In this document: one piece after another, positions 1-64,000 of the stretch
How positions within the stretch are numbered: position 1 is the stretch's first letter
Layout: the number at the start of each line of letters is the position of its first letter
Source of the DNA: Pseudomonadota bacterium
GTDB taxonomy: Bacteria; Pseudomonadota; Gammaproteobacteria; Xanthomonadales; SZUA-36
Direction: 5' to 3'
NCBI GenBank assembly: GCA_015222805.1
Contig: JADFVZ010000056.1
Span: 1-64,000 of the forward strand
DNA length: 64,000 bases
The notes under the pieces: model-generated
What the model saw: the letters and a program-made list of their open reading frames with translations, nothing else
The model's database searches: none
Told to the model about the DNA's origin: nothing
Made by a program: the position numbers and the translations under genes

Positions 1-513
1 CAGGAACCTGCAGATTACCTTGAAGGCTCTGTCGATCAGGCGGACAGCCCATCTGCTGTTATTGAGCATTCAATGGATGATTTCGGCATTCCTTATTTTG
101 ATTACGGGGTGGAGTTGAGCGCCCCTTGCCGGGGTGTTGTGGTGTGGGCAATGATTAAAGAAATCGGTGTTGATGGAATGCGCCAACGGGTTAGGCTGCA
201 TAACGATATGGCAAAATATATCGCGGCTGAGGCAAAAACACATCCCAATCTTGAATTGCTGCTGGAACCCACTTTATCAATCTGCTGTTTTCGTTATGTG
301 GATTCCGGGGTCGCGGACCTGGATATATTAAACCAGCACCTGCATCGTCGCCTGGTGCGTGAGAACGAATATATGCCAAGCACCACTCGTGTAAATGGCA
401 AGCTGGCACTGCGCCCCTGTTATATCGGCGCGCGTCATCAGCAAGTGCAGGCGGAAGAGTTGGTAAAAGAAGTTCTTAGGATGGGCAGGGCGTTGGTTGA
501 AGAACAAAATTAG
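1..513 (+). CDS. PLP-dependent group II amino-acid decarboxylase, C-terminal part
   Basis: The reading frame is open from base 1, so the gene begins outside the window; the first internal ATG at 73 is not a real start. The visible 170 residues match the C-terminal small domain of group II pyridoxal-phosphate decarboxylases (aromatic amino acid, tyrosine or glutamate-type). Typical segments are YFDYGVELSAPCRG near the former large-domain junction, a W-A-x-I-K-E-x-G-x-x-G stretch with following M/L-x-x-H, and the terminal STTRVNGKLALRPCYIGARH. The PLP lysine and most of the active site lie upstream of the window, so the substrate cannot be called. The family normally releases CO2 from an amino acid in the cytoplasm. 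The gene is followed by a repeat cluster and by an operon on the opposite strand, so it is probably the last gene of its unit. Confidence 0.85.
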   Translation, partial: QEPADYLEGSVDQADSPSAVIEHSMDDFGIPYFDYGVELSAPCRGVVVWAMIKEIGVDGMRQRVRLHNDMAKYIAAEAKTHPNLELLLEPTLSICCFRYVDSGVADLDILNQHLHRRLVRENEYMPSTTRVNGKLALRPCYIGARHQQVQAEELVKEVLRMGRALVEEQN

Positions 514-547
514 GCTGGTATCTCCTTCGAAATGGCATGGTGCACAA

Positions 548-667
548 GGAGATCCCGGCGCGAAGGCCGGGACGACAACCAATATTGGTCATCCCGGGCT
601 TGATCCGGGACCTCCAGATGAATAGTGCGGTACTCAGTGAGAACCCGGCTCGGGGGCCGGGACGACA
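548..667. repeat. Cluster of three REP-like palindromic units
   Basis: Three related GC-rich units occupy most of the gap after the decarboxylase. Unit 1 (548-576) starts GGAGATCCCGGC and ends CCGGGACGAC. Unit 2 (588-615) reads GTCATCCCGGGCTTGATCCG and ends GGGACCTCC; it is the approximate reverse complement of unit 1, so the two form a long imperfect hairpin. Unit 3 (about 639-666) repeats the unit 1 orientation. Such GTCATCCCGGGC...CCGGGA units are a common intergenic repeat type in proteobacteria. Lying between two convergent genes, the hairpin may also stop transcription from both sides. This family is unrelated in sequence to the palindromes of 14-33 kb. Confidence 0.7.
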
Positions 668-675
668 GAATGTTA

Positions 676-1458
676 TCAGGCGATCTTGAGGATAAATTTA
701 AACGCCAGCGAAAACACCAGGAATGAGAGGAAAAATGGAAACATCCAGCCGTGCATCCAGCCTGGGCCGACTTCCAGGATTTTATTCTCCCTGAAATTAA
801 ACATTACCTGATCAATATTGCTGTCTGCCGGCAGGTAACCCATTGGATTACCTATTATCCAGTTCCACCATTGTTTCTTATGCACAACAGGTGAAATGTC
901 ATTGGCGGATACGGTAAGGATGTTATCAGTGCCGTGGTTGAAGATCAGGTCATTTCCTTCTGCAGGCCAGGCAAATCCCCAGACCTGGTCATCTGCACCC
1001 CAGCTCACCCGGTCTGTATTTTCCCAGTTGTAATCAGCTTGATTGAACCCGGAATCCAGCGTTGTATGTACTTCAGCAAGGTAGCTGTCGCCAGCTTCAG
1101 GCTGGACCAGGCTATAGCTGTTTGATAACCAGGCGAGCATGAAAATCACGGGTATTGATACCAGCAGGGCAGGACCCAATGCGGCACCTAATTGCTGGAA
1201 AGCCAGCTTCAGGGTTCTGCCAACCAGTGGCATGAGTTCATTCATCTCCCCTTCAAAATCCGCCATTTTTTTCTGGTTGGTTTTAACCTGCGCTTTCAAA
1301 CCCTGGATTTTTTCCTGATTGGAGAAGCGCTTAAATAATGCCATGCTGCCATAACCGGCCAGCAGTCCCCAGATGATCAGTTTGATCAATTCGGGGAGGA
1401 ACGCCATTAAACGGTCCAGGATATCGAATACAGGTGCCGGCAGATCAAAAAAACCCAT
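676..1458 (-). CDS. EMC3/TMCO1 (DUF106)-like membrane protein
   Basis: 260 residues. One hydrophobic helix at about 21-40 is followed by a charged coiled-coil stretch (about 45-75, rich in K, Q and E), a second helix (about 88-112), a roughly 115-residue Trp- and Asp-rich hydrophilic domain, and a final helix at about 235-258. The TM-coil-TM order and the PALLVSIPVIFMLAWL segment resemble the DUF106/EMC3 branch of the YidC/Oxa1/Get1 insertase superfamily; I infer the relation by eye and the match is weak. The hydrophilic insert between the last two helices is the distinguishing part. It is the last gene of the leftward operon, 4 bp after the small membrane gene, in a cluster of AlkP-superfamily lipoproteins. 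A role in inserting or supporting envelope proteins is conceivable but unproven. Confidence 0.5.
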   Translation of the reverse strand: MGFFDLPAPVFDILDRLMAFLPELIKLIIWGLLAGYGSMALFKRFSNQEKIQGLKAQVKTNQKKMADFEGEMNELMPLVGRTLKLAFQQLGAALGPALLVSIPVIFMLAWLSNSYSLVQPEAGDSYLAEVHTTLDSGFNQADYNWENTDRVSWGADDQVWGFAWPAEGNDLIFNHGTDNILTVSANDISPVVHKKQWWNWIIGNPMGYLPADSNIDQVMFNFRENKILEVGPGWMHGWMFPFFLSFLVFSLAFKFILKIA

Positions 1459-1462
1459 AACT

Positions 1463-1756
1463 TTAGTCGTCCTGTTTGGGGTCGGTTATGACTGCATCTA
1501 CAACTTCATCCGCATTTTCGGAAGTTTCACTTCCGTTATCATTGTTTTCTTCAACCGCTGGTTTTTTCTTGCCACGTTTTAGCATTTTACGAATAGGCCA
1601 GAACAATATTGCACCAATTGCGACAACTACAGTCACGATTATGCCAATGAGTGAGCCAATAACCGGTATACCGGCGCCTGGTCCAATATAAGCATGGGCA
1701 GTGCTGGCAATGAGCACGAGTAGGACAGCCAGTACGGGTCGGAAAATCGCTTGCAT
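1463..1756 (-). CDS. Small membrane protein with IGPGAG motif
   Basis: 97 residues: a cleavable-looking signal peptide (about 1-22, ending AHA), then the motif YIGPGAGIPVIGSLIG, one strong transmembrane helix (about 30-52), a FWPIRKMLKRGKKK basic stop-transfer segment, and an acidic, Asn/Glu/Asp-rich tail to residue 97. I recall small proteins of this IGPGAG type beside alkaline-phosphatase-family genes in other proteobacteria, but no function is known to me. Here it lies 4 bp upstream of the EMC3-like gene and about 130 bp downstream of the sulfotransferase, so it is probably part of the same transcript. The start has an AGAG purine stretch about 7-10 bp upstream. Confidence 0.65.
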   Translation of the reverse strand: MQAIFRPVLAVLLVLIASTAHAYIGPGAGIPVIGSLIGIIVTVVVAIGAILFWPIRKMLKRGKKKPAVEENNDNGSETSENADEVVDAVITDPKQDD

Positions 1757-1888
1757 AAGTAACTCCAGAGAATGAATGTGATTAAATATCAGGGCGCATT
1801 ATAACCGCCCGCGGGTTAAAAACGTAGTGCTGTCAGTTCGGGCTTCAGGGGTTGCCAGTTGTACCAATGGACAGCCCCGGGTTTATGG

Positions 1889-3001
1889 TCAAATGTTGTT
1901 ATAACCAAGCTGGGCAGCAATATCTCCACATACTTCAGTAATAATATCGCGTTCAGCCTGGCTAAAGGATGGTTGATAGTAATCTGGCGGCGTTAGTTTC
2001 TCGATATATTGAGCCCGCTGTGCAGTGAAACTTGCCGAATCCAGCTTACAATGCTCCAGCATTTCATCAATGATGTGTCCTGAGTCCGAACAAAGATCTT
2101 CGTAACGGAATATATAGCAGGCTGCTTTTAAATCCGGACTGGCATTCAGCTGGTTTAACAGGTGCTCATAGGTGCTTCGCCATAACCAGGCGAGCCCCAG
2201 GACCTCGTCACAGTGTTCCCAGGCATCCTCAATTTTAGTGATGGCCTGTTTGTCACCATAATTTATTGCTCGCCTGCCAGGGCCAAATTCCCAGTGTCCG
2301 GCAAACTGTAACTGTTCTCCGATCCTCGGGTCGGACCTGGCAGCGCGGATAAAGAACTGGTGCTGTTTGCCCAAAGATGCAATATGGTTAATTGGATCAC
2401 GCACCGGAATGACAAACCGGGCTGTTGGTGAAAGTTTATGTATATAGGCAATCCGGCCTATATTGTAATTACCCTTGGCCAGGTAACGTTTGGCTTCACG
2501 TACCAGCAGTAATTTCTGCAGGTGTTCAGTGTAAAACTTTTCAAATACCGGCAGGCTGGTTTGCTGGTCGAGGACATTTGACTGCCTCGGATCGTGTGTC
2601 TGGGGAAAGAAATGATTCCACAGCACTTCCTCTACTGCCTCAGGGCTTTCCTGGGAAACCAGGATACGATCCTTATGGGCACGTTCTTCCAGCCTGGGCT
2701 CAATCACCTGGGAACGCTGGCGCAGGTAGTTGCGCCAGTAGGGGGTCCATACCCAGGGGAAATCACTGTAACGGTGGGAGGTGGTGTCAGGATGCTCATT
2801 CAGCATTTCAGTCACAATTGTGGTGCCGGCCCGGGCTAATGAGGTGACATATACAGGCGATTCGATTTTTATCTCATCGAGTTCATCACCGAGAATACCG
2901 GTTTCAAAGTTTCCAAGCCGTTTCCACATGTTCTCGGTTGCCTTGACAGTGCGTGACTGCCAATAGAGGCTACTGGGAACTTTCAGGTTATCAGTACTCA
3001 T
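1889..3001 (-). CDS. Sulfotransferase family protein
   Basis: About 370 residues from the ATG at 3001, which follows the stop of the upstream gene by one base; the longer frame from 3049 would overlap that gene and adds only a low-complexity leader. Residues about 53-61 (TSLARAGTT) form the 5'-phosphosulfate-binding loop, and FVIPVRDPINHIAS (about 194-208) is the 3'-phosphate-binding motif of PAPS-dependent sulfotransferases. The enzyme should transfer sulfate from PAPS to a hydroxyl or amine acceptor in the cytoplasm or at the inner membrane face. Its place inside an operon of AlkP-superfamily lipoproteins suggests that one partner adds sulfate to a surface molecule while others act on sulfate or phosphate esters. 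The acceptor cannot be read from the sequence. Confidence 0.85.
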   Translation of the reverse strand: MSTDNLKVPSSLYWQSRTVKATENMWKRLGNFETGILGDELDEIKIESPVYVTSLARAGTTIVTEMLNEHPDTTSHRYSDFPWVWTPYWRNYLRQRSQVIEPRLEERAHKDRILVSQESPEAVEEVLWNHFFPQTHDPRQSNVLDQQTSLPVFEKFYTEHLQKLLLVREAKRYLAKGNYNIGRIAYIHKLSPTARFVIPVRDPINHIASLGKQHQFFIRAARSDPRIGEQLQFAGHWEFGPGRRAINYGDKQAITKIEDAWEHCDEVLGLAWLWRSTYEHLLNQLNASPDLKAACYIFRYEDLCSDSGHIIDEMLEHCKLDSASFTAQRAQYIEKLTPPDYYQPSFSQAERDIITEVCGDIAAQLGYNNI

Positions 3002-3002
3002 T

Positions 3003-5033
3003 TTAATTCTGTTTTTTTGCCTTTTCCTGTTGCCAGTGTTCACGTGCATATGCCGCTACCTGGGCGATCTGGGCAATAGGCTGTTCAGGTTTGAAACTGG
3101 TGAACAATACCCCGGGTACGGCTTCAGGGGTAATGCAATGGTCACCACTCCATTTTTTGGCATTGGGTTCAATTAAATCTGTCGGTACTGCCCCCAGGGT
3201 TGTTTGCCAGGAAGCCCTGAAAACAGGCTCATATCCAACAACCATGTCAGGTGCATCTCCATTGGCGTTACCTGCATAAATAACATCCCCATCAAAAATT
3301 TGTCTGATGACCCTTGTTTCAATTTTCGCAACAGCATCCACTTCTGAATCCGCTCCTGGATCTGCAAGCGTATCCTCATCTGTTTCATCAATTACTTCAT
3401 TAAATACCCATTGGGGCAATTCCTTCATCAGCCGGGCTTTGATAACCCGTGCTTCTGGATCTTCAACAATGCCATGGGCTTCCCGGCCCTTGCGGTTGAT
3501 ATATAAGCCGTTCAAACCCAGTGCGTAGGCAGTGGATTTACTCCAGTCGACGTTGCTGAAGGCAATGCCAGACTCTGTTTTCCCGGATTTCAGCACCAGG
3601 TAATCGTGGTCTACCAACCAACGATTCAGGTTAACCGCCCAGCGGAATGGTGCAAAACCGTGATCACTGAGTACAATCAGTCGGTCATTCGGCCCCATTT
3701 CAGCCATTACTTTGCCGAGAATACGATCAGCTTCTTTGTAAATCCACTCAATTGCACCGCGTGCCTGTTCATCAGTTTCAGGATATAAAGGGTGTTTGTC
3801 ATCCAGCCCCCGATAAAACATGTGGGAGACCCTGTCGGTTTGGACAAAGACACCAACGAGGACTTCTGAGTCATTTTTTTCCATGGCATCGAAAAACATG
3901 GCTTCACGTTCATCCAGGTTGGTTTTCAGCATCTCCAGCCAGGTTTTGTCAGATATATGATCTTCGTTCAATGACCAGGTTTCTTCCGGCATGCCGATGG
4001 TGTGGTACAGGCCAATACGGGCCGCCAGCTTGGCAGCGTAGTCGGGCGGAGAGCTAATTGGCACAACCGGAGCCTCCGGGTCAATGTTGATTGGTGAAAC
4101 GTATAACTGCGGACGTGGATAACCGGCAACAAGATTAAGACGCACGATGCCGGTGACTGAAATTGGACCAAGTACATCGAACTCAACTCGAATCCACTCA
4201 GACCACTCGCCAACGGTCAGCTCGATAGTTTGATCGGAGAGTTGAATGATTGCGCCTTCGCCGGCAGGTTCCAGTATTAATGCAGTAGACAGCGGTTTGT
4301 GTTCTTCATGAATCGGATCAGTCGGCCCTTCCAGGCTGGTTTCAATATGACCGCTGCGATTGGGCCGCATACGGACCACGCGTGAACTGGATGTCCCGGC
4401 AGCGGCAACCGGCCGGGTGGTATACAGGGTATAAGTTCCCTGGGTACCTAGCAGGTCCGGCACACCCATACCAGCCATCATCCGGTGGATCGGGTCAGGC
4501 GGGTAGGTAACCGGCACCCGGATTACGGTACTGCGTCCACCGGCTGTTTCCACATCTGTCCAGAACGGGCTGCCCTGGCGACGATTGATAATTTCACCCT
4601 CATCCAGTGGCAGGTTCAAGCCAAAAATATTCAGTACGTTCTCTGGTGGCCGGGTAGTAGAAATAGAGAAGTCCGGGCTATAGGTATCAGCATCCCGGCG
4701 CAGGAAATCATAAATCCCATGTTCTCCCGGGGACATGCCGGTAGCAAAACTTGACCAGGCGACGGGTGACTGTGGCGGGTTTGATGTGGCCAGCGGATGA
4801 AAAGCACCCTGTTTAGCCAGCCTGGTGAAGTTCGGCAATACGCCGGCATCCATCCATTGTTGTGCCAGGTTGGGATCCATGCCGTCAAAACCGACAATAA
4901 TCAGGCGCGATTCGGCTGGACTGTTATCCTGTGCCTTGCCGCAGCCAGCTAGTGCCAGGACAAATGAGACAGTGATAAGCAGGACCGCGAGCTTGCATAT
5001 GTAGCGAGGGGAAAGAGAATTAATTTTCATCAT
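3003..5033 (-). CDS. Alkaline phosphatase / type I phosphodiesterase-family lipoprotein
   Basis: 676 residues with a lipoprotein signal (LALAGC, lipid Cys31). The first metal ligand motif GFDGMDP lies at 48-54, the nucleophile segment NPPQSPVAWSSFATG with the following H-G-I-Y-D-F comes soon after, and the second metal motif SDHGFAPF is near residue 455. This is the nucleotide pyrophosphatase/phosphodiesterase branch of the AlkP superfamily, with a Ser (Q-S-P) as likely nucleophile rather than formylglycine. A beta-rich insert at roughly 210-300 (E-L-T-V-G-E-W-S-E-W) separates the two halves. It should act in the periplasm or on the outer surface as a phosphoester or related hydrolase. It overlaps the upstream gene by 14 bp and abuts the sulfotransferase, so they are co-translated. 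The substrate is unknown. Confidence 0.85.
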   Translation of the reverse strand: MMKINSLSPRYICKLAVLLITVSFVLALAGCGKAQDNSPAESRLIIVGFDGMDPNLAQQWMDAGVLPNFTRLAKQGAFHPLATSNPPQSPVAWSSFATGMSPGEHGIYDFLRRDADTYSPDFSISTTRPPENVLNIFGLNLPLDEGEIINRRQGSPFWTDVETAGGRSTVIRVPVTYPPDPIHRMMAGMGVPDLLGTQGTYTLYTTRPVAAAGTSSSRVVRMRPNRSGHIETSLEGPTDPIHEEHKPLSTALILEPAGEGAIIQLSDQTIELTVGEWSEWIRVEFDVLGPISVTGIVRLNLVAGYPRPQLYVSPINIDPEAPVVPISSPPDYAAKLAARIGLYHTIGMPEETWSLNEDHISDKTWLEMLKTNLDEREAMFFDAMEKNDSEVLVGVFVQTDRVSHMFYRGLDDKHPLYPETDEQARGAIEWIYKEADRILGKVMAEMGPNDRLIVLSDHGFAPFRWAVNLNRWLVDHDYLVLKSGKTESGIAFSNVDWSKSTAYALGLNGLYINRKGREAHGIVEDPEARVIKARLMKELPQWVFNEVIDETDEDTLADPGADSEVDAVAKIETRVIRQIFDGDVIYAGNANGDAPDMVVGYEPVFRASWQTTLGAVPTDLIEPNAKKWSGDHCITPEAVPGVLFTSFKPEQPIAQIAQVAAYAREHWQQEKAKKQN

Positions 5034-6525
5034 CAGGTGCTTCTGTATAGTCGTCCGAATCAGACCCGCTGATATCGGAAAAGTTTATAATTTCACTGTT
5101 TGCTTCTGCAGGCTTTATTTTACCAGTGTCGTTGTCATTTCCCTGCAGGTAACCAATAGCTTTCAGGTGCTGCAGTTGTTCTTTGTTAATTTCAGGGGCG
5201 AGGCCAATGCTGGTGCTGGCGAGGTTGATATAATCTCCGGTTAACTGATCAAAGTGCAGCACCAGTTCATCGGACTGAATCAGGTTTTTCTCCAGTGGGT
5301 CAATAGCAAGGTCAAAGTACCTGCTCTCATCATTGACAGTATTCCATATCGACTTGCTATTACCGTCCCTGACGGCGATCTGTTCCGGTCCATAGGCCAT
5401 GTTTGAAGCGTAGAGCGCCCGTTCTGCATGTTTTTCAGCATTATCAAGCAGCATGCCAGGTAATATACCAGCGTCGATGTCTATGTTAAGCCAGTTAAGT
5501 ATGCTTGGGGCAATGTCTATCAGGCTGACAGGGTTTTCGATAAGGCGCCCCGTCTTGTCTGCGGGGTTCCATACCAGCACCGGTACATGCAGGAGTTCCT
5601 GGTACATGCTGTTTCCATGCCCAAAACCGGCAATTCCGCGGGGATCATGATTATCTTTCAAGGCCTGCCGGCGGTGATCATGGAATTCTTCACCGTGATC
5701 GGAATAAACCACTACCAGGGTATCATCCAGATACCCCTGTTCCTCCAGGATTTCCATTGTACTGGCTATACTATCCCTGAGACCAAGCACAGCCTGTGTA
5801 TAGATTAAATACCGCCGACAGACCTTGTCTTTAACTCCTTTTTTACAGGCTTGTAACTGATTCCAGTCCAGTCCCTGCTGGATTTGTTCTGGTGTAAGCC
5901 TGGAAAAATAATCTTTTTTCTTTTTTGAAGTGTGCTGGTTATGGGCTTCCATGTAATGGAGGTAGGCAAAGTTGCGGCGGTCTGGATTTGATTCAGCCCA
6001 GTCAATTACATACTGTTCAAACCAGTTATCAATCTCTTCCCTTGTTTTAAGCTGGGCTATATTTTTAAAGCCGCGTTGCATTCCAAATTTCAGGGACAGC
6101 CAGGGGTGAGCACTGGCAGCACGGGAACGAAAACCTTGTTCAGTCATTCTTTCTGCTACAGTTTTAACCCCAGCATGAATTGCAGTTGGTGTTTGCAGCT
6201 TGAGGTTGGCGATTTCTGCAGGAAAACGACCTGCGCCGTGCTGGTTTGGAAAATAGCCGGTTAATACAGTTGAAACCGCAGGAATAGTCCAGGGTGAAAC
6301 TGATTGTGCCTGTTGGTAAATTCGTGCTTTTTTCAGCCATGGGCTGAGACGGTCTGAATATTGATGTTGGTCCGGGGCAAAAAAAGTGTCTGCCCGAACC
6401 GTATCAATAGCGATCAGCACAAGGTGTTTAATCTGTTTGTCAGTAGATTCAGCTGTATCCTCGACATTCGCTTTACACGCTGCCAGTATCAATACTAGCA
6501 GTAAGCAGGCAAGCTTATACTTCAT
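5020..6525 (-). CDS. Sulfatase-like (AlkP superfamily) lipoprotein
   Basis: 501 residues with a lipobox LAAC (Cys17). The metal-binding start motif IAIDTVRADT (Asp41) and the segment SVSPWTIPAVSTVLTG place Thr80 where sulfatases carry the modified Cys/Ser; the C/S-x-P-S-R formylglycine motif is absent, so a Thr nucleophile (phosphohydrolase, transferase or unusual sulfatase) is more likely. The SDHGEEFHDH motif supplies further metal ligands. Near the C-terminus a L-x-x-I-G-Y-L motif occurs, followed by an acidic Ser/Asp-rich tail. It overlaps the upstream sulfatase-like gene by 4 bp (ATGA) and the downstream AlkP gene by 14 bp, indicating translational coupling in a single operon. Confidence 0.82.
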   Translation of the reverse strand: MKYKLACLLLVLILAACKANVEDTAESTDKQIKHLVLIAIDTVRADTFFAPDQHQYSDRLSPWLKKARIYQQAQSVSPWTIPAVSTVLTGYFPNQHGAGRFPAEIANLKLQTPTAIHAGVKTVAERMTEQGFRSRAASAHPWLSLKFGMQRGFKNIAQLKTREEIDNWFEQYVIDWAESNPDRRNFAYLHYMEAHNQHTSKKKKDYFSRLTPEQIQQGLDWNQLQACKKGVKDKVCRRYLIYTQAVLGLRDSIASTMEILEEQGYLDDTLVVVYSDHGEEFHDHRRQALKDNHDPRGIAGFGHGNSMYQELLHVPVLVWNPADKTGRLIENPVSLIDIAPSILNWLNIDIDAGILPGMLLDNAEKHAERALYASNMAYGPEQIAVRDGNSKSIWNTVNDESRYFDLAIDPLEKNLIQSDELVLHFDQLTGDYINLASTSIGLAPEINKEQLQHLKAIGYLQGNDNDTGKIKPAEANSEIINFSDISGSDSDDYTEAPDDEN

Positions 6526-7907
6526 TGAGTATATCCCAGACCCTGCAGCTCTTTTAGCGCCTCAGAATTAAGTTCGGCAGATTGTGCCTCGCCCTCATTT
6601 TCGAGGAAGGCATCGACAGAATCACTGAGGAAGTAATACAGCGATTCAGATTTTTTCAACGGTATGGCTGTTAACTTGTTAGAGTCAGTAACTGTTGAAA
6701 ATAGCTTATTCTTACCTTTCCTGTGCTGGAGCTTGAACTCACCCAGATAAACTGCCAAATCATCGGGGTCGTACCAGCGCTGGGTTTTCTCGTCTGGTTT
6801 TTCCATAAGGTTGACTTCAGAATAATATAGCCTGTCTTTGCCATCTTCCGGGCTGTTCAACGGATACAGCGGACGACCCGCTATGCCGCCAGGGATTTTA
6901 AGCCCCGTTGCTTTGAGGATGGTCGGGGTAATGTCTATAATACCGACCCGTTGTTCAACAACAGCCGGTTCCGGGTTGCGGAAGTCTACAATCACCATCG
7001 GTACCCGCAATACGCTTTCCCAGAGCAGGGCGCCGTGGCCGAAGTGTCCGTTTTCTCCCATTCCCTGTCCATGGTCGGCAACAATAATAAGTACTGTATT
7101 ATCCAGGTTGCCACGGGCTTTCAGGGTTTCTATCAAGGTGCCGACATACTGGTCAGCCAGCTCGATTTCACCGGCATAGATTTGGCGCATGGCATCAATG
7201 TCACTATCGGGGAATCCAATTTGGCGTGCATTGGTGATTTGCTGCATGGTGACGCCATCTTTGAAACGTCCTTTGTAATCCGGGTAATTCTCTTCAAACC
7301 AGGGGGTTATATCATAGGGGCCATGCGGCTCAAACAGGTGCATCCATAAAAAGGCCGGTGACTCAGTATTGGTTGTGCCCAGCCAGTCCAGGGTGAGGGC
7401 CAGGGTTTCATTGCCGGGACGAATTGATGTCTTATCGGAAGGTTTTCGTGCGCGGTCACTGGCGGCCTCAAACCCACGATCCAGCCTGCCATGGTTGTGC
7501 ATGCCCTTAAAACTGACAAAAGAACCACTTTGATAACCGTTTTCGGTCAGTATCTGGGCGACTGTGCGGGTGTCATCATTCAGCCGATGGAAATTGCTTC
7601 GGGCGCCATGGCTGCGCGGGTAGTTGCCGGTAAGCATACTGGCGTGGGCAGGGAAGGTAGTGCCTGCTACAGACACTGCATTGAGATAACGTGTGCCCAG
7701 GCTGCTTAGTTTGTCCAGGTTGGGGGTATTGGGCAACTCATAATTATATGTATGCAAATAATCCCAGCGGGTGGTGTCAAGGGTGATTAAAACCACATCG
7801 GGTTTGTTTGCGCTTTCTTCTGAACACGCAGTAAGAAGAGCAATACTTAATAAAAACAAAGTATTAACTGTGTTTTTTGGCAAATATTTCAACAAATAAT
7901 GTAACAT
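6522..7907 (-). CDS. Sulfatase-like (AlkP superfamily) lipoprotein
   Basis: 461 residues with a signal and lipobox LTAC (Cys28). ITLDTTRWDY (Asp44) is the first metal site, VAGTTFPAHASMLTG provides Thr83/Thr84 at the nucleophile position, and ADHGQGMGENGHFGHG gives the second metal site. No formylglycine motif is present. The protein ends in L-x-x-L-G-Y-T-Q, a tail shared with other members of this cluster. It is the first gene of the leftward six-gene operon and is read from the 219-bp divergent region that also serves the rightward pair. It is probably a periplasm- or surface-facing hydrolase anchored by lipid; the ester type is not determinable. Confidence 0.82.
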   Translation of the reverse strand: MLHYLLKYLPKNTVNTLFLLSIALLTACSEESANKPDVVLITLDTTRWDYLHTYNYELPNTPNLDKLSSLGTRYLNAVSVAGTTFPAHASMLTGNYPRSHGARSNFHRLNDDTRTVAQILTENGYQSGSFVSFKGMHNHGRLDRGFEAASDRARKPSDKTSIRPGNETLALTLDWLGTTNTESPAFLWMHLFEPHGPYDITPWFEENYPDYKGRFKDGVTMQQITNARQIGFPDSDIDAMRQIYAGEIELADQYVGTLIETLKARGNLDNTVLIIVADHGQGMGENGHFGHGALLWESVLRVPMVIVDFRNPEPAVVEQRVGIIDITPTILKATGLKIPGGIAGRPLYPLNSPEDGKDRLYYSEVNLMEKPDEKTQRWYDPDDLAVYLGEFKLQHRKGKNKLFSTVTDSNKLTAIPLKKSESLYYFLSDSVDAFLENEGEAQSAELNSEALKELQGLGYTQ

Positions 7908-8064
7908 AAGTCTAAAAAAGTCCCTGGTTGACTAGGCGTATGAAATCACAAGATAAAACATGAGATACAAGAGATCCATTTTCCTATATATGACGGGTGA
8001 TTTCAAATATTATTTGTTTGTTCTTTTTTGCACCCGAAAGTTCCCGAATCGTTTGATTTAGATG

Positions 8065-8093
8065 TTCTCTCAACTAATCAAATTCGTTATAAT
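8065..8093 (+). promoter_or_regulatory. Candidate sigma-70 promoter for the rightward AlkP pair
   Basis: A consensus -10 hexamer TATAAT lies at 8088-8093, 33 bp upstream of the ATG at 8127, in the AT-rich divergent region. The corresponding -35 (TTCTCT, 8065-8070, 17-bp spacer) is weak, so an activator may be needed. The leftward promoter for the gene starting at 7907 was not identified with confidence. Confidence 0.4.
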
Positions 8094-8126
8094 CCATTGT
8101 CCTGAATTGTTTAAGAACACTTGCAT

Positions 8127-9797
8127 ATGTTGAATCAAGTAACTCGAAGAGTATCCGTATTGAGGTTTTTGGCATTGACGGGTTTAGTCTTGCTGTTGTC
8201 TGCCTGTGATCAGCCTGAAATATTGCCACCGCGAACTGTTGACCACCCATTGGTGTTTATTGGCCTGGATGGTGCAGAATGGGGCGTAATTGAACCGATG
8301 CTGGCACGCGGTGAGTTACCAAATTTACAGAAACTGATGAATCAGGGTGTGCATGGCGGGTTGATCAATCCAGGGGCAATGGTTTCACCGCCTGTGTGGA
8401 CAACTTTTGTTACCGGTGAGCACCCGCGGGTCCACGGAATCCTTGATCATGTATTTCCTTTTGATCTTTCCAGCTCCAAACAACCGGTAGATTCCACCTT
8501 GAGGTTATCACCAGCGCTCTGGAATATCGCCTCGGCTGCCGGTTTACGGTCTGCTGTCATGGGGTACTTTGTAAGTTGGCCGGCTGAAGATATCATGGGT
8601 ACGATAGTGACAGACAGGGTGATGCAAAAATACCCGCACAGTGTATTCCCGGAAGCACGGGAGGGTGAAGTATTTAAAATTGTCAGTGAACTAACTGATA
8701 AGGATGCCCAGGAAGATTTCCTGAGGCGGTATTATTCCTGGGGTTATCGCCCACAACAGGCGGATGATCCTGCAGATACTCACTATAAAGCAGCGCGATT
8801 GATTGCCCGACGTGGTGACCGGCTACTGGTTAATGATGAAATTATTCGACGCAGCGCAATGCAATTGCAAACCGATGCCTATGACCTGGTGCTGGTGTAC
8901 CTGCGTTCGACGGATTTGGTCAGTCATTCTTTCTGGAAAGAATATGATGACAGTGGTTTTCCTGAACCTGCAGACCCCGAACTAAAGGAACAGTTAGGTG
9001 ATGTGATCCCGGAGTCTTATCGTTATGTTGATGAGGCCATTGGCGGTTTGATGGAAAAGTTTGGAGCTGAAGCTAATTATGTAGTCGTTTCCGATCATGG
9101 TTTTCACTCTGCGGGTAAAGAAATTCACCTGCAGAACGAAGTCCATTCTGTATTAACCGGAAATCACCTCCCGGTAGGCATTTTTATTGCTGCTGGACCG
9201 GATATCAGGACACAGTCTTTATTACCGGAGCAGTGGCAGATTACGGCCCTTGATGTATTACCTATACTGATGAAATTATCAGGGCTACCAATATTAAAGC
9301 AGCAGCCTGCTGGCAGGCTGGACTGGCTGTTTGCTGACAGCTTCCTAAGTAAACCGAGAGCCAGGCCAGTCAAGGCCTATCCGGCAGATGATTTTGCCCG
9401 TGCCTATAACAGTGCTGCACAGGTTGATCAGTTAAAAGAAATGTCCTCACTCAGCGGGCTTGGTTACATCGGTGGCAATACTTCAGCTGGCAGCAGTGAT
9501 CTTGAAAAATATGATTTCTGGAATTCCAGCAACGAAGTTATCCTCCAGCATAGCAGTGGGGAGATTGTTGATGATATGCTTAATAACAAGTTTTATGGTG
9601 CAGCTGTGGCATATCTTGAATGCCTTCAGTTTAATCCTGCTTTACAGAAACCACTGTTGACCAGGGTGCGGATCAGGATAAGGGCACTTGCGGAGTCCCC
9701 CTACCTGGATAAACCACTGGAGGCGAAAAAATTAATGCGTAAACTCAGGCAGGCCATTTCAAACAGGGAAAAAGCGATGGCCGGAAAAACATCATGA
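8127..9797 (+). CDS. Alkaline phosphatase / type I phosphodiesterase-family lipoprotein
   Basis: About 556 residues from the ATG at 8127; a TTG two codons upstream (8121) is an alternative. Lipobox LSAC (Cys27) marks an envelope lipoprotein. FIGLDGAEWG (Asp48) and NPGAMVSPPVWTTFVTG with the following H-G-I-L-D-H are the metal and nucleophile (Ser) motifs of the phosphodiesterase branch, and VVSDHGFHSAG is the second metal site. After the catalytic domain comes LSGLGYIGG and then a C-terminal helical extension of about 90 residues (Y-L-E-C-L-Q-F-N-P), which may be a degenerate TPR-like pair. It is the paralogue of the leftward AlkP-type gene and overlaps the next gene by 4 bp (ATGA). Confidence 0.82.
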   Translation: MLNQVTRRVSVLRFLALTGLVLLLSACDQPEILPPRTVDHPLVFIGLDGAEWGVIEPMLARGELPNLQKLMNQGVHGGLINPGAMVSPPVWTTFVTGEHPRVHGILDHVFPFDLSSSKQPVDSTLRLSPALWNIASAAGLRSAVMGYFVSWPAEDIMGTIVTDRVMQKYPHSVFPEAREGEVFKIVSELTDKDAQEDFLRRYYSWGYRPQQADDPADTHYKAARLIARRGDRLLVNDEIIRRSAMQLQTDAYDLVLVYLRSTDLVSHSFWKEYDDSGFPEPADPELKEQLGDVIPESYRYVDEAIGGLMEKFGAEANYVVVSDHGFHSAGKEIHLQNEVHSVLTGNHLPVGIFIAAGPDIRTQSLLPEQWQITALDVLPILMKLSGLPILKQQPAGRLDWLFADSFLSKPRARPVKAYPADDFARAYNSAAQVDQLKEMSSLSGLGYIGGNTSAGSSDLEKYDFWNSSNEVILQHSSGEIVDDMLNNKFYGAAVAYLECLQFNPALQKPLLTRVRIRIRALAESPYLDKPLEAKKLMRKLRQAISNREKAMAGKTS

Positions 9798-11146
9798 AAG
9801 CCCGAACACTAACAAGTAGCCTCATGTTATTACTGTTTTCTGTCATCCTGTTAACGGCATGTAAACAACCGCTACCGCAGGTCCAGGTAGAGACCAGGGC
9901 TGGTTTAAAAGAAGTATTCCAGGCCGATTACAATGTTCTGGTGGTTAGTTTTGACGCACTCCGTGCTGATACGCTGGGCGTTTATGGGTATTCCCGTCCG
10001 GTTTCTCCCAATATAGATCATTTTGCGGAGTCTTCGCTGGTTTTTGATAATGCCCACAGTGCTGCGCAGTCAACACCCACATCATTTGCTGCTGCATGGA
10101 CGGGCCGCCTGCCTCTCAGGGTGTTTCGCGGCTGGAAACTTATCGATAGGGAAACCCTTGCCGCGGCATTCCTCGAAGCGGGTTTTGTAACAGCCGGTTT
10201 TACTGATAACCAGCAGTTGCTGCCTGAACGGGGGTTTTCCACTGGTTTCCAGACCTATGTACTGCAAACCGAGGGTAATGACGATAAATTACTGCAGGCA
10301 TCCCTCGACTGGCTACAGCTCAATCACGAGAAAAAGTTTTTTGCCTGGTTTCATTTCCTTTCACCGCATACCCCATATGATTACCGGGAAATGGCAACTG
10401 ATTTTTATGAGCCGGGATACAAGGGGCGTTTTAAGAAAAGTGCAAAAGGTCATTTTGAAATAAACAGCCCGGCAGAACTGAAACGTGCGCGCGATCTTTA
10501 TGACGGTGAAGTCTTCTATGCTGACAGTATTTTTCAATCGATCCGTGAACAGTTGCAGGCGCTGGGAATTGATAAACGCACGATTATTGTGCTTACTTCC
10601 GATCATGGGGAAGAATTCATGGATCATGGTGGCCTTCAGCACAACTCCGTTTATGAAGAGGTCTTGCGAATACCACTGATCATTTCCCATCCCGGAATGA
10701 ATTCCGGCAAGCGTACCGATATTAACTACTCCAATGTTGATCTCTATAAAACACTTTTAGCCATCGTTGGAATTGATACCGATAAAATCACAGATGGTAT
10801 CAATTTATTAAACCGGGTTCCGCAGCGTCGCCCGATCCTTGCGACGGCGATGACGGCAAAACTGAAACGCCAGTTTGGCATGTTGATGGAAAATGATAAA
10901 TACCAGCTGGACTGTATGCCGGAATCTTCAGAACGGCTCTTTGACTTGCAAAATGATACAAAAGAACTCAACGACCTGGCACTGGATTTCCCGGAAAAGC
11001 TTGAGCAGTTGTATCAAACACTGGAAATCATTGTCGGTAAAGACCCCTGTTCAGTTATGCAAAAAGCCACAGCCGGTAAAAGTATTGAAAGTGATTTAAG
11101 TGAAGAACAAATGGAGCGTTTAAAGTCGCTCGGTTACATTCAATAG
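9794..11146 (+). CDS. Sulfatase-like (AlkP superfamily) lipoprotein
   Basis: 450 residues with lipobox LTAC (Cys23). VVSFDALRADT (Asp54) is the metal motif, AQSTPTSFAAAWTG carries the nucleophile-position Thr94, and TSDHGEEFMDHGG is the second metal site. The formylglycine consensus is missing. The protein ends L-K-S-L-G-Y-I-Q, the same tail type as its leftward paralogues. It is translationally coupled to the preceding AlkP-type gene through an ATGA overlap, giving a two-gene rightward operon divergent from the six-gene one. It probably works with those proteins on the same surface substrate. Confidence 0.82.
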   Translation: MKARTLTSSLMLLLFSVILLTACKQPLPQVQVETRAGLKEVFQADYNVLVVSFDALRADTLGVYGYSRPVSPNIDHFAESSLVFDNAHSAAQSTPTSFAAAWTGRLPLRVFRGWKLIDRETLAAAFLEAGFVTAGFTDNQQLLPERGFSTGFQTYVLQTEGNDDKLLQASLDWLQLNHEKKFFAWFHFLSPHTPYDYREMATDFYEPGYKGRFKKSAKGHFEINSPAELKRARDLYDGEVFYADSIFQSIREQLQALGIDKRTIIVLTSDHGEEFMDHGGLQHNSVYEEVLRIPLIISHPGMNSGKRTDINYSNVDLYKTLLAIVGIDTDKITDGINLLNRVPQRRPILATAMTAKLKRQFGMLMENDKYQLDCMPESSERLFDLQNDTKELNDLALDFPEKLEQLYQTLEIIVGKDPCSVMQKATAGKSIESDLSEEQMERLKSLGYIQ

Positions 11147-11169
11147 CCTGGACGGGCGGTTCCTTTTCA

Positions 11170-11193
11170 AACTGGCTGCCTGTCAGGCCAGTT
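11170..11193 (+). terminator. Weak stem-loop after the AlkP pair
   Basis: A 7-bp perfect stem (AACTGGC at 11170-11176 with GCCAGTT at 11187-11193) lies 23 bp after the stop codon of the sulfatase-like gene. No clear T-run follows, so intrinsic termination would be weak. Confidence 0.3.
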
Positions 11194-11278
11194 GCTACAT
11201 TTGCAATTTGTACTCTCAAGTAGTAGTTTTACTAGTATGGGTTAATATATTATCTGTAGTAGGGAAGGCTATAACTGT

Positions 11279-13969
11279 ATGTATATACAATCAAATAATC
11301 TATATCGTCAGTACGTAAATCTAGTTATATTTTGGCAAAAATCAATAACACTGACTATATTTGCCCTGGCAGTTCTATTTTCCCCTCTCTCGAGCCTGGG
11401 AGCACAGGAAATAATAACGGGTCAGTTGATTACGCTATTCGGTGACCCTCAGGCGGATTCCGGCAAATCATCAAAAGTGGTATTAACCTTGACCGAGGAT
11501 GATGGAACCATGACTGAGTTGTCTATCAGTCCTGAGTTGCTTTCTGCCAACGGTGACTTTTTTGCCTGGAATAATAAACGTGTCAGGGTCTATCTCAGGG
11601 AAGATCAGTTACAGTCAACTGCTCCCAGCCAGAAGCAAACTGTACGTAAAGTCGCTGCGATGACTGTATTGGGCGATCTCAGTGGAGGCAATAAAGCAGC
11701 TGCATCCTCACAGGCTGCACAGGGTTTTTCCGGTTCAAAACCTTTCGTTTCAATTCTGTGTAAATTTTCTGATGTGGCGGATGAACCCAGGGATTTGGCG
11801 TACTTTAATGGCATGTATTCCAACACGCCGGGTGGTATGGATCATTACTGGCGTGAAAATTCCTATGCTGCAATCAATGTGGAAGGCAGTACTGCAATTG
11901 ACTGGGTCGTATTGCCGGGCACGCGTGAAAGCTACATCCCGATGGTGAATGGGGAAGAAGAAGCTGATTTAAGCCTGTTGTTTAATGACTGTACCGCTGC
12001 TGCGGATCCTCTTGTTGATTTCTCCAATGGAGGCAATCCGTTCCAGGGCATCAATATGATGTTCAATGATGATCTTGATGGTTTTGCCTGGGGTGGTAGT
12101 CGATTTACGATGCTTGATGGTGTCAATAAGTCATGGAGTGTGACCTGGGAACCGCCGTGGGGCTATGCTAATAACGCCATCATTGCCCATGAAATGGGAC
12201 ATGGTTTCGGCTTGCCACATTCTACCAACTGGGATAATGATAATTATCCCTATGACAATCTGTGGGATGTGATGAGCAGGGCAGGATCAGCATATGCCGT
12301 CAATGATCCGGTATATGGGCAACGCGGCCAGCACACGAATGCTTATCATAAAGCTCAGCTTGGGTGGATAAGCGGAGCGCAGTTACTGGAGGTCGGTAGC
12401 GGGATAAAAACCACAGTGGTGGTTGATGCCATGTCTGATAACAGTACCGCTAACTACCGTATGATTCGTATTCCAATACCCGGTAGTTCAGATTACTACA
12501 CCGTAGAATCGAGGTTGATGGAGGGCGATTATGATGGTGCCCTGCCGGGCAATGCGGTGATAATTTACCAGGTGGTAAATGGTCGTAAAGAACCTTCCTG
12601 GGCAGTTGATACAGACAACCCGCCTGCAAACACCAATGATAATGAAGGCACTATGTTTCGGCCAGGAGAAACATTCACAGATGCCGGCAACAGTATAGTT
12701 ATTAAAGTCGAGGCGGCAACCGTCGATGGTTTCAGGGTGACCGTTGACACCAACAGTTTGATTCCTCCTGTGCCAACCGGCGTCAATGCCAGCGATGGTG
12801 CCTTTGCAGACCACACAAGAATCAACTGGAATGCCTCACCTGGAGCTACCGGTTATCGTGTTTACCGCTGTGCAGGTACAAGTACCGGTACATGCGGCTC
12901 AGCAACCGGTTTTCCAACAGGCCCGAGCTTTGATGACCCTAATGGTTCAGCAGGCACCAGCTATTATTATCGCGTGAAGGCCTGTGCCAACGGACTGTGC
13001 AGTGCTTTCAGTGCGGCTGATCAAGGTTTCCGCACGGCGGCTATGGAAGAAAAAATGCGGGTTAACCGCTTCCTTAGTTTTGATGCTGATCAAAAAGCGG
13101 ATGTTTCGTTGCGTAATATGCTGACCGGTCGCTGGGAGATTAATTTCTTAAATAATCGCTTTGTTAAGCCCAACAGCGGCCCGACCTGGCTGTTCCCCAG
13201 CCTGGACTGGGAAATGCAGGGTACGGGTGATTTTAACGGTAATGGTACCGGTGATTTCCTCCTGCGTAACCGTAATACTGGTGGCTGGTGGATTTTCCTG
13301 ATGAACGGACGTAACTTCACCAGTGGCAAAACCCTGATAAGCACCAATGTGGATTGGGAGATGGCCGGTATTGGTGATTTTGACGGTGATGGCCGGGATG
13401 ATGTGCTTTTGCGGAACAAAGTAACTGGCCGTTGGCAGATATTCTTTTTAAATAATCGCTTTGTAAAAGCCAATAGTGGCCCAACCTGGTTATTCCCCAG
13501 CCTGGACTGGGAAATGATGGGAACTGCCGATGTTAACGGTAACGGTCGTAGCGACGTCATTTTGCGCAACCGTATTACCGGCGGCTGGTGGATATTTATT
13601 ATGAACGGGCGTAACTTTACCAGCGGTAAAACCCTGATCACCCAGAATATGGACTGGCAGATAGCCGGTATTGGAGATTTTGATGGTGATACAAGAGATG
13701 ATGTACTTTTGCGCAATAAATTAACCGGGCGCTGGCAGATTTTCTTCCTGAATAATCGCTTTGTTAAATCAAACAGTGGTTTCAGCTGGATGTTCCCAAG
13801 CCTGGACTGGGTAATGCAGGGAACGGGCGATGTCAATGCCAATAACCGGGACGATGTCGTCCTGCGCAACAGCGTAACCGGGGGTTGGTGGATATTTATA
13901 ATGAACGGGCGACATTTTACCAGTGGGAAAACATTAATCACCACAAACCAGGACTGGGAAGTTCCATAA
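11279..13969 (+). CDS. Secreted M6-like metalloprotease with FN3 and constant C-terminal FG-GAP domain
   Basis: 896 residues with a signal peptide (about 1-41, ending LGAQ). The zincin site HEMGHGFGLPH at 304-314 fits HExxHxxGxxH with a third His ligand, resembling M6/immune-inhibitor-A-like metalloproteases. A fibronectin III-like domain (about 500-585, ATGYRVYRCAG) follows, then the constant C-terminal domain of this locus (about 595-896): six alternating FG-GAP/VCBS-like units with D-F-D-G-D-G-type calcium loops, ending QDWEVP. A purine-rich ribosome site (AGGGAAGG) precedes the ATG. It is the first gene of the array and probably an exported protease that cuts extracellular protein; the shared tail may hold it to the surface or guide secretion, which is inference. 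Confidence 0.82.
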   Translation: MYIQSNNLYRQYVNLVIFWQKSITLTIFALAVLFSPLSSLGAQEIITGQLITLFGDPQADSGKSSKVVLTLTEDDGTMTELSISPELLSANGDFFAWNNKRVRVYLREDQLQSTAPSQKQTVRKVAAMTVLGDLSGGNKAAASSQAAQGFSGSKPFVSILCKFSDVADEPRDLAYFNGMYSNTPGGMDHYWRENSYAAINVEGSTAIDWVVLPGTRESYIPMVNGEEEADLSLLFNDCTAAADPLVDFSNGGNPFQGINMMFNDDLDGFAWGGSRFTMLDGVNKSWSVTWEPPWGYANNAIIAHEMGHGFGLPHSTNWDNDNYPYDNLWDVMSRAGSAYAVNDPVYGQRGQHTNAYHKAQLGWISGAQLLEVGSGIKTTVVVDAMSDNSTANYRMIRIPIPGSSDYYTVESRLMEGDYDGALPGNAVIIYQVVNGRKEPSWAVDTDNPPANTNDNEGTMFRPGETFTDAGNSIVIKVEAATVDGFRVTVDTNSLIPPVPTGVNASDGAFADHTRINWNASPGATGYRVYRCAGTSTGTCGSATGFPTGPSFDDPNGSAGTSYYYRVKACANGLCSAFSAADQGFRTAAMEEKMRVNRFLSFDADQKADVSLRNMLTGRWEINFLNNRFVKPNSGPTWLFPSLDWEMQGTGDFNGNGTGDFLLRNRNTGGWWIFLMNGRNFTSGKTLISTNVDWEMAGIGDFDGDGRDDVLLRNKVTGRWQIFFLNNRFVKANSGPTWLFPSLDWEMMGTADVNGNGRSDVILRNRITGGWWIFIMNGRNFTSGKTLITQNMDWQIAGIGDFDGDTRDDVLLRNKLTGRWQIFFLNNRFVKSNSGFSWMFPSLDWVMQGTGDVNANNRDDVVLRNSVTGGWWIFIMNGRHFTSGKTLITTNQDWEVP

Positions 13970-13983
13970 CACGTTGAACTGTC

Positions 13984-14055
13984 GGGGTCGGAGTCAAATG
14001 CACTTACCATGGTAAATTAATGTAACACCGATTAAGTGCATTTGACTCTGACCCC
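13984..14055. repeat. Palindromic array repeat, copy 1
   Basis: 72 bp, starting 15 bp after the protease stop codon. Left arm GGGGTCGGAGTCAAATGCAC; right arm is its complement with one change (GTGCATTTGACTCTGACCCC). The centre is unrelated to that of other copies. It looks like the palindromes associated with REP-associated tyrosine transposases, although no transposase is in the window. Confidence 0.85.
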
Positions 14056-14080
14056 TGTTTCTGTAAATGGGGAAGTTTAT

Positions 14081-16747
14081 ATGCGATTTTTATATCATCA
14101 AACGGGTGCCTTGAAGTGTGGGCTATTAGCACAAATCCTCCTGATGTTGCTGATCATGTTTTCACCACAAGCCGCACTGGCTGATCTTTTTGATCAATTT
14201 ATAACAACCTGGAAAACCGATAATCCCGGCAGTTCAAATCCAACCTCAATAACTATTCCGATGGTTGGAGGACCTTATGATGTGGACTGGGATGGTGACG
14301 GTATTTTCGATGAGTTCGGACTGACAGGGCCCGTTACTCACGATTTCGGTGAGGCTGGAATCCAAACTGTGACCATAGAAGGGTCTTTTGAGACAATTAG
14401 CTTCAATAACGAGGGTGATAAAAATAAAATTATCACAGTAAACCGATGGGGAACAAATGCATGGACAACGATGGAATCAGCCTTCTATGGTTGTAAAAAC
14501 CTCGAGATAACAGCTGACCGGGGTGATTTTTCACAGGTTACCAGTATGGCGTATATGTTTGCAGATGCCCTGCTGGTTGATCCGTTTACCGGTAATTGGG
14601 ATACGGGTAACGTAAAAAGTTTCAGGTCAATGTTTGATGGTGCCAGCAAAGCAGCACCGCAGACTGCAAACTGGGATACGAGCAGTGCTACGGATATGTT
14701 TGGCATGTTTGGCGGTGCCACAAAGGCCAACCCGGAAACGATTTTTTGGGATGTCTCAAATGTAACGGATATGGGGTGGATGTTTTGGCAGGCTCCTGCT
14801 GCGAGACCGGATACCAAGAGTTGGGATACTTCTAAAGTGACCAACATGAGCCATATGTTTGATGGTGCCAGCGCCGCTAATCCCGATGCAGGCGGCTGGT
14901 CTACTGCTGAAGTTAAGTTTATGCTCAGTATGTTTCGGAATGCAGTAACTTTTGATCAGGATATCGGGCCATGGAATGTAGGTTCACTGACTGACGCAGA
15001 AGGTATGTTCGAAGGCGTCAAGCTTAGTACGGTTAACTACAATAACCTGTTAACCGGCTGGGATGCACAAAACCTTAACTCCGGTGTTAAATTTAGTGGT
15101 GGAGACTCAGAATTCTGCTCACAAGAAGCAATCGATGCTCGTGACAATATGCTCAACTCGGACGGCTGGGAAATAGCTGATGGGGGGCAATGTGCAGCCC
15201 CGCAGATGACATCACTGGTGATCTGGTCCGTTGGCGCAGTTATCGAAAATTCCGAGACACAGTTAAGGGTGACAGCACATTTCGATGATGGTAGCTCTGA
15301 GGATGTCACTACAGAAGCCCAGTGGTTAGAAAATTCTCCATTTGCATCCATCAGCAGCTCAGGCCTTTTTAAAGCATTATCAGTTAGTAGCAACCAGGAA
15401 GTGGAAATACAAGTCACTTATTTATGGAAAACGGAATCTACTGTACTAACGATCCTAAATCGGTTGTCCCCGCCTGAAAACACCAGTGCCAGCGACAAAA
15501 CATCAGTGGATTCGGTAGCTATCAGCTGGGATGAAGTGCCGGACGCTGAAGGTTATCGGGTATTCCGCTGCACGGACGAGAATACAGCCAGTTGCGGAAC
15601 GGCGATTGCATTTCCCAATAATACCAGTTATACGGATGCGGACGGTGAGCTTGATACCAGCTATTGGTACCGTGTTAAATCCTGTGCAGACGGAAAATGC
15701 GGCCTGTTCAGTACGGCAGATGAAGGCAGCAGGGGAGAGGGTACAAACCCGCATAACCTGATGCGTGTTCACAGGCTGCCCAGTTTCGATACAGATAATA
15801 AAAGTGATGTGCTGTTGCGTGATTTAGGTGGCGCTGGGCAAGCTGGAAGTAGTTTGTCGTTGGATGGCTCCAGTAGCCTGCTGGGGAGTATTGATACTAC
15901 CGGTCGCTGGCAAATGAATTTCCTCAATAACCGCTGGGTTAAATCTAATAGTGGGCCTGCCTGGTTATTCCCCAGCCTTGACTGGGAAATGATGGCAGCG
16001 GGTGACTTCAATGGCAATGGTCGAGGAGATATCCTCTTACGCAACCAGATTACCGGTGGCTGGTGGATATTCCTGATGAACGGCCGTAACTTTACCAGCG
16101 GCAAGACTCCGATCACCTCCGATATGGACTGGCTAATGGCTGGCGTCGGTGATTTTGATGGTGACGGTAAAGACGATGTAATCCTGCGCAACAAAGTAAC
16201 AGGGCGCTGGCAAATTGTCTTTTTAAACAATCGGTTTGTTCGGGCCAACAGCGGACCCGTATGGTTATTTCCGAGCCTGGACTGGGAGATCATGGGCACG
16301 GGTGATTTTAACGGCAATGGGCGCAGTGATATTGCCATGCGGAACCGGTTAACTGGCGGCTGGTGGATATTCCTGATGAATGGTAAGGAATTCACCGGTG
16401 GAAAAACCTTGATCACTACAGATCCGGACTGGCAAATAGTAGCTATTGATGACTTTGATGGTGATGGTAAAGACGATTTGCAGCTACGTAACCTGGTTAC
16501 CGGGCGCTGGCAAATTAATTTTATGAATCACCGACAGGTCAAAGCTAACAGTGGCCCCAGCTGGATGTTTCCCAGCCTGGAATGGGAACTGATGGGTACG
16601 GGTGACTTTAACGGTAATGGTACGGGAGATAACCTGTTACGTAATAAAACCACTGGTGGCTGGTGGATATTCCTGATGAACGGACGCAGCTTTACCAGTG
16701 GAAAAACCCCACTGACACCAAATCAGGACTGGGTAATCCCCTATTAA
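14081..16747 (+). CDS. Secreted DUF285 (BspA-type) repeat protein with constant C-terminal FG-GAP domain
   Basis: Start chosen at ATG 14081 (MRFLYHQ), preceded by GGGGAAG; the open frame from 14036 runs through the upstream palindrome and is not coding. About 888 residues: signal peptide; a PKD-like domain (TTWKTDNPGSSN...YDVDWDGDG); six 25-residue DUF285/BspA repeats (W-D-T-x-x-V-T-x-M-x-x-M-F); a Big-like domain; an FN3-like domain (GYRVFRC); then six alternating units of the constant domain ending QDWVIPY. The first unit contains an extra Gly/Ser-rich stretch of about 24 residues. DUF285 repeats occur in surface proteins involved in adhesion. It is a close paralogue of the larger gene at 25974. 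Confidence 0.83.
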   Translation: MRFLYHQTGALKCGLLAQILLMLLIMFSPQAALADLFDQFITTWKTDNPGSSNPTSITIPMVGGPYDVDWDGDGIFDEFGLTGPVTHDFGEAGIQTVTIEGSFETISFNNEGDKNKIITVNRWGTNAWTTMESAFYGCKNLEITADRGDFSQVTSMAYMFADALLVDPFTGNWDTGNVKSFRSMFDGASKAAPQTANWDTSSATDMFGMFGGATKANPETIFWDVSNVTDMGWMFWQAPAARPDTKSWDTSKVTNMSHMFDGASAANPDAGGWSTAEVKFMLSMFRNAVTFDQDIGPWNVGSLTDAEGMFEGVKLSTVNYNNLLTGWDAQNLNSGVKFSGGDSEFCSQEAIDARDNMLNSDGWEIADGGQCAAPQMTSLVIWSVGAVIENSETQLRVTAHFDDGSSEDVTTEAQWLENSPFASISSSGLFKALSVSSNQEVEIQVTYLWKTESTVLTILNRLSPPENTSASDKTSVDSVAISWDEVPDAEGYRVFRCTDENTASCGTAIAFPNNTSYTDADGELDTSYWYRVKSCADGKCGLFSTADEGSRGEGTNPHNLMRVHRLPSFDTDNKSDVLLRDLGGAGQAGSSLSLDGSSSLLGSIDTTGRWQMNFLNNRWVKSNSGPAWLFPSLDWEMMAAGDFNGNGRGDILLRNQITGGWWIFLMNGRNFTSGKTPITSDMDWLMAGVGDFDGDGKDDVILRNKVTGRWQIVFLNNRFVRANSGPVWLFPSLDWEIMGTGDFNGNGRSDIAMRNRLTGGWWIFLMNGKEFTGGKTLITTDPDWQIVAIDDFDGDGKDDLQLRNLVTGRWQINFMNHRQVKANSGPSWMFPSLEWELMGTGDFNGNGTGDNLLRNKTTGGWWIFLMNGRSFTSGKTPLTPNQDWVIPY

Positions 16748-16757
16748 GTTAAAACCC

Positions 16758-16856
16758 GGGGTCAAAGTCAAATGCACGGAAATCCGGGGTCGGAGTCAAA
16801 TGCACATATCAGAGGGAAAATATTTCTCACCTGTTCGTACATTTGACCCCGACCCC
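16758..16856. repeat. Palindromic array repeat, copy 2, with an extra left arm
   Basis: A full palindrome at 16786-16856 is preceded by an additional left arm GGGGTCAAAGTCAAATGCAC at 16758-16777, 11 bp after the stop codon. The spare half suggests a tandem insertion or partial loss. The right arm reads GTACATTTGACCCCGACCCC, carrying two changes. Confidence 0.85.
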
Positions 16857-16959
16857 TGTTTCAACCTTGTAATCACCCGGCAGATATGATATTTATCACT
16901 AATCAAATCGGTTTCGACACGGATGTCGAATGCCTAAACATTAATGGATTATTACTATC

Positions 16960-19188
16960 ATGTTTGAATTATCTGTTTTTTCTTCCACGGTTAAGTCATT
17001 TGGCCGTTTTAACATCACGCTGACTTGCAGGAAGCAGGTGTTAGGTTTAATTGCGGTAGTCTGCCTTGTCATCTCCGGAATTACCCCATCTATTGCCCGG
17101 GCAACGGTCGTTCAGCCTGTCACCTATACATTAAATGTATTTAATGAAGGCTTTGGTTTAGTAACAGATAATCATGGCGTGATTGACTGCGGCACAGAGT
17201 GCTCGGCCGACTACAACGAAGACACCGTTGTGATCTTGAATGCAACGCCGGACTTAGGTTATATATTCAGGGGCTGGAGCGGTGGTGCCTGTAGTGGTAC
17301 CGGCGAATGCCAGCTAACCATGAATAACCACAAGAGTGTAACGGCAACTTTCGGGGTCGATCCGGTAACTCGCTATACATTAACGGTAACCACAAGCGGC
17401 TCAGGCACAGTGACAAGCACTCCCGCAGGCATAGATTGCGGTACTGAATGTGCTGCCCAGTATCCCGGCAGCAGTATTGTCACCCTGGTAGCGGTACCGG
17501 CGTTTGGTTTCAGTTTCAACGGCTGGAGCGGGGCTTGTAGCGGTTCCGGGGCTTGCGAAATAACAATGACCTCGGATCTGGAAGTAACTGTAACCTTTGG
17601 CGTTTTATCCTCGGAAGACAATTATGAGGAAAATAACAGCAGGGAAACAGCTTTTGACCTGAGTGAAAATGAGCAAACCTGGCTCAGCACTATCGACGGT
17701 TTCGGCGTCCAGTCGGATGATGACTGGTTCCAGATAGAAGTCGATGCTGATTCCACCCGGGTTTTAGTAGATGTTCGATTTACCCACGACCAGGGTGATA
17801 TCGATATTAAGCTGATCGACTCTGAAGGTATTACCCACAGCGAAAGCGCTACTACAAATGATGATGAGTATATCGATGTCGTTGTGCCGGAACCTGGAAC
17901 CTACTATATCCTTGTGTTTTTTGGTGATGCAGGCAACGCCTACAACTTGTGGTGGGATGATACAAAGCCGCCAAACGTGCTTTCACCCCCACTGAATGTC
18001 AGTGCATCAGATGGCGGATTTCCCGACCATGTAGCAATAAGCTGGGACAAAGTTGTAAATGCAAGCGGCTATCGGGTATACCGCTGTACGGGTGCAGGTA
18101 CAGGCACCTGTGGTGCAGCGATCGGCTTTCCAGCAGGTAATAGCTTTGATGACCTGAATAGCATAATAGATACCAGTTACTGGTACCGGGTAAAAGCCTG
18201 CCTCAGTGGTAAGTGTAGTGATTTTAGCCAGCCAGATCAGGGCTTCAGTGCAAATACCGCTCAAGCAAAGATGCGCGTTCGCCAGTTCACCAGTTTTGAT
18301 GATGATGGTAGAGGTGATGTGCTAGTTCGCAACACAGAAACTGGCCGCTGGGAAATTAACTTCCTCAATAATCGCTTTGTTAAAGCCAACAGTGGTCCTA
18401 CCTGGCTGTTCCCGAGTCCTGACTGGGAAATGATGGGTACCGGTGACTTTAATGGCAATGGCCGCGGCGACATTCTGCTACGTAACCGAATTACTGGCGG
18501 TTGGTGGATATTCCTGATGAACGGCCGCAATTTCACCAGTGGTAAAACCCTGATTACCGTGGATATGGACTGGCAAATGGCCGGGCTGGGTGATTTTGAT
18601 GGCGATGGTAGAGACGACGTGTTGCTGCGTGACCGCATCACCGGCCGTTGGCAGATTTTCTTTTTGAATAACCGTTTTGTTAAAGCCAACAGCGGCCCCA
18701 CCTGGCTGTTCCCCAGCCTAGACTGGGAGATGATGGCGACCGGCGATTTCAACAATAATGGGCGTGCAGATATCCTGCTGCGTCATAAGGTCACCGGTGG
18801 CTGGTGGATCTTTATTATGAACGGGCGCAACTTCACCAGTGGTAAAACCCTGATCACCGAGGATATGGACTGGCAGATCGCCGGACTGGCTGACTTTGAC
18901 GGTGACGGCAACGATGATGTGCTGGTTCGCCATACCGTCACAGGTCGCTGGGAAATTAATTTCATCAACAACCGCTTTGTAAAAGCCAACAGCGGCCCCA
19001 GCTGGATGTTCCCTAGCCTGGACTGGAAAATGATGGGTACAGGCGACTTCAATGGCAATACCCGCGGTGATGTTTTACTGCGCCACAAACAAACCGGTGG
19101 CTGGTGGATATTCCTGATGAACGGCCGCAACTTCACCAGTGGTAAAACCCTGATCACCCCGGATCAGGAGTGGGAAATTCCCTACTAA
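16960..19188 (+). CDS. Secreted InlB-type repeat / PPC / FN3 protein with constant C-terminal FG-GAP domain
   Basis: 742 residues with an N-terminal hydrophobic segment at about 26-48 that fits a long signal peptide. Two divergent InlB B-type repeats follow (about 55-130 and 138-214), each with a D-C-G-T-E-C pair and G-W-S-G core, which could form disulfides. A pre-peptidase C-terminal (PPC) domain (about 225-330, DDWFQIEVDAD), an FN3-like domain (GYRVYRCTG) and six alternating constant-domain units complete it, ending QEWEIPY. PPC and InlB repeats are typical of exported enzymes and adhesins; no catalytic domain is visible. The gene stands alone between two palindromes and has a small inverted repeat (TTCGAC...GTCGAA, 16913-16930) 30 bp before the ATG. 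Confidence 0.82.
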   Translation: MFELSVFSSTVKSFGRFNITLTCRKQVLGLIAVVCLVISGITPSIARATVVQPVTYTLNVFNEGFGLVTDNHGVIDCGTECSADYNEDTVVILNATPDLGYIFRGWSGGACSGTGECQLTMNNHKSVTATFGVDPVTRYTLTVTTSGSGTVTSTPAGIDCGTECAAQYPGSSIVTLVAVPAFGFSFNGWSGACSGSGACEITMTSDLEVTVTFGVLSSEDNYEENNSRETAFDLSENEQTWLSTIDGFGVQSDDDWFQIEVDADSTRVLVDVRFTHDQGDIDIKLIDSEGITHSESATTNDDEYIDVVVPEPGTYYILVFFGDAGNAYNLWWDDTKPPNVLSPPLNVSASDGGFPDHVAISWDKVVNASGYRVYRCTGAGTGTCGAAIGFPAGNSFDDLNSIIDTSYWYRVKACLSGKCSDFSQPDQGFSANTAQAKMRVRQFTSFDDDGRGDVLVRNTETGRWEINFLNNRFVKANSGPTWLFPSPDWEMMGTGDFNGNGRGDILLRNRITGGWWIFLMNGRNFTSGKTLITVDMDWQMAGLGDFDGDGRDDVLLRDRITGRWQIFFLNNRFVKANSGPTWLFPSLDWEMMATGDFNNNGRADILLRHKVTGGWWIFIMNGRNFTSGKTLITEDMDWQIAGLADFDGDGNDDVLVRHTVTGRWEINFINNRFVKANSGPSWMFPSLDWKMMGTGDFNGNTRGDVLLRHKQTGGWWIFLMNGRNFTSGKTLITPDQEWEIPY

Positions 19189-19194
19189 GAAACC

Positions 19195-19264
19195 GGGGTC
19201 GGAGTCAAATGCGTTAGAAAACTTACTAACTTCACACAGCTTTAGCGCATTTGACTCCGACCCC
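19195..19264. repeat. Palindromic array repeat, copy 3
   Basis: 70 bp beginning 7 bp after the stop codon. Arms end in ATGCG and CGCAT instead of ATGCAC/GTGCAT, so both arms changed together and pairing is kept. Confidence 0.85.
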
Positions 19265-19401
19265 TTGTTCGCGACCTCTTGAGCTACTGCACCAGCGCGA
19301 ACAGTAGCCTGGAACATTTTTTCTCCCGCTGACGAACTGATGTAAATCAAGTTACCTTTTCTGCCGAGGAGTACACTCGTAGGTAGAAGAGGATGTACAT
19401 C

Positions 19402-21960
19402 ATGAAACGATTTGCACTAATTTCTATTTCCCTGTTTTTCTCCCTTAGTACTGTACTTGCAGCTGTTCCCCCATCAGAAAGATCGGCTCTGGTAACACTG
19501 TATAACGTCACCTCTGGCTCCGGATGGACTAATCATACCAATTGGCTTAATGGCGATCCGTGTGCTGATGACTGGTATGGGGTGAGCTGTACTCCGGGTG
19601 AAAATCCAAATGTTACCTGGATCCTCCTGCCAAGCAATAACCTGGTTGGCAGGATACCTACAGCGCTTGTCAACTTGCCTATGCTGAAGTTTCTCTCCCT
19701 GTCTAGTAATCAGTTGAGTAGCTCAATCCCACCAGTACTTGGAAATCTTGCTAACCTGAATAGCCTGTACCTATCCAACAACCAGCTAACCGGGCCGATA
19801 CCGCCCGCCCTTGGTAAGTTGAATCTATTAGAGACTTTATGGTTATCTGGCAATCAACTAAGCGGGATCATTCCAGTTGAACTGGGTGACCTGGGTAATC
19901 TTTATACACTGTTTTTGTCTCAAAACCAGCTAAGTGGTTCGATCCCCTTTGAGCTAGGTAACCTGACAGGCCTGGATGGTCTGTATTTGCACGACAACCA
20001 GCTTACCGGGTCTATCCCCGTTGAACTGGGCAAGCTGTCTGTATTGCGGAATATGAATCTTGGTGACAATCAGTTGACGGGTTCAATTCCCGTTGAACTG
20101 GGTGATTTGCTTAATTTGAGGGCGCTTGGACTTATCAATAATCAGCTGACGGGTAATATCCCGGTTGAACTCAGCAACCTGACTAATTTAAATAGCCTGG
20201 AATTATCTTCCAACCAGTTGGATGGGACGATTCCTGTTGAACTAACAGAATTGAGTAATTTGGCCTGGCTTATGCTGGACAACAACCAGCTTAGTGGGAC
20301 TATACCGACTGAAATTGGCAGCATGGAAAATCTGGGTTCCCTGGCACTTAACAACAACCAGCTCAGCGGGGGTATTCCGGCAACATTGGGTAACCTGGTC
20401 AATCTTTGGCAACTTAAACTGGAGAATAACCGGCTTAACGGGGTGATACCAGCCGAACTTGGAAAGTTGATCAACCTGAAGTACCTGGTGTTAAAAAACA
20501 ATCATCTAAGTGGACGAATACCGGCGGTGCTTGGGCAACTTACAAATTTATACTGGCTGCACCTATCCGGGAATATGCTAAGAGGTTCTATTCCAGCGGA
20601 ATTAATGAATCTTTCCGAATTAAGTAATATCGACCTCGACTGGAATGCCTTGTATACCACTGATAATGCACTGGACGTTTTCCTGGATTCAAAATCTATT
20701 TCCGACTGGAGTACAACCCAGACCATTGCACCTGTTCTGGGCAATGTCGGTGGTGCAGGTACAAACGCGGTTACAGTGACCTGGGATTCCATTGAATACA
20801 CTGCAGATCCTGGCGGCTACCGAGTCTGGTATGGCACGGCTCCGGGAGGACCTTATAAAAATGGTGGAATCAGCGCGAATAAGAGTAGCACCCAGCATAC
20901 TGTAACCGGTCTTAACCCAGGGCAGTTGTACTACTTTATCGTCAAAACAGAAACCAAAAGTAACGGCAACAACACAAATATTGTTATCAGTGATAAGAGC
21001 ACTGAAGTCTTCAGTGGCGACCTGCCACCAGACTCACTGCTAATGCCGGTTGTACGCTTTACCAGCTTTGATGATGACGGCAAGGTCGATGTTTTGCTGC
21101 GGAATATGACCACGGGTCGCTGGGAAATTAACTTCCTCAACAACCGCTGGGTTAAATCTAACAGCGGCCCCACCTGGCTGTTCCCCAGCTTTGACTGGGA
21201 AATGATGGGCACCGGCGATTTCAATGGCAATGGTCGTGGTGACGTACTCATTCGCAACCGGGTTACTGGTGGCTGGCGGATATTCCTGATGAATGGCCGG
21301 GCCTTTACCAGTGGAATAACCCTGATCACCCCCAACCTGGACTGGCAGATGGCAGGGCTGGGTGATTTTGATGGTGACGGTAAAGCCGACGTACTGCTGC
21401 GCAACGTTAACACCGGTCGCTGGCAAATATTCTTTATCAACAACCGCTGGGTTAAAGCCAACAGCGGCCCCACCTGGCTGTTTCCCAGCCTGGATTGGGA
21501 ATTGATGGGAGTGGGTGATTTCAATGCTAATGGGCGCGATGACATTATTATTCGCAACCGGCTTACCGGTGGTTGGCGTATATTTATTATGAATGGACGC
21601 AATTTTACCAGTGGGATTACCCTGATCACCCAGGACCTGGACTGGCAGATCGCCGGGCTGGATGATTTTGACGGTGATGCCAAAGCGGATGTGCTGATGC
21701 GTAATCAACTCACCGGACGCTGGAAGATATTCTTCATCAATAACCGCTGGGTCAAAGCCAACAGTGGTTCGACCTGGTTATTCCCAAGTTTCGATTGGGA
21801 AATGATGGGTACTGGGGACTTTAACGGCAATGGGCGTGGGGATATCCTGCTGCGCAATAATCAAACCGGTGGATGGTGGATGTTCCTGATGAACGGCCGT
21901 ATATTCACTAATGGTAAAACTCCAATAACCTCAAACCAGGAATGGATGATTCCTTATTAA
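19402..21960 (+). CDS. Secreted plant-type leucine-rich repeat protein with constant C-terminal FG-GAP domain
   Basis: About 852 residues from ATG 19402 (MKRFALIS), which has AGAGG nine bases upstream; the ATG at 19393 is the alternative. A signal peptide ends near LAA. An LRR N-cap with a Trp/Cys motif (NWLNGDPCADDWYGVSC) leads into about 16 LRRs of 24 residues with the plant receptor-like consensus L-x-x-N-x-L-x-G-x-I-P. An FN3 domain (GYRVWYGTAPGG) and six alternating constant-domain units follow, ending QEWMIPY. LRR solenoids of this kind bind proteins or glycans. The complete cap-plus-repeat layout suggests a functional binding surface displayed outside the cell. Confidence 0.84.
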   Translation: MKRFALISISLFFSLSTVLAAVPPSERSALVTLYNVTSGSGWTNHTNWLNGDPCADDWYGVSCTPGENPNVTWILLPSNNLVGRIPTALVNLPMLKFLSLSSNQLSSSIPPVLGNLANLNSLYLSNNQLTGPIPPALGKLNLLETLWLSGNQLSGIIPVELGDLGNLYTLFLSQNQLSGSIPFELGNLTGLDGLYLHDNQLTGSIPVELGKLSVLRNMNLGDNQLTGSIPVELGDLLNLRALGLINNQLTGNIPVELSNLTNLNSLELSSNQLDGTIPVELTELSNLAWLMLDNNQLSGTIPTEIGSMENLGSLALNNNQLSGGIPATLGNLVNLWQLKLENNRLNGVIPAELGKLINLKYLVLKNNHLSGRIPAVLGQLTNLYWLHLSGNMLRGSIPAELMNLSELSNIDLDWNALYTTDNALDVFLDSKSISDWSTTQTIAPVLGNVGGAGTNAVTVTWDSIEYTADPGGYRVWYGTAPGGPYKNGGISANKSSTQHTVTGLNPGQLYYFIVKTETKSNGNNTNIVISDKSTEVFSGDLPPDSLLMPVVRFTSFDDDGKVDVLLRNMTTGRWEINFLNNRWVKSNSGPTWLFPSFDWEMMGTGDFNGNGRGDVLIRNRVTGGWRIFLMNGRAFTSGITLITPNLDWQMAGLGDFDGDGKADVLLRNVNTGRWQIFFINNRWVKANSGPTWLFPSLDWELMGVGDFNANGRDDIIIRNRLTGGWRIFIMNGRNFTSGITLITQDLDWQIAGLDDFDGDAKADVLMRNQLTGRWKIFFINNRWVKANSGSTWLFPSFDWEMMGTGDFNGNGRGDILLRNNQTGGWWMFLMNGRIFTNGKTPITSNQEWMIPY

Positions 21961-21967
21961 CAGGGCA

Positions 21968-22037
21968 GGGGCAGAGGCAAATGTACTTTTTCAATGGTAA
22001 ATTTATTTACTATCGTGAGTGCGTTTGACTCCGACCC
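21968..22037. repeat. Palindromic array repeat, copy 4 (degenerate)
   Basis: Starts 8 bp after the stop. The left arm is diverged (GGGGCAGAGGCAAATGTAC) while the right arm is closer (GTGCGTTTGACTCCGACCC). The centre holds its own small palindrome (ATGGTAAATTTATTTACTAT). The rest of the gap to 22260 is AT-rich; apart from a likely promoter region I see nothing else in it. Confidence 0.7.
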
Positions 22038-22260
22038 ATTTCCTTCGACTCGGCTCGTCTAAGTAGATATTTCAGAAATATGTTCTATATTTAATTATTA
22101 GGGACGCACGAAAATATTTCTGCTTTAGGTATAACATGCAAGATGATGAAAAATTAGTGGTTCCCTGAATCGAGTTTTCTCGGGTGCGGTATCCAGCATT
22201 GTTCCTGATGCAGCATATGCCAGTCGCTCAAAACCGAAATTCACCTAAGGAAATTACACA

Positions 22261-22917
22261 ATGAATAAATTACTCATCGTTCTGGTTTGTTTTGTTGCAA
22301 CAACACTAAATGCCGCCCCGTGCGAGCGTACACATGAAGGGGCAACTGAGCTCCACTCACCTCATACAATACAATATGCCTCACATAAGCTGGAGCCCGG
22401 AGAGACTGTTGAACTTGGGGGTAAAACATATGTTATGAAACGCATACCCTTTGTGGAGTTTCTTACAGGCAAGCACTACGCACTGACGGTGCCAGTGCTT
22501 GTGACCGAGGGGTCTTCACGCCTGGATACACACTTTAATTTGAAACTCCGGCATCAGCCTGGGAATGATTGTAGTGATGTGGCTACTGTTGGCGGTGGCC
22601 AACCGGTCCATAAAATTTCGGTTGACGAAATCAGGACAACTTCCCATCGGACAACAGATGACTTGTCGGGCAACAGTGATCAAACCACATTTTCTGTTTC
22701 ACGAATGGTTACTGCCAATCTGTATATTCAAATCGGAGCCACCAATTTATCGATACTTATGGGCATCGATAAGGTGGAAATTCCCCTTACCGGTATCAAT
22801 AGCATAGATCAGGATATGACCGATGATATTACCTGGGCATTTCTCGCTCACTGGCCTTATTCACAAATCTATTTGCTTAATCAACTGATTGACTACATTT
22901 ATATTAGCTCACTCTGA
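22261..22917 (+). CDS. Secreted protein of unknown function, lacking the constant tail
   Basis: 218 residues with a clear signal peptide (about 1-19, LNAAP). I do not recognise the family. The mature part has two cysteines (in PCERTHE and NDCSD), a Val/Ile-rich beta-like pattern and a hydrophobic C-terminus. It starts after AAGGAAATTACAC, a good ribosome site. It is the only plus-strand gene of the array between 14 and 29 kb without the FG-GAP tail, yet it is flanked on both sides by the same palindromes. It could be a passenger or a partner of the tailed proteins; there is no direct evidence for either. Confidence 0.65.
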   Translation: MNKLLIVLVCFVATTLNAAPCERTHEGATELHSPHTIQYASHKLEPGETVELGGKTYVMKRIPFVEFLTGKHYALTVPVLVTEGSSRLDTHFNLKLRHQPGNDCSDVATVGGGQPVHKISVDEIRTTSHRTTDDLSGNSDQTTFSVSRMVTANLYIQIGATNLSILMGIDKVEIPLTGINSIDQDMTDDITWAFLAHWPYSQIYLLNQLIDYIYISSL

Positions 22918-22937
22918 GTACGGTTAATAAGTTGCAT

Positions 22938-23008
22938 GGGTCGGAGTCAAATGCACAGTATCAAAGTTAAAATAATTCATCATTATCAGCACATTTGACT
23001 CCGACCCC
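22938..23008. repeat. Palindromic array repeat, copy 5
   Basis: 71 bp beginning 21 bp after the stop codon. Left arm GGGTCGGAGTCAAATGCAC, right arm GCACATTTGACTCCGACCCC. The remainder of the gap to 23335 carries a 7-bp perfect hairpin (TTCAAAC at 23250-23256, GTTTGAA at 23262-23268), otherwise no recognisable feature. Confidence 0.85.
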
Positions 23009-23335
23009 AGTCCCTGTAGTAGCGTAAAAAAACAACTGCCTTTTCCATGTGTACCTGACCACGACTCCGTAGGTATTAATAATCGATTAGTTAGCTGATG
23101 CAAGTCAGTTCTTCCACTTGTTTATTGGTGTAAAATATTCATGTATCGTTTGTTTGCAGCGCGAAGTTGTGTCGTGCGTTTGGTCCGGTATTTTCACTCT
23201 AAGGATACTGTTGGCTGGTCGGGAAATCTGGATACTTAATAAATTTTCTTTCAAACAAAATGTTTGAAGTCGGGCAGGGCAGGCAAAGCAAATACAGGTG
23301 TGTTCCGACAAGCTAATGGGCAATGGGGAAACGTT

Positions 23336-25822
23336 ATGTTCACCCGTCCAGGGCGGTTTCAGTGGTCTTTCCTGCTGCGATGCTTTCTATTTATTCTTCT
23401 AATAACTGCAGCTTTTCTGACTCAGGCTGGTAATGCACCAATTACAGTACAGGGTTTTGCTAGCAGTACTCCGCCGATTGATAATATACAAAAAGTCCCG
23501 GGCCAACTAACTCCAGATGGCTTGAGCCAGCGTGAGTGGGATGGGATCAAGGCACAGCTGGATGAAAACAGCTACAGGTTCTTTGCCAGCAAGGGTGGCG
23601 GTTATGCCTCGACTAATCCGGCCAACGGCTGGCATGTTAATTTTGCCGCGGATGGCCGAACCACACTGACGCCGCATCAGGCTGATGACAGCGACTACTT
23701 TATTGGTTTGCAATTGAGGTCAATAGGATATTCCACCCAGAAAGAATCTACCAAACCGCAGAAAATTGTGCTGGTTGATGAAAAAATCATCTATCAGTGG
23801 GATGAAAATATAAGCGAAATCTGGACAAATTCCAGCAGCAGCCTGGAGCAGTGGTTTGAGATACAGCACCGGCCCGCGGAATCACTACAGGGTGGTCCGT
23901 TAACCCTGCAAATGAGATTAAGCACGGATTTAGATGTTGTGCAAAAAGGCAACAGCCTGAGCTTTGCCAATAAAATCAGTTACGACAAACTTATAGTGTG
24001 GGATAGCACGGGGGCTGAAATTCCAGCAAGCATGCACCTACGGGAAAATACCCTGTCATTATCTATCAATGACCATTCAGCCGTCTATCCGTTAACTATA
24101 GATCCGCGGTTTAGCCAACAGGCTTACATAAAAGCTTCTAATACCCAGGCTGAGGATAACTTCGGTTTCTCAGTTGCAGTTTCCGGTGATACCCTGGTTG
24201 TAGGTGCGCCGGGAGAAGACAGCAATGCAAAAGGTGTAAATGGTAACCAGGCCAACAATTCGGCTGCTGAATCAGGTGCTGTTTATGTATTTGTCCGTTC
24301 TTCCGGTGTTTGGCGTCAGCAGGCTTATTTAAAAGCTTCCAATACTGATACCGAAGATGAATTTGGTTTTTCTGTAGCAATCTCCGGGGATACGCTGGTG
24401 GTTGGGGCTCCGGCTGAATCTAGTGGATTTTTTGAATCCGGGGGTGTTTACGTATTTACACGATCAGCCAGTACATGGAGTCAACAGGCCTTTATTAAAG
24501 CATCAAATTTTGATGTAACTGATGGATTTGGCTGGGCTGTTGGAATTTCCGGCAATACTCTGGCTGCAGGCGCTTATCACGAGGACAGCAATGCTGTGGG
24601 CGTGAATAGTAATCAGAATAATGAATCTGTCTGGGGAGCTGGTGCGGCTTATGTCTTTACCCTTTCTGGCAGCAAGTGGAATCAGCAAGCCTATTTGAAA
24701 GCTTCAAATACGGAGCGTGATGATCAGTTTGGCAAGACTGTTGGAATTTCTGGGGATACAGTGGTAGTTGGTGCCCATCGGGAAGACAGCAAAGCAAAAG
24801 GCGTGAATGGAGCCAAGGCCGATAATTCAGCAAAAGATTCAGGCGCAACTTATGTCTTTGTCCGTACCTTAGGAGTCTGGCGTCAACAGGCGTATTTGAA
24901 GGCTTCAAATACAGAATCCGGGGATTACTTTGGTTGGTCTGTTGCAGTTTCTGCTGACACGGTAGTAGTAGGTGCAACTGAGGAAGCTAGCAGCTCAACT
25001 GGTGTGAATGGTAACCAGACTAATAACGATGCCTGGTATGCAGGTGCAGCGTATGTTTTCATCCGCAACGCCGGTGCCTGGAGTCAACAGGCTTACCTGA
25101 AAGCATCGAATAACGATGGCGGTGATGAGTTTGGCTATTCTGTAGCTATTTCCGAGGATAGACTACTGGTAGGAGCCAACGGTGAGGACAGCGATGCTAT
25201 TGGTATTAACGGTGATACGAGTAGTAATAACTCATCAGGTTCAGGTGCCGCTTATGCCTTTATCCGCGCATCAGGTGTCTGGACCCAGCAAGCCCATATT
25301 AAGGCATCAAATCGGGATTCATTTGACTGGTTTGGCGGTGCTGTTGCCATTTCCAGTAACACGCTGGTGGTTGGGGCAACCGACGAAGCTAGCAATGCCA
25401 AAGGTGTTGACGGTAACCAGGCTAATAACGCAGTAGAGGAAGCGGGGGCTGTCTATGTAATTATTGATTCCAAAACAGCTCCCCCGCCGCAACAACAATC
25501 GCAGATGCCGGTGCACAGGTTTACCAGTTTTGATGATGACGGTAAGGGCGATGTTTTGCTGCGTAATATGACTACGGGTCGCTGGGAAATTAACTTCCTC
25601 AACAACCGCTGGGTTAAGGCGAACAGCGGGCCCACCTGGCTGTTCCCCAGCCTGGACTGGGAAATGATGGGTACCGGTGATTTTAACGGCAATGGCCGTG
25701 GTGATATTTTGCTGCGCAATAATCAAACGGGCGGCTGGTGGATGTTCCTGATGAACAGTCGAATATTCACCAATGGTAAAACCCCGATAACCTCAAACCA
25801 GGAGTGGAAGATTCCTTATTAA
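23336..25822 (+). CDS. Secreted integrin-type FG-GAP propeller protein with a shortened constant tail
   Basis: About 828 residues from ATG 23336 (MFTRPGRF), which is preceded by GGGGAA; the frame from 23264 lacks a signal and is not preferred. After a hydrophobic signal segment and a roughly 230-residue N-terminal domain come seven FG-GAP repeats of integrin-alpha type, each with Q-Q-A-Y-x-K-A-S-N, F-G-x-S-V-A and a V-V-G-A-P/H-x-E-D-S core, likely a seven-bladed beta-propeller. The C-terminal constant domain is reduced to two units (one A, one B), ending QEWKIPY. These two units are nearly identical to the first and last units of the LRR gene, pointing to loss of the four middle units. No FN3 linker is seen. 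Confidence 0.82.
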   Translation: MFTRPGRFQWSFLLRCFLFILLITAAFLTQAGNAPITVQGFASSTPPIDNIQKVPGQLTPDGLSQREWDGIKAQLDENSYRFFASKGGGYASTNPANGWHVNFAADGRTTLTPHQADDSDYFIGLQLRSIGYSTQKESTKPQKIVLVDEKIIYQWDENISEIWTNSSSSLEQWFEIQHRPAESLQGGPLTLQMRLSTDLDVVQKGNSLSFANKISYDKLIVWDSTGAEIPASMHLRENTLSLSINDHSAVYPLTIDPRFSQQAYIKASNTQAEDNFGFSVAVSGDTLVVGAPGEDSNAKGVNGNQANNSAAESGAVYVFVRSSGVWRQQAYLKASNTDTEDEFGFSVAISGDTLVVGAPAESSGFFESGGVYVFTRSASTWSQQAFIKASNFDVTDGFGWAVGISGNTLAAGAYHEDSNAVGVNSNQNNESVWGAGAAYVFTLSGSKWNQQAYLKASNTERDDQFGKTVGISGDTVVVGAHREDSKAKGVNGAKADNSAKDSGATYVFVRTLGVWRQQAYLKASNTESGDYFGWSVAVSADTVVVGATEEASSSTGVNGNQTNNDAWYAGAAYVFIRNAGAWSQQAYLKASNNDGGDEFGYSVAISEDRLLVGANGEDSDAIGINGDTSSNNSSGSGAAYAFIRASGVWTQQAHIKASNRDSFDWFGGAVAISSNTLVVGATDEASNAKGVDGNQANNAVEEAGAVYVIIDSKTAPPPQQQSQMPVHRFTSFDDDGKGDVLLRNMTTGRWEINFLNNRWVKANSGPTWLFPSLDWEMMGTGDFNGNGRGDILLRNNQTGGWWMFLMNSRIFTNGKTPITSNQEWKIPY

Positions 25823-25845
25823 TAGCTATTAAACAAAACAGGGTA

Positions 25846-25918
25846 GGGGTCGGAGTCAAATGCACTAACGATAGTGAAAAAAAATCACCATTGTTAAAGT
25901 ACATTTGACTCCGACCCC
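25846..25918. repeat. Palindromic array repeat, copy 6
   Basis: 73 bp, starting 24 bp after the stop codon. Left arm GGGGTCGGAGTCAAATGCAC; right arm GTACATTTGACTCCGACCCC. The centre is itself an imperfect hairpin (AACGATAGTGA facing TCACCATTGTT). Confidence 0.87.
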
Positions 25919-25973
25919 GGGTTTGACCCCCCAGGGTTTCAACCTCAGGCCCCAACAAAGAGAGGTGTATGTA

Positions 25974-28900
25974 ATGAAACAACTTTATCCATTAAATCAT
26001 ATTAATTACATTAAGGTTTCAGTACTGGCGGGCTTGTTTATAGGCGCTTGTTTATACACAGTTGCAGCCCTTGCAGCTCCCTCGGATCACTTCGTTACAA
26101 CCTGGAAAACCAATAATCCCGGTAGCTCAAATGCCGCTTCAATAACAGTGCCGATGCAAGGCGGTCCCTATGATGTGGACTGGAATAATGACGGTACCTT
26201 TGATGAAATCGGCCTTAGCGGTACGGTTACCCATGCTTATGCAGTGGCCGGTGTAAAGACGATCAGGATTCGTGGCACCTATACTGCTATTCGCGTCAAC
26301 AATGGCGGTGATGAAGAAAAAATTCTATCCCTGGTTCAATGGGGAAGCAATGCATGGAAAAGCATGAATTCTGCTTTTGCAGGGGCAGTTAACCTCCAGG
26401 TGACGGCTACGGATATCCCCGATTTCTCTGCTCTAACAGACCTGAGTGGAATATTTTTTAATGCTGCACTGGCCGACCCGGATACCAGTGGTTGGGATGT
26501 GTCAACAGTCACAAATATGACACATATGTTTTCAGGTGCATCCTCCGCAAACCCGGATACCAGTAGCTGGAATACTACCACAGTAACAAATATGGCTAGT
26601 ATGTTCCGAAGTGCCTCTATAGCTAATCCTGATACCAGTAGCTGGGATACCGCTGCAGTTACACGGATGAATCATATGTTTCAAGGTGCATTCACCGCTA
26701 ATCCAGACACTAGTGGTTGGGATACTTCGGCAGTTACAGATATGTCCAATATGTTTTCAGGCGCTGACTCAGCCAATCCGGATACCAGTGGCTGGGACAC
26801 ATCTGAAGTTATCAATATGGGAGCTATGTTTTTTAGTGCCGATAAAGCTAATCCGGATACCAGTGGCTGGGATACAGCCTCAGTAACAGATATGGGAGGA
26901 ATGTTTTTAAATGCCACTTCAGCTGAGCCAAATACCAGTGGCTGGGATACAGCATCAGTAAGGTCCATGAATTTAATGTTTAGAGGTGCTACTTCGGCCA
27001 ATCCGAATACCAGTGGTTGGAGTACCGCTGCGGTCATAGATATGGGAGGTCTCTTTTCTTTTGCAATATCAGCCAATCCGGACACCAGTGGCTGGGATAC
27101 ATCTGCTGTTACAGATATGTCGGCCATGTTTTGGGGTGCATCCTCAGCTAACCCAGACACAAGTAGTTGGGACACAACGGCAGTTATAGACATGGGTTCG
27201 ATGTTCTCTGAAACCGATTTAGCCAATCCGGACACCAGTGGCTGGAACACAGCCGCAGTGAAAGATATGTCAGCTATGTTTTTCAATGCGCTGTTAGCGA
27301 ATCCGGATACTTCCGGTTGGAATACGGCCGCAGTAGTCAATATGGGTCATATGTTTAAATTTGCTGTATCAGCAAATCCTGATACCAGCGGTTGGGATAC
27401 ATCTGCAGTCGTAACCATGGTAACCATGTTTTCTGGAGCCACATCTGCTAATCCGGATACCAGTGGCTGGAATACGGCAGCTGTTATGAATATGTCTGGT
27501 ATGTTTTCTTACACAAGCCTGGCTAATCCGGATACCAGTGGCTGGAATACAGCCACAGTAGTAACCATGTCAGAAATGTTCAGGAATGCTACCGCAGCCA
27601 ACCCGAATACCAGTGGCTGGGATACAGCCGCAGTGACAAGTATGGCAGTTATGTTTTTCAATGCCCCTCTGGCTAATCCTGACACCAGTGGCTGGAATAC
27701 AGCTATGGTGGTATTTATGCCAGATATGTTCAGGAATGCCACATCAGCAAATCCTGATGTCAGTGGCTGGAATACAGCAGCAGTAACCCACATGGGAAGA
27801 ATGTTTTGGGGTGCCACGGCATTTGACCGGAATCTCAGTAGCTGGGATGTTACGCAATTAACAGATGCTGCAGATATGTTCCAGGGTGTAACACTTTCAA
27901 CTGCCAACTACGATAGCCTGCTGATTGGCTGGAATGCCCAGGTGCTTCAACCAGGCGTAAGCTTTAGTGGCGGCAACTCAATGTATTGCTCGGCCCAGGC
28001 CGTTGCAGCCAGGGCCAACATGATTGCTACTCATGGCTGGAGTATTACCGATGCAGGACTTTGTGAACTAACCGGCCTTACTATTAGCGGACCAATCGCA
28101 GTTGACGAAATCAGCACGGCCCAATATACAGCCACAGCCTTTTTTGGCAATGGCAGCAGCCAGCTTGTAACCCTGCCCGCCAGTTGGAATGAGAACTCAG
28201 GTTTTACCAACATCAGCAGTTCAGGGTTACTTACCGCAGGGAGTATTAGCAGTGACCAGCAGGTAACTATAACGGCTAGTTATTCATTAGGCGGTATCAC
28301 CAAGACTGATGACTATGAAGTCACCATCCTGAATCATATGCATGTTCATCGGTTTACAAGTTTTGATGCTGATGGCAAAGGTGATGTACTGCTGCGTAAC
28401 TTGCTGACCGGTCGCTGGGAAATTAATTTCCTCAATAATCGCTGGGTTAAAGTCAACAGTGGCCCCACCTGGTTATTCCCCAGCCCAGACTGGGAAATGA
28501 TGGGAACAGGTGATTTCAATGGCAATGGCCGCGGAGATATCCTGCTACGTAACCGGGTTACCGGAGGCTGGTGGATATTTATCATGAATGGCCGAACTTA
28601 CACCAGTGGTAAAACCTTAATCACCACCAATATGGACTGGCAGATGGCCGGTCTGGGTGATTTTGACGGGGATGGCAAAGATGATGTACTGCTGCGTAAT
28701 CGACTGACCGGTTTCTGGAAGATTAACTTTATGAATAATCGTTGGGTCAAACCATCCAGTGGGCCCACCTGGTTATTCCCAAGCCTGGATTGGGAAATGA
28801 TGGGTACAGGTGATTTTAACGGCAATGGTCGCGGCGACATATTGATTCGTCACAGCGTTACCGGAGACTGGCGGATTTTCCTGATGAACGGTCGATTGTT

Positions 28901-29255
28901 TACCAGTGGTAAAACCTTAATCACCAGGGATTTAGACTGGCAAATGGCGGGACTGAATGATTTTGACGGTGACGGTAAAACCGATGTCCTGGTCCGCAAT
29001 ATGCAAACCGGGCGCTGGGAAATTAACTTCATCAACAATCGCTGGGTCAAAGCCAACAGCGGCCCCACCTGGTTATTCCCCAGCCTGGACTGGGAAATGA
29101 TGGGCACGGGTGACTTCAACGGCAATAGCCGGGGAGACATTCTCCTGCAGAACAGGCTAACAGGCGGTTGGTGGATATTCATCATGAACGGGCGTCAGTT
29201 TACCAGTGGTAAAACCCGAATCACCCCGAATCAGGAATGGATGATTCCTTATTGA
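25974..29255 (+). CDS. Large secreted DUF285 (BspA-type) repeat protein with constant C-terminal FG-GAP domain
   Basis: About 1093 residues from ATG 25974 (MKQLYPL), preceded by AGAGAGG; the frame from 25905 starts inside the palindrome. Signal peptide ending ALAAP; PKD-like domain (TTWKTNNPGSSN); eighteen uninterrupted 25-residue DUF285 repeats of the form NPDTSGW-N/D-T-A-A-V-x-x-M-x-x-M-F plus one degenerate copy; a Big-like domain (ISGPIAVDEISTAQY); then six alternating constant-domain units ending QEWMIPY. It shares its N-terminal domain with the gene at 14081 but has three times as many DUF285 repeats. Likely role: an extended surface adhesin or matrix protein. Confidence 0.84.
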   Translation: MKQLYPLNHINYIKVSVLAGLFIGACLYTVAALAAPSDHFVTTWKTNNPGSSNAASITVPMQGGPYDVDWNNDGTFDEIGLSGTVTHAYAVAGVKTIRIRGTYTAIRVNNGGDEEKILSLVQWGSNAWKSMNSAFAGAVNLQVTATDIPDFSALTDLSGIFFNAALADPDTSGWDVSTVTNMTHMFSGASSANPDTSSWNTTTVTNMASMFRSASIANPDTSSWDTAAVTRMNHMFQGAFTANPDTSGWDTSAVTDMSNMFSGADSANPDTSGWDTSEVINMGAMFFSADKANPDTSGWDTASVTDMGGMFLNATSAEPNTSGWDTASVRSMNLMFRGATSANPNTSGWSTAAVIDMGGLFSFAISANPDTSGWDTSAVTDMSAMFWGASSANPDTSSWDTTAVIDMGSMFSETDLANPDTSGWNTAAVKDMSAMFFNALLANPDTSGWNTAAVVNMGHMFKFAVSANPDTSGWDTSAVVTMVTMFSGATSANPDTSGWNTAAVMNMSGMFSYTSLANPDTSGWNTATVVTMSEMFRNATAANPNTSGWDTAAVTSMAVMFFNAPLANPDTSGWNTAMVVFMPDMFRNATSANPDVSGWNTAAVTHMGRMFWGATAFDRNLSSWDVTQLTDAADMFQGVTLSTANYDSLLIGWNAQVLQPGVSFSGGNSMYCSAQAVAARANMIATHGWSITDAGLCELTGLTISGPIAVDEISTAQYTATAFFGNGSSQLVTLPASWNENSGFTNISSSGLLTAGSISSDQQVTITASYSLGGITKTDDYEVTILNHMHVHRFTSFDADGKGDVLLRNLLTGRWEINFLNNRWVKVNSGPTWLFPSPDWEMMGTGDFNGNGRGDILLRNRVTGGWWIFIMNGRTYTSGKTLITTNMDWQMAGLGDFDGDGKDDVLLRNRLTGFWKINFMNNRWVKPSSGPTWLFPSLDWEMMGTGDFNGNGRGDILIRHSVTGDWRIFLMNGRLFTSGKTLITRDLDWQMAGLNDFDGDGKTDVLVRNMQTGRWEINFINNRWVKANSGPTWLFPSLDWEMMGTGDFNGNSRGDILLQNRLTGGWWIFIMNGRQFTSGKTRITPNQEWMIPY
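26475..27824 (+). repeat. In-frame 75-bp tandem repeat, 18 copies
   Basis: Eighteen consecutive units, each exactly 25 codons (18 x 75 = 1350 bp, no indels), encode the DUF285 array. The part encoding NPDTSGW is most conserved at DNA level (AATCCGGATACCAGTGGCTG recurs). A nineteenth, diverged unit follows at 27825-27899. Confidence 0.9.
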
Positions 29256-29290
29256 TAACTGTCTAGTAACGATTGCCCCGGGCCTGGCTC

Positions 29291-29315
29291 GGGGTAGTCT
29301 CTTGAGTCTGACCCC
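29291..29315. repeat. Miniature or decayed copy of the array palindrome
   Basis: GGGGTAGTCTC, three bases, then GAGTCTGACCCC form a 25-bp hairpin that keeps only the outermost parts of both arms. It lies 36 bp after the stop codon of the large DUF285 gene, where a full copy would be expected. The rest of the gap to 29465 holds AT-rich leader sequence only. Confidence 0.5.
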
Positions 29316-29465
29316 TGGTTTGTGGGCAGTTTTTACATCGTATTTAAACTGTAGCTTGAAATATCAGTTAAAATCATAAGGTTTCACTATATTTGTGTAT
29401 AACTGCATGTTCAATTTGAATAGGTTTTATTCGGTGCACGCTAAATTAAAATGGGGCACAACCTG

Positions 29466-30767
29466 ATGTTATTAAAAAACGGCTACGAATTCACACTCAA
29501 AGCTATTACTGCTATCCCGCTGTTCTTTATTTGCAGTACCGTACTGGCCGATAGTGTCGGCTGTGATGATGCTTATGTTCAGCTGGATACTGCTGTTTTG
29601 GTGATAAATGTTGAACCCACCGGGGTTGATGATACGGATAATATCCAATGCGCCCTGGATGCAGCTATTGCAACTAATATTCCAACAGTCCGGCTAGGAA
29701 AACACACCTACAATATTAGCAATTTACTGGTTGAGAACTTCAAGGGTACTTTTGAGGGGGCCAGTATTAGTTCGACAACAATTCAGGTTATTGATCGATC
29801 AGTTGACTGTGCGGCATTTGTTTTTTCCAACACGTATTCTTCAGCAATAAAATTCAGCAACGGTGAACCGCGGATTCGCTATATGACCATCCTGGCGGAT
29901 GATCCGTGTGTAGACAGTGAATTTATTTTTTCGCTGTTGATGTTTACGGGCAGGCCGGCGACAAATACGGTGTGCGGTAATGACGTGATTTTTGGTGTAG
30001 TCGATCGGATAAAGCTTGTTGAGCTTGCTACCGACAGGGTGACCAGGCCTATTGCGGTATTTACCGATTCCCTTGTCCTGGGGGATGGCTGTATTAATAA
30101 TTTATTAGGTACCTTTAAATTAAATCGGAGCGAAATTATTGCCCGGCGGGGTATTTTACTGGGAATGAAAAGCGGTGCACAGGTTGATATCAATTTTAAT
30201 AAGTTTTCTATGCGTAATGGCCTTGCCGTTGAAATTGTAGATGCAAATCAGTCTACAACTATCTTTTCGAACGAGTTTAAGTTTGTGAAGGACAAGCTGG
30301 ATGGTATTGCTTTTAGCTTAATTTCTGTAACAGCCAGAACAGAAAATGCAATGACACCAGCATTTAACAGGGTGGTAATTCATAAAAACAAGTTTGATGT
30401 TTCAGAAGCATTACGGGGAGAAATCATCAGGGTTCGCAGCGATTATTTACCCAAAAAAATTACTACATTAATTACAGATAATACCCTGCTGGTTGGCGCG
30501 GAACCGGAAGGCCTGGACCTGTTGTTTGTTCATGCCAGCGGTAAAGGTGTTTCAAAAGGCCTGGTATCCGGCAATGCTCTTGGTGAAATTCGTGCAGGTA
30601 TAAGGCTTGAAGGGAGTGTTGGCTGGACGATTGTCGAAAATTCCGGTTTTGCTAATACTTCAAGCCCACCGGATATTGAGCTAGGTGTTGCTACATCAGC
30701 TTGTATAGTTGGTCCTGGGCAGAATGCTACGGTGGATGATTTTGGTGCTGGTAACTTTATTTTATAA
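29466..30767 (+). CDS. Secreted right-handed beta-helix (pectate-lyase-like) protein
   Basis: 433 residues from ATG 29466, ten bases after GGGG; ATG 29451 is the alternative. A signal peptide ends at VLADS. Residues about 45-100 (D-D-T-D-N-I-Q-C-A-L-D-A-A and V-R-L-G-K-H-T-Y-N-I) match the N-terminal start of pectate-lyase-superfamily beta-helix proteins (phage tailspike and polygalacturonase-like). Following N-rich rungs (HKNKFDVS, ITDNTLLVG, VENSGF) support a parallel beta-helix. No catalytic triad could be assigned. It lacks the FG-GAP tail but lies in the array between palindromes. It may bind or cleave polysaccharide. Confidence 0.68.
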   Translation: MLLKNGYEFTLKAITAIPLFFICSTVLADSVGCDDAYVQLDTAVLVINVEPTGVDDTDNIQCALDAAIATNIPTVRLGKHTYNISNLLVENFKGTFEGASISSTTIQVIDRSVDCAAFVFSNTYSSAIKFSNGEPRIRYMTILADDPCVDSEFIFSLLMFTGRPATNTVCGNDVIFGVVDRIKLVELATDRVTRPIAVFTDSLVLGDGCINNLLGTFKLNRSEIIARRGILLGMKSGAQVDINFNKFSMRNGLAVEIVDANQSTTIFSNEFKFVKDKLDGIAFSLISVTARTENAMTPAFNRVVIHKNKFDVSEALRGEIIRVRSDYLPKKITTLITDNTLLVGAEPEGLDLLFVHASGKGVSKGLVSGNALGEIRAGIRLEGSVGWTIVENSGFANTSSPPDIELGVATSACIVGPGQNATVDDFGAGNFIL

Positions 30768-30772
30768 ATGCT

Positions 30773-30844
30773 GGGGTCGGAGTCAAATGCACATCAAGGC
30801 AATCAATAATGCATTGATGAGGAAGTGCATTTGACCCCGACCCC
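30773..30844. repeat. Palindromic array repeat, copy 7
   Basis: 72 bp, starting 6 bp after the stop codon. Left arm GGGGTCGGAGTCAAATGCAC, right arm GTGCATTTGACCCCGACCCC. It sits between convergent genes. Confidence 0.87.
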
Positions 30845-30873
30845 GGTTCTTCGACGCCTGGATTGCTTGCCTA

Positions 30874-31443
30874 CTAGGGTATTTTTACCAAGACTGAAAA
30901 TGGCAGGTCGAGTCGGGTCTCTGTTTCAGAGAAGGGAACCCATCCCGGTGCATTTGGGCGGGCATCAAAGAATCCTTCACCGCCAGTGTAAAAGTCGCCT
31001 TCCGGGCTACGAAAGATCCCGCAGGAGCCCAGGGGATTGCTAAGTACGATAGCAAAGCGATCTCCAGTAGCTAAAGTCAGGTGACCTCCCATTTTGAAGT
31101 ACTGAAATAATGGGCCAATATTTGCGACCCTGGAGGCGGGAATTTGCTTCCGGCGTAATACCACATTTCCAGGCTCATCACCATTGAGTGCAACAATTTC
31201 GATTACAAGCTTGCCGGACTGACAAGCCACAGGCAGGAAAACACCCTGTAGTATTCCATCCAGTCCCGCAGTTACAGTTTGTGCCAGTATTTGCTCGCTT
31301 GCCCCGCCAATAGCCAGGCCGCCCACTGCATCATCAACAATAGGCTGGGTCTGATCAATAACGACAGTGCCAGCCTGCGCTGTGGTAAGCGGAATTATGA
31401 GTAAAAAGCAAAGGCTACAAAAAAACAGAAAGAATTTATTCAT
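30874..31443 (-). CDS. Secreted protein of unknown function, possible jelly-roll domain
   Basis: 189 residues from ATG 31443, which has GGAG seven bases upstream; the longer frame uses a TTG at 31455. Signal peptide to AQAG. The mature part (VVIDQTQPIVDD, LAIGGASEQILAQT, DRFAIVLSNPLGSCGIF, GEGFFDARPNAPGW) has the pattern of an exported beta-sandwich found in many hypothetical proteins, with two cysteines placed to bond. No enzymatic motif was seen. It converges on the beta-helix gene with a palindrome between them and is transcribed alone. Confidence 0.62.
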   Translation of the reverse strand: MNKFFLFFCSLCFLLIIPLTTAQAGTVVIDQTQPIVDDAVGGLAIGGASEQILAQTVTAGLDGILQGVFLPVACQSGKLVIEIVALNGDEPGNVVLRRKQIPASRVANIGPLFQYFKMGGHLTLATGDRFAIVLSNPLGSCGIFRSPEGDFYTGGEGFFDARPNAPGWVPFSETETRLDLPFSVLVKIP

Positions 31444-31564
31444 GGTTATCTCCAACCTGAGGTCACACAGTAAAAAACTGCCTTAACCTCAGTCTAGACT
31501 ATAAGTTTCTATTATGCGAAAGTGAATTTGAAGCTTTTCATGAGCTTGTTGAATCTGCTTTTAG

Positions 31565-31716
31565 CAGATTGCTGGTCTCGGTGATTTCGATGGTGATCGA
31601 ATGGATGCTGTCCTGCTACGAAATACAGAAACTGGACGTTGGAAGATTAGTTTTTTAAATAACCGCAAGGTTAAAGCCAACAGTGGCCCCAGTTGAATGT
31701 TCCCTGGTCTGCCTGG
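31565..31716 (+). pseudogene. Remnant of a constant C-terminal FG-GAP domain
   Basis: One frame reads QIAGLGDFDGD, then AVLLRNTETGRWKISFLNNR, KVKANSGPS, a TGA where the intact genes have TGG (Trp), and MFPGL. This is clearly an A unit of the constant domain. There is a TAG just upstream at 31562-31564 and no start, signal peptide or second unit, so it is a decayed fragment. It is followed within a few bases by an array palindrome. The rest of 31444-31870 holds only that palindrome and a terminator. Confidence 0.85.
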
Positions 31717-31719
31717 AGC

Positions 31720-31790
31720 GGGGTCAGACTCAAACGCCTTTATCGTTGGTGTTTTGTTGTACCTTGTATATGGCGTTTGAATCTGACCCC
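31720..31790. repeat. Palindromic array repeat, copy 8 (variant arms)
   Basis: 71 bp with arms GGGGTCAGACTCAAACGCC and GGCGTTTGAATCTGACCCC. The change to CGCC is matched by GGCG in the other arm. It immediately follows the FG-GAP remnant, as it would an intact array gene. Confidence 0.83.
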
Positions 31791-31815
31791 TGTGTGGACC
31801 CCGCGCCTGAGTATT

Positions 31816-31844
31816 AAAAAACGCCTCACGATGGAGGCGTTTTT
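31816..31844 (-). terminator. Rho-independent terminator of the two small secreted or anchored genes
   Basis: The stem ACGCCTC (31821-31827) pairs with GAGGCGT (31834-31840), flanked by A and T runs, so it can work on both strands. It lies 28 bp beyond the stop codon of the leftward gene ending at 31872. Confidence 0.85.
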
Positions 31845-31871
31845 GTTTTGGTGCGGTTTGCTATGGTTTTA

Positions 31872-32297
31872 TTAATGTCCCCGACCAGGATTTCCATCGA
31901 GATGCTCAGGAATGTAAAATGACTGAGTGGAATGTTTGACCCGGGTACATATGCCATCTACATCCCAGTTAAATGAAAGATATGAGTAGGCACTTGCTTC
32001 TCCCATTTGGGCCACAATTCCCGGGTTGTCGCTGTTACAGAAACCTCTTACATTGTCAGTTGTTGCTGCCTGGCAGAAACCAAAATTGTAAGTTGACCCA
32101 TCGGGATTCAGGAAAACCGTGGTTCCGCAGCCAATAAATTCAATCTCATTATCAGAAAAGCGTGCTGTTGACATGCTACCGCTAGCTGACATAGCGACGG
32201 TATCAACCTCGACAGCTACTTCCAAATACTGACCTGCATAAACAGGCGCTGATGCCAATATTAATGCAGTAGCAGCTACTAAATATTTAACTTTCAT
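31872..32297 (-). CDS. Small secreted protein of unknown function
   Basis: 141 residues with a textbook signal peptide (MKVKYLVAATALILASAPVYA). The mature protein has four or more cysteines (GCGT, GFCQ, GFCN, GICTR) and aromatic-rich beta-like segments, suggesting a disulfide-bonded periplasmic or extracellular domain. No family is recognised. The start is preceded by AGGAGAGG (reading leftward). It is separated by 23 bp from the upstream gene at 32321 and followed by a strong terminator, so the two form a short operon. Confidence 0.68.
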   Translation of the reverse strand: MKVKYLVAATALILASAPVYAGQYLEVAVEVDTVAMSASGSMSTARFSDNEIEFIGCGTTVFLNPDGSTYNFGFCQAATTDNVRGFCNSDNPGIVAQMGEASAYSYLSFNWDVDGICTRVKHSTQSFYIPEHLDGNPGRGH

Positions 32298-32320
32298 CCT
32301 ACCTCTCCTTTATTAAAATA

Positions 32321-32848
32321 CTAAAAATGCGCGTCGAGATCCCCGGAATTCATAGCCTTTACAAGCCTGCGCAGTGCCTGTTGGCGCTCATGATCATTAA
32401 GTTGAGCGATTTCGGTTAACAGTTCCTCCATTTTTTGTTCTGGAATCACACCCAGATCCAGGAAATGATCCAGTTCCTGGTTCACTCGTTCGAGCTGAAC
32501 TGCCTGATCTGTTTGTTGAGGATCATCCAGGAGGTGATCCTCAGGCTCAATGCTACGTTGATCGATGGGCATTGACAGGTACATATTAGCAAATTTTTCA
32601 TCAATAAGACTTACTATCTGCTTGATGGTGCTCGAATTAATGTTACAAACGGAAGTGACTGGAGGACAGATGTACTCATTTGTATGATTATCCAGGCCGC
32701 CTAACTTTTCCAAACCCTGGGCAGTGGAAAGGTTTTCCTGATTTGTGCTGTTCAATAATTGTAGTTGTTTATCCAGGCCGATAATTTTAATTACCAGCAC
32801 TGCAATCACAATAAGCTGCAGCAGGCTGAGAATACTGGAAGATTTCAT
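32321..32848 (-). CDS. Single-pass membrane protein with coiled-coil tail, unknown function
   Basis: 175 residues: one N-terminal transmembrane helix (about 7-24), then a mostly helical, charged exported or cytoplasmic domain with one Cys pair (YICPPVTSVC) and a C-terminal helical bundle rich in Glu, Gln and Leu (VQLERVNQELDHFLDLGV). The C-terminal segment weakly resembles the regulatory helices of periplasmic chaperone-like proteins; I do not assign it. It is the first gene of a two-gene leftward unit bounded upstream by an array palindrome. Confidence 0.62.
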   Translation of the reverse strand: MKSSSILSLLQLIVIAVLVIKIIGLDKQLQLLNSTNQENLSTAQGLEKLGGLDNHTNEYICPPVTSVCNINSSTIKQIVSLIDEKFANMYLSMPIDQRSIEPEDHLLDDPQQTDQAVQLERVNQELDHFLDLGVIPEQKMEELLTEIAQLNDHERQQALRRLVKAMNSGDLDAHF

Positions 32849-32913
32849 TTTAAATGCCTTTAAAGTGAGCTGGGTCTGCGAGAACCTGTTGACAGGTATA
32901 GTGGAGTACTCAC

Positions 32914-32985
32914 GGGGTCGGAGTCAAACGCACTTTTTCAGCAGTGATTTTCTCATCGCCCGAATGTGCATTTGACTCAGACCCC
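32914..32985. repeat. Palindromic array repeat, copy 9
   Basis: 72 bp with arms GGGGTCGGAGTCAAACGCAC and GTGCATTTGACTCAGACCCC. It begins 4 bp beyond the stop codon of the leftward thioredoxin-domain gene, so the stop-adjacent placement also holds on the minus strand and outside the secreted-protein set. Confidence 0.85.
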
Positions 32986-32988
32986 ATG

Positions 32989-35121
32989 CTACTCCAGGTT
33001 TTTGAGCCTGGCCTGAATTTTTAAACTGCCCTGAATCGGTAGTTCACAGCTAAAGTCCCGGCAAAGGTGCAGGCTGCGTTCGCCGACCTGAAAGCTGGAT
33101 GTGAATGGGGCAATTTTGTGAATCTCGGACTGGTTTTCTACTGTCAGCCCCAGGAACATACTGTTTGGCAGGTAACGGCCTTTTACCGGGGCCAGTATTT
33201 CTGCATTTATCTCACTGCCCGAAAACACAAGGTTCTGGTTTTCCCCGTGCATTAATTCAAGTGCAAGCAATAAAAAGCTGTGGCCCGGCGGGTAGCGGTT
33301 TACCTGCGGGGCAAAGGCTGCTACTAATGAATCAAAATATTCCTGCCATTTTTGCTCGCCGGTTAATTGAAATAGATGTGCCAGGTTACGTGCCATTACT
33401 GCATTACCGGATGGAATGGCACCGTCGTAGGCATCTTTTGAGCGAATGGCGAGTTCTGTACTGGCTTCAGTGAAATAAAAGCCGCCTCCCTCCTGGTCAT
33501 AGAACATTTCGAGGCTTGCATGTGTCCAGCCTATCCCCAGCTCTAAATAATCGATCTTAAGCGTGGCCTGATGCAGTTCAAATGCAGCCCAACTCATAAA
33601 AGCGTAGTCATCCAGGTGTGCAGGTAGTCCGGCATTACCCTTGCGATATCGCTTAAGCAAATGGCCATCATCAGTGCTGAGCTTTTTCTGAATAAAGCTG
33701 AATGCGCTCTCTGCCATTTCCAGGCACCGGGCGTTGTCCAGCAGCAGGGATGCACGTGCCAGTGCTGCTATCATCAGGCCATTCCAGTCGGTGAGTATTT
33801 TGTCATCCAGCAGGGGGTGGATACGTTGCTCGCGGTTTTGGAATAATTTTTCGCGTATCGGCTGCCACAGTCGTTGCCACTGCTCCAGTTCCTGTTCACT
33901 CTGCTCTGCCTGGACTAGCGGTAAACTGCTCAGAAAGGGAATGTTTGCACCGCTGGGTTGACCGCTTGCTTCATCTTTGAAATTTCCACCCTTGTGGATA
34001 TTGAAGTTTTTGGAAAACCAGTCTAGCTCCTGTTTGTCCAAAACATCCGTTAATTCTTCAGCAGACCAGACATAAAACTTGCCTTCCACACCTTCGCTGT
34101 CGGCATCTTCGGCACTAAAGAAACCACCTTCACTGGATTGCATGCGGGTGCTGAGGTATTTAATGATTTCTTCTGCCGTTTGTTTGAAAAACTCATCCTG
34201 GGTTGCGGCGTAAGTTTCGCTATAAGCCATCAGCAGTAATGCCTGGTCATACAGCATTTTTTCAAAATGTGGCAGTAGCCAGTGAATGTCAGTGCTGTAA
34301 CGGTGGAAACCAAAACCAACCTGGTCAAACAAACCGCCCAGACGCATAGCTTTCAACGAACGGATAACCATATCCAGTGTGTGTTGTTCCCCGGTTTTAT
34401 ACCAGTGCCGGAGTAGAAATAAATATTGGTGCGGGCTGGGGAATTTTGGAGCCTTACCAAAGCCCCCATTATCGTGATCAAAACTAGATTCGAGTAATTC
34501 CAGGGCTTTGTAGTCAATCTTGTCAGCCAATAAGCCACCGTCGGCGGGTTGGTTACGAGCCTGCAGGTGCTGGATAATTTCAGCTGCGGTTTTCCGCAGG
34601 TCATCCGCTTGGCTTTGCCATGCAGCAGCAACATTCGGCAGTAATTGCATCATTCCTGGACGACCCTGGCGTCCACGTTTGGGGAAGTAGGTAGCTGCCA
34701 GGAAAACTTCGGTTTGCGGAGTCAGGAAGCAAGTCAACGGCCAGCCGCCACTGCCACTCATCAATTGACAGGCAGCCATGTATAACTGGTCAATATCGGG
34801 CCGCTCTTCACGGTCGACTTTAATCGCGATAAAGTCACGATTCAGCAGGGCGGCTACTTCATTATCTTCAAACGACTCCCGTTCCATTACATGGCACCAA
34901 TGACAGGTGGCATAACCAATGGAAAGAAAGATGGGTTTGTTTTCGAGCCTGGCCCTGGCAAAAGCCTCCTCTCCCCAGGGGTACCAGTCTACCGGGTTGG
35001 CAGCATGCTGTAGCAGGTATGGGCTTTGCTCGAATACAAGGCGGTTCCAATGTTCACCGCCATCGGCAGGTAATCGCTCCAGTTCTAACTCTGTGGGGAA
35101 TTTTATTCGCTGCACACTCAC
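32989..35121 (-). CDS. YyaL-type thioredoxin-domain protein (DUF255)
   Basis: 710 residues. The N-terminal spermatogenesis-associated protein 20/DUF255 thioredoxin-like domain carries [18 protein letters not shown] and the CHWC site (Cys73, Cys76) followed by [10 protein letters not shown]. The remainder is an alpha/alpha-barrel resembling six-hairpin glycosidases and N-acylglucosamine epimerases ([30 protein letters not shown]). Length matches the family (about 680-750). It is highly conserved in bacteria; the exact reaction is not established, and a cytoplasmic redox or sugar-related role has been proposed. It is expressed alone; its 3' end abuts an array palindrome. Confidence 0.93.
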
Positions 35122-35235
35122 AACTTATCCTGTTACCGCTGGTATTTGATTAAACTGACTCTAGCATAAGCGGTTTATTTGTAACACAAATGGGAATTGA
35201 TACTGAAGCTCTTAAGGTGTGATTGATTCCGGGGT

Positions 35236-38200
35236 TTATGCCAGGTTGCTGGCTAGCCATTTGGCCAGGGCTGCTTTGTCCATCCCGCGACGTTTGGCCT
35301 GGTCGGTGAGTTGATCATCACCAATTTTGCCGACATTGAAGTATTTTGCCTGCGGGTGGGAGAGGTACCAGCCGCTGACGGAGGCAGATGGCCACATGGC
35401 TTTTGATTCGGTTAGTTCCACGCCTATGTTTTCTTTAACATTGAGCAGCCGCCAAAGTACATCTTTTGGGGTGTGGTCCGGGCAGGCTGGGTAGCCGGGA
35501 GCCGGGCGGATGCCGCGGTATTTTTCCTTGATCAGTTCGTTGTTAGCCAGGCCTTCATCAGCTGCATAGCCCCAGGTTTCCTTGCGGATTTTTTCATGCA
35601 ACATTTCGGCAAAGGCTTCAGCCAGGCGGTCGGCTACGGCTTTGGCCATGATCGCTCGGTAGTCATCGTGTGCGGCTTTGGCTGCGTCGGTAATTTTATC
35701 GAGGCCGAGGCTTGCGGTGACTGCAAAAGCACCTATCCAGTCATCGGGTCCATCCTCTGCAGCAATGAAGTCGCTGAGGCTATAATTGGCGCGCTCATCA
35801 CGCTGCAGAGCCTGCTGGCGCAAGCCATAAATGACTTCAACGGGTTTACCGGAATTATCGAGAACCTGGATATCATCACCTTCGCGCCGGGCCGGCAGGA
35901 TAGACCAGACAGCTGCAGCGGTAACGCTGTTATCACTGCTGAATTCATCAATCATTTTAAGTGCATCGGTATAAAGTTCTTTTGCATGTTCACCAATTGT
36001 CGGGTTATCGAGGATGACGGGGAATTTGCCCTTTAGTCCCCAGGTAATAAAGAATGGTGTCCAGTCAATATATTCAAGCAGATCGTCCAACGGTTGGTTG
36101 CTAATGATCTGGATACCTTCAATTGCGGGGCGGGGCGGGGTGTAATCCTGCCAGTCGGCTTTAAATGCATTAGCCCTTGCAGCATTAATATCAAGCAGTT
36201 TGCGCCTGCCCGCCGTTAATGCATAGCGCTGGCGATAGTCTTCCTGTTCGTTGAGGTTGGACTCAATAAAAGCAGCTTGTTGTTCTTTTGACAGTAATCG
36301 CGTTACCAGGCCAACAGCCCGTGATGCATCCGGGGCATAAACCACTGGAAAGCCATATTCGCTGGCAATTTTAACGGCGGTATGCATTTTTGATGTGGTG
36401 GCACCACCAATCATCAGGGGGATTTTAAGTCCACGGCGTTTCATTTCCCCGGCCAGTGAAGACATTTCCTCCAGCGACGGGGTAATCAGGCCGGATAAGC
36501 CGATAACATCGGCATTTTCATCAATGGCGGTCTGGATAATTAATTCAGTCGGGACCATGACCCCCAGGTCGATGACTTCATAACCGTTGCATTGCAGGAC
36601 CACGCCAACAATGTTCTTGCCGATATCATGGACGTCGCCTTTAACGGTTGCCATAACAATTTTTCCAGCGGATCGCACATTACCGTCTTTCTCAGCTTCG
36701 AGGAAAGGCTGCAGGTAAGCGGTTGCCTGTTTCATCACCCGCGCGGATTTAACCACCTGGGGCAGAAACATTTTACCGGCACCAAAACGATCACCAACGA
36801 TATTCATGCCATCCATTAACGGATCTTCAATCACCCGGATAGGGCTGCCCAGCTGCTCCAGCATGGCAGCGGTATCTTCTTCTATAAACTGGTTGATGCC
36901 ATGCACCAGGCTATGATGCAGGCGTTCTTCCAGCGGCAGTTCCCGCCAGGCAAGTTTATTGCTTTCCTGTTTCGCAGATTCTCCGCTGTGGCTGGAGGCC
37001 AGTTCAATCATATTTTCAGTCGCATCTGCCGAGCGGTTAAAAATCACATCTTCAATGGCATTACGCAGCTTTGAGTCGATATCATCATAGACTGCCAGTT
37101 GACCGGCGTTGACAATACCCATATCCATGCCTGCTTTTATAGCATGATAGAGAAACACTGCATGGATGGCTTCGCGTACCGAATTATTACCACGGAAGGA
37201 AAACGATACATTGGATACACCACCGGAAATCAGTGCACCTGGAAGATTGGATTTTATCCAGCGGGTGGCTTCGATAAAATCCCGACCATACTCGTTATGC
37301 TCCGGTAATCCTGTCGCTATTGCAAATATATTAGGATCAAAAACAATATCATAAGGATTGAAGTTGATCTTATTGATTAATAAATCCCAGGCGCGTTTGC
37401 AAATACTAATGCGGCGTTCGAGATTGTCTGCCTGGCCTTTTTCATCGAAAGCCATTACTACGATGGCTGCTCCATACTGCTTTGCCAGAGAAGCTCGTTT
37501 CAGGAATAAAACTTCGCCATCTTTGAGGCTCACGGAGTTGGCGATACCCTTTCCCTGGATACACTTAAGGCCGGCTTCAATAACATCCCAGGAGCTGGCA
37601 TCGATCATGATGGGAACCCTGGCTATATCCGGTTCAGCCGCAATCAGGTTAAGGAAGGTGACCATCGCCTGTTTAGAATCTAGCAAGCCCTCATCCATAT
37701 TGATATCGATAATCTGGGCGCCGTTATCTACCTGGTCACGGGCAACATCCAGTGCTTCATCGAACAGACCTTCAGTAATCAGGCGTTTGAATCGTGCAGA
37801 GCCGGTAACATTGGTCCTTTCGCCTACATTAACGAATAATGATTCTGCTGTTATATTGAAGGCTTCCATGCCGCTAAGCCTGCAGGCAGGTGCAATGTCA
37901 GGAACCTGGCGTATTAATTTACCAGCCAGTGCATCAGAGATCGCACGGATATGATCCGGAGTGGTTCCACAGCAACCACCGGCAATGTTCAGTAAACCGC
38001 TATCTGCCCATTCAGAGATATCCCGGGCCATTTGTTCAGGGGTTTCATCATATTCACCAAACGGATTGGGTAAACCAGCATTCGGATGGGCGCTGACCGG
38101 GCAATCTGCCAGGCGTGACAGTTCTGCCAACCAGGGCCGTAGTTCTTTGGGTCCCAGGGCACAGTTAAGGCCTATTGATACAGGCTGGGCATGCCTTAGT

Positions 38201-38895
38201 GCATTCCAGAAGCCTTCAACCGTTTGCCCGGACAGGGTGCGACCGGAAGCATCCGAGATGGTAACCGAGATCATCACCGGCCAGCGTTGAGCCTTTTCTT
38301 CAAACAGTTTTTCCAGGGCAAATATGGCAGCTTTGGCATTCAAAGTATCGAATACGGTTTCGATCATCAGGATATCGACACCGCCGGCCAATAAGCCACG
38401 GGCAGACAGTTTGTATGCCTCTACCAGCTCATCAAAGCTTATATTACGCATACCGGGGTCATTAACATCCGGGGACAGGCTGGCGGTACGATTGGTAGGC
38501 CCGAGGATTCCAGCAACCCAACGGGGTTTGCCGTCATTTGCAATAGCTGTGTCTACTGCTGTTCTTGCTAGCTGTGCAGCAGCCTCATTCAGTTCTTCAA
38601 CAATAACTTCCAGGCCGTAATCTGCCTGAGCAATGGTAGTGCCGTTAAAGGTGTTGGTCTCAATAATATCGGCACCGGCAGCCAGGTATTGACTGTGTAT
38701 ATCAATAATAGCCTGCGGGCGGGTCAGGCAGAGCAGGTCGTTATTGCCTTTTAAGTCCAGCGGGTGGTCGCTAAACCTTTCACCTCGAAAACCTTCCTCG
38801 TCCAGGCCCAGGCGCTGAATCATCGTGCCCATGGCACCGTCAAGGATCAGTATTCGCTGGTTTAATTCTGACTCTAGCTGCTTTTCTGTGGCCAT
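35236..38895 (-). CDS. metH: Cobalamin-dependent methionine synthase
   Basis: 1219 residues, full length for MetH. Domains in order: homocysteine-binding barrel (about 1-330) with zinc cysteines in [11 protein letters not shown] near 306-307; pterin-binding barrel (about 350-620, [13 protein letters not shown]); cobalamin cap and Rossmann domain (about 650-880) with DVHDIGKN placing the cobalt-ligating His at 756; and the S-adenosylmethionine activation domain (about 900-1219, [13 protein letters not shown]). It transfers a methyl group from 5-methyltetrahydrofolate to homocysteine in the cytoplasm. It is divergent from metF, which makes its methyl donor; the two share a 109-bp intergenic region with a palindromic operator candidate. 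Confidence 0.98.
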
Positions 38896-38958
38896 TATTT
38901 ATCGGTCTCAATATTCGCAAGTTAAATTATGGTTGTATTCTGTCGCCAAAGTTTATAA

Positions 38959-38980
38959 TATATCTGCTTATAAAGATATA
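38959..38980. promoter_or_regulatory. Inverted repeat between metH and metF, candidate operator
   Basis: TATATCT, eight bases, AGATATA form a perfect 7-bp-arm palindrome centred between the divergent methionine-cycle genes, 64 bp from the metH ATG and 25 bp from the metF ATG. The position would let one regulator control both. I do not claim a named regulator; an ArsR-type SahR-like or MetR-like protein would fit the context. Confidence 0.45.
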
Positions 38981-39004
38981 GAGATATGTATGGAAGTGCC
39001 CCCT

Positions 39005-39952
39005 ATGGATAAACTGGTTTCAAAATATAAAGGTAAAAGGCTGGGCGACAGGCTGAAGCTGTCTTTTGAGTATTTTCCACCCAAGTCAAAAACCATGGAA
39101 CGGCGCTTGTGGCGTACTGTTGGCCAGCTGGAACTGTTAAACCCTACATTTTTTACAGTAACCTATCGATCGACCGAAGAAGACCGGCAATTAAGCCTGG
39201 AAACTATTGCTGCAGTGGCAAAAGAGTCAAAAATCCCCACGGCCGGCCATTTGACCTGTGCCGGTGAAACCCGTGAAGCGGTTAATGATGTGGCCCGGTT
39301 TTTTCGTGATAATGATATCAAGCGAATTGTAGCCCTGCGTGGTGATGCGCGTGATGGTGAAACCCCAGCGGATGAGTACGAAGGAGCTGTAGACCTGGTC
39401 GAAGGCCTGTTAAAAATAGATGATTTTGATATTTCTGTGGCTGCCTACCCGGAAACCCACCCGATGGCCCTGTCTGAAACCGCAGATATTGAATACCTGA
39501 AACGTAAACTGGATGCCGGTGCGAACCGGGCGATTACTCAGTTCTTCTTTGATGCGGAGGTATTTTTGCGTTTTCGTGACCGTGCTGATAAGGCCGGGAT
39601 CAGCAAACCCATAGTTCCGGGAATTCTGCCTATCCATGATATCGACCGGGTGCAGGCCTTTGGTTCACGTTGTGGTGCAACTATTCCGGCAAAGCTGATC
39701 GAGCGTTTCAGCAGCCTCAAAGATGATCCCCATGGTCAGTATCACCTGTCGGTGGAGCAGGGCGCATTGATGTGTGAGCAATTAATTCACGAGGGTGTTG
39801 ATGCCTTTCATTTCTATACACTCAACCAGACCGACCTGAGTTTTGCAGTTTGCCGCCAGTTAGGGACCCGGGTGGAATATATGCCCAGGCCAACTGAACT
39901 CCGTAGCCAGTTGCAACTGGTTTCCGGCCGCAGCAGTTTCGGGGCGAGATAA
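39005..39952 (+). CDS. metF: 5,10-methylenetetrahydrofolate reductase
   Basis: About 315 residues from ATG 39005 (MDKLVSK), which has GGAAG eight bases upstream; the frame extends back to 38825 but would run into the divergent metH. LSFEYFPPKS holds the conserved Glu used in folate chemistry; TAGHLTC, RIVALRGD, FFFDAEVFLRF and PGILPI are typical MetF segments of the FAD-binding TIM barrel. The family reduces methylenetetrahydrofolate to the methyl donor used by MetH. It converges with the PepSY gene, whose stop lies 10 bp away. Confidence 0.93.
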   Translation: MDKLVSKYKGKRLGDRLKLSFEYFPPKSKTMERRLWRTVGQLELLNPTFFTVTYRSTEEDRQLSLETIAAVAKESKIPTAGHLTCAGETREAVNDVARFFRDNDIKRIVALRGDARDGETPADEYEGAVDLVEGLLKIDDFDISVAAYPETHPMALSETADIEYLKRKLDAGANRAITQFFFDAEVFLRFRDRADKAGISKPIVPGILPIHDIDRVQAFGSRCGATIPAKLIERFSSLKDDPHGQYHLSVEQGALMCEQLIHEGVDAFHFYTLNQTDLSFAVCRQLGTRVEYMPRPTELRSQLQLVSGRSSFGAR

Positions 39953-39962
39953 TTCGTTATAG

Positions 39963-40328
39963 TTATTTACGCTTTGCCTGCCGCCACCATATCCAGATGC
40001 CTGAGATTGACAATAGCAACAGCAAGCCCGCCATCAAGTCGCTGAACCAGAGCGCCAGCGGCCCGAGGAAGCGGGCAGCATGCAGGTCCAGCATCAACCG
40101 TTCCCAGCTGATTAGAGCAGCTTCTTCAAATTCATCACCCATGGTCAGCGGGTAGAGCAGCTCCTGCAGCAGGCCGGGGATGCTGCTTTGATCGAGTCCC
40201 CAGTCATGAGCATGGTTAATCAGCAGGCCGGAAATAGCCAGCAGGATCAGCCAGGCTGCCACGCTGATGCCAATGCGTCGATGCCAACGGGCGAGAAGTT
40301 GTTTGCGCCGGGCTTTATCTAGTGTCAT
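39963..40328 (-). CDS. PepSY-associated transmembrane protein
   Basis: 121 residues: a basic N-terminus (RRKQLLARWHRRIG), a first transmembrane helix (about 21-38, AWLILLAISGLLIN), a periplasmic loop with HAARFLGPLALWF, and a second helix (about 95-113) ending WIWWRQAKRK. This is the short PepSY-TM type found with iron-uptake and ferric-reductase-like systems; the histidines could bind heme or metal. The ATG at 40328 lies inside the terminal repeat of a MITE-like element. Removing the element and one TA copy recreates an in-frame start that overlaps the stop of the FMN-binding gene, encoding the same first residues (MTLDKARRK), so the gene was originally coupled to its neighbour. A modest AGG lies six bases before the present ATG, also within the element. 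Confidence 0.75.
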   Translation of the reverse strand: MTLDKARRKQLLARWHRRIGISVAAWLILLAISGLLINHAHDWGLDQSSIPGLLQELLYPLTMGDEFEEAALISWERLMLDLHAARFLGPLALWFSDLMAGLLLLLSISGIWIWWRQAKRK

Positions 40329-40608
40329 GTCAAGCCTATAGTGTAGGATTCAGCGAGTCGTGAAGTGGTTGGGCGCAAGGCACGTCTCGCCGGCAATGGC
40401 CTGGTCCTTGCCCAGAGGCGTACCAGGAGTAGGCGCCCTCAGGCGACGCCGCGAACGACCGCTTCACGGCTCGCCCGAAGGGAACTACCCAGATGCCCCA
40501 ATACGGCGTTGCAGCCCTTGAAAAGGACAAGCCATTTCCTGCGGACTGCGTCTTGTCTTGGATCATCTGGGTAGCTCTGAACCTCACACTATAGGCTTGA
40601 CATGACAC
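40322..40608. mobile_element. MITE-like element with 32-bp terminal inverted repeats and TA target duplication
   Basis: 287 bp bounded by inverted repeats at 40322-40353 and 40577-40608 that agree at 29 of 32 positions and begin GTGTCATGTCAAGCCTATAG. Both ends are flanked by TA (40320-40321 and 40609-40610), the duplication typical of IS630/Tc1-mariner transposition; CTAG at each end is also consistent. Inside lie two further inverted pairs: 40354-40371 with 40456-40473 (15 of 18) and the perfect 11-bp pair CTACCCAGATG (40485-40495) with CATCTGGGTAG (40564-40574). No transposase frame is present; short open frames inside have no coding character. Confidence 0.85.
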
Positions 40609-40613
40609 TAGGG

Positions 40614-41183
40614 TCATTGCAGTTTTTCCCTTCTGAGCTGGTCGAGTAGCAGGGCCAGGCGCACCTGGCGATTGAGGGCATTCACCGACAGGGTCGCACC
40701 GCTGATTCCATTGATCCGTTTATCCAGCTGATGTTTGTTATCGAGTTGTGCATCACTGTATTGACGGGTAAACCTGCGGCGGTGAACTTCGGCACCGCGG
40801 CTTTCACGAAATTCAAGGACCTGCACAATTTCCACAGCTCCATTGTTGATAATAATACCGGTGGTGATTGGCTCAATCTTACCGATTTCGTCCAGCACCC
40901 AGGCTGAGCGTCCAGCATGCAGGCAATAATGCTGCCGGAGCTTTGAGTAAGAGCGTTGGATTAACTTTTCAATTCGCAGCTTATCGACTTTAGCTAGCCA
41001 CAAAGATTTCTCTTCGCAGCCTGTTTGTGCAAAGCCCTGCTGGATGAAATCAGCTGCGCTCAAATAGATACGCTGTTGGGCCTGCACCGAAATAATCGGC
41101 AGCAGGCACAGCAGCATACACAGGCCAGCCTTTATCTGGGCTTTGTATTTAGAACTGATAACCGACTCCGATATTCCAGCCAT
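40614..41183 (-). CDS. FMN-binding domain protein, exported
   Basis: About 189 residues from ATG 41183; the open frame extends to 41228 but that part lies inside the porin gene. After a hydrophobic export segment (CMLLCLLPIISVQA) the protein carries a C-terminal FMN-binding domain with the GISGATLSVNALNR stretch, whose Thr can take flavin covalently as in NqrC/RnfG-type proteins. Cysteines in QTGCEE and HYCLH are notable. In family members the domain passes electrons at the outer face of the inner membrane. It overlaps the porin gene by about 35 bp and originally overlapped the PepSY gene start by ATGA, before the MITE-like insertion. Confidence 0.78.
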   Translation of the reverse strand: MAGISESVISSKYKAQIKAGLCMLLCLLPIISVQAQQRIYLSAADFIQQGFAQTGCEEKSLWLAKVDKLRIEKLIQRSYSKLRQHYCLHAGRSAWVLDEIGKIEPITTGIIINNGAVEIVQVLEFRESRGAEVHRRRFTRQYSDAQLDNKHQLDKRINGISGATLSVNALNRQVRLALLLDQLRREKLQ

Positions 41184-42393
41184 CGTAAGATTTTGTACCA
41201 ACTGGTGCATTCTGGCTTTGATAGTCAAGTTTGAATACTACATTTGGATGCAGCCAGAAATTGACCCCGGCATCCCACTGTGTATACTCGCTGTCAAGTC
41301 GGTCGCCGGCCTGGTTATCCCAGGCGTTATAGCGGGCAAAGATTCCCCATTGCGGGTTAAACCGCCAGTTGGGTTCGATATACCAGCCCGTTTGCTGGTC
41401 TGCCCCTATCGCTGCTGGTCCGGTACCGTCAAGTGACCAGCTGGCATACAGGGCGCGCAGGGAGAAGGTATCGGTCTGCCAGCTTAGATGGGTTTCCATA
41501 AGGGTTGCGCCACCAGCTGTCGGGTCGTTTTCCTGGGTGATGTCAACCTGGTATTGTGCGGTAAGGCCCAGTTCAAGGCCGGGCAATCCCAGCCAGCGCA
41601 GCCTGCCGGTATATGCGCCGGAATTAAACTCGGCTTTGGCAACTTTTTGTCGGCCTTTACGAATAGCATAACCACTCTCCGCACTGGTGTTCAAACCGGA
41701 TGTAGCAGCAAAATCATAGCTGATACCATCAGCAAAACTGCCGTTGACTGACACACCGCCTTCCCACCAGGTTGACGGGATAATGTTCTTCTCTATTGGG
41801 TTGCGCTCAACCCCGTAGAAAGTATTGGGTTCATGGGTCTCGTTGATGATACCTACAGGTACCAGGAACAATCCTGCGCGGAATTGATTGTTTTGATTCA
41901 GGTCGTATTCGATATAGGCCTGTTCAATTTCTACTTCTCCGGGTTTACCGTCTCCTGAGAGGGCGTGTTCTACCTCAACTTCTGAGAAGAAACGCAGACG
42001 GTCATTAAACTCATGCCCGAAAAAGAGTACGAAACGGTGAAAATCGATACTGTTTTTATCTTCGGTATTGGTACCATCCAGCAGATTGGCATGTAATTCT
42101 CCATAGCCACCAATGCTGGTTCTACTCACTGGCTTCCTGTCTTCTGCCTGTTCTTCCAGGTTTTCTGCAAGAATCTCAGTTTTCTGGTTCGCTTCAGCCG
42201 CCTTGTTACTGTTTTCTGCTACATTTGCGCTGATTGAATCCAGCTTTTCCTGCATCAGTATAAGTTGTTGTTGCTGGGCTGCTATCATGGCTCGAAGTTC
42301 GGCTATTTCTTCACTGTCGGCCTGTGCCATGCCTGCAGTTCCCAAACTTAACATTATCGCAATAGTGATGCTTAAAATCCTGTTCGTCACCAT
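41149..42393 (-). CDS. Outer-membrane porin (OprO/OprP-like) with N-terminal coiled coil
   Basis: 414 residues with signal peptide to MAQAD. Residues about 28-80 form a coiled coil (IAELRAMIAAQQQQLILMQEKLD), as in trimeric porins. The remainder shows amphipathic beta-strand periodicity (GGYGELHANL, FRAGLFLVPVGIINE, HEPNTFYGVERNPIEKNIIP) and ends in the aromatic V-G-Y-Q-F that BAM recognises. It resembles the phosphate-selective porin O/P family, but its double Fur-like box and its coupling to FMN-binding and PepSY proteins suggest an iron- or siderophore-linked role. First gene of a three-gene leftward operon. Confidence 0.85.
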   Translation of the reverse strand: MVTNRILSITIAIMLSLGTAGMAQADSEEIAELRAMIAAQQQQLILMQEKLDSISANVAENSNKAAEANQKTEILAENLEEQAEDRKPVSRTSIGGYGELHANLLDGTNTEDKNSIDFHRFVLFFGHEFNDRLRFFSEVEVEHALSGDGKPGEVEIEQAYIEYDLNQNNQFRAGLFLVPVGIINETHEPNTFYGVERNPIEKNIIPSTWWEGGVSVNGSFADGISYDFAATSGLNTSAESGYAIRKGRQKVAKAEFNSGAYTGRLRWLGLPGLELGLTAQYQVDITQENDPTAGGATLMETHLSWQTDTFSLRALYASWSLDGTGPAAIGADQQTGWYIEPNWRFNPQWGIFARYNAWDNQAGDRLDSEYTQWDAGVNFWLHPNVVFKLDYQSQNAPVGTKSYDGWNIGVGYQF

Positions 42394-42439
42394 ACCCGTA
42401 TTACCTAGAACATTTATTTGATTAGTTGCATCGAATTGT

Positions 42440-42475
42440 AATGAGAATATTTCTTAAATGCAAATAATTCTCATT
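42440..42475 (-). promoter_or_regulatory. Double Fur-type box upstream of the porin operon
   Basis: AATGCAAATAATTCTCATT (42457-42475) is a close 19-bp Fur-box form, and the adjoining AATGAGAATATTTCTTAAA (42440-42458) is a second, weaker one. They lie 47-82 bp upstream of the porin ATG, where a bound iron-Fur complex would block transcription. Confidence 0.7.
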
Positions 42476-42506
42476 GTTAATTGACCCAGGTCAAGCAGGC
42501 ATAAAA

Positions 42507-42528
42507 AAACCACTCCGAAGAGTGGTTT
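42507..42528 (-). terminator. Rho-independent terminator after the acyl-CoA ligase
   Basis: A strong stem (AAACCACTC with GAGTGGTTT, loop CGAA) flanked by an A run on the plus strand, which gives a T run leftward; 23 bp after the stop codon of the ligase gene. Confidence 0.9.
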
Positions 42529-42550
42529 TAGCTGGCCAATTAGTCAATTA

Positions 42551-44182
42551 TCAGGTGCCTGGAAATTGATAGTCCTTGAATTGATCGCGGATGCCAAGTT
42601 TATTGAGTTTACCAGTAGCGGTATGCGGAAGTTCATCGACAAATACCACATCATCAGGAACCATCCAGGCCGCAATTTTGCCCTCAAACCAGTTAAGTAC
42701 GGTGGATTTGTCCAAATTGCTGCTTTTCTGAAGGACAACTAGCAACAGGGGGCGTTCTGTCCATTTAGGGTGATAACGGCCGATTACAGCCGCTTCTGCA
42801 ACCTCAGGGTGGTTAACTGCGATATTTTCCAGTTCAATGGAAGATATCCACTCACCGCCGGATTTAATCACATCTTTGGTTCGGTCGGTGATTTGCATAT
42901 AACCATCCGCATCAATATTGGCAACATCGCCGGTATCGAACCAGCCATCGCTATCATGTGAGTCTTCGCTGTCCATCTTGAAGTAGGCCGAGCAGATCCA
43001 TGGGCCACGAACCTTAAGCGCACCAAAAGCCACGCCGTCCCAGGGGAGTTCCTTGTTGTCTTCATCAACAATTTTCATTTCACAGCCAAAGACCCCGCGA
43101 CCCTGTTTAACCTGCAGTTGGGCTTTTTCATCCTTGCTGATATTTTCCATGCCTGCTTTAAGACTGAAGACGGTGCCCAGCGGGCTCATTTCGGTCATCC
43201 CCCAACCCTGGATCACTTCCACATCGTAATCATCACGGAACCTTTCGATAATTGAGAGCGGGCAGGCAGCGCCGCCAACCGTTAGCCGATGTAGGGTTTT
43301 TAATTTTTTACCCGATTGATCCAGGTAGTCCAGAAGCGCCAGCCACACGGTGGGAACACCGGCAGAGAATGTGACCCCCTCGCTGTCCATCAGCATTTGC
43401 AGGGTTTCGCCATCCGCCATTTTTGGTCCGGGCATCACCATTTTGCAACCACTCATTGGCGCGGCATAGGGAACGCCCCAGGCATTGACATGAAACATGG
43501 GCACGATGGGTAGCACACAATCTGTAGTTTGAAGGTTAAGGACACTGGGTAACGAACCTGCATAAGCATGCAATACGGCAGATCGGTGACTGTACAAAAC
43601 CCCTTTGGGGTGCCCGGTTGTTCCGGAGGTATAACAGAGTACACAAGCTGTATCCTCATCCAGGTCCGGCCACTCAAATTCATCTGACTCAGCAGCCAGC
43701 AGGTCTTCATAACAGTAAACATTTGGCAGGCTTGTTTCAGGCATGTGCTCGGCATCACACAAAATGACATAGCCTTTAACTGTGGGTAATTTTGTATGCA
43801 GAGCTTCCACTAATTTGTATACCAGCAGGTCAACAAATACAAATTTGTCTTCGGCATGATTAGCAATATAAGCGACCTGTTCAGGAAACAGTCGGGGGTT
43901 GATGGTATGGCAGATCATCCCGCTACAGGATGTCGCATAATACAACTCCATATGCCGGTAGTCATTCCAGGCCAGGGTTGCAATGCAGTCGTCCTCAACC
44001 GCACCTAAGCTTTGCAGGGCATTAGCGAGCTGGCGACTGCGTCGACACCAGTCTTTGTAGGTATAGCGATGCAGCGGGTTATCTGCCGTAACTGAGACGA
44101 TTTCTGTATCCGGGTAGTTTCGCTCAGCATGGCGCATGATGCCTGTAATTGTGAGCTGGGTATCCATCATTAATCCGCGCAT
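42551..44182 (-). CDS. Acyl-CoA synthetase (AMP-forming fatty-acid or methylthiopropionate ligase type)
   Basis: 543 residues from ATG 44182, preceded by AGGAGA. ANL-superfamily motifs: phosphate loop [18 protein letters not shown] (about 188-205), [24 protein letters not shown], the hinge [13 protein letters not shown], and the catalytic Lys in TATGKLNK near the C-terminus. It forms an acyl-adenylate and then the acyl-CoA thioester. Size and motif spelling fit medium/long-chain fatty-acid ligases and the related 3-methylmercaptopropionyl-CoA ligase (DmdB) group common in marine bacteria; the substrate cannot be decided here. Single gene, with its own terminator. Confidence 0.9.
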
Positions 44183-44415
44183 TTTATCTCCTGTTATTTA
44201 ATCTGAAATTGATCTTGAATCTAGAAGTGTAACAAAAATGTATGGTACGTTAGCTGTAGGCAGAACAAATATTTATAATTAACCTCAATTGTTTAATGGG
44301 TACGGCGAGCGTTTAACTGATGCAAGGCTAGCACCTACAATAACGTTATGGCTCGCCGAGGTAGAGGAATTGTGATTAAATCATTGTCTGGATACAGAAT
44401 AATACAGGTGCATTA

Positions 44416-45009
44416 ATGTCCCCCGTGCAAGATATAGAAGTATATTTTAATTTTCGCAGCCCATATTGTTACCTGGCAAGTAAACGCATGTGGCAACTAT
44501 TTGATGACTACCACACACGTCTTATATGGAAGCCTTTTGGTGGCTGGTCGGGTCGTTCGGCACCTGAAAGAGCCAAGCGCAAAATACCTTCTGTGCGTCA
44601 GGATGTAGGCCGTTGGGCAAGGCGTCTTGGTGTTCCCTTTGTACCTCCGCCCATCACAACTGATCCGAGTCGAGCAGGTGCAGGCTCACTATTGGCAGAG
44701 GAGAAGGGCCTGTTGCGTGAATATGTGGTTGAAATGATGCGGGCAGAGTGGGGTGAAGGCAGGGATATAGGAGAGCTTGGGGTTATCCTGGAAGTGGGCA
44801 AATTAATTGGCCTGGATTCAGCAGAATTGGAAGTGGCCGTCGACGATACCCTGCGTAAGCAGGTGCTGGATGACAATTGGCAGCAGGCGCAGGTTAAGGA
44901 TGTTTTCGGAGTACCCAGTTTTTTTGTGGGTGAAGAAGTTTTCTGGGGCAACGACCGAATTGAATTCCTGACTGAATACCTGTCTGAACTGCGGCTGGCG
45001 AAGCTTTGA
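44416..45009 (+). CDS. Kappa-GST / 2-hydroxychromene-2-carboxylate isomerase-like DsbA-fold protein
   Basis: 197 residues. The thioredoxin-like N-terminus carries NFRSPYCYLA with Ser15 at the catalytic position used by HCCA isomerase and kappa-class GSTs; Cys18 three residues on is unusual. A helical insertion follows, then the cis-Pro segment FGVPSFFVGEEVFWGNDR. Family members use glutathione to isomerise an aromatic ring-opening product, or act as oxidoreductases. It precedes a GST gene by 16 bp and the phenol operon by under 1 kb, so a role in aromatic metabolism or detoxification is plausible. Classic naphthalene genes are absent, so it is not necessarily a true isomerase of that pathway. 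Confidence 0.82.
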   Translation: MSPVQDIEVYFNFRSPYCYLASKRMWQLFDDYHTRLIWKPFGGWSGRSAPERAKRKIPSVRQDVGRWARRLGVPFVPPPITTDPSRAGAGSLLAEEKGLLREYVVEMMRAEWGEGRDIGELGVILEVGKLIGLDSAELEVAVDDTLRKQVLDDNWQQAQVKDVFGVPSFFVGEEVFWGNDRIEFLTEYLSELRLAKL

Positions 45010-45025
45010 ATATAAGTCGAGACCA

Positions 45026-45649
45026 ATGAAATTATACTATCGTGCAGACTGCCCGTTTTGCTGGAAGGTCAGGCTTGCTTTGCATTATTTTGAAGTTGCT
45101 TACGAAAGTGTAGAGGTGCAGTTGGGAGAAAAACATCCGGATGTAACCCGGTTAAGCCTTACAGGAACGGTACCAATTGCGGTTGACAATGGTCTGGTAA
45201 TGACAGATTCAGCTGTAATTATGGAGTATATCAATGACGCATTTGCGGGTGGTGAACTAATTCCTGGAGGTGCTCAACAGCGTGCTCGCTTAAGGGAAAT
45301 CCAGTCATACTCTGATAAGTTGTTTGGTAAGCCATTGTTTGTGATTGCCCAGCAGAAAAGAGCAAAACCTCCTGCTGACTGGGATCAGCAGGCTATTCGT
45401 GAGGGGACATCTAACTGGTATCGGAACCTGGATTACCTTGCAAAAAGGGTTCGGGATGAGTCGTTGCTTGCTACTAAAATACCATCTCTGGTTGAGTGCA
45501 CCCTATTACCCAGATTCGCGCTGGCAGAACTATACGGTGTACCTGTCGATGCGCGTCACCCCGATTTATTTATCTGGTTTGAGTCCTGGAAAGAACAGGA
45601 AATATTTCTTCAAACCCGACCAAAACTGAAACTGATACGTACAATATAA
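45026..45649 (+). CDS. Glutathione S-transferase family protein
   Basis: 207 residues with an N-terminal thioredoxin-fold domain starting at the CPFC motif (Cys9, Cys12), followed by SLTGTVPIAVDNG (cis-Pro) and MTDSAVIMEYIND, where the Asp-Ser pair binds the glutathione gamma-glutamyl group. The C-terminal half is all-helical and ends FLQTRPKLKLIRTI. A glutaredoxin-like CxxC suggests thiol-transfer or dehalogenation-like chemistry rather than simple conjugation. It is co-directional with, and 16 bp after, the HCCA-isomerase-like gene, together forming a glutathione-dependent pair ahead of the phenol operon. Confidence 0.85.
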   Translation: MKLYYRADCPFCWKVRLALHYFEVAYESVEVQLGEKHPDVTRLSLTGTVPIAVDNGLVMTDSAVIMEYINDAFAGGELIPGGAQQRARLREIQSYSDKLFGKPLFVIAQQKRAKPPADWDQQAIREGTSNWYRNLDYLAKRVRDESLLATKIPSLVECTLLPRFALAELYGVPVDARHPDLFIWFESWKEQEIFLQTRPKLKLIRTI

Positions 45650-45688
45650 CGACTTTCTTTTTTACCTGATTCCAGGGTCTTTACACTC

Positions 45689-45756
45689 AAAAGTAATGTC
45701 ATTTACCTGATTATATCATCAGCTCACTTTCAAAAAGTAATCATATGGTTACTTTT
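45689..45756 (+). promoter_or_regulatory. Two upstream activator-type sites for the phenol operon
   Basis: AAAAGTAAT occurs at 45689-45697 and again at 45733-45741, 44 bp (about four helical turns) apart. The second copy is one arm of a perfect palindrome, AAAAGTAA (45733-45740) with TTACTTTT (45749-45756); the first has a shorter GTAA/TTAC palindrome (45693-45706). They lie about 75-155 bp upstream of a sigma-54-type promoter, the usual place for DmpR/XylR-class binding. The sequence is not the published XylR/DmpR consensus as I remember it. Confidence 0.55.
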
Positions 45757-45828
45757 AGATTTAATTTATTTCTTCCCTGAAAAATTAATTTAGTAATAAA
45801 ATCATATAGATATGGTTTATTCTTTCAA

Positions 45829-45845
45829 TTGGTCTGATAATTGCA
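45829..45845 (+). promoter_or_regulatory. Candidate sigma-54 (-24/-12) promoter of the phenol operon
   Basis: TTGGTCTGATAATTGCA has GG (45831-45832) and GC (45843-45844) exactly 10 bases apart and matches TTGG-N8-TTGC-A. It lies 47 bp upstream of the dmpK ATG; phenol and toluene catabolic operons are commonly sigma-54 dependent. Confidence 0.6.
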
Positions 45846-45891
45846 TTAATAAACCTGCTTGCGGGAATTGTACCCGCGTGATTTGGAGGCA

Positions 45892-46161
45892 ATGTCAGGC
45901 TTGAAAAAGTACGTTCACATTACCGGTAGCCGTGGAGACAAATTTGTCGAGTTCGATTTTGCGATCGACGATCCCTTGCTGTATGTCGAACTGATGCTGC
46001 CCCCTGATGCCTTTGAAATATTTTGCACCAAAAACGATGTCACCTTCTTAAATCCCATGCAGGTCGCCATGGTCAACAATGACCGTATCAAGTGGCGTTA
46101 CGGTTCGCCGGGCCTGGATGAGGCAGGGGAAGAAAAACAGGAGAACCTTAATGCAGATTGA
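45892..46161 (+). CDS. dmpK: Phenol hydroxylase assembly subunit
   Basis: 89 residues from ATG 45892, preceded by TTGGAGG; the open frame from 45859 starts too early. The sequence (KKYVHITGSRGDKFVEFDFAI, a L-Y-V-E-L-M-L-P-x-x-A-F segment and N-N-D-R-I-K-W-R-Y-G) fits DmpK/PhcK/TomA0-type proteins, which help load iron into the hydroxylase but are not part of the catalytic complex. It is the promoter-proximal gene of the phenol operon, and dmpL begins 11 bp before it ends. Confidence 0.9.
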   Translation: MSGLKKYVHITGSRGDKFVEFDFAIDDPLLYVELMLPPDAFEIFCTKNDVTFLNPMQVAMVNNDRIKWRYGSPGLDEAGEEKQENLNAD

Positions 46162-47146
46162 TATCAAGAGCCTGAATATCAAACCAATCAGGCAAACGTA
46201 TAGTCATGTGGCCCGGCGGATTGGCCCGGATAAACCGGCTTCACGCTACCAGGAAGCAACTTTTGATTTGCAGCCAACAACAAATTTTCATTATCGACCT
46301 ACCTGGCAACCACAATACACAATCTACGATGAGAACCGTACGGCGATCGTTATGGATGACTGGTACAAACTGCTGGATCCCCGCCAGTATTACTACGGCA
46401 ATTATGTAATGGCACGTGCCCGCCAGCAGGATGCGGCCGATCAGAATTTCACTTTTGTTGAAAAGCGCGGGTTGTTAGACCTGATGCCGGATGAAGTCAA
46501 ACAGGAAGTCATTGAATTTATCATGCCGCTGCGTCACTACGAGTGGGGTGCGAATATGAATAACACCCAGATTTGCACCTTCGGTTACGGTACCGCGATT
46601 ACGGGTCCGGCAATGTTCCAGGCAGCTGATCGCCTGGGTATGGCCCAGTACATAACCCGCATCGGCCTGCTGCTTTCCGGTAATGAAACTGATGTGCTGG
46701 ATAAGGCAAAAGAGAGCTGGTTGCACGCTGGGAAGTGGCAAGGCCTGCGCCATGTAGTTGAGGATAGTTTTGTTGTTGAAGATTGGTTTGAACTGTATCT
46801 GCTGCAAAACTTTGTACTTGACGGAATGCTACACCCACTGTTTTTTGACCGCTATGAACAGAAATTGAATCGCCAGGGCGGCGCCGCACAAGCGATGCTG
46901 ACTGAATTTATGTCAACCTGGTACACAGAGTCGTGTCGCTGGGTGGATAAACAACTTTCCGTGGCTGCTGCAGAGTCGGATGCCAACCGGGAGCTATTAA
47001 CCCAGTGGTATGGCAAATGGATTGATCGGGCTTGTGAGAGCCTGATGCCTCTGGCAGCAGAAATGCTGGAAGACGGTCAGCAAGTCCTGGATGAAATAAG
47101 AACTCAACTGGATGCACGTGCTTCCAAAATTGGTATAAACGGTTAG
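46151..47146 (+). CDS. dmpL: Phenol hydroxylase beta subunit
   Basis: 331 residues from ATG 46151, which has AGGAG eight bases upstream; close to the known DmpL length. The helical beta-subunit fold of bacterial multicomponent monooxygenases is recognisable (FHYRPTWQPQYTIYDENRTAI, DDWYKLLDPRQYYYGNYV, MRHYEWGANMNN-like region). It lacks the diiron ligands and pairs with DmpN and DmpO in the (alpha-beta-gamma)2 hydroxylase. It overlaps dmpK by 11 bp and is 8-11 bp ahead of dmpM, so subunits are made in step. Confidence 0.93.
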   Translation: MQIDIKSLNIKPIRQTYSHVARRIGPDKPASRYQEATFDLQPTTNFHYRPTWQPQYTIYDENRTAIVMDDWYKLLDPRQYYYGNYVMARARQQDAADQNFTFVEKRGLLDLMPDEVKQEVIEFIMPLRHYEWGANMNNTQICTFGYGTAITGPAMFQAADRLGMAQYITRIGLLLSGNETDVLDKAKESWLHAGKWQGLRHVVEDSFVVEDWFELYLLQNFVLDGMLHPLFFDRYEQKLNRQGGAAQAMLTEFMSTWYTESCRWVDKQLSVAAAESDANRELLTQWYGKWIDRACESLMPLAAEMLEDGQQVLDEIRTQLDARASKIGING

Positions 47147-47153
47147 GGGAATA

Positions 47154-47444
47154 ATGATGGTAGATAATGTATTTCTAGCACTTCAGAGCGTTGACGAAGC
47201 AAGGTATATCGTTGAGGCAATTGAAGATGACAATCCCGAAGCGAAAATTGAATATCAACCGGCAATGATGCGGATTACTGCACCTGGCCGTCTGACGATT
47301 AAGCGCTCAACCGTATCCGAGAAAATGGGACGCGACTGGGACCCCCAGGAGCTGCAACTGGTACTGGTGACCTTTGGCGGTAATGTTGATGAGACTGACG
47401 ATGAATTTACGCTCTATTGGGGCGAATACAGTAAACAAGATTAA
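47154..47444 (+). CDS. dmpM: Phenol hydroxylase effector (coupling) protein
   Basis: 96 residues (95 if ATG 47157 is used). Features of MmoB/DmpM effector proteins: NVFLALQSVDEARYIVEAIE, the IEYQPAMMRITAPGRLTI core and an acidic C-terminus. The protein has no cofactor and binds the hydroxylase to couple NADH use to ring hydroxylation. AGGGGAATA gives a good ribosome site. Located between dmpL and dmpN as in Pseudomonas. Confidence 0.93.
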   Translation: MMVDNVFLALQSVDEARYIVEAIEDDNPEAKIEYQPAMMRITAPGRLTIKRSTVSEKMGRDWDPQELQLVLVTFGGNVDETDDEFTLYWGEYSKQD

Positions 47445-47464
47445 TATAAAACGAGGCACAAAAA

Positions 47465-48985
47465 ATGTCTAAAAGATTAAATTTAAAAGAACGTTATAAG
47501 CATATGACCCGCCTGGGCTGGGAAACAACCTACCAGTCCATGGATGATGTATTCCCCTACGATACATACGAAGGTATCAAGGTTAAAGACTGGGATGCCT
47601 GGGAAGACCCATTCCGTATGACGATGGATTCTTACTGGAAATACCAGGGTGAAAAAGAAAAGAAACTCTATGCCATCATTGATGCGTTTGCACAGAATAA
47701 CGGTCACACCAACCTCAGTGACGGTCGTTACCTGAACGCACTCAAACTGTTTCTCCAGGGTGTAACCCCGCTTGAGTACCAGGCCCACCGCGGTTTTGCT
47801 CATAATGGTCGGCATATGCGTGGCGAGGGTGCCCGGGTAGCCTGCCAGATGCAGTCACTTGACGAACTCCGGCACGCACAGACACAAATCCACACTATCA
47901 GCCATTACAACAAACATTTTAATGGCTTCCATGAGTTTCCCCACTGGCATGACCGCGTCTGGTATTTATCAGTACCCAAGTCTTTCTTTGATGATGCGCG
48001 CACAGCCGGTCCCTTTGAATTCATGATCGCAGTTGGATTTTCATTCGAATACGTACTAACCAATCTGCTGTTTGTGCCATTTATGTCCGGGGCTGCTTTT
48101 AACGGTGACCTGTCAACGGTCACCTTTGGTTTCTCGGCACAGTCGGACGAAGCCCGGCATATGACGCTTGGCCTGGAAGCCATGAAGTTTATGCTTGAGC
48201 AGCACGAAGATAACGTGCCTATTGTGCAGCGCTGGATCGATAAATGGACCTGGCGTGGCTACAAGGTGCTGTCCCTGATTGCTGCCATGCAGGATTACAT
48301 GCTGCCGGAAAGCCCGATGTCCTGGAAAGAGGCATGGGAAGTTTACTTTGAAGAAAATGGCGGTGCTTTGTTCAATGACCTGGCCCGCTATGGCATTCGT
48401 CCCCCCAAATACCTCGAAGTATGTGCGGCGGAAAAAGATCATCTGAGTCACCAGGTCTGGGGAGTTCTATACAACTATGCTGCACCTGCTGCTATGCATA
48501 CCTGGATTCCTGATGATCGCAAGTTGGACTGGTTGTCCGAGAAATATCCGGATACTTTTGATAAATATTATCGTCCACGTTTCTTGCATTGGCGTGAAAT
48601 GGAGAAGCAGGGCAAGCGTTTTTATAACGGCAGCCTGCCGATGTTGTGTCAGCTATGTCAAATCCCGATGGCATTTACTGAAATGGATGATTTCACCCAA
48701 ACTTGTTTCCGCACATCTGAGTACAAAGATGACAAGTACCACTTCTGCTCGGATGGCTGCAAGGACATCTTTGATTATGAACCTGAAAAATATGTACAGG
48801 CCTGGCTGCCGGTGCATCAAATCTACCAGGGTAACTGTGGTGGCCCAACACTGGATGATGTCCTCAAGTGGTATCAGTTCAATGTAGGTTCCGATAACTT
48901 TGATTACGTCGGTTCAGAGGACGAAGCCCGCTGGAATGATCTCCAGGGAAAAGGCGAAAAACCTGCTGACAAGTCTGCGGCATAG
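47465..48985 (+). CDS. dmpN: Phenol hydroxylase alpha subunit (diiron catalytic)
   Basis: 506 residues. The two diiron half-sites are D-E-L-R-H (Glu134, His137) and D-E-A-R-H (Glu229, His232), with the expected roughly 95-residue spacing. The C-terminus has a YHS-type cysteine domain (LCQLCQIPM, CFRTSEYKDDKYHFCSDGC). It inserts one oxygen atom from O2 into phenol (and usually methylphenols) to give catechol. Length and motif order agree with DmpN/TomA3/PhN. Neighbouring genes supply the beta, gamma, effector and reductase parts. Confidence 0.97.
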   Translation: MSKRLNLKERYKHMTRLGWETTYQSMDDVFPYDTYEGIKVKDWDAWEDPFRMTMDSYWKYQGEKEKKLYAIIDAFAQNNGHTNLSDGRYLNALKLFLQGVTPLEYQAHRGFAHNGRHMRGEGARVACQMQSLDELRHAQTQIHTISHYNKHFNGFHEFPHWHDRVWYLSVPKSFFDDARTAGPFEFMIAVGFSFEYVLTNLLFVPFMSGAAFNGDLSTVTFGFSAQSDEARHMTLGLEAMKFMLEQHEDNVPIVQRWIDKWTWRGYKVLSLIAAMQDYMLPESPMSWKEAWEVYFEENGGALFNDLARYGIRPPKYLEVCAAEKDHLSHQVWGVLYNYAAPAAMHTWIPDDRKLDWLSEKYPDTFDKYYRPRFLHWREMEKQGKRFYNGSLPMLCQLCQIPMAFTEMDDFTQTCFRTSEYKDDKYHFCSDGCKDIFDYEPEKYVQAWLPVHQIYQGNCGGPTLDDVLKWYQFNVGSDNFDYVGSEDEARWNDLQGKGEKPADKSAA

Positions 48986-49001
48986 CACAGGAGAATTGAG
49001 T

Positions 49002-49361
49002 ATGTCTGTATTATCAATTGGAGAGTACGAAGGTACCGTGATGGATAACGTGGAACGTTTCCACGGTAACCAGCTAGTTTACATAAACTGGGAGAAGCAC
49101 CTGTTTTTCTGTGCTCCACATGCATTTCCATTACCACCGGATATGCCATTCGCGGCTTTTGTCGGTGAACTTCTGCCTGCAACTTATAGCGCGCATCCTG
49201 ATTGGGAAAAAATTGACTGGTCCAGTGTCGAATGGCTACTGGATGGTGAGGCTTTTACACCAGATATGGATGCATCCCTCAAGGACAATGGCGTTGGTCA
49301 TAAGTCTTGCCTGCGCTTTACCACGCCGGGCCTTACAGGTATTGGCGGGTCGGGAAGTTAA
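49002..49361 (+). CDS. dmpO: Phenol hydroxylase gamma subunit
   Basis: 119 residues from ATG 49002 (MSVLSIGEYEG), with AGGAGA just upstream; the frame from 48900 is too long. The YxG-x-V-x-D-x-V-E-x-F-H-G-N-Q-L-V-Y start and the C-terminal SLKDNGVGHKSCLRF pattern match DmpO, the small third subunit of the hydroxylase. It ends 11 bp before dmpP. Confidence 0.92.
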   Translation: MSVLSIGEYEGTVMDNVERFHGNQLVYINWEKHLFFCAPHAFPLPPDMPFAAFVGELLPATYSAHPDWEKIDWSSVEWLLDGEAFTPDMDASLKDNGVGHKSCLRFTTPGLTGIGGSGS

Positions 49362-49372
49362 AGGAGTTCAAT

Positions 49373-50437
49373 GTGAGCTATCAGGTCGTCATAGAACCAC
49401 TCGGTGAAACCATTGAAGTCGAGGAAGAACAGACTATCCTCGATGCTGCCCTGCGCGCAGGAATCTATATTCCGCACGCCTGTGGTCATGGCCTGTGCTC
49501 TACCTGCAAAATTGATGTGCTGGAGGGTGATGTAGAGCATGGCGATGCATCGCCCTTTGCACTGATGGATATAGAGCGGGATGAGGGCAAGACACTGGCT
49601 TGTTGTGCTATACCAACAAGTGACCTGGTGATTGAAGCAGATATTGATGAGGACGTCGATGCCGAGTCGCATCTAGTTCGGGATTTTACCGGTGTGGTTA
49701 CCAAAATTGATACCTTTTCACCGCGTATCAAGGGTATTTTTATTGCCATCGAAGATGACGGGATAGAATTCCAGGCTGGACAGTACATTAATCTAAAAAT
49801 CCCCGGCCTGGGTGATGAATATCGGGCCTTTTCAATTGCCAGTCCCCCGTCTGAAAATAACCTGGTTGAGCTTAATGTCTGCCTGGTCAAGGGCGGCAAG
49901 GGGACAGAATGGTTGCACACCCAACTGAAGGTAGGGGATGAACTTAAGTTCAGTGGACCCTATGGCCGCTTTCACGCACATACTTCTGAGCCCGGACCCA
50001 TGTTATTTCTTGCTGGTGGTTCCGGTCTGTCATGTATGAAATCCATTATTCTGGATCTCATGCAGAAGGGTGAAAAACGCCCGATCACTTTGATGTACGG
50101 TGCACGCAACCAGGATGAACTCTATTACTGGGATCTGTTCAGGGAGCTGGATGATGAGTATTCGAATTTTACCTATGTGCCGATACTTTCCGATGAACCG
50201 AAAGACTCCGCCTGGACTGGACTTCGCGGCCTGGTGCCAACAGTAGCTGACGAGTATTACGAGGGTCAGTTTTCCGGGAAGAAAGCATATATGTGTGGGC
50301 CACCCCCAATGATTGATGCCTGTATTACCACATTGATGCGTGGGCGCCTGTTTGAACGTGACATGTTCATGGAGAATTTTTATACCGAAGCAGACCGGGA
50401 TACAAAACCCGCCAGTCCACTGTTCAAGTCGATTTGA
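49373..50437 (+). CDS. dmpP: Phenol hydroxylase reductase component
   Basis: 354 residues from a GTG at 49373, six bases after AAGGAG; this gives the usual DmpP length, whereas the open frame from 49307 overlaps dmpO. The N-terminal plant-type [2Fe-2S] domain carries CGHGLCSTC plus a later Cys (ACC), and the C-terminal FAD/NADH reductase domain contains RAFSIASPP (flavin), FLAGGSGLSCM and MCGPPPMID (NAD). It passes electrons from NADH to the hydroxylase. Confidence 0.95.
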   Translation: MSYQVVIEPLGETIEVEEEQTILDAALRAGIYIPHACGHGLCSTCKIDVLEGDVEHGDASPFALMDIERDEGKTLACCAIPTSDLVIEADIDEDVDAESHLVRDFTGVVTKIDTFSPRIKGIFIAIEDDGIEFQAGQYINLKIPGLGDEYRAFSIASPPSENNLVELNVCLVKGGKGTEWLHTQLKVGDELKFSGPYGRFHAHTSEPGPMLFLAGGSGLSCMKSIILDLMQKGEKRPITLMYGARNQDELYYWDLFRELDDEYSNFTYVPILSDEPKDSAWTGLRGLVPTVADEYYEGQFSGKKAYMCGPPPMIDACITTLMRGRLFERDMFMENFYTEADRDTKPASPLFKSI

Positions 50438-50781
50438 TTGCTGTGGTCGAGACTAAAAAAAATGTGCGCTACATCATCAATATCGAAAATACCGGTGAGA
50501 CTTATGAATCAGCAGATGGAGAGCACTTGTTGGTCGGCATGGTCAAGCTTGGAAGGAAGGGTATTCCCTCTGGTTGCCACGGCGGTGGTTGCGGGGTATG
50601 CAAAATCAAAGTGAAGAACGGTAAATACCGGAAATTAACCCTTAGCCGTGAACATGTGAGCAAAGAAGAAGAAAGCCAGGGTTTTTCGCTGGCCTGCCGG
50701 ACCATCCCGGAATCGGATATCCGTTTAAGTGCGGTTGGGCAGTTTAAGAAAGTAGTTACTAAAAGTTATGGGTTTGTTTAG
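50434..50781 (+). CDS. dmpQ: Chloroplast-type [2Fe-2S] ferredoxin (XylT/DmpQ)
   Basis: 115 residues from a TTG at 50434 that overlaps the dmpP stop; GTG 50443 is an alternative and neither has a good ribosome site, so coupling to dmpP is likely. GCHGGGCGVCKIKV holds three cluster cysteines and SLACRT the fourth. XylT/DmpQ keeps the iron of catechol 2,3-dioxygenase reduced and so reactivates it; here it lies directly before dmpB, as in known operons. Confidence 0.9.
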   Translation: MIAVVETKKNVRYIINIENTGETYESADGEHLLVGMVKLGRKGIPSGCHGGGCGVCKIKVKNGKYRKLTLSREHVSKEEESQGFSLACRTIPESDIRLSAVGQFKKVVTKSYGFV

Positions 50782-50832
50782 TAAAAAAGACAGATCAGTT
50801 AAGAAATAAATTAATAAAACCAGGAGTAAATT

Positions 50833-51777
50833 ATGGGTGTTATGAGAATAGGACATATCAGTATTCGTGTACTGGATATGGATGCTGCACTTAAGCATTA
50901 CGAAAATGTACTCGGTTTAACGCGTACACACGAGGACAGTGAGGGCAATGTTTACCTCAAATGCTGGGATGAATGGGATAAGTATTCACTGGTACTAAAT
51001 GAATCCGAGAAGGCAGGAATGAACCATATTGCCTATAAGGTAGAAAACGATTCTGACCTGGATGTATTCAAACAGCGCATTGCCGACTACGGCGTTGATG
51101 TTGAAGAAGTAGCAGGCGGCTATCTCGAATGTACTGGTCGTGCGCTGAAGCTGAACCTGCCCAGTGGCCATGAATTTTATCTATATGCAGAAAAAGAGTT
51201 TGTTGGTAAGGCAGTCGGTGTCACCAACCCGGACCCCTGGCCTGATGGTGTCAAAGGTGCTGCTGTACATTGGCTGGACCATGCGCTGCTAATCTGCGAA
51301 CTAGATCCGGAAAAGGGTATTAATAAGGTCGCTGAAAACGTCAAGTTCCTACAGGACGCGCTCGATTTCTATCTCGGTGAGCAGGTTATGGTTGGCCCTG
51401 ATGGCGACATTATCGCTGCTGCCTGGATGTTCCGTAGCTCCACACCGCATGACATTGCTTTCGTGGGGGGAGAGAGAATGGGCTTCCATCATTGTGCATT
51501 TTTCCTTGATGAGTGGAACGACGTGCTTAAAGCGGCCGACATCATGGCCAAGAACCGGGTGAAGATCGATGTCACCCCGCAACGCCACGGTATTACCCGC
51601 GGTTACACGATTTACTTCTTTGATCCTTCAGGCAACCGTAATGAGACATTTGCGGGCCTGGGATACCTTGCACAACCAGATATGCCGGTGATTACCTGGA
51701 CTGAAGATGAACTCTGGCGCGGAATTTTCTACCACACCGGCGAGGAAGCCGGACAGTTCACCGATGTGTATACCTGA
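50833..51777 (+). CDS. dmpB: Catechol 2,3-dioxygenase (extradiol ring cleavage)
   Basis: 314 residues, two vicinal-oxygen-chelate domains. Iron ligands by motif are His150 (WLDHALL), His220 (GFHHCAFF) and Glu271 (GNRNETF). Opens catechol next to the hydroxyl pair to give yellow 2-hydroxymuconic semialdehyde. Closest in layout to XylE/DmpB (307 residues). It has a good AGGAGTAAATT ribosome site and lies 51 bp after dmpQ. Confidence 0.96.
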
Positions 51778-51806
51778 TCGGTGGCAGTAGTTGAGGAAAT
51801 AACCAG

Positions 51807-52226
51807 ATGAAAGTATCAGTCAATCAAGCTGTCATTAGCAGTGATGCGGCCAATGCCGCAGTCACAGCCGCGGTGGCCCGGGCCAGGGAACTGAATATCC
51901 TGGTCAATGTTGGCGTTGCCGACAGTGGTGGCAACCTGGCTGCGTTCCTGCGTATGCCGGGTGCCTTTCTGCAGTCGATCGATATTGCTATCGATAAGGC
52001 AACCACTGCAGCCGGTTTTGGCTTTCCAACCAGTGGCTGGCAGGAGGCATTGCCCGAAGGGAGCCTGTTGCGTGAAGGCATACTCCAGCGTCCCGGTGTG
52101 GTCGCATTCGGTGGCGGTGTGCCGATCAAGATTGACGGTGAAGTGATTGGGGGCATTGGTGTTTCCGGTGGTACTGAAGAAGAAGACGAGCAATGTGCCC
52201 TCGCCGGAATTGCAGCATTGGCATGA
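51807..52226 (+). CDS. GlcG/HbpS-family (DUF336) protein
   Basis: 139 residues with the typical Ala-rich alpha/beta pattern of the family (AVARARELNILVNVGVADSGGNLAAFLRM, the IDKATTAAGFGFPT region, FGGGVPIKIDGEVIGGIGVSGGTEEEDE). HbpS-like members bind heme or act as small effector proteins; GlcG has no settled role. It is placed between dmpB and dmpC and shares their direction and tight spacing, so it is co-expressed with the meta-cleavage pathway. A role in protecting or supplying iron enzymes is conceivable. Confidence 0.85.
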   Translation: MKVSVNQAVISSDAANAAVTAAVARARELNILVNVGVADSGGNLAAFLRMPGAFLQSIDIAIDKATTAAGFGFPTSGWQEALPEGSLLREGILQRPGVVAFGGGVPIKIDGEVIGGIGVSGGTEEEDEQCALAGIAALA

Positions 52227-52253
52227 ACCGATTGCCACAGCTTAAGGAATAAA

Positions 52254-53711
52254 ATGAAACAGCTTAAACACTATATCAATGGCGAATTCAGCATTGCCGG
52301 GAATGACAACATTATCCCGGTGATCAACCCGGCAACGGGTGAGCAGGTTGCACAAATAAATGAAGCCGGGGCTGCCGAGGTTGATGCTGCGGTAACAGCC
52401 GCAAAGAATGCTTTGAAAGGCGAGTGGGGCAGCATGGCTGTGCAGGACCGTGTGGATATTCTTTACCGGATCGCAGACGGTATTAATGCTCGGTTTGATG
52501 ACTTCCTTGAGGCTGAATGCCTGGATACAGGAAAACCTTACTCCCTTGCTCGTCATATTGATATTCCACGTGGTGCGGCTAATTTCAAGATATTCGCTGA
52601 TACCATCAAAAATATTAATGAAGAAACATTTCATATGCCAACCCCCGATGGAACCGGGGCCCTGAATTACACAGTAACCCGTCCCAAGGGTGTAATTGCT
52701 GTGATAGGCCCCTGGAACCTTCCATTGCTACTGATGACCTGGAAAGTAGGTCCTGCACTTGCCTGCGGTAATACTGTAGTAGTTAAGTCATCAGAAGAAA
52801 CCCCGTTAACTACCACTTTGCTGGGTGAAGTTATGACGGCGGCTGGCTTGCCTGCAGGTGTATTTAACACTGTCCTCGGTACTGGGCCGGTTACCGGTGA
52901 AGCACTGGTGTCACACCCTGATGTGGATGCCATCACCTTTACCGGCTCCACTCCTACGGGACAACATATTATGCAAGCTGCCGCAATAGGCGTCCGCGAT
53001 ATTTCCCTGGAACTGGGGGGTAAAAACCCCGGCATAGTATTCGCCGACTGTGACATGGAAAAGGCCATAGAAGGGACCCTGCGCTCAGCTTTTGCCAACT
53101 GCGGGCAGGTTTGCCTGGGTACTGAGCGTATCTATGTTGAACGCCCGATTTTTGATGAGTTTGTACAACGGATGAAAGCCGGTGCTGAAGCGCTGACCCT
53201 GGGTGAGCCAACAGACGAATGCACCAACCTCGGACCCCTAATTAGTGAGCAGCACCGAAATAAAGTCATCTCCTTCTATGCACAGGCAGCGGAAGCGGGC
53301 GCGAACATCGTCACCGGTGGCGGCATCCCTGAAATGCCCGAAGCACTGCAGGGTGGCTACTGGGTAGAACCAACAATATGGACCGGCCTGCCGGATGATG
53401 CCGTGGTTGTGACCGATGAGATATTCGGACCCTGTTGCCATATTTCGCCCTTTGATGATGAAGACGAAGTTATTGCCCGTGCCAACAACTCCCCCTATGG
53501 CCTGGCATCAGCAGTGTGGACAGAGAATGTCACCCGTGCCCACCGTGTGGCCGCGCAGATCGAAAGTGGTATCTGCTGGGTTAACAGCTGGTTTTTACGT
53601 GACCTGCGTACGCCCTTTGGCGGCATGAAGCAGTCCGGTATTGGTCGTGAAGGCGGTCACTATTCACTCGAGTTCTATACCGAGCTCAAAAATATTTGTG
53701 TGAAGCTTTGA
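52254..53711 (+). CDS. dmpC: 2-Hydroxymuconic semialdehyde dehydrogenase
   Basis: 485 residues of the NAD-dependent aldehyde dehydrogenase superfamily. GPWNLPLLLMTWK and FTGSTPTGQHI form the cofactor site, LELGGKNP contains the general-base Glu, and FANCGQVCLG the catalytic Cys. It oxidises the ring-cleavage aldehyde to 2-hydroxymuconate (4-oxalocrotonate enol). Because no dmpD hydrolase is present in the operon, this should be the only route onward from catechol. Ribosome site AAGGAATAAA. Confidence 0.95.
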   Translation: MKQLKHYINGEFSIAGNDNIIPVINPATGEQVAQINEAGAAEVDAAVTAAKNALKGEWGSMAVQDRVDILYRIADGINARFDDFLEAECLDTGKPYSLARHIDIPRGAANFKIFADTIKNINEETFHMPTPDGTGALNYTVTRPKGVIAVIGPWNLPLLLMTWKVGPALACGNTVVVKSSEETPLTTTLLGEVMTAAGLPAGVFNTVLGTGPVTGEALVSHPDVDAITFTGSTPTGQHIMQAAAIGVRDISLELGGKNPGIVFADCDMEKAIEGTLRSAFANCGQVCLGTERIYVERPIFDEFVQRMKAGAEALTLGEPTDECTNLGPLISEQHRNKVISFYAQAAEAGANIVTGGGIPEMPEALQGGYWVEPTIWTGLPDDAVVVTDEIFGPCCHISPFDDEDEVIARANNSPYGLASAVWTENVTRAHRVAAQIESGICWVNSWFLRDLRTPFGGMKQSGIGREGGHYSLEFYTELKNICVKL

Positions 53712-53719
53712 GGTAGATG

Positions 53720-54508
53720 ATGGAAACCCAAAAAATACAGGCATATGGCGACGAACTTTACGCAGCCTTGCGTGAGTGTCGCATGGTTGATCCCCTCACT
53801 GAACGCGAGCCGGATATCAGTATCGAAGATGCTTATGCCATTTCTTCACATATTCTTTCCCGCCGGCTGGCAGATGGTGAACGCCTCATTGGAAAGAAAA
53901 TTGGAGTTACCAGTGCGGCTGTACAAAATATGCTGGGTGTCAACCAGCCTGATTTTGGCTACCTTACAGACCGTATGGTGGTGGAAGAGGGCGGTGTACT
54001 TAACATCAGCAAGCTGATGATCCAGCCCCGCGCCGAAGGTGAGATTGCCTTTGTACTTAAGAAAGACCTGCAGGGGCCTGGTATCACTGCAACTGACGTC
54101 CTGCAGGCAACAGATTTTATTGTGCCCTGTTTTGAAATCGTAGATTCACGCATCCGCGACTGGAAAATAGGGATTGAGGATACCGTGGCAGATAACGCTT
54201 CCTGTGGTTATTTCACCCTTGGCCAGATGGCCGTGGATCCCCGCAGTATCGACCTCTCAACTTGCGGCATGGTGGTGGAATTGAACGGCCAGGTGATTTC
54301 AACTGGCGCCGGTGCCGCTGCACTCGGCTCCTCACCGGTATCCTGTGTCGTCTGGCTGGCCAATACCCTGGGGCGGTTGGGTACTTCCCTAAAAGCTGGA
54401 GAAGTTATTCTTTCCGGTTCCCTGGTTCCCCTACAACCCATTAAACCCGGTGACTGCATGGCAGTCAGCATCGGCGGTATCGGCCGAACTTCAGTGAGAT
54501 TTGATTAG
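53720..54508 (+). CDS. dmpE: 2-Hydroxypenta-2,4-dienoate hydratase
   Basis: 262 residues from ATG 53720, six bases after GAGG (ATG 53717 possible). It belongs to the fumarylacetoacetase-like hydratase/decarboxylase family: [23 protein letters not shown], the metal-binding [11 protein letters not shown] with Glu ligands, and [24 protein letters not shown]. It adds water to 2-hydroxypentadienoate to give 4-hydroxy-2-oxovalerate. It is a paralogue of dmpH three genes downstream; the order E-F-G-H matches Pseudomonas operons. Confidence 0.93.
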
Positions 54509-54509
54509 C

Positions 54510-55418
54510 ATGACAAAGCGTATTAACAAGATCCCCTGTGCATTAATAGGTTCCGGCAACATTGGTACCGACCTGATGTACAAGCTTCTGCGTAGCCCAT
54601 CACTCGATCCGGTATGGATGGTCGGCATCGACCCGGATTCAGACGGTCTGGTGAGAGCCCGCGAACAGGGCATGAAAACCACCCATGAGGGCGTGGATGG
54701 CATGTTGGAACATATTGCTGAAGATGGCATTCTGATTGCCTTCGATGCTACCTCTGCTTATGTGCATGCGGAAAACTCACGCAAGCTTGTTGCCCACGGG
54801 GTCAAGGTAATCGATCTGACACCGGCCGCAGTCGGGCCATTCTGCATTCCTCCGGTGAACCTGGAAGAACATATCGGCAAGCAGGAAGAAAACCTCAATA
54901 TGGTGACCTGTGGTGGGCAAGCCACCATTCCGATGGTAAACGCAGTCAGCCGGGTGCAACCGGTGGAATATGGTGAAATTGTAGCAACTATTGCCTCAAA
55001 GTCTGCCGGACCGGGAACGCGTAAAAATATTGATGAGTTTACCCAAACTACATCTGCTGCAATTACCAGTGTTGGCGGTGCGGACCGCGGTAAGGCCATC
55101 ATAATTCTAAACCCGGCTGAACCTCCGCTGATGATGCGCGATACCGTGCATTGTATTACCACTTTTGAACCGGATCGTGAAGCAATAACTGCATCGGTAA
55201 AGGCAATGGAAGCCGAGGTGCAAAAATACGTTCCGGGATATCGGGTCAAGGAAGGCCCGGTTTTTGACGGTAACCGCGTGAGTATCTATTTGCAGGTACA
55301 GGGACGTGGAGACTACCTGCCAGACTATGCTGGCAACCTCGATATCATGACCGCAGCCGCTACCCATACAGCTGAAGTTTTTGCAGAGCAGATGCTGGCC
55401 GGGGAGGCAGTGGCATGA
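54510..55418 (+). CDS. dmpF: Acetaldehyde dehydrogenase (acylating)
   Basis: 302 residues from ATG 54510. The Rossmann motif [13 protein letters not shown] starts the protein; [14 protein letters not shown] carries the catalytic Cys; the [11 protein letters not shown] stretch is typical. It converts acetaldehyde, NAD and CoA to acetyl-CoA, receiving acetaldehyde from DmpG through a channel. It overlaps dmpG by 4 bp (ATGA), consistent with the stable DmpFG complex. Confidence 0.96.
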
Positions 55419-56452
55419 GTATCCAGGGACGGAAAATAACGATCCATGACATGTCTTTACGCGATGGTATGCACTCGGTTGCCCATCAGTTCAGCCTGGA
55501 TGACATGGTCAGCCTGTCCACTGCACTAGACAGGGCAGGTGTACCACTGATCGAAGTGACCCACGGCGATGGCCTGGGTGGCTCATCGGTTAATTACGGT
55601 TTTGGCCTGCATAGCAGCGAGGAGTACCTTAAAACGGTCATTCCATTGATGAAAAATGCAAAAATTTCTGCCTTATTACTGCCGGGTATCGGCACCGTGG
55701 AAGATTTGAAAATGGCTCGGGATATCGGTGTTAACACCATTCGAGTGGCCACCCACTGCACCGAGGCAGATGTCGCAGAACAGCATATCACCTGTGCAGC
55801 GAAGATGGGCATGGATACCGTCGGTTTCCTGATGATGAGCCATATGGCTGATCCGGAAACCATCCTTGAACAGGCCAGGTTGATGCATAGTTATGGAGCC
55901 AACTGCCTGTACATGACAGATTCGGCGGGTTATATGCTGCCGGCAGAAGTGAGTACCAAAATTAGCCTGCTGCGGGATGAGTTCCCCGAGGAAATCGAGA
56001 TTGGTTTCCATGCGCATCATAACCTCGCCATGGGTGTTGCCAATTCCCTTGCTGCAGTTGAAGCCGGGGCAAATCGGATTGATGGTTCAGTTGCCGGTTT
56101 CGGTGCGGGTGCCGGCAATACCCCTCTGGAAGTTTTCATTGCGGTATGCACACGCATGGGTATTAAGACGGGTGTCGATCTGGACATGATTATGGATGCG
56201 GCCGAAGACATTGCCTTACCGATGATGGGCGAACCTACCCGCATCAGTCGCGACGCACTGACACTCGGTTACGCCGGCGTTTATTCATCTTTCCTCCTGC
56301 ATGCCAAACGGGTGGAGAAAAAACATGGGATCAAAAGTAAGGACATTCTGGTTGAATTGGGAAGACGCGGAACCGTCGGTGGCCAGGAAGACATGATCGA
56401 AGACGTAGCGCTGGAAATGATCCGCGCACAACAAAATACAGGAGCAACTTGA
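55415..56452 (+). CDS. dmpG: 4-Hydroxy-2-oxovalerate aldolase
   Basis: 345 residues of the HMGL-like TIM-barrel family. [13 protein letters not shown] gives the Arg-Asp pair, [11 protein letters not shown] holds two metal-binding His, and the C-terminal domain (about 280-345) binds DmpF. Splits 4-hydroxy-2-oxovalerate into pyruvate and acetaldehyde. Translationally coupled to dmpF. Confidence 0.96.
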
Positions 56453-56456
56453 AGCA

Positions 56457-57248
56457 ATGTCGACTTTGGATAAAACCACTATTGAAAACCTGGCTGAACA
56501 CCTGGAAAACGCAGAATTGAATGCGCAGGCTGTAACCAAGATCACCGACGACTACCCGGATATGGACTGGGAAGATGCTTACGATATCCAGTGGGAAATT
56601 CGGCGTCGCAAAGAAGCTCGGGGGACCCGGGTAACCGGCCTGAAAATGGGCCTGACATCATGGGCAAAAATGAAACAAATGGGCGTTGAAACCCCCATTT
56701 ATGCCTTCCTGGCAGATTACTTCAGTATTGATGAAGGTGCTGAAATCAATACTAGCGAATTAATTCATCCAAAAGTTGAGGCTGAGATCGCGGTGATCAC
56801 CAACCGTGTCCTTAAAGGACCCGGTTGCACTATCGCCCAGGTAATGGCAGCGATTGAAGCTGTTGTGCCGGCAATTGAAGTTATAGATTCCCGTTATGAA
56901 AATTTTCGCTTTGACCTGAAAAGTGTCGTTGCAGATAACGCCTCCTCATCACGTTTTATTACCGGTGGTCGTTTACGTCGAATCGATCAGGTTGACCTGA
57001 AAACCCTGGGGGTGGTAATGGAGAAGAATGGTGAGGTTGTGGAGCTTGGTTCCGGTGCATCTGTTCTGGGTCATCCAGCAGCAGCAGTTTCAATGCTGGC
57101 CAATATGCTGGCTGAGCGCGGTGAAGAGATACCCGCCGGGACCTTCATCATGACGGGCGGGGTAACCGCAGCTGTAGCTATCGAGGCGGGTGATTCAATC
57201 TCTGTCCGTTATGAAGAGCTTGGTTCTATCACGATTAATGTAGTTTGA
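56457..57248 (+). CDS. dmpH: 4-Oxalocrotonate decarboxylase
   Basis: 263 residues, same fold family as dmpE but with decarboxylase-type features: KMGLTSWAKMKQMG, HPKVEAEIAVI (metal Glu pair), EVIDSRYENFRFDLKSVVADN. It removes CO2 from 4-oxalocrotonate (2-oxo form) to yield 2-hydroxypentadienoate, forming a complex with DmpE. A GGAGC precedes the ATG at a distance of eleven bases. Confidence 0.93.
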   Translation: MSTLDKTTIENLAEHLENAELNAQAVTKITDDYPDMDWEDAYDIQWEIRRRKEARGTRVTGLKMGLTSWAKMKQMGVETPIYAFLADYFSIDEGAEINTSELIHPKVEAEIAVITNRVLKGPGCTIAQVMAAIEAVVPAIEVIDSRYENFRFDLKSVVADNASSSRFITGGRLRRIDQVDLKTLGVVMEKNGEVVELGSGASVLGHPAAAVSMLANMLAERGEEIPAGTFIMTGGVTAAVAIEAGDSISVRYEELGSITINVV

Positions 57249-57261
57249 GGACAGCGTAGAC

Positions 57262-57453
57262 ATGCCAATTGCACACATTTCAATTCTAGAAGGTCGCGGC
57301 AAAGCAGCTAAGGCGGAACTCATCAGAGAGGTTACTGATGCGATCTGCAGAAGTATTGGCGCTCCTCAGCAAGCCGTCCGGGTACTCATTCATGAAGTGG
57401 CTAAAGAGGAATGGGGTATTGGTGGTGAAACAGCGGAGAGCCTTGGCAGATGA
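57262..57453 (+). CDS. dmpI: 4-Oxalocrotonate tautomerase
   Basis: 63 residues; after Met removal the mature protein starts with catalytic Pro1 and keeps Arg11 and Arg39. Position 50 is Trp where the characterised enzyme has Phe. It converts the enol 2-hydroxymuconate to its keto isomer so that DmpH can decarboxylate it. Its stop overlaps the next gene by 4 bp (ATGA), coupling the pathway to the downstream envelope genes. Confidence 0.95.
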   Translation: MPIAHISILEGRGKAAKAELIREVTDAICRSIGAPQQAVRVLIHEVAKEEWGIGGETAESLGR

Positions 57454-58475
57454 AACTGAATAACTATGTAGCATTAATCAGCGTCCGCAGATGTGCTTCA
57501 ACTTTGCTGGTGATACTGACAGCTGTGTTGCTAAGTGCCTGCGAATCACCTTTGGTACTTGAGCGGGTGGTCGAGCAGCGGCAACAATCACTGCAGAGAA
57601 CAGATCTTTTCCAGGCGGCCACTGCCAATGACAATGTATTGGTAACTGTTGGCGGCTACGGAGTCATTGTAGTTTCAACTGATGGTGGAAATAACTGGGT
57701 TCGCCAACAGCTGGACAGTCAGCCGACCCTGATAGATGCAACCACATGCCCTGATGGAACGCTTGCTGCACTGGCTATTGAAGGCCAGGTTTGGGTTTCA
57801 GACGATAATGGTAACAACTGGATCAGCCACTCATTGGAATCCATAGAAGTTCCCCAGTCACTGACCTGTGATCCTGTAAATCGGCTACATGTAGTAGCCA
57901 GTTTTAGCACCATTATGATGAGTCCTGACCATGGCGGGAGCTGGAAAACCTTTTCTTTCGATGAGGATATGATTTTTACCAATATCCAGTTCTTTGATAC
58001 AACACATGGGTTGGTTGTCGGTGAGTTTGGCTCCATGGTCAAAACATTCGACGGTGGCCAGACATGGGAAATGGCAGAGCCAATGCCAGATGAGTTTTAC
58101 CCTATGGCCTCACTGTTCCTGGATATGAACACAGGCTGGGTTGCCGGCCTTAATGGAACAGTATTCCATACAACAGATGGTGGTGGCAGTTGGATAAAAC
58201 AGGATTCTGAAACTAACGCACCATTGTATCGACTGGTAAAAAGTAGCTCGTCAATTTATGTAGTTGGAGATTTCGGCACCTTGCTTGAATACCAGGCTGA
58301 AGAAGAGGGCCGCTGGGTTAAAAGCGCTATTGATGTAGGTACTCGTTCTTATCTGCGGGCGACGCGGGCGATGCCGGATGGTCGCTTGCTGCTTGGAGGC
58401 GGAGCAGGAGTACTGAAGCTTGTTGGACCAGCCAGCCTGAATAGCGGTCAGAAGGGAGCGTCGTCTAATGGCTAA
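57450..58475 (+). CDS. Ycf48/BNR-repeat lipoprotein
   Basis: 341 residues with lipobox LSAC. The body is a beta-propeller of Asp-box/Ycf48-type repeats (VVSTDGGNNWVRQQ, VSDDNGNNWISH, KTFDGGQTWEMA, HTTDGGGSWIKQ), related to photosystem II assembly factor Ycf48 and to sialidase-type BNR repeats. In non-photosynthetic bacteria such genes sit beside RND/MMPL transporters, where they may act as a periplasmic partner. It overlaps dmpI by 4 bp and the transporter by 8 bp. Confidence 0.85.
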   Translation: MKLNNYVALISVRRCASTLLVILTAVLLSACESPLVLERVVEQRQQSLQRTDLFQAATANDNVLVTVGGYGVIVVSTDGGNNWVRQQLDSQPTLIDATTCPDGTLAALAIEGQVWVSDDNGNNWISHSLESIEVPQSLTCDPVNRLHVVASFSTIMMSPDHGGSWKTFSFDEDMIFTNIQFFDTTHGLVVGEFGSMVKTFDGGQTWEMAEPMPDEFYPMASLFLDMNTGWVAGLNGTVFHTTDGGGSWIKQDSETNAPLYRLVKSSSSIYVVGDFGTLLEYQAEEEGRWVKSAIDVGTRSYLRATRAMPDGRLLLGGGAGVLKLVGPASLNSGQKGASSNG

Positions 58476-60873
58476 TTTTATTAAAGACTTAATGAAGCTT
58501 GACCGGTGGATTTTTGCCTGGCCTAAAGCGATCTTGTTTGTAGTTCTCCTGATTACCCTGTTTTTTGCTTACCAGCTTCCTGGCGTACGCATGGCATCAG
58601 ATTTTGCTGATTTATTGCCCCAGGAACATCCTTATATCAAGTTGCACAATGAAATTCGCGATACCTTTGGCGGAGCGAATACGGTCATTATTTCTGTGGC
58701 GGTAGAAGAGGGGACAATCTTTACCAATGAGACCCTGCAGCGTATTCACCGTCTAACCCAGTCGGTTGACCTGCTCACAGGTATTAACCACAACCTGGTC
58801 AGCAGCGTTACCCATAGAAACACACGCAAGGTGTGGTTAAACGAATACGGAACTGTCAGGTCTGCACCACACTTCGATCCACAGAAGGATAATTATAGCG
58901 AGGAAGATCTGCAGAAGATGTCGGAAGATGTGATTTCCAACCCGCGGGTTTTCGGGTTGATGGTATCGCCCGACCTCAAAGCGGCACTGATTCGCGGCAC
59001 CCTGATCGAGGGTGAGCTAAATTATGAAACTGTTTTCAATCAACTGCAGGAATTACGTCAATCAGAAACTGTAGAAGGCACCCATATTTATGCCACTGGT
59101 CAACCGGTGCTGGTAGGCTGGGTAACCTCCTATGTCGATGAGATTGTGCAGATTTTCCTGCTGACCCTGCTGGTAATGCTGCTTTTGCTGATTCTTTATT
59201 TCCGCAAATTTTATGGTGTGTTGCTACCGATGCTGGGAATTGTAGTTACCAGTATCTGGGGTCTGGGGATGCTCTCGCTGCTGGGCTACAACCTCGATCC
59301 ATTAATGATGGTTGTGCCCTTCCTGATATCGGCTCGCGCCATGTCCCATGGTATCCAGCTGGTTGAGCGTTATTACCATGAGGTTGCCCAGCTTAAAGAT
59401 AAACAAATGGCGGCCCGGAGCACTTTTGAGAGCTTGTTCAGACCCGGTTCGCTGGGTGTTATATCAGATGCTATTGGTCTTTTGCTGATTTCCCTGGGTT
59501 CTGTACCGATTAACGATAAGCTTGCAGTATATGCGGCCTTATGGGCTGGTAGCGTAATTATTACGGTACTGATATCTGTTCCGCTGGCACTGGAAGTCCT
59601 GCCGACTCCGAAAAAACTGAAACTTCGGCATAACTTCATCAGCACATTGATGCCATTTACATCACGCATGGCCAGTACCCGTGGCGGTGCTGTTGTTACT
59701 TTGTCGATTGTTGCGATCCTGTATGTAGTGGGGGCATTTTTAAGTTCAAAAGTACAGATTGGTGAAGCCGAGCCCGGCTCACCACTGTTATATCAAAACC
59801 ATGACTACAACGTCTCCTCGAAAGCGATTAACGATGCCTTCCCCGGCTCAGAAGAACTCTTCATTATTGCCAGTACCGAAGAAGTTGGGGGCCTAAAAAA
59901 GCCAGAAGTTGTACGTGCCCTTGCAGATTTTCAAAATTATATGCAAATGGACCCGGAACTGGGCGGAGCCAAGGGCCTGCCTAACCTGATTATGACTGTT
60001 AACCGGATCATCCACAGTGATGATCCCCGCTGGATGACCTTTCCCCGGGATGAGTCAGAATCCGGTGGCCTGATGTTTATGTATATGATGTCCAGCCCGA
60101 TTCCCGGGGCGTTACTCGAATTCATCGACACAGATGAAAAAAATGCCAACATGGTCTTCTACTACAAAGACCACAAGGGTGAGACCATTCGCCGTGCAAT
60201 CCATATGGTCAAGCAGTGGGCACAATCAGATGCAGCCCAAATTGACGGTTTTAGCATCCGCCTCGCGGGTGGCGGTATTGGGGTCACTGCTGCAATCAAT
60301 GAAGCGGCTTACAGCACCAATATGATAGTTATTCCACTGGTGTTTCTATTGATACTGGTCTTCGTAACGGTTTTCTATATGTCTATACATGCCGGCTGGT
60401 TAATGCTGCTGGCGATGTCGTTCGCAACCACTTTGACCTATGCCTACATGGGAGTCGCTGGTATTGGCATCAATGTAAATACAGTACCCATAATTGCGGT
60501 AGGAATCGGTGTGGGGATTGATTATTCAATTTATATGATGGATCGAATAAAGGATTGCATGCGCCACAATGGCGGCAGTATTGAGATGGCGATAGAAGAA
60601 GCCATTAGTACTACCGGTGTGGCTATTGGCTTTACTGCGATTACCTTGATTGCCGGTGTGGTTATGTGGGTGTTTATATCATCCCTGCGATTCCAGGCGG
60701 ATGCAGCCTTGCTGCTGATCGTAATGCTGGTGCTTAACGCACTGGCAGCGATTTTCCTGGTACCGGCGTGGATCATGATATTCAGGCCAAAATTTATCAT
60801 GAAAGGAAGCAATGATGTTAGTGATGGACATGAACGTGTGTCTGCGGAAGCGCCGGGATTAGGCGTTAGTTAA
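58468..60873 (+). CDS. RND superfamily (MMPL-type) transporter
   Basis: 801 residues with the duplicated RND layout: an N-terminal helix (about 17-36), a large periplasmic domain, five or more helices at about 220-390, a further single helix near 420, a second periplasmic domain and a final helix block at about 620-770. The segments AVGIGVGIDYSIYMMDRI and VPFLISARAMSHGIQLVERY are the family's conserved TM4-type motifs. The short single-subunit type (HpnN/MmpL-like) usually moves lipids or hydrophobic compounds. Its operon context suggests traffic of an aromatic or hydrophobic substrate. Confidence 0.9.
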   Translation: MANFIKDLMKLDRWIFAWPKAILFVVLLITLFFAYQLPGVRMASDFADLLPQEHPYIKLHNEIRDTFGGANTVIISVAVEEGTIFTNETLQRIHRLTQSVDLLTGINHNLVSSVTHRNTRKVWLNEYGTVRSAPHFDPQKDNYSEEDLQKMSEDVISNPRVFGLMVSPDLKAALIRGTLIEGELNYETVFNQLQELRQSETVEGTHIYATGQPVLVGWVTSYVDEIVQIFLLTLLVMLLLLILYFRKFYGVLLPMLGIVVTSIWGLGMLSLLGYNLDPLMMVVPFLISARAMSHGIQLVERYYHEVAQLKDKQMAARSTFESLFRPGSLGVISDAIGLLLISLGSVPINDKLAVYAALWAGSVIITVLISVPLALEVLPTPKKLKLRHNFISTLMPFTSRMASTRGGAVVTLSIVAILYVVGAFLSSKVQIGEAEPGSPLLYQNHDYNVSSKAINDAFPGSEELFIIASTEEVGGLKKPEVVRALADFQNYMQMDPELGGAKGLPNLIMTVNRIIHSDDPRWMTFPRDESESGGLMFMYMMSSPIPGALLEFIDTDEKNANMVFYYKDHKGETIRRAIHMVKQWAQSDAAQIDGFSIRLAGGGIGVTAAINEAAYSTNMIVIPLVFLLILVFVTVFYMSIHAGWLMLLAMSFATTLTYAYMGVAGIGINVNTVPIIAVGIGVGIDYSIYMMDRIKDCMRHNGGSIEMAIEEAISTTGVAIGFTAITLIAGVVMWVFISSLRFQADAALLLIVMLVLNALAAIFLVPAWIMIFRPKFIMKGSNDVSDGHERVSAEAPGLGVS

Positions 60874-60946
60874 GGTTGTCTTAGTTCCGGCTGAGGATAG
60901 ATTACAGCCAGGAATACGGCATTTACTTGTAACGGAGGAAGAGAGT

Positions 60947-62881
60947 ATGTTTATTGAAAAAAACGAAATGAGGTCAAAAAGTAGCCACTTGACTGTGATA
61001 GCTTCGGCAATGCTGCTGGCATCATTATCAACAACAGGGCTTGCGGGGGAGCTTGAGGTTGCAGGGTTTATTGAGAACGCAACTTTTGTACGTGAGGATG
61101 TCGGACTGTCAAAAATGCGAAACACAGTCCAGATTGAACTGGAGAAAGCATTTGAAAATACCGGGGCATTTTCATCGGTCTTCGTATCTGCGACTTTGCG
61201 TGGGACTTATGATGCGGTATACGATTTAAATGATAAAGAGTATGGCACCCGGGCGGGTAGTAATATTTTCCTGGAGCAGGTAGGTTTGCCGGCTAATGTC
61301 CTGTTCCCGGGACAGCCGCCCATTCCACCTGCTTTAGTACCTCATGGGTCAGGTCTGGTACTCCCTGGCGGAGGCTTTGATCTTTCGCGTAATCCGAATT
61401 CCGGATTGGCAGTGCTTGGCAGTCAACTGCATCCAACGGCTGGTGGAGTTGCCTTTGGTGTGCCGGTACAACCCTGTAATTATGATCCTCGCGGCTGTAT
61501 TGATGGTTATATGGACGCCACCCTGGCGGAGCTGCGCAGCCCAGAATTTAATGATAACCTGGATTTCCTGCGGGAACTGTATGTTGATGCGGTGCTGCCA
61601 TTGGAAAATGGTGGTGAGTGGGGTTTCCGCTTTGGCCGCCAGCAGGTTGTTTGGGGACGTACTGATCTATTTCGGGTTCTCGATGTGGTAAATCCAGTAG
61701 ATTATTCACGCCATAACATTTATGACGAACTAGAAGATATCCGTATTCCCATGGGGATCTTCACCGCTGAATGGCGTGGTGGTCAAACTGAAACATTTGA
61801 TGATATTAATTTACAATTTTTGTGGAAGTTTGAAGAGTTTCGTCCCAGTAACCTGGGGCAGGGTGGTACGCCTTACGCAATTCTTGATGCGGGTTCATTT
61901 TTTCGTGGCATGAATAACTGCTGGGAAAATGGTTGTACCGTAGCTAACTTCGCCGGTGGCGGTGTCGCCGTTGATTTTCCGCAGAACGTTATTGGCATAC
62001 GTCAGGCTAACCTGCCCGGCAGTTGGTTCAGTGGCGATGAATTCGGAATGAAACTTGAAGGTGTATACAAAGGTGTCAGTTTCTCACTTAATGCATTGCG
62101 TTTCTATCAGCAGTTACCATCACTACGAGGTGGCATTGATGCAGACAACCTGTTCACACCGGAAGTTGAATCACAACCATGGGATTACCTGATTGCATTC
62201 GATATAGATTTTCCTGAGGTTACCCTCTTAGGTGGTTCGGCAGACTTTTATGTTGACTCTATCAAGTCAGTATTCCGGGTAGAAGTAGCACATACTTCGG
62301 GTGAAGAATTCGCCAATACCTTACGCCCCCGTTTATTCTCAGAATCCGATGTTGTCCGTTGGGTTGTCGGCTGGGATCGCCCAACATTTATTCCTTTCCT
62401 TAACAAGAACAGGGCGGTTTTGTTATCAGCACAGATATTTGGGCAGCACCTGCTGGACCATGAACTGCAGAAAGGACCACTGGGTCCGATCGGTATGCCT
62501 GACTGGAAAGACAATTACATCGGTACATTATTGATTAAAGCCTGGTACATGAATGATCGCTTGAGCCCGCAATTATTAACTGCTTATGACACTGGTGCTT
62601 CAGCTGGTGTAATTTCACCATCAGTAGACTGGTTGATTAGTGATCGCTGGCGTCTAACCGCAGCATTCAACATCAAATTTGGTACCGGTGCACAGAAATT
62701 TAGTGACTGTCGCACTTGTAATCCGTTCCCTCCATTTACCTCAACTCCCCTGCATGATAATGGCCAACCTGGGGATATAGGCCTGGGTGGTTTTGAACCT
62801 CTGGGTCGTTTCCGGTCGGGTCCAATTGGTATGGCAATGGAAGAAAACGAATTCCAGGTGACGATTCGTTACCGCTTCTGA
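60947..62881 (+). CDS. DUF1302 outer-membrane protein
   Basis: 644 residues with signal peptide (to about 34, GLAGE) and strong AACGGAGGAAGAGAGT ribosome site. The sequence shows amphipathic beta-strands and the family's hallmark GEWGFRFGRQQVVWGRTDLFRVLDVVNP region near 230-250, ending in an aromatic R-Y-R-F for BAM. DUF1302 proteins are predicted beta-barrels that commonly accompany DUF1329 proteins in hydrocarbon, steroid and aromatic catabolism clusters; direct function is unproven. Cysteines at CNYDPRGC and CRTCNP may form disulfides. Confidence 0.9.
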   Translation: MFIEKNEMRSKSSHLTVIASAMLLASLSTTGLAGELEVAGFIENATFVREDVGLSKMRNTVQIELEKAFENTGAFSSVFVSATLRGTYDAVYDLNDKEYGTRAGSNIFLEQVGLPANVLFPGQPPIPPALVPHGSGLVLPGGGFDLSRNPNSGLAVLGSQLHPTAGGVAFGVPVQPCNYDPRGCIDGYMDATLAELRSPEFNDNLDFLRELYVDAVLPLENGGEWGFRFGRQQVVWGRTDLFRVLDVVNPVDYSRHNIYDELEDIRIPMGIFTAEWRGGQTETFDDINLQFLWKFEEFRPSNLGQGGTPYAILDAGSFFRGMNNCWENGCTVANFAGGGVAVDFPQNVIGIRQANLPGSWFSGDEFGMKLEGVYKGVSFSLNALRFYQQLPSLRGGIDADNLFTPEVESQPWDYLIAFDIDFPEVTLLGGSADFYVDSIKSVFRVEVAHTSGEEFANTLRPRLFSESDVVRWVVGWDRPTFIPFLNKNRAVLLSAQIFGQHLLDHELQKGPLGPIGMPDWKDNYIGTLLIKAWYMNDRLSPQLLTAYDTGASAGVISPSVDWLISDRWRLTAAFNIKFGTGAQKFSDCRTCNPFPPFTSTPLHDNGQPGDIGLGGFEPLGRFRSGPIGMAMEENEFQVTIRYRF

Positions 62882-62904
62882 TTTGAAAATTTGGAGAATA
62901 TAAT

Positions 62905-64000
62905 ATGAAATTATTAACTAAGAGTTTAATTGCCGTTGCCCTGGCGTCCTCGTTGGTAACAGCGATGGCGGCAGACAAGGCGGTCGTGGAAAATTCATTT
63001 TTTCCTTATAAAAATGGTGTCCCCACTGTTGAAGGGCTGATTCCGGGTACCGTGCTTAATGCGGCGAATGTGGATCAGTTCAATTCATCAGTTGATCCTG
63101 TGCTGTTACAGCAAATAAAGGATGGCTGGGTAGAGATTACTGTGGGTGAAACCACAGACTTTGCTTTGCACCCCAACTATGTTGCAGCAACTGAAGCGGG
63201 TGATGTTTCGCTGGGTGCAACAGCCGGTGAAATCCAGAACTTTGTGGCCGGGCGTCCGTTCCCACAAGAGCCGGATATCAATGATCCGCGTGCAGGTGAA
63301 AAGTTGGCCTGGAATTACCAGTATGGTTACAACTGGGGAGACAGTGCGGCTATTTACCCGTTCTACTGGCGTTACCGCAATCTTGAAACCAGTAAAGTTG
63401 AGAGGCAGATAAAGTTTAACTTTCATTTTTTGAACTGGAAGCACCGGGTTAATCATGATCCCGTGCCTGAGTTTGAGAAAAATCCTTCTGGCTTATTTCG
63501 TTCAATTTACCTGCAGGTACTCGAACCTTTCGACGTTAAGAATACACAGTTGCTGATTCACCGCTATGAGGACGATCTCAAGCGCGATGATGCCTGGCTG
63601 TATCTTGGTTTCCAGCGCCGTGTACGTCGTTTGGCTTCTGGACAGGTAACCGATGCTTTCCTGGGTAGTGATCTTATGATCGAGGATTTCGAGGGTTATA
63701 ACGGACGTATATCAGATATGAAATGGACCTACAAAGGTACTGAAAATATCATTTTGCCCTTTTATAACCACAATGAGCAGGACCTGACTTCAGAATTTGA
63801 AGATAAGGAAGGTTACGAGTTTATTGATTTTGAAGGTAAGGGTAACTGTTATCCAAAAGCCACATGGCAAGTGCGTAAAGCCTATGTGCTGGAATCAGAA
63901 TCAACCAATCCGAATCACCCTATCAGCAAACGCGTGCATTATGTTGATGCACAGACGTTTACCCTGCCACGTACCGTTATTTATGACCGCAAGGGTGATC
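62905..64000 (+). CDS. DUF1329 protein, 3' end cut by window
   Basis: Open from ATG 62905 (after TTGGAGA) to the window edge, 365 residues with no stop. A signal peptide (to about 22, TAMA) is followed by the family pattern: PFPQEPD, LAWNYQYGYNWGD, DDAWLYLGFQRRVRRL and DAFLGSDLMIEDFEGY, with the LolA/LolB-like fold expected for DUF1329. Together with the DUF1302 gene 24 bp upstream it forms a recurrent pair, thought to act in outer-membrane transfer of hydrophobic substrates. Confidence 0.88.
   Translation, partial: MKLLTKSLIAVALASSLVTAMAADKAVVENSFFPYKNGVPTVEGLIPGTVLNAANVDQFNSSVDPVLLQQIKDGWVEITVGETTDFALHPNYVAATEAGDVSLGATAGEIQNFVAGRPFPQEPDINDPRAGEKLAWNYQYGYNWGDSAAIYPFYWRYRNLETSKVERQIKFNFHFLNWKHRVNHDPVPEFEKNPSGLFRSIYLQVLEPFDVKNTQLLIHRYEDDLKRDDAWLYLGFQRRVRRLASGQVTDAFLGSDLMIEDFEGYNGRISDMKWTYKGTENIILPFYNHNEQDLTSEFEDKEGYEFIDFEGKGNCYPKATWQVRKAYVLESESTNPNHPISKRVHYVDAQTFTLPRTVIYDRKGD

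Follow-up and report, generated by a model that had tools for sequence, protein, structure and literature searches.

Gene Organization and Anatomy of the Insertion

The window, which is the whole stretch of 64,000 nucleotides that was analysed, carries a host operon in the order porin, FMN-binding protein and PepSY-associated TM protein. A non-coding element of 287 bp with terminal inverted repeats of 32–35 nt lies between codons 2 and 3 of the PepSY gene (Table 1). Direct reading of the sequence showed that the inverted repeats, taken over 35 nt (40319–40353 and 40577–40611), are 91% complementary. The terminal repeat occurs only at these two ends within the window, and 0 occurrences were expected in shuffled sequences.

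Table 1. Features at the FMN-binding/PepSY junction (a slash marks the element boundary)
Feature	Position	Strand	Evidence
PepSY-associated TM protein (121 aa), encoded by the operon's last gene	39963..40328	-	Pfam PF03929
TA target duplication, PepSY side, inside CTAG	40320..40321	.	sequence
Terminal inverted repeat, PepSY side; outer end CTTGACATGACAC/TA, source of the start codon	40322..40353	-	
MITE-like element, 287 bp	40322..40608	- (orientation of host-gene transcription)	sequence; homologous copies in relatives share its boundaries
PepSY start ATG, element-supplied	40326..40328	-	N-terminus conserved with relatives
AGG located 6 nt ahead of the new ATG and base-paired in the predicted stem; a possible weak Shine-Dalgarno	40335..40337	-	
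93-codon frame from the original PepSY ATG across the element, TAG 7 nt before the new ATG	40336..40617	-	
Inner inverted repeat giving an inner hairpin; arms 40482–40504 and 40555–40577	40482..40577	-	
Terminal inverted repeat, FMN-binding side	40577..40608	-	
TA target duplication, FMN-binding side, inside CTAG	40609..40610	.	sequence
Original ATGA, overlap of PepSY start and FMN-binding stop	40614..40617	-	
FMN-binding domain protein (longer ORF version starts at 41228 with TTG)	40614..41117	-	Pfam PF04205

Read on the minus strand, CTG-CAA-TGA closes the FMN-binding ORF, whose stop (40616–40614) overlaps the original PepSY ATG (40617–40615). Removal of the element and one TA gives the empty site ATGACCCTAGATAAA, in which the PepSY gene opens ATG-ACC-CTA-GAT. 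With the element present, the PepSY ORF opens ATGACACTAGATAAA at 40328, preceded by the AGG at 40337–40335. The junction on the PepSY side reads AGG-CTTGAC-ATG-ACA-C/TA-GAT, where codons 1 and 2 (ATG ACA) come from the element and codon 3 (CTA) is made of the element's last C and the target TA, and the N-terminus remains M-T-L-D-K. The insertion cut off the first seven bases of the gene, ATGACCC, and the last seven bases of the element, ATGACAC, replaced them, keeping Met-Thr-Leu-Asp. The start codon was shifted by 289 nt, and 285 nt with an open frame inside now lie between the FMN-binding stop and the new ATG. A sequence-only reading of this DNA had described the ATGA overlap of the empty site, the element end supplying ATG-ACA-CTA-GAT behind an AGG, and N-terminal residues unaltered by the insertion; all three were confirmed by reading the sequence, with MTLD in both versions. 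Its description of a MITE-like insertion also stands, given the repeats, the TA duplication and homologous copies in relatives that are bounded at the same points. We hold this anatomy to be practically certain.

The Junction in Element-Free Relatives

Four relatives from other genera of the same bacterial family lack the element and keep the FMN-binding and PepSY genes adjacent. In these genomes the PepSY start overlaps the FMN-binding stop by 11 nt (ATGACNNTTGA, or GTGACGGCTGA), in contrast to the 4-nt ATGA here; the overlap reads ATGACGATTGA in L082 and L083, ATGACCGTTGA in L085 and GTGACGGCTGA in L084. The overlap expected by the earlier reading was thus present in all four, whereas the expected 4-nt form was replaced by the 11-nt one. 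On this comparison it holds that the pre-insertion layout was a start/stop overlap, the 4-nt form of which is peculiar to the lineage of the window. Three genomes of the same genus were also searched, and both genes were absent from all three; no close empty site could therefore be read.

The N-termini of the relatives (MTID, MTVD, VTAD ... ARWHRR) align to MTLD...ARWHRR, and residues 1–60 of PepSY showed 52–59% conservation with them. This conservation of the N-terminal residues indicates that 40328 is the right PepSY start.

RNA Fold and Translation of PepSY

Folding prediction for the RNA of the element gave a single hairpin of great stability (−165.4 kcal/mol, z −10.5). In its terminal-repeat stem, of about 27 bp, lie the new ATG and the AGG, with predicted unpaired probabilities of approximately 0.001 and 0.000, respectively. 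When the 5′ arm was absent, the predicted values were approximately 0.69 (ATG) and 0.32 (AGG); the corresponding prediction for the ATG at the joined empty site was 0.815. No terminator-like site was found in the element on the coding strand. Because the ATG and AGG are sequestered in the stem, the new start is not ready-made by itself, and either upstream readthrough or RNase III cleavage is probably needed for its use.

The sequence-only reading had held that translation of the two genes was separated by 289 bp. This did not hold up, because a frame of 93 codons runs from the old ATG across the element; through it some form of coupling could persist, and translation is not necessarily severed. 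On this model, PepSY would still be made mainly via translation from upstream. Ribosomes ending the FMN-binding frame at TGA would restart on the overlapping old ATG, read the 93 codons across the element while melting the terminal-repeat stem, halt at TAG and restart on the new ATG 7 nt further. Two successive reinitiations are usually inefficient, which counts against coupling. We infer reinitiation here, and we propose coupling as the main route of PepSY translation only tentatively.

The main alternative is that RNase III would cut the stem and so expose the start; without coupling or such cutting, the stem should reduce PepSY output. The enzyme would act on the terminal-repeat stem in the mRNA, so that FMN-binding and PepSY would be carried on separate messages and the new ATG would be released. 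The long perfect stem with symmetric ends fits this, being a property linked to cleavage in Correia elements (PMC2649163), as does the predicted exposure of the ATG in a transcript without the 5′ arm. However, a cut within the 3′ arm could take away the start itself, and we consider this route unlikely. A putative promoter within or at the edge of the element, giving a PepSY transcript that lacks the 5′ arm and has an accessible start, seems very unlikely. Correia ends can form promoters (PMC2649163), and one promoter-like match of 9 of 12 positions (ATGACC-18-TATAGT, 40617 to 40588) is present on the coding strand. That match, however, uses the 5′ end, so its transcript would still keep most of the hairpin, and a consensus match ending close to the 3′ arm was not found.

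The PepSY-associated protein lacks approximately 110 residues of the middle domain compared with its operon relatives (225–280 aa), and the shortening is in frame. With these residues missing, selection on the gene may be weak, and its start might not be in use. The main rival to coupled translation is therefore silencing of a gene of reduced importance, in which the buried ATG would be little used and the intact frame would be a relic or a chance fit in an already degrading gene. The complete pairing of ATG and AGG in the predicted fold and the missing middle domain are consistent with silencing, and the loss of the last gene of an operon would be cheap. However, the 121-aa frame is intact and was shortened in frame, the gene retains a coding score, and identity to the relatives is 52–69% at either end of the protein. 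We regard silencing as rather doubtful.

Start Supply by Element Ends

Eleven intact outward ends reading CTTGACATGRCAC/TA were found in 39 genomes of the bacterial family, and only that of the window opens into a gene. Recurrent use of the ATG was therefore rejected (1/11 ends in use). The sequence-only reading had suggested looking for other copies whose ends supply an ATG; none of the other ten ends serves a gene. Nor was its proposal that the element brings a usable ready-made start sustained, with the ATG and AGG buried in the stem and one of the 11 ends in use.

The TA required in codon 3 was present in 17 of 210 sampled ATG-started genes of the genome family, and CTAG was present there in 1, the PepSY gene as it is now. 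With so rare an exact fit, a lucky and tolerated insertion is the best reading of the event. The fit may be coincidental and open to retention by selection, because with the target TA in codon 3 only an ATG at offset −7 restores a start, and this variant of the terminal repeat carries its ATG there. We think it probable that a TA/CTAG-targeted non-autonomous element entered the PepSY gene at codons 2/3, that the start was restored by coincidence and that translation would be coupled.

Copies, Ends and Core of the Element Family

Approximately 35 complete copies with matched ends (183–314 bp) were found in relatives (G000, G018, G023, G028, G031 and G036), and the element is multicopy in G028, G031 and G018. 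Only two copies were found in the window's own draft genome. The second one (L088:1136-1407, G000 contig C122) is a diverged copy of 272 bp, where the upstream TAG stop is formed with the element's first base and an ORF of 756 aa begins 5 nt beyond the other end. Among the genomes with this repeat class, two are public MAGs labelled Gammaproteobacteria OFTM312 and Lysobacterales N1M-Bin_12.

All copies begin with GT and end with AC, and most are flanked by CTA on the left and TAG on the right. Among 32 copies, the left flank was CTA in 16 and TTA in 5, the right flank was TAG in 16, and some had CA or TG on one side. In L064, L069, L131, L138 and L122, TA is present at one end only; the other end has CA, TG or a different dinucleotide, which may stem from later mutation or imprecise insertion.

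The core is conserved. Of the 26 nt in an arm, 23.4 on average match the other arm of that copy, versus 14.6 for arms of different copies. Arms that diverge between copies and match within each were seen from L062 to L138 (for example L067:10011-10297, L071:1775-2037, L077:2013-2275, L106:2017-2301 and L130:2064-2327). Such a pattern may reflect either concerted or structure-constrained change of the repeats. Two reduced forms were also observed. L145 (G028:C49:285792-285834) is a core-less palindrome of about 40 bp consisting only of two ATG-class terminal repeats. L150 (G031:C16:56450) is truncated and retains just one ATG-class end, and here again the neighbouring frame seems to end ...ATC-TAG at the element boundary.

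A coding function of the element was rejected, because mismatches among copies are not in excess at the third positions of the mostly open frame: they were 13.0, 20.9 and 12.3% at positions 1, 2 and 3. No known RNA family matching the element was found. A search of seven genomes for a longer or autonomous element with the terminal-repeat pattern (up to 3 mismatches) returned only short or truncated copies. The DDE_3 transposase (PF13358) was absent from 6 of 7 copy-bearing genomes, and its single occurrence lacked these terminal repeats. These are draft genomes, which makes the absence of a transposase or autonomous form weak, and the element was therefore not filed as a proven IS630 derivative.

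Position of the Copies in Operons

Gene calls around the copies were made with a small codon-based gene finder. Copies lay between co-directional genes in 26 of 32 cases, the neighbour's TAG stop was composed of the target TA and the element's first G in 14 of 35, and a gene start lay within 9 nt in 13 of 35, a cut-off picked after the data were seen. The near-start genes include presumed ValS-, MnmG-, XthA-, NarH-, T2SS-F- and HisC-like ones, named partly by their N-termini. At these copies the native ribosome-binding site is displaced, so the repeat end would have to serve. The common arm class reads outward GGAGYAC/TA, as in AAGGAG-CACTATT-ATG ahead of the XthA-like gene.

Targeting of starts or stops was considered and rejected. 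The 13 of 35 near-start copies exceeded both non-genic TA sites (94/1228, p 2e-6) and CTAG sites (5/40, p 0.016). In a matched test within each copy's own intergenic region, however, 12.6 were expected (P 0.50), and the near-start excess arises because copies sit in short junctions and not from aiming at starts. The excess at stop codons was not significant against CTAG controls (14/35 vs 10/40, p 0.22), so a CTAG preference suffices for the TAG stops. The family occurs in tight operon junctions, with no evidence that starts are aimed at. A core-conserved family, its arms diverging yet paired within each copy, might be tolerated there because its ends bring translation signals: TA and the first G keep a TAG stop, the common class brings GGAG (Shine-Dalgarno) and the rare class of the window brings ATG. 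We think this reading improbable.

Comparison with Known Elements

Like the Correia elements of Neisseria (CREE/NEMIS), the element is small and non-coding, is bounded by TA on either side, has long terminal inverted repeats, a conserved core and a large (here predicted) mRNA hairpin, and is often 5′ of genes. It differs in size (287 bp versus approximately 107/155 bp), and its terminal repeats have another sequence and vary between copies. The Correia end sequence (AACAAAAA or AAATTTAAA variants; PMC2649163) was not encountered; the ends here read GTGTCATGTCAAGCC..., and the core, by eye, merely resembles TCAGGACAA and CCGGTACGG. Promoter and IHF features are known of Correia elements. Cleavage of Correia repeats by RNase III in mRNA is documented, and gonococci have a Correia element whose last base, an A, opens an ATG (PMC2649163).

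The element shares with IS630/Tc1-mariner-type MITEs, such as RUP with IS630-Spn1, the TA duplication, the CTAG preference, terminal inverted repeats at exact boundaries, a short non-coding multicopy form and no transposase. A preference of IS630 for CTAG has been published (Tenzen and Ohtsubo 1991, as cited in PMC2170065). Unlike these MITEs, no autonomous partner with these repeats was found here, and DDE_3 is missing as described above. The element would behave like a MITE of the Correia or IS630 type. Since the Correia ends were not encountered and a transposase was not identified, it was assigned to neither named family, and we file it, on its sequence, as a small TA-flanked MITE.

In MITEAba12 of Acinetobacter, the terminal ends hold start codons with a few further codons behind them, which would allow fusion to adjacent genes (PMC6382973). 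That element has another size and other repeats, and its consensus offers a potential, in contrast to one realised junction here. ERIC/RU and Rickettsia palindromic elements are also small repeats that join reading frames, but they add residues in frame, whereas none was added or lost here. A MITE end contributing to a start codon therefore has precedent in Correia elements and MITEAba12, and the present case is a known kind of insertion, not a new mechanism.

Significance

The locus is a clean case, with an inferred empty site, of a small mobile element entering a coding sequence and leaving the protein unchanged. It points to a MITE family of the host's bacterial family that is apparently undescribed in the literature searched. 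Its copies often lie between operon genes, directly before the starts of important genes (valS-, xthA-, mnmG- and narH-like), where the repeat would have to act as or replace the ribosome-binding site.
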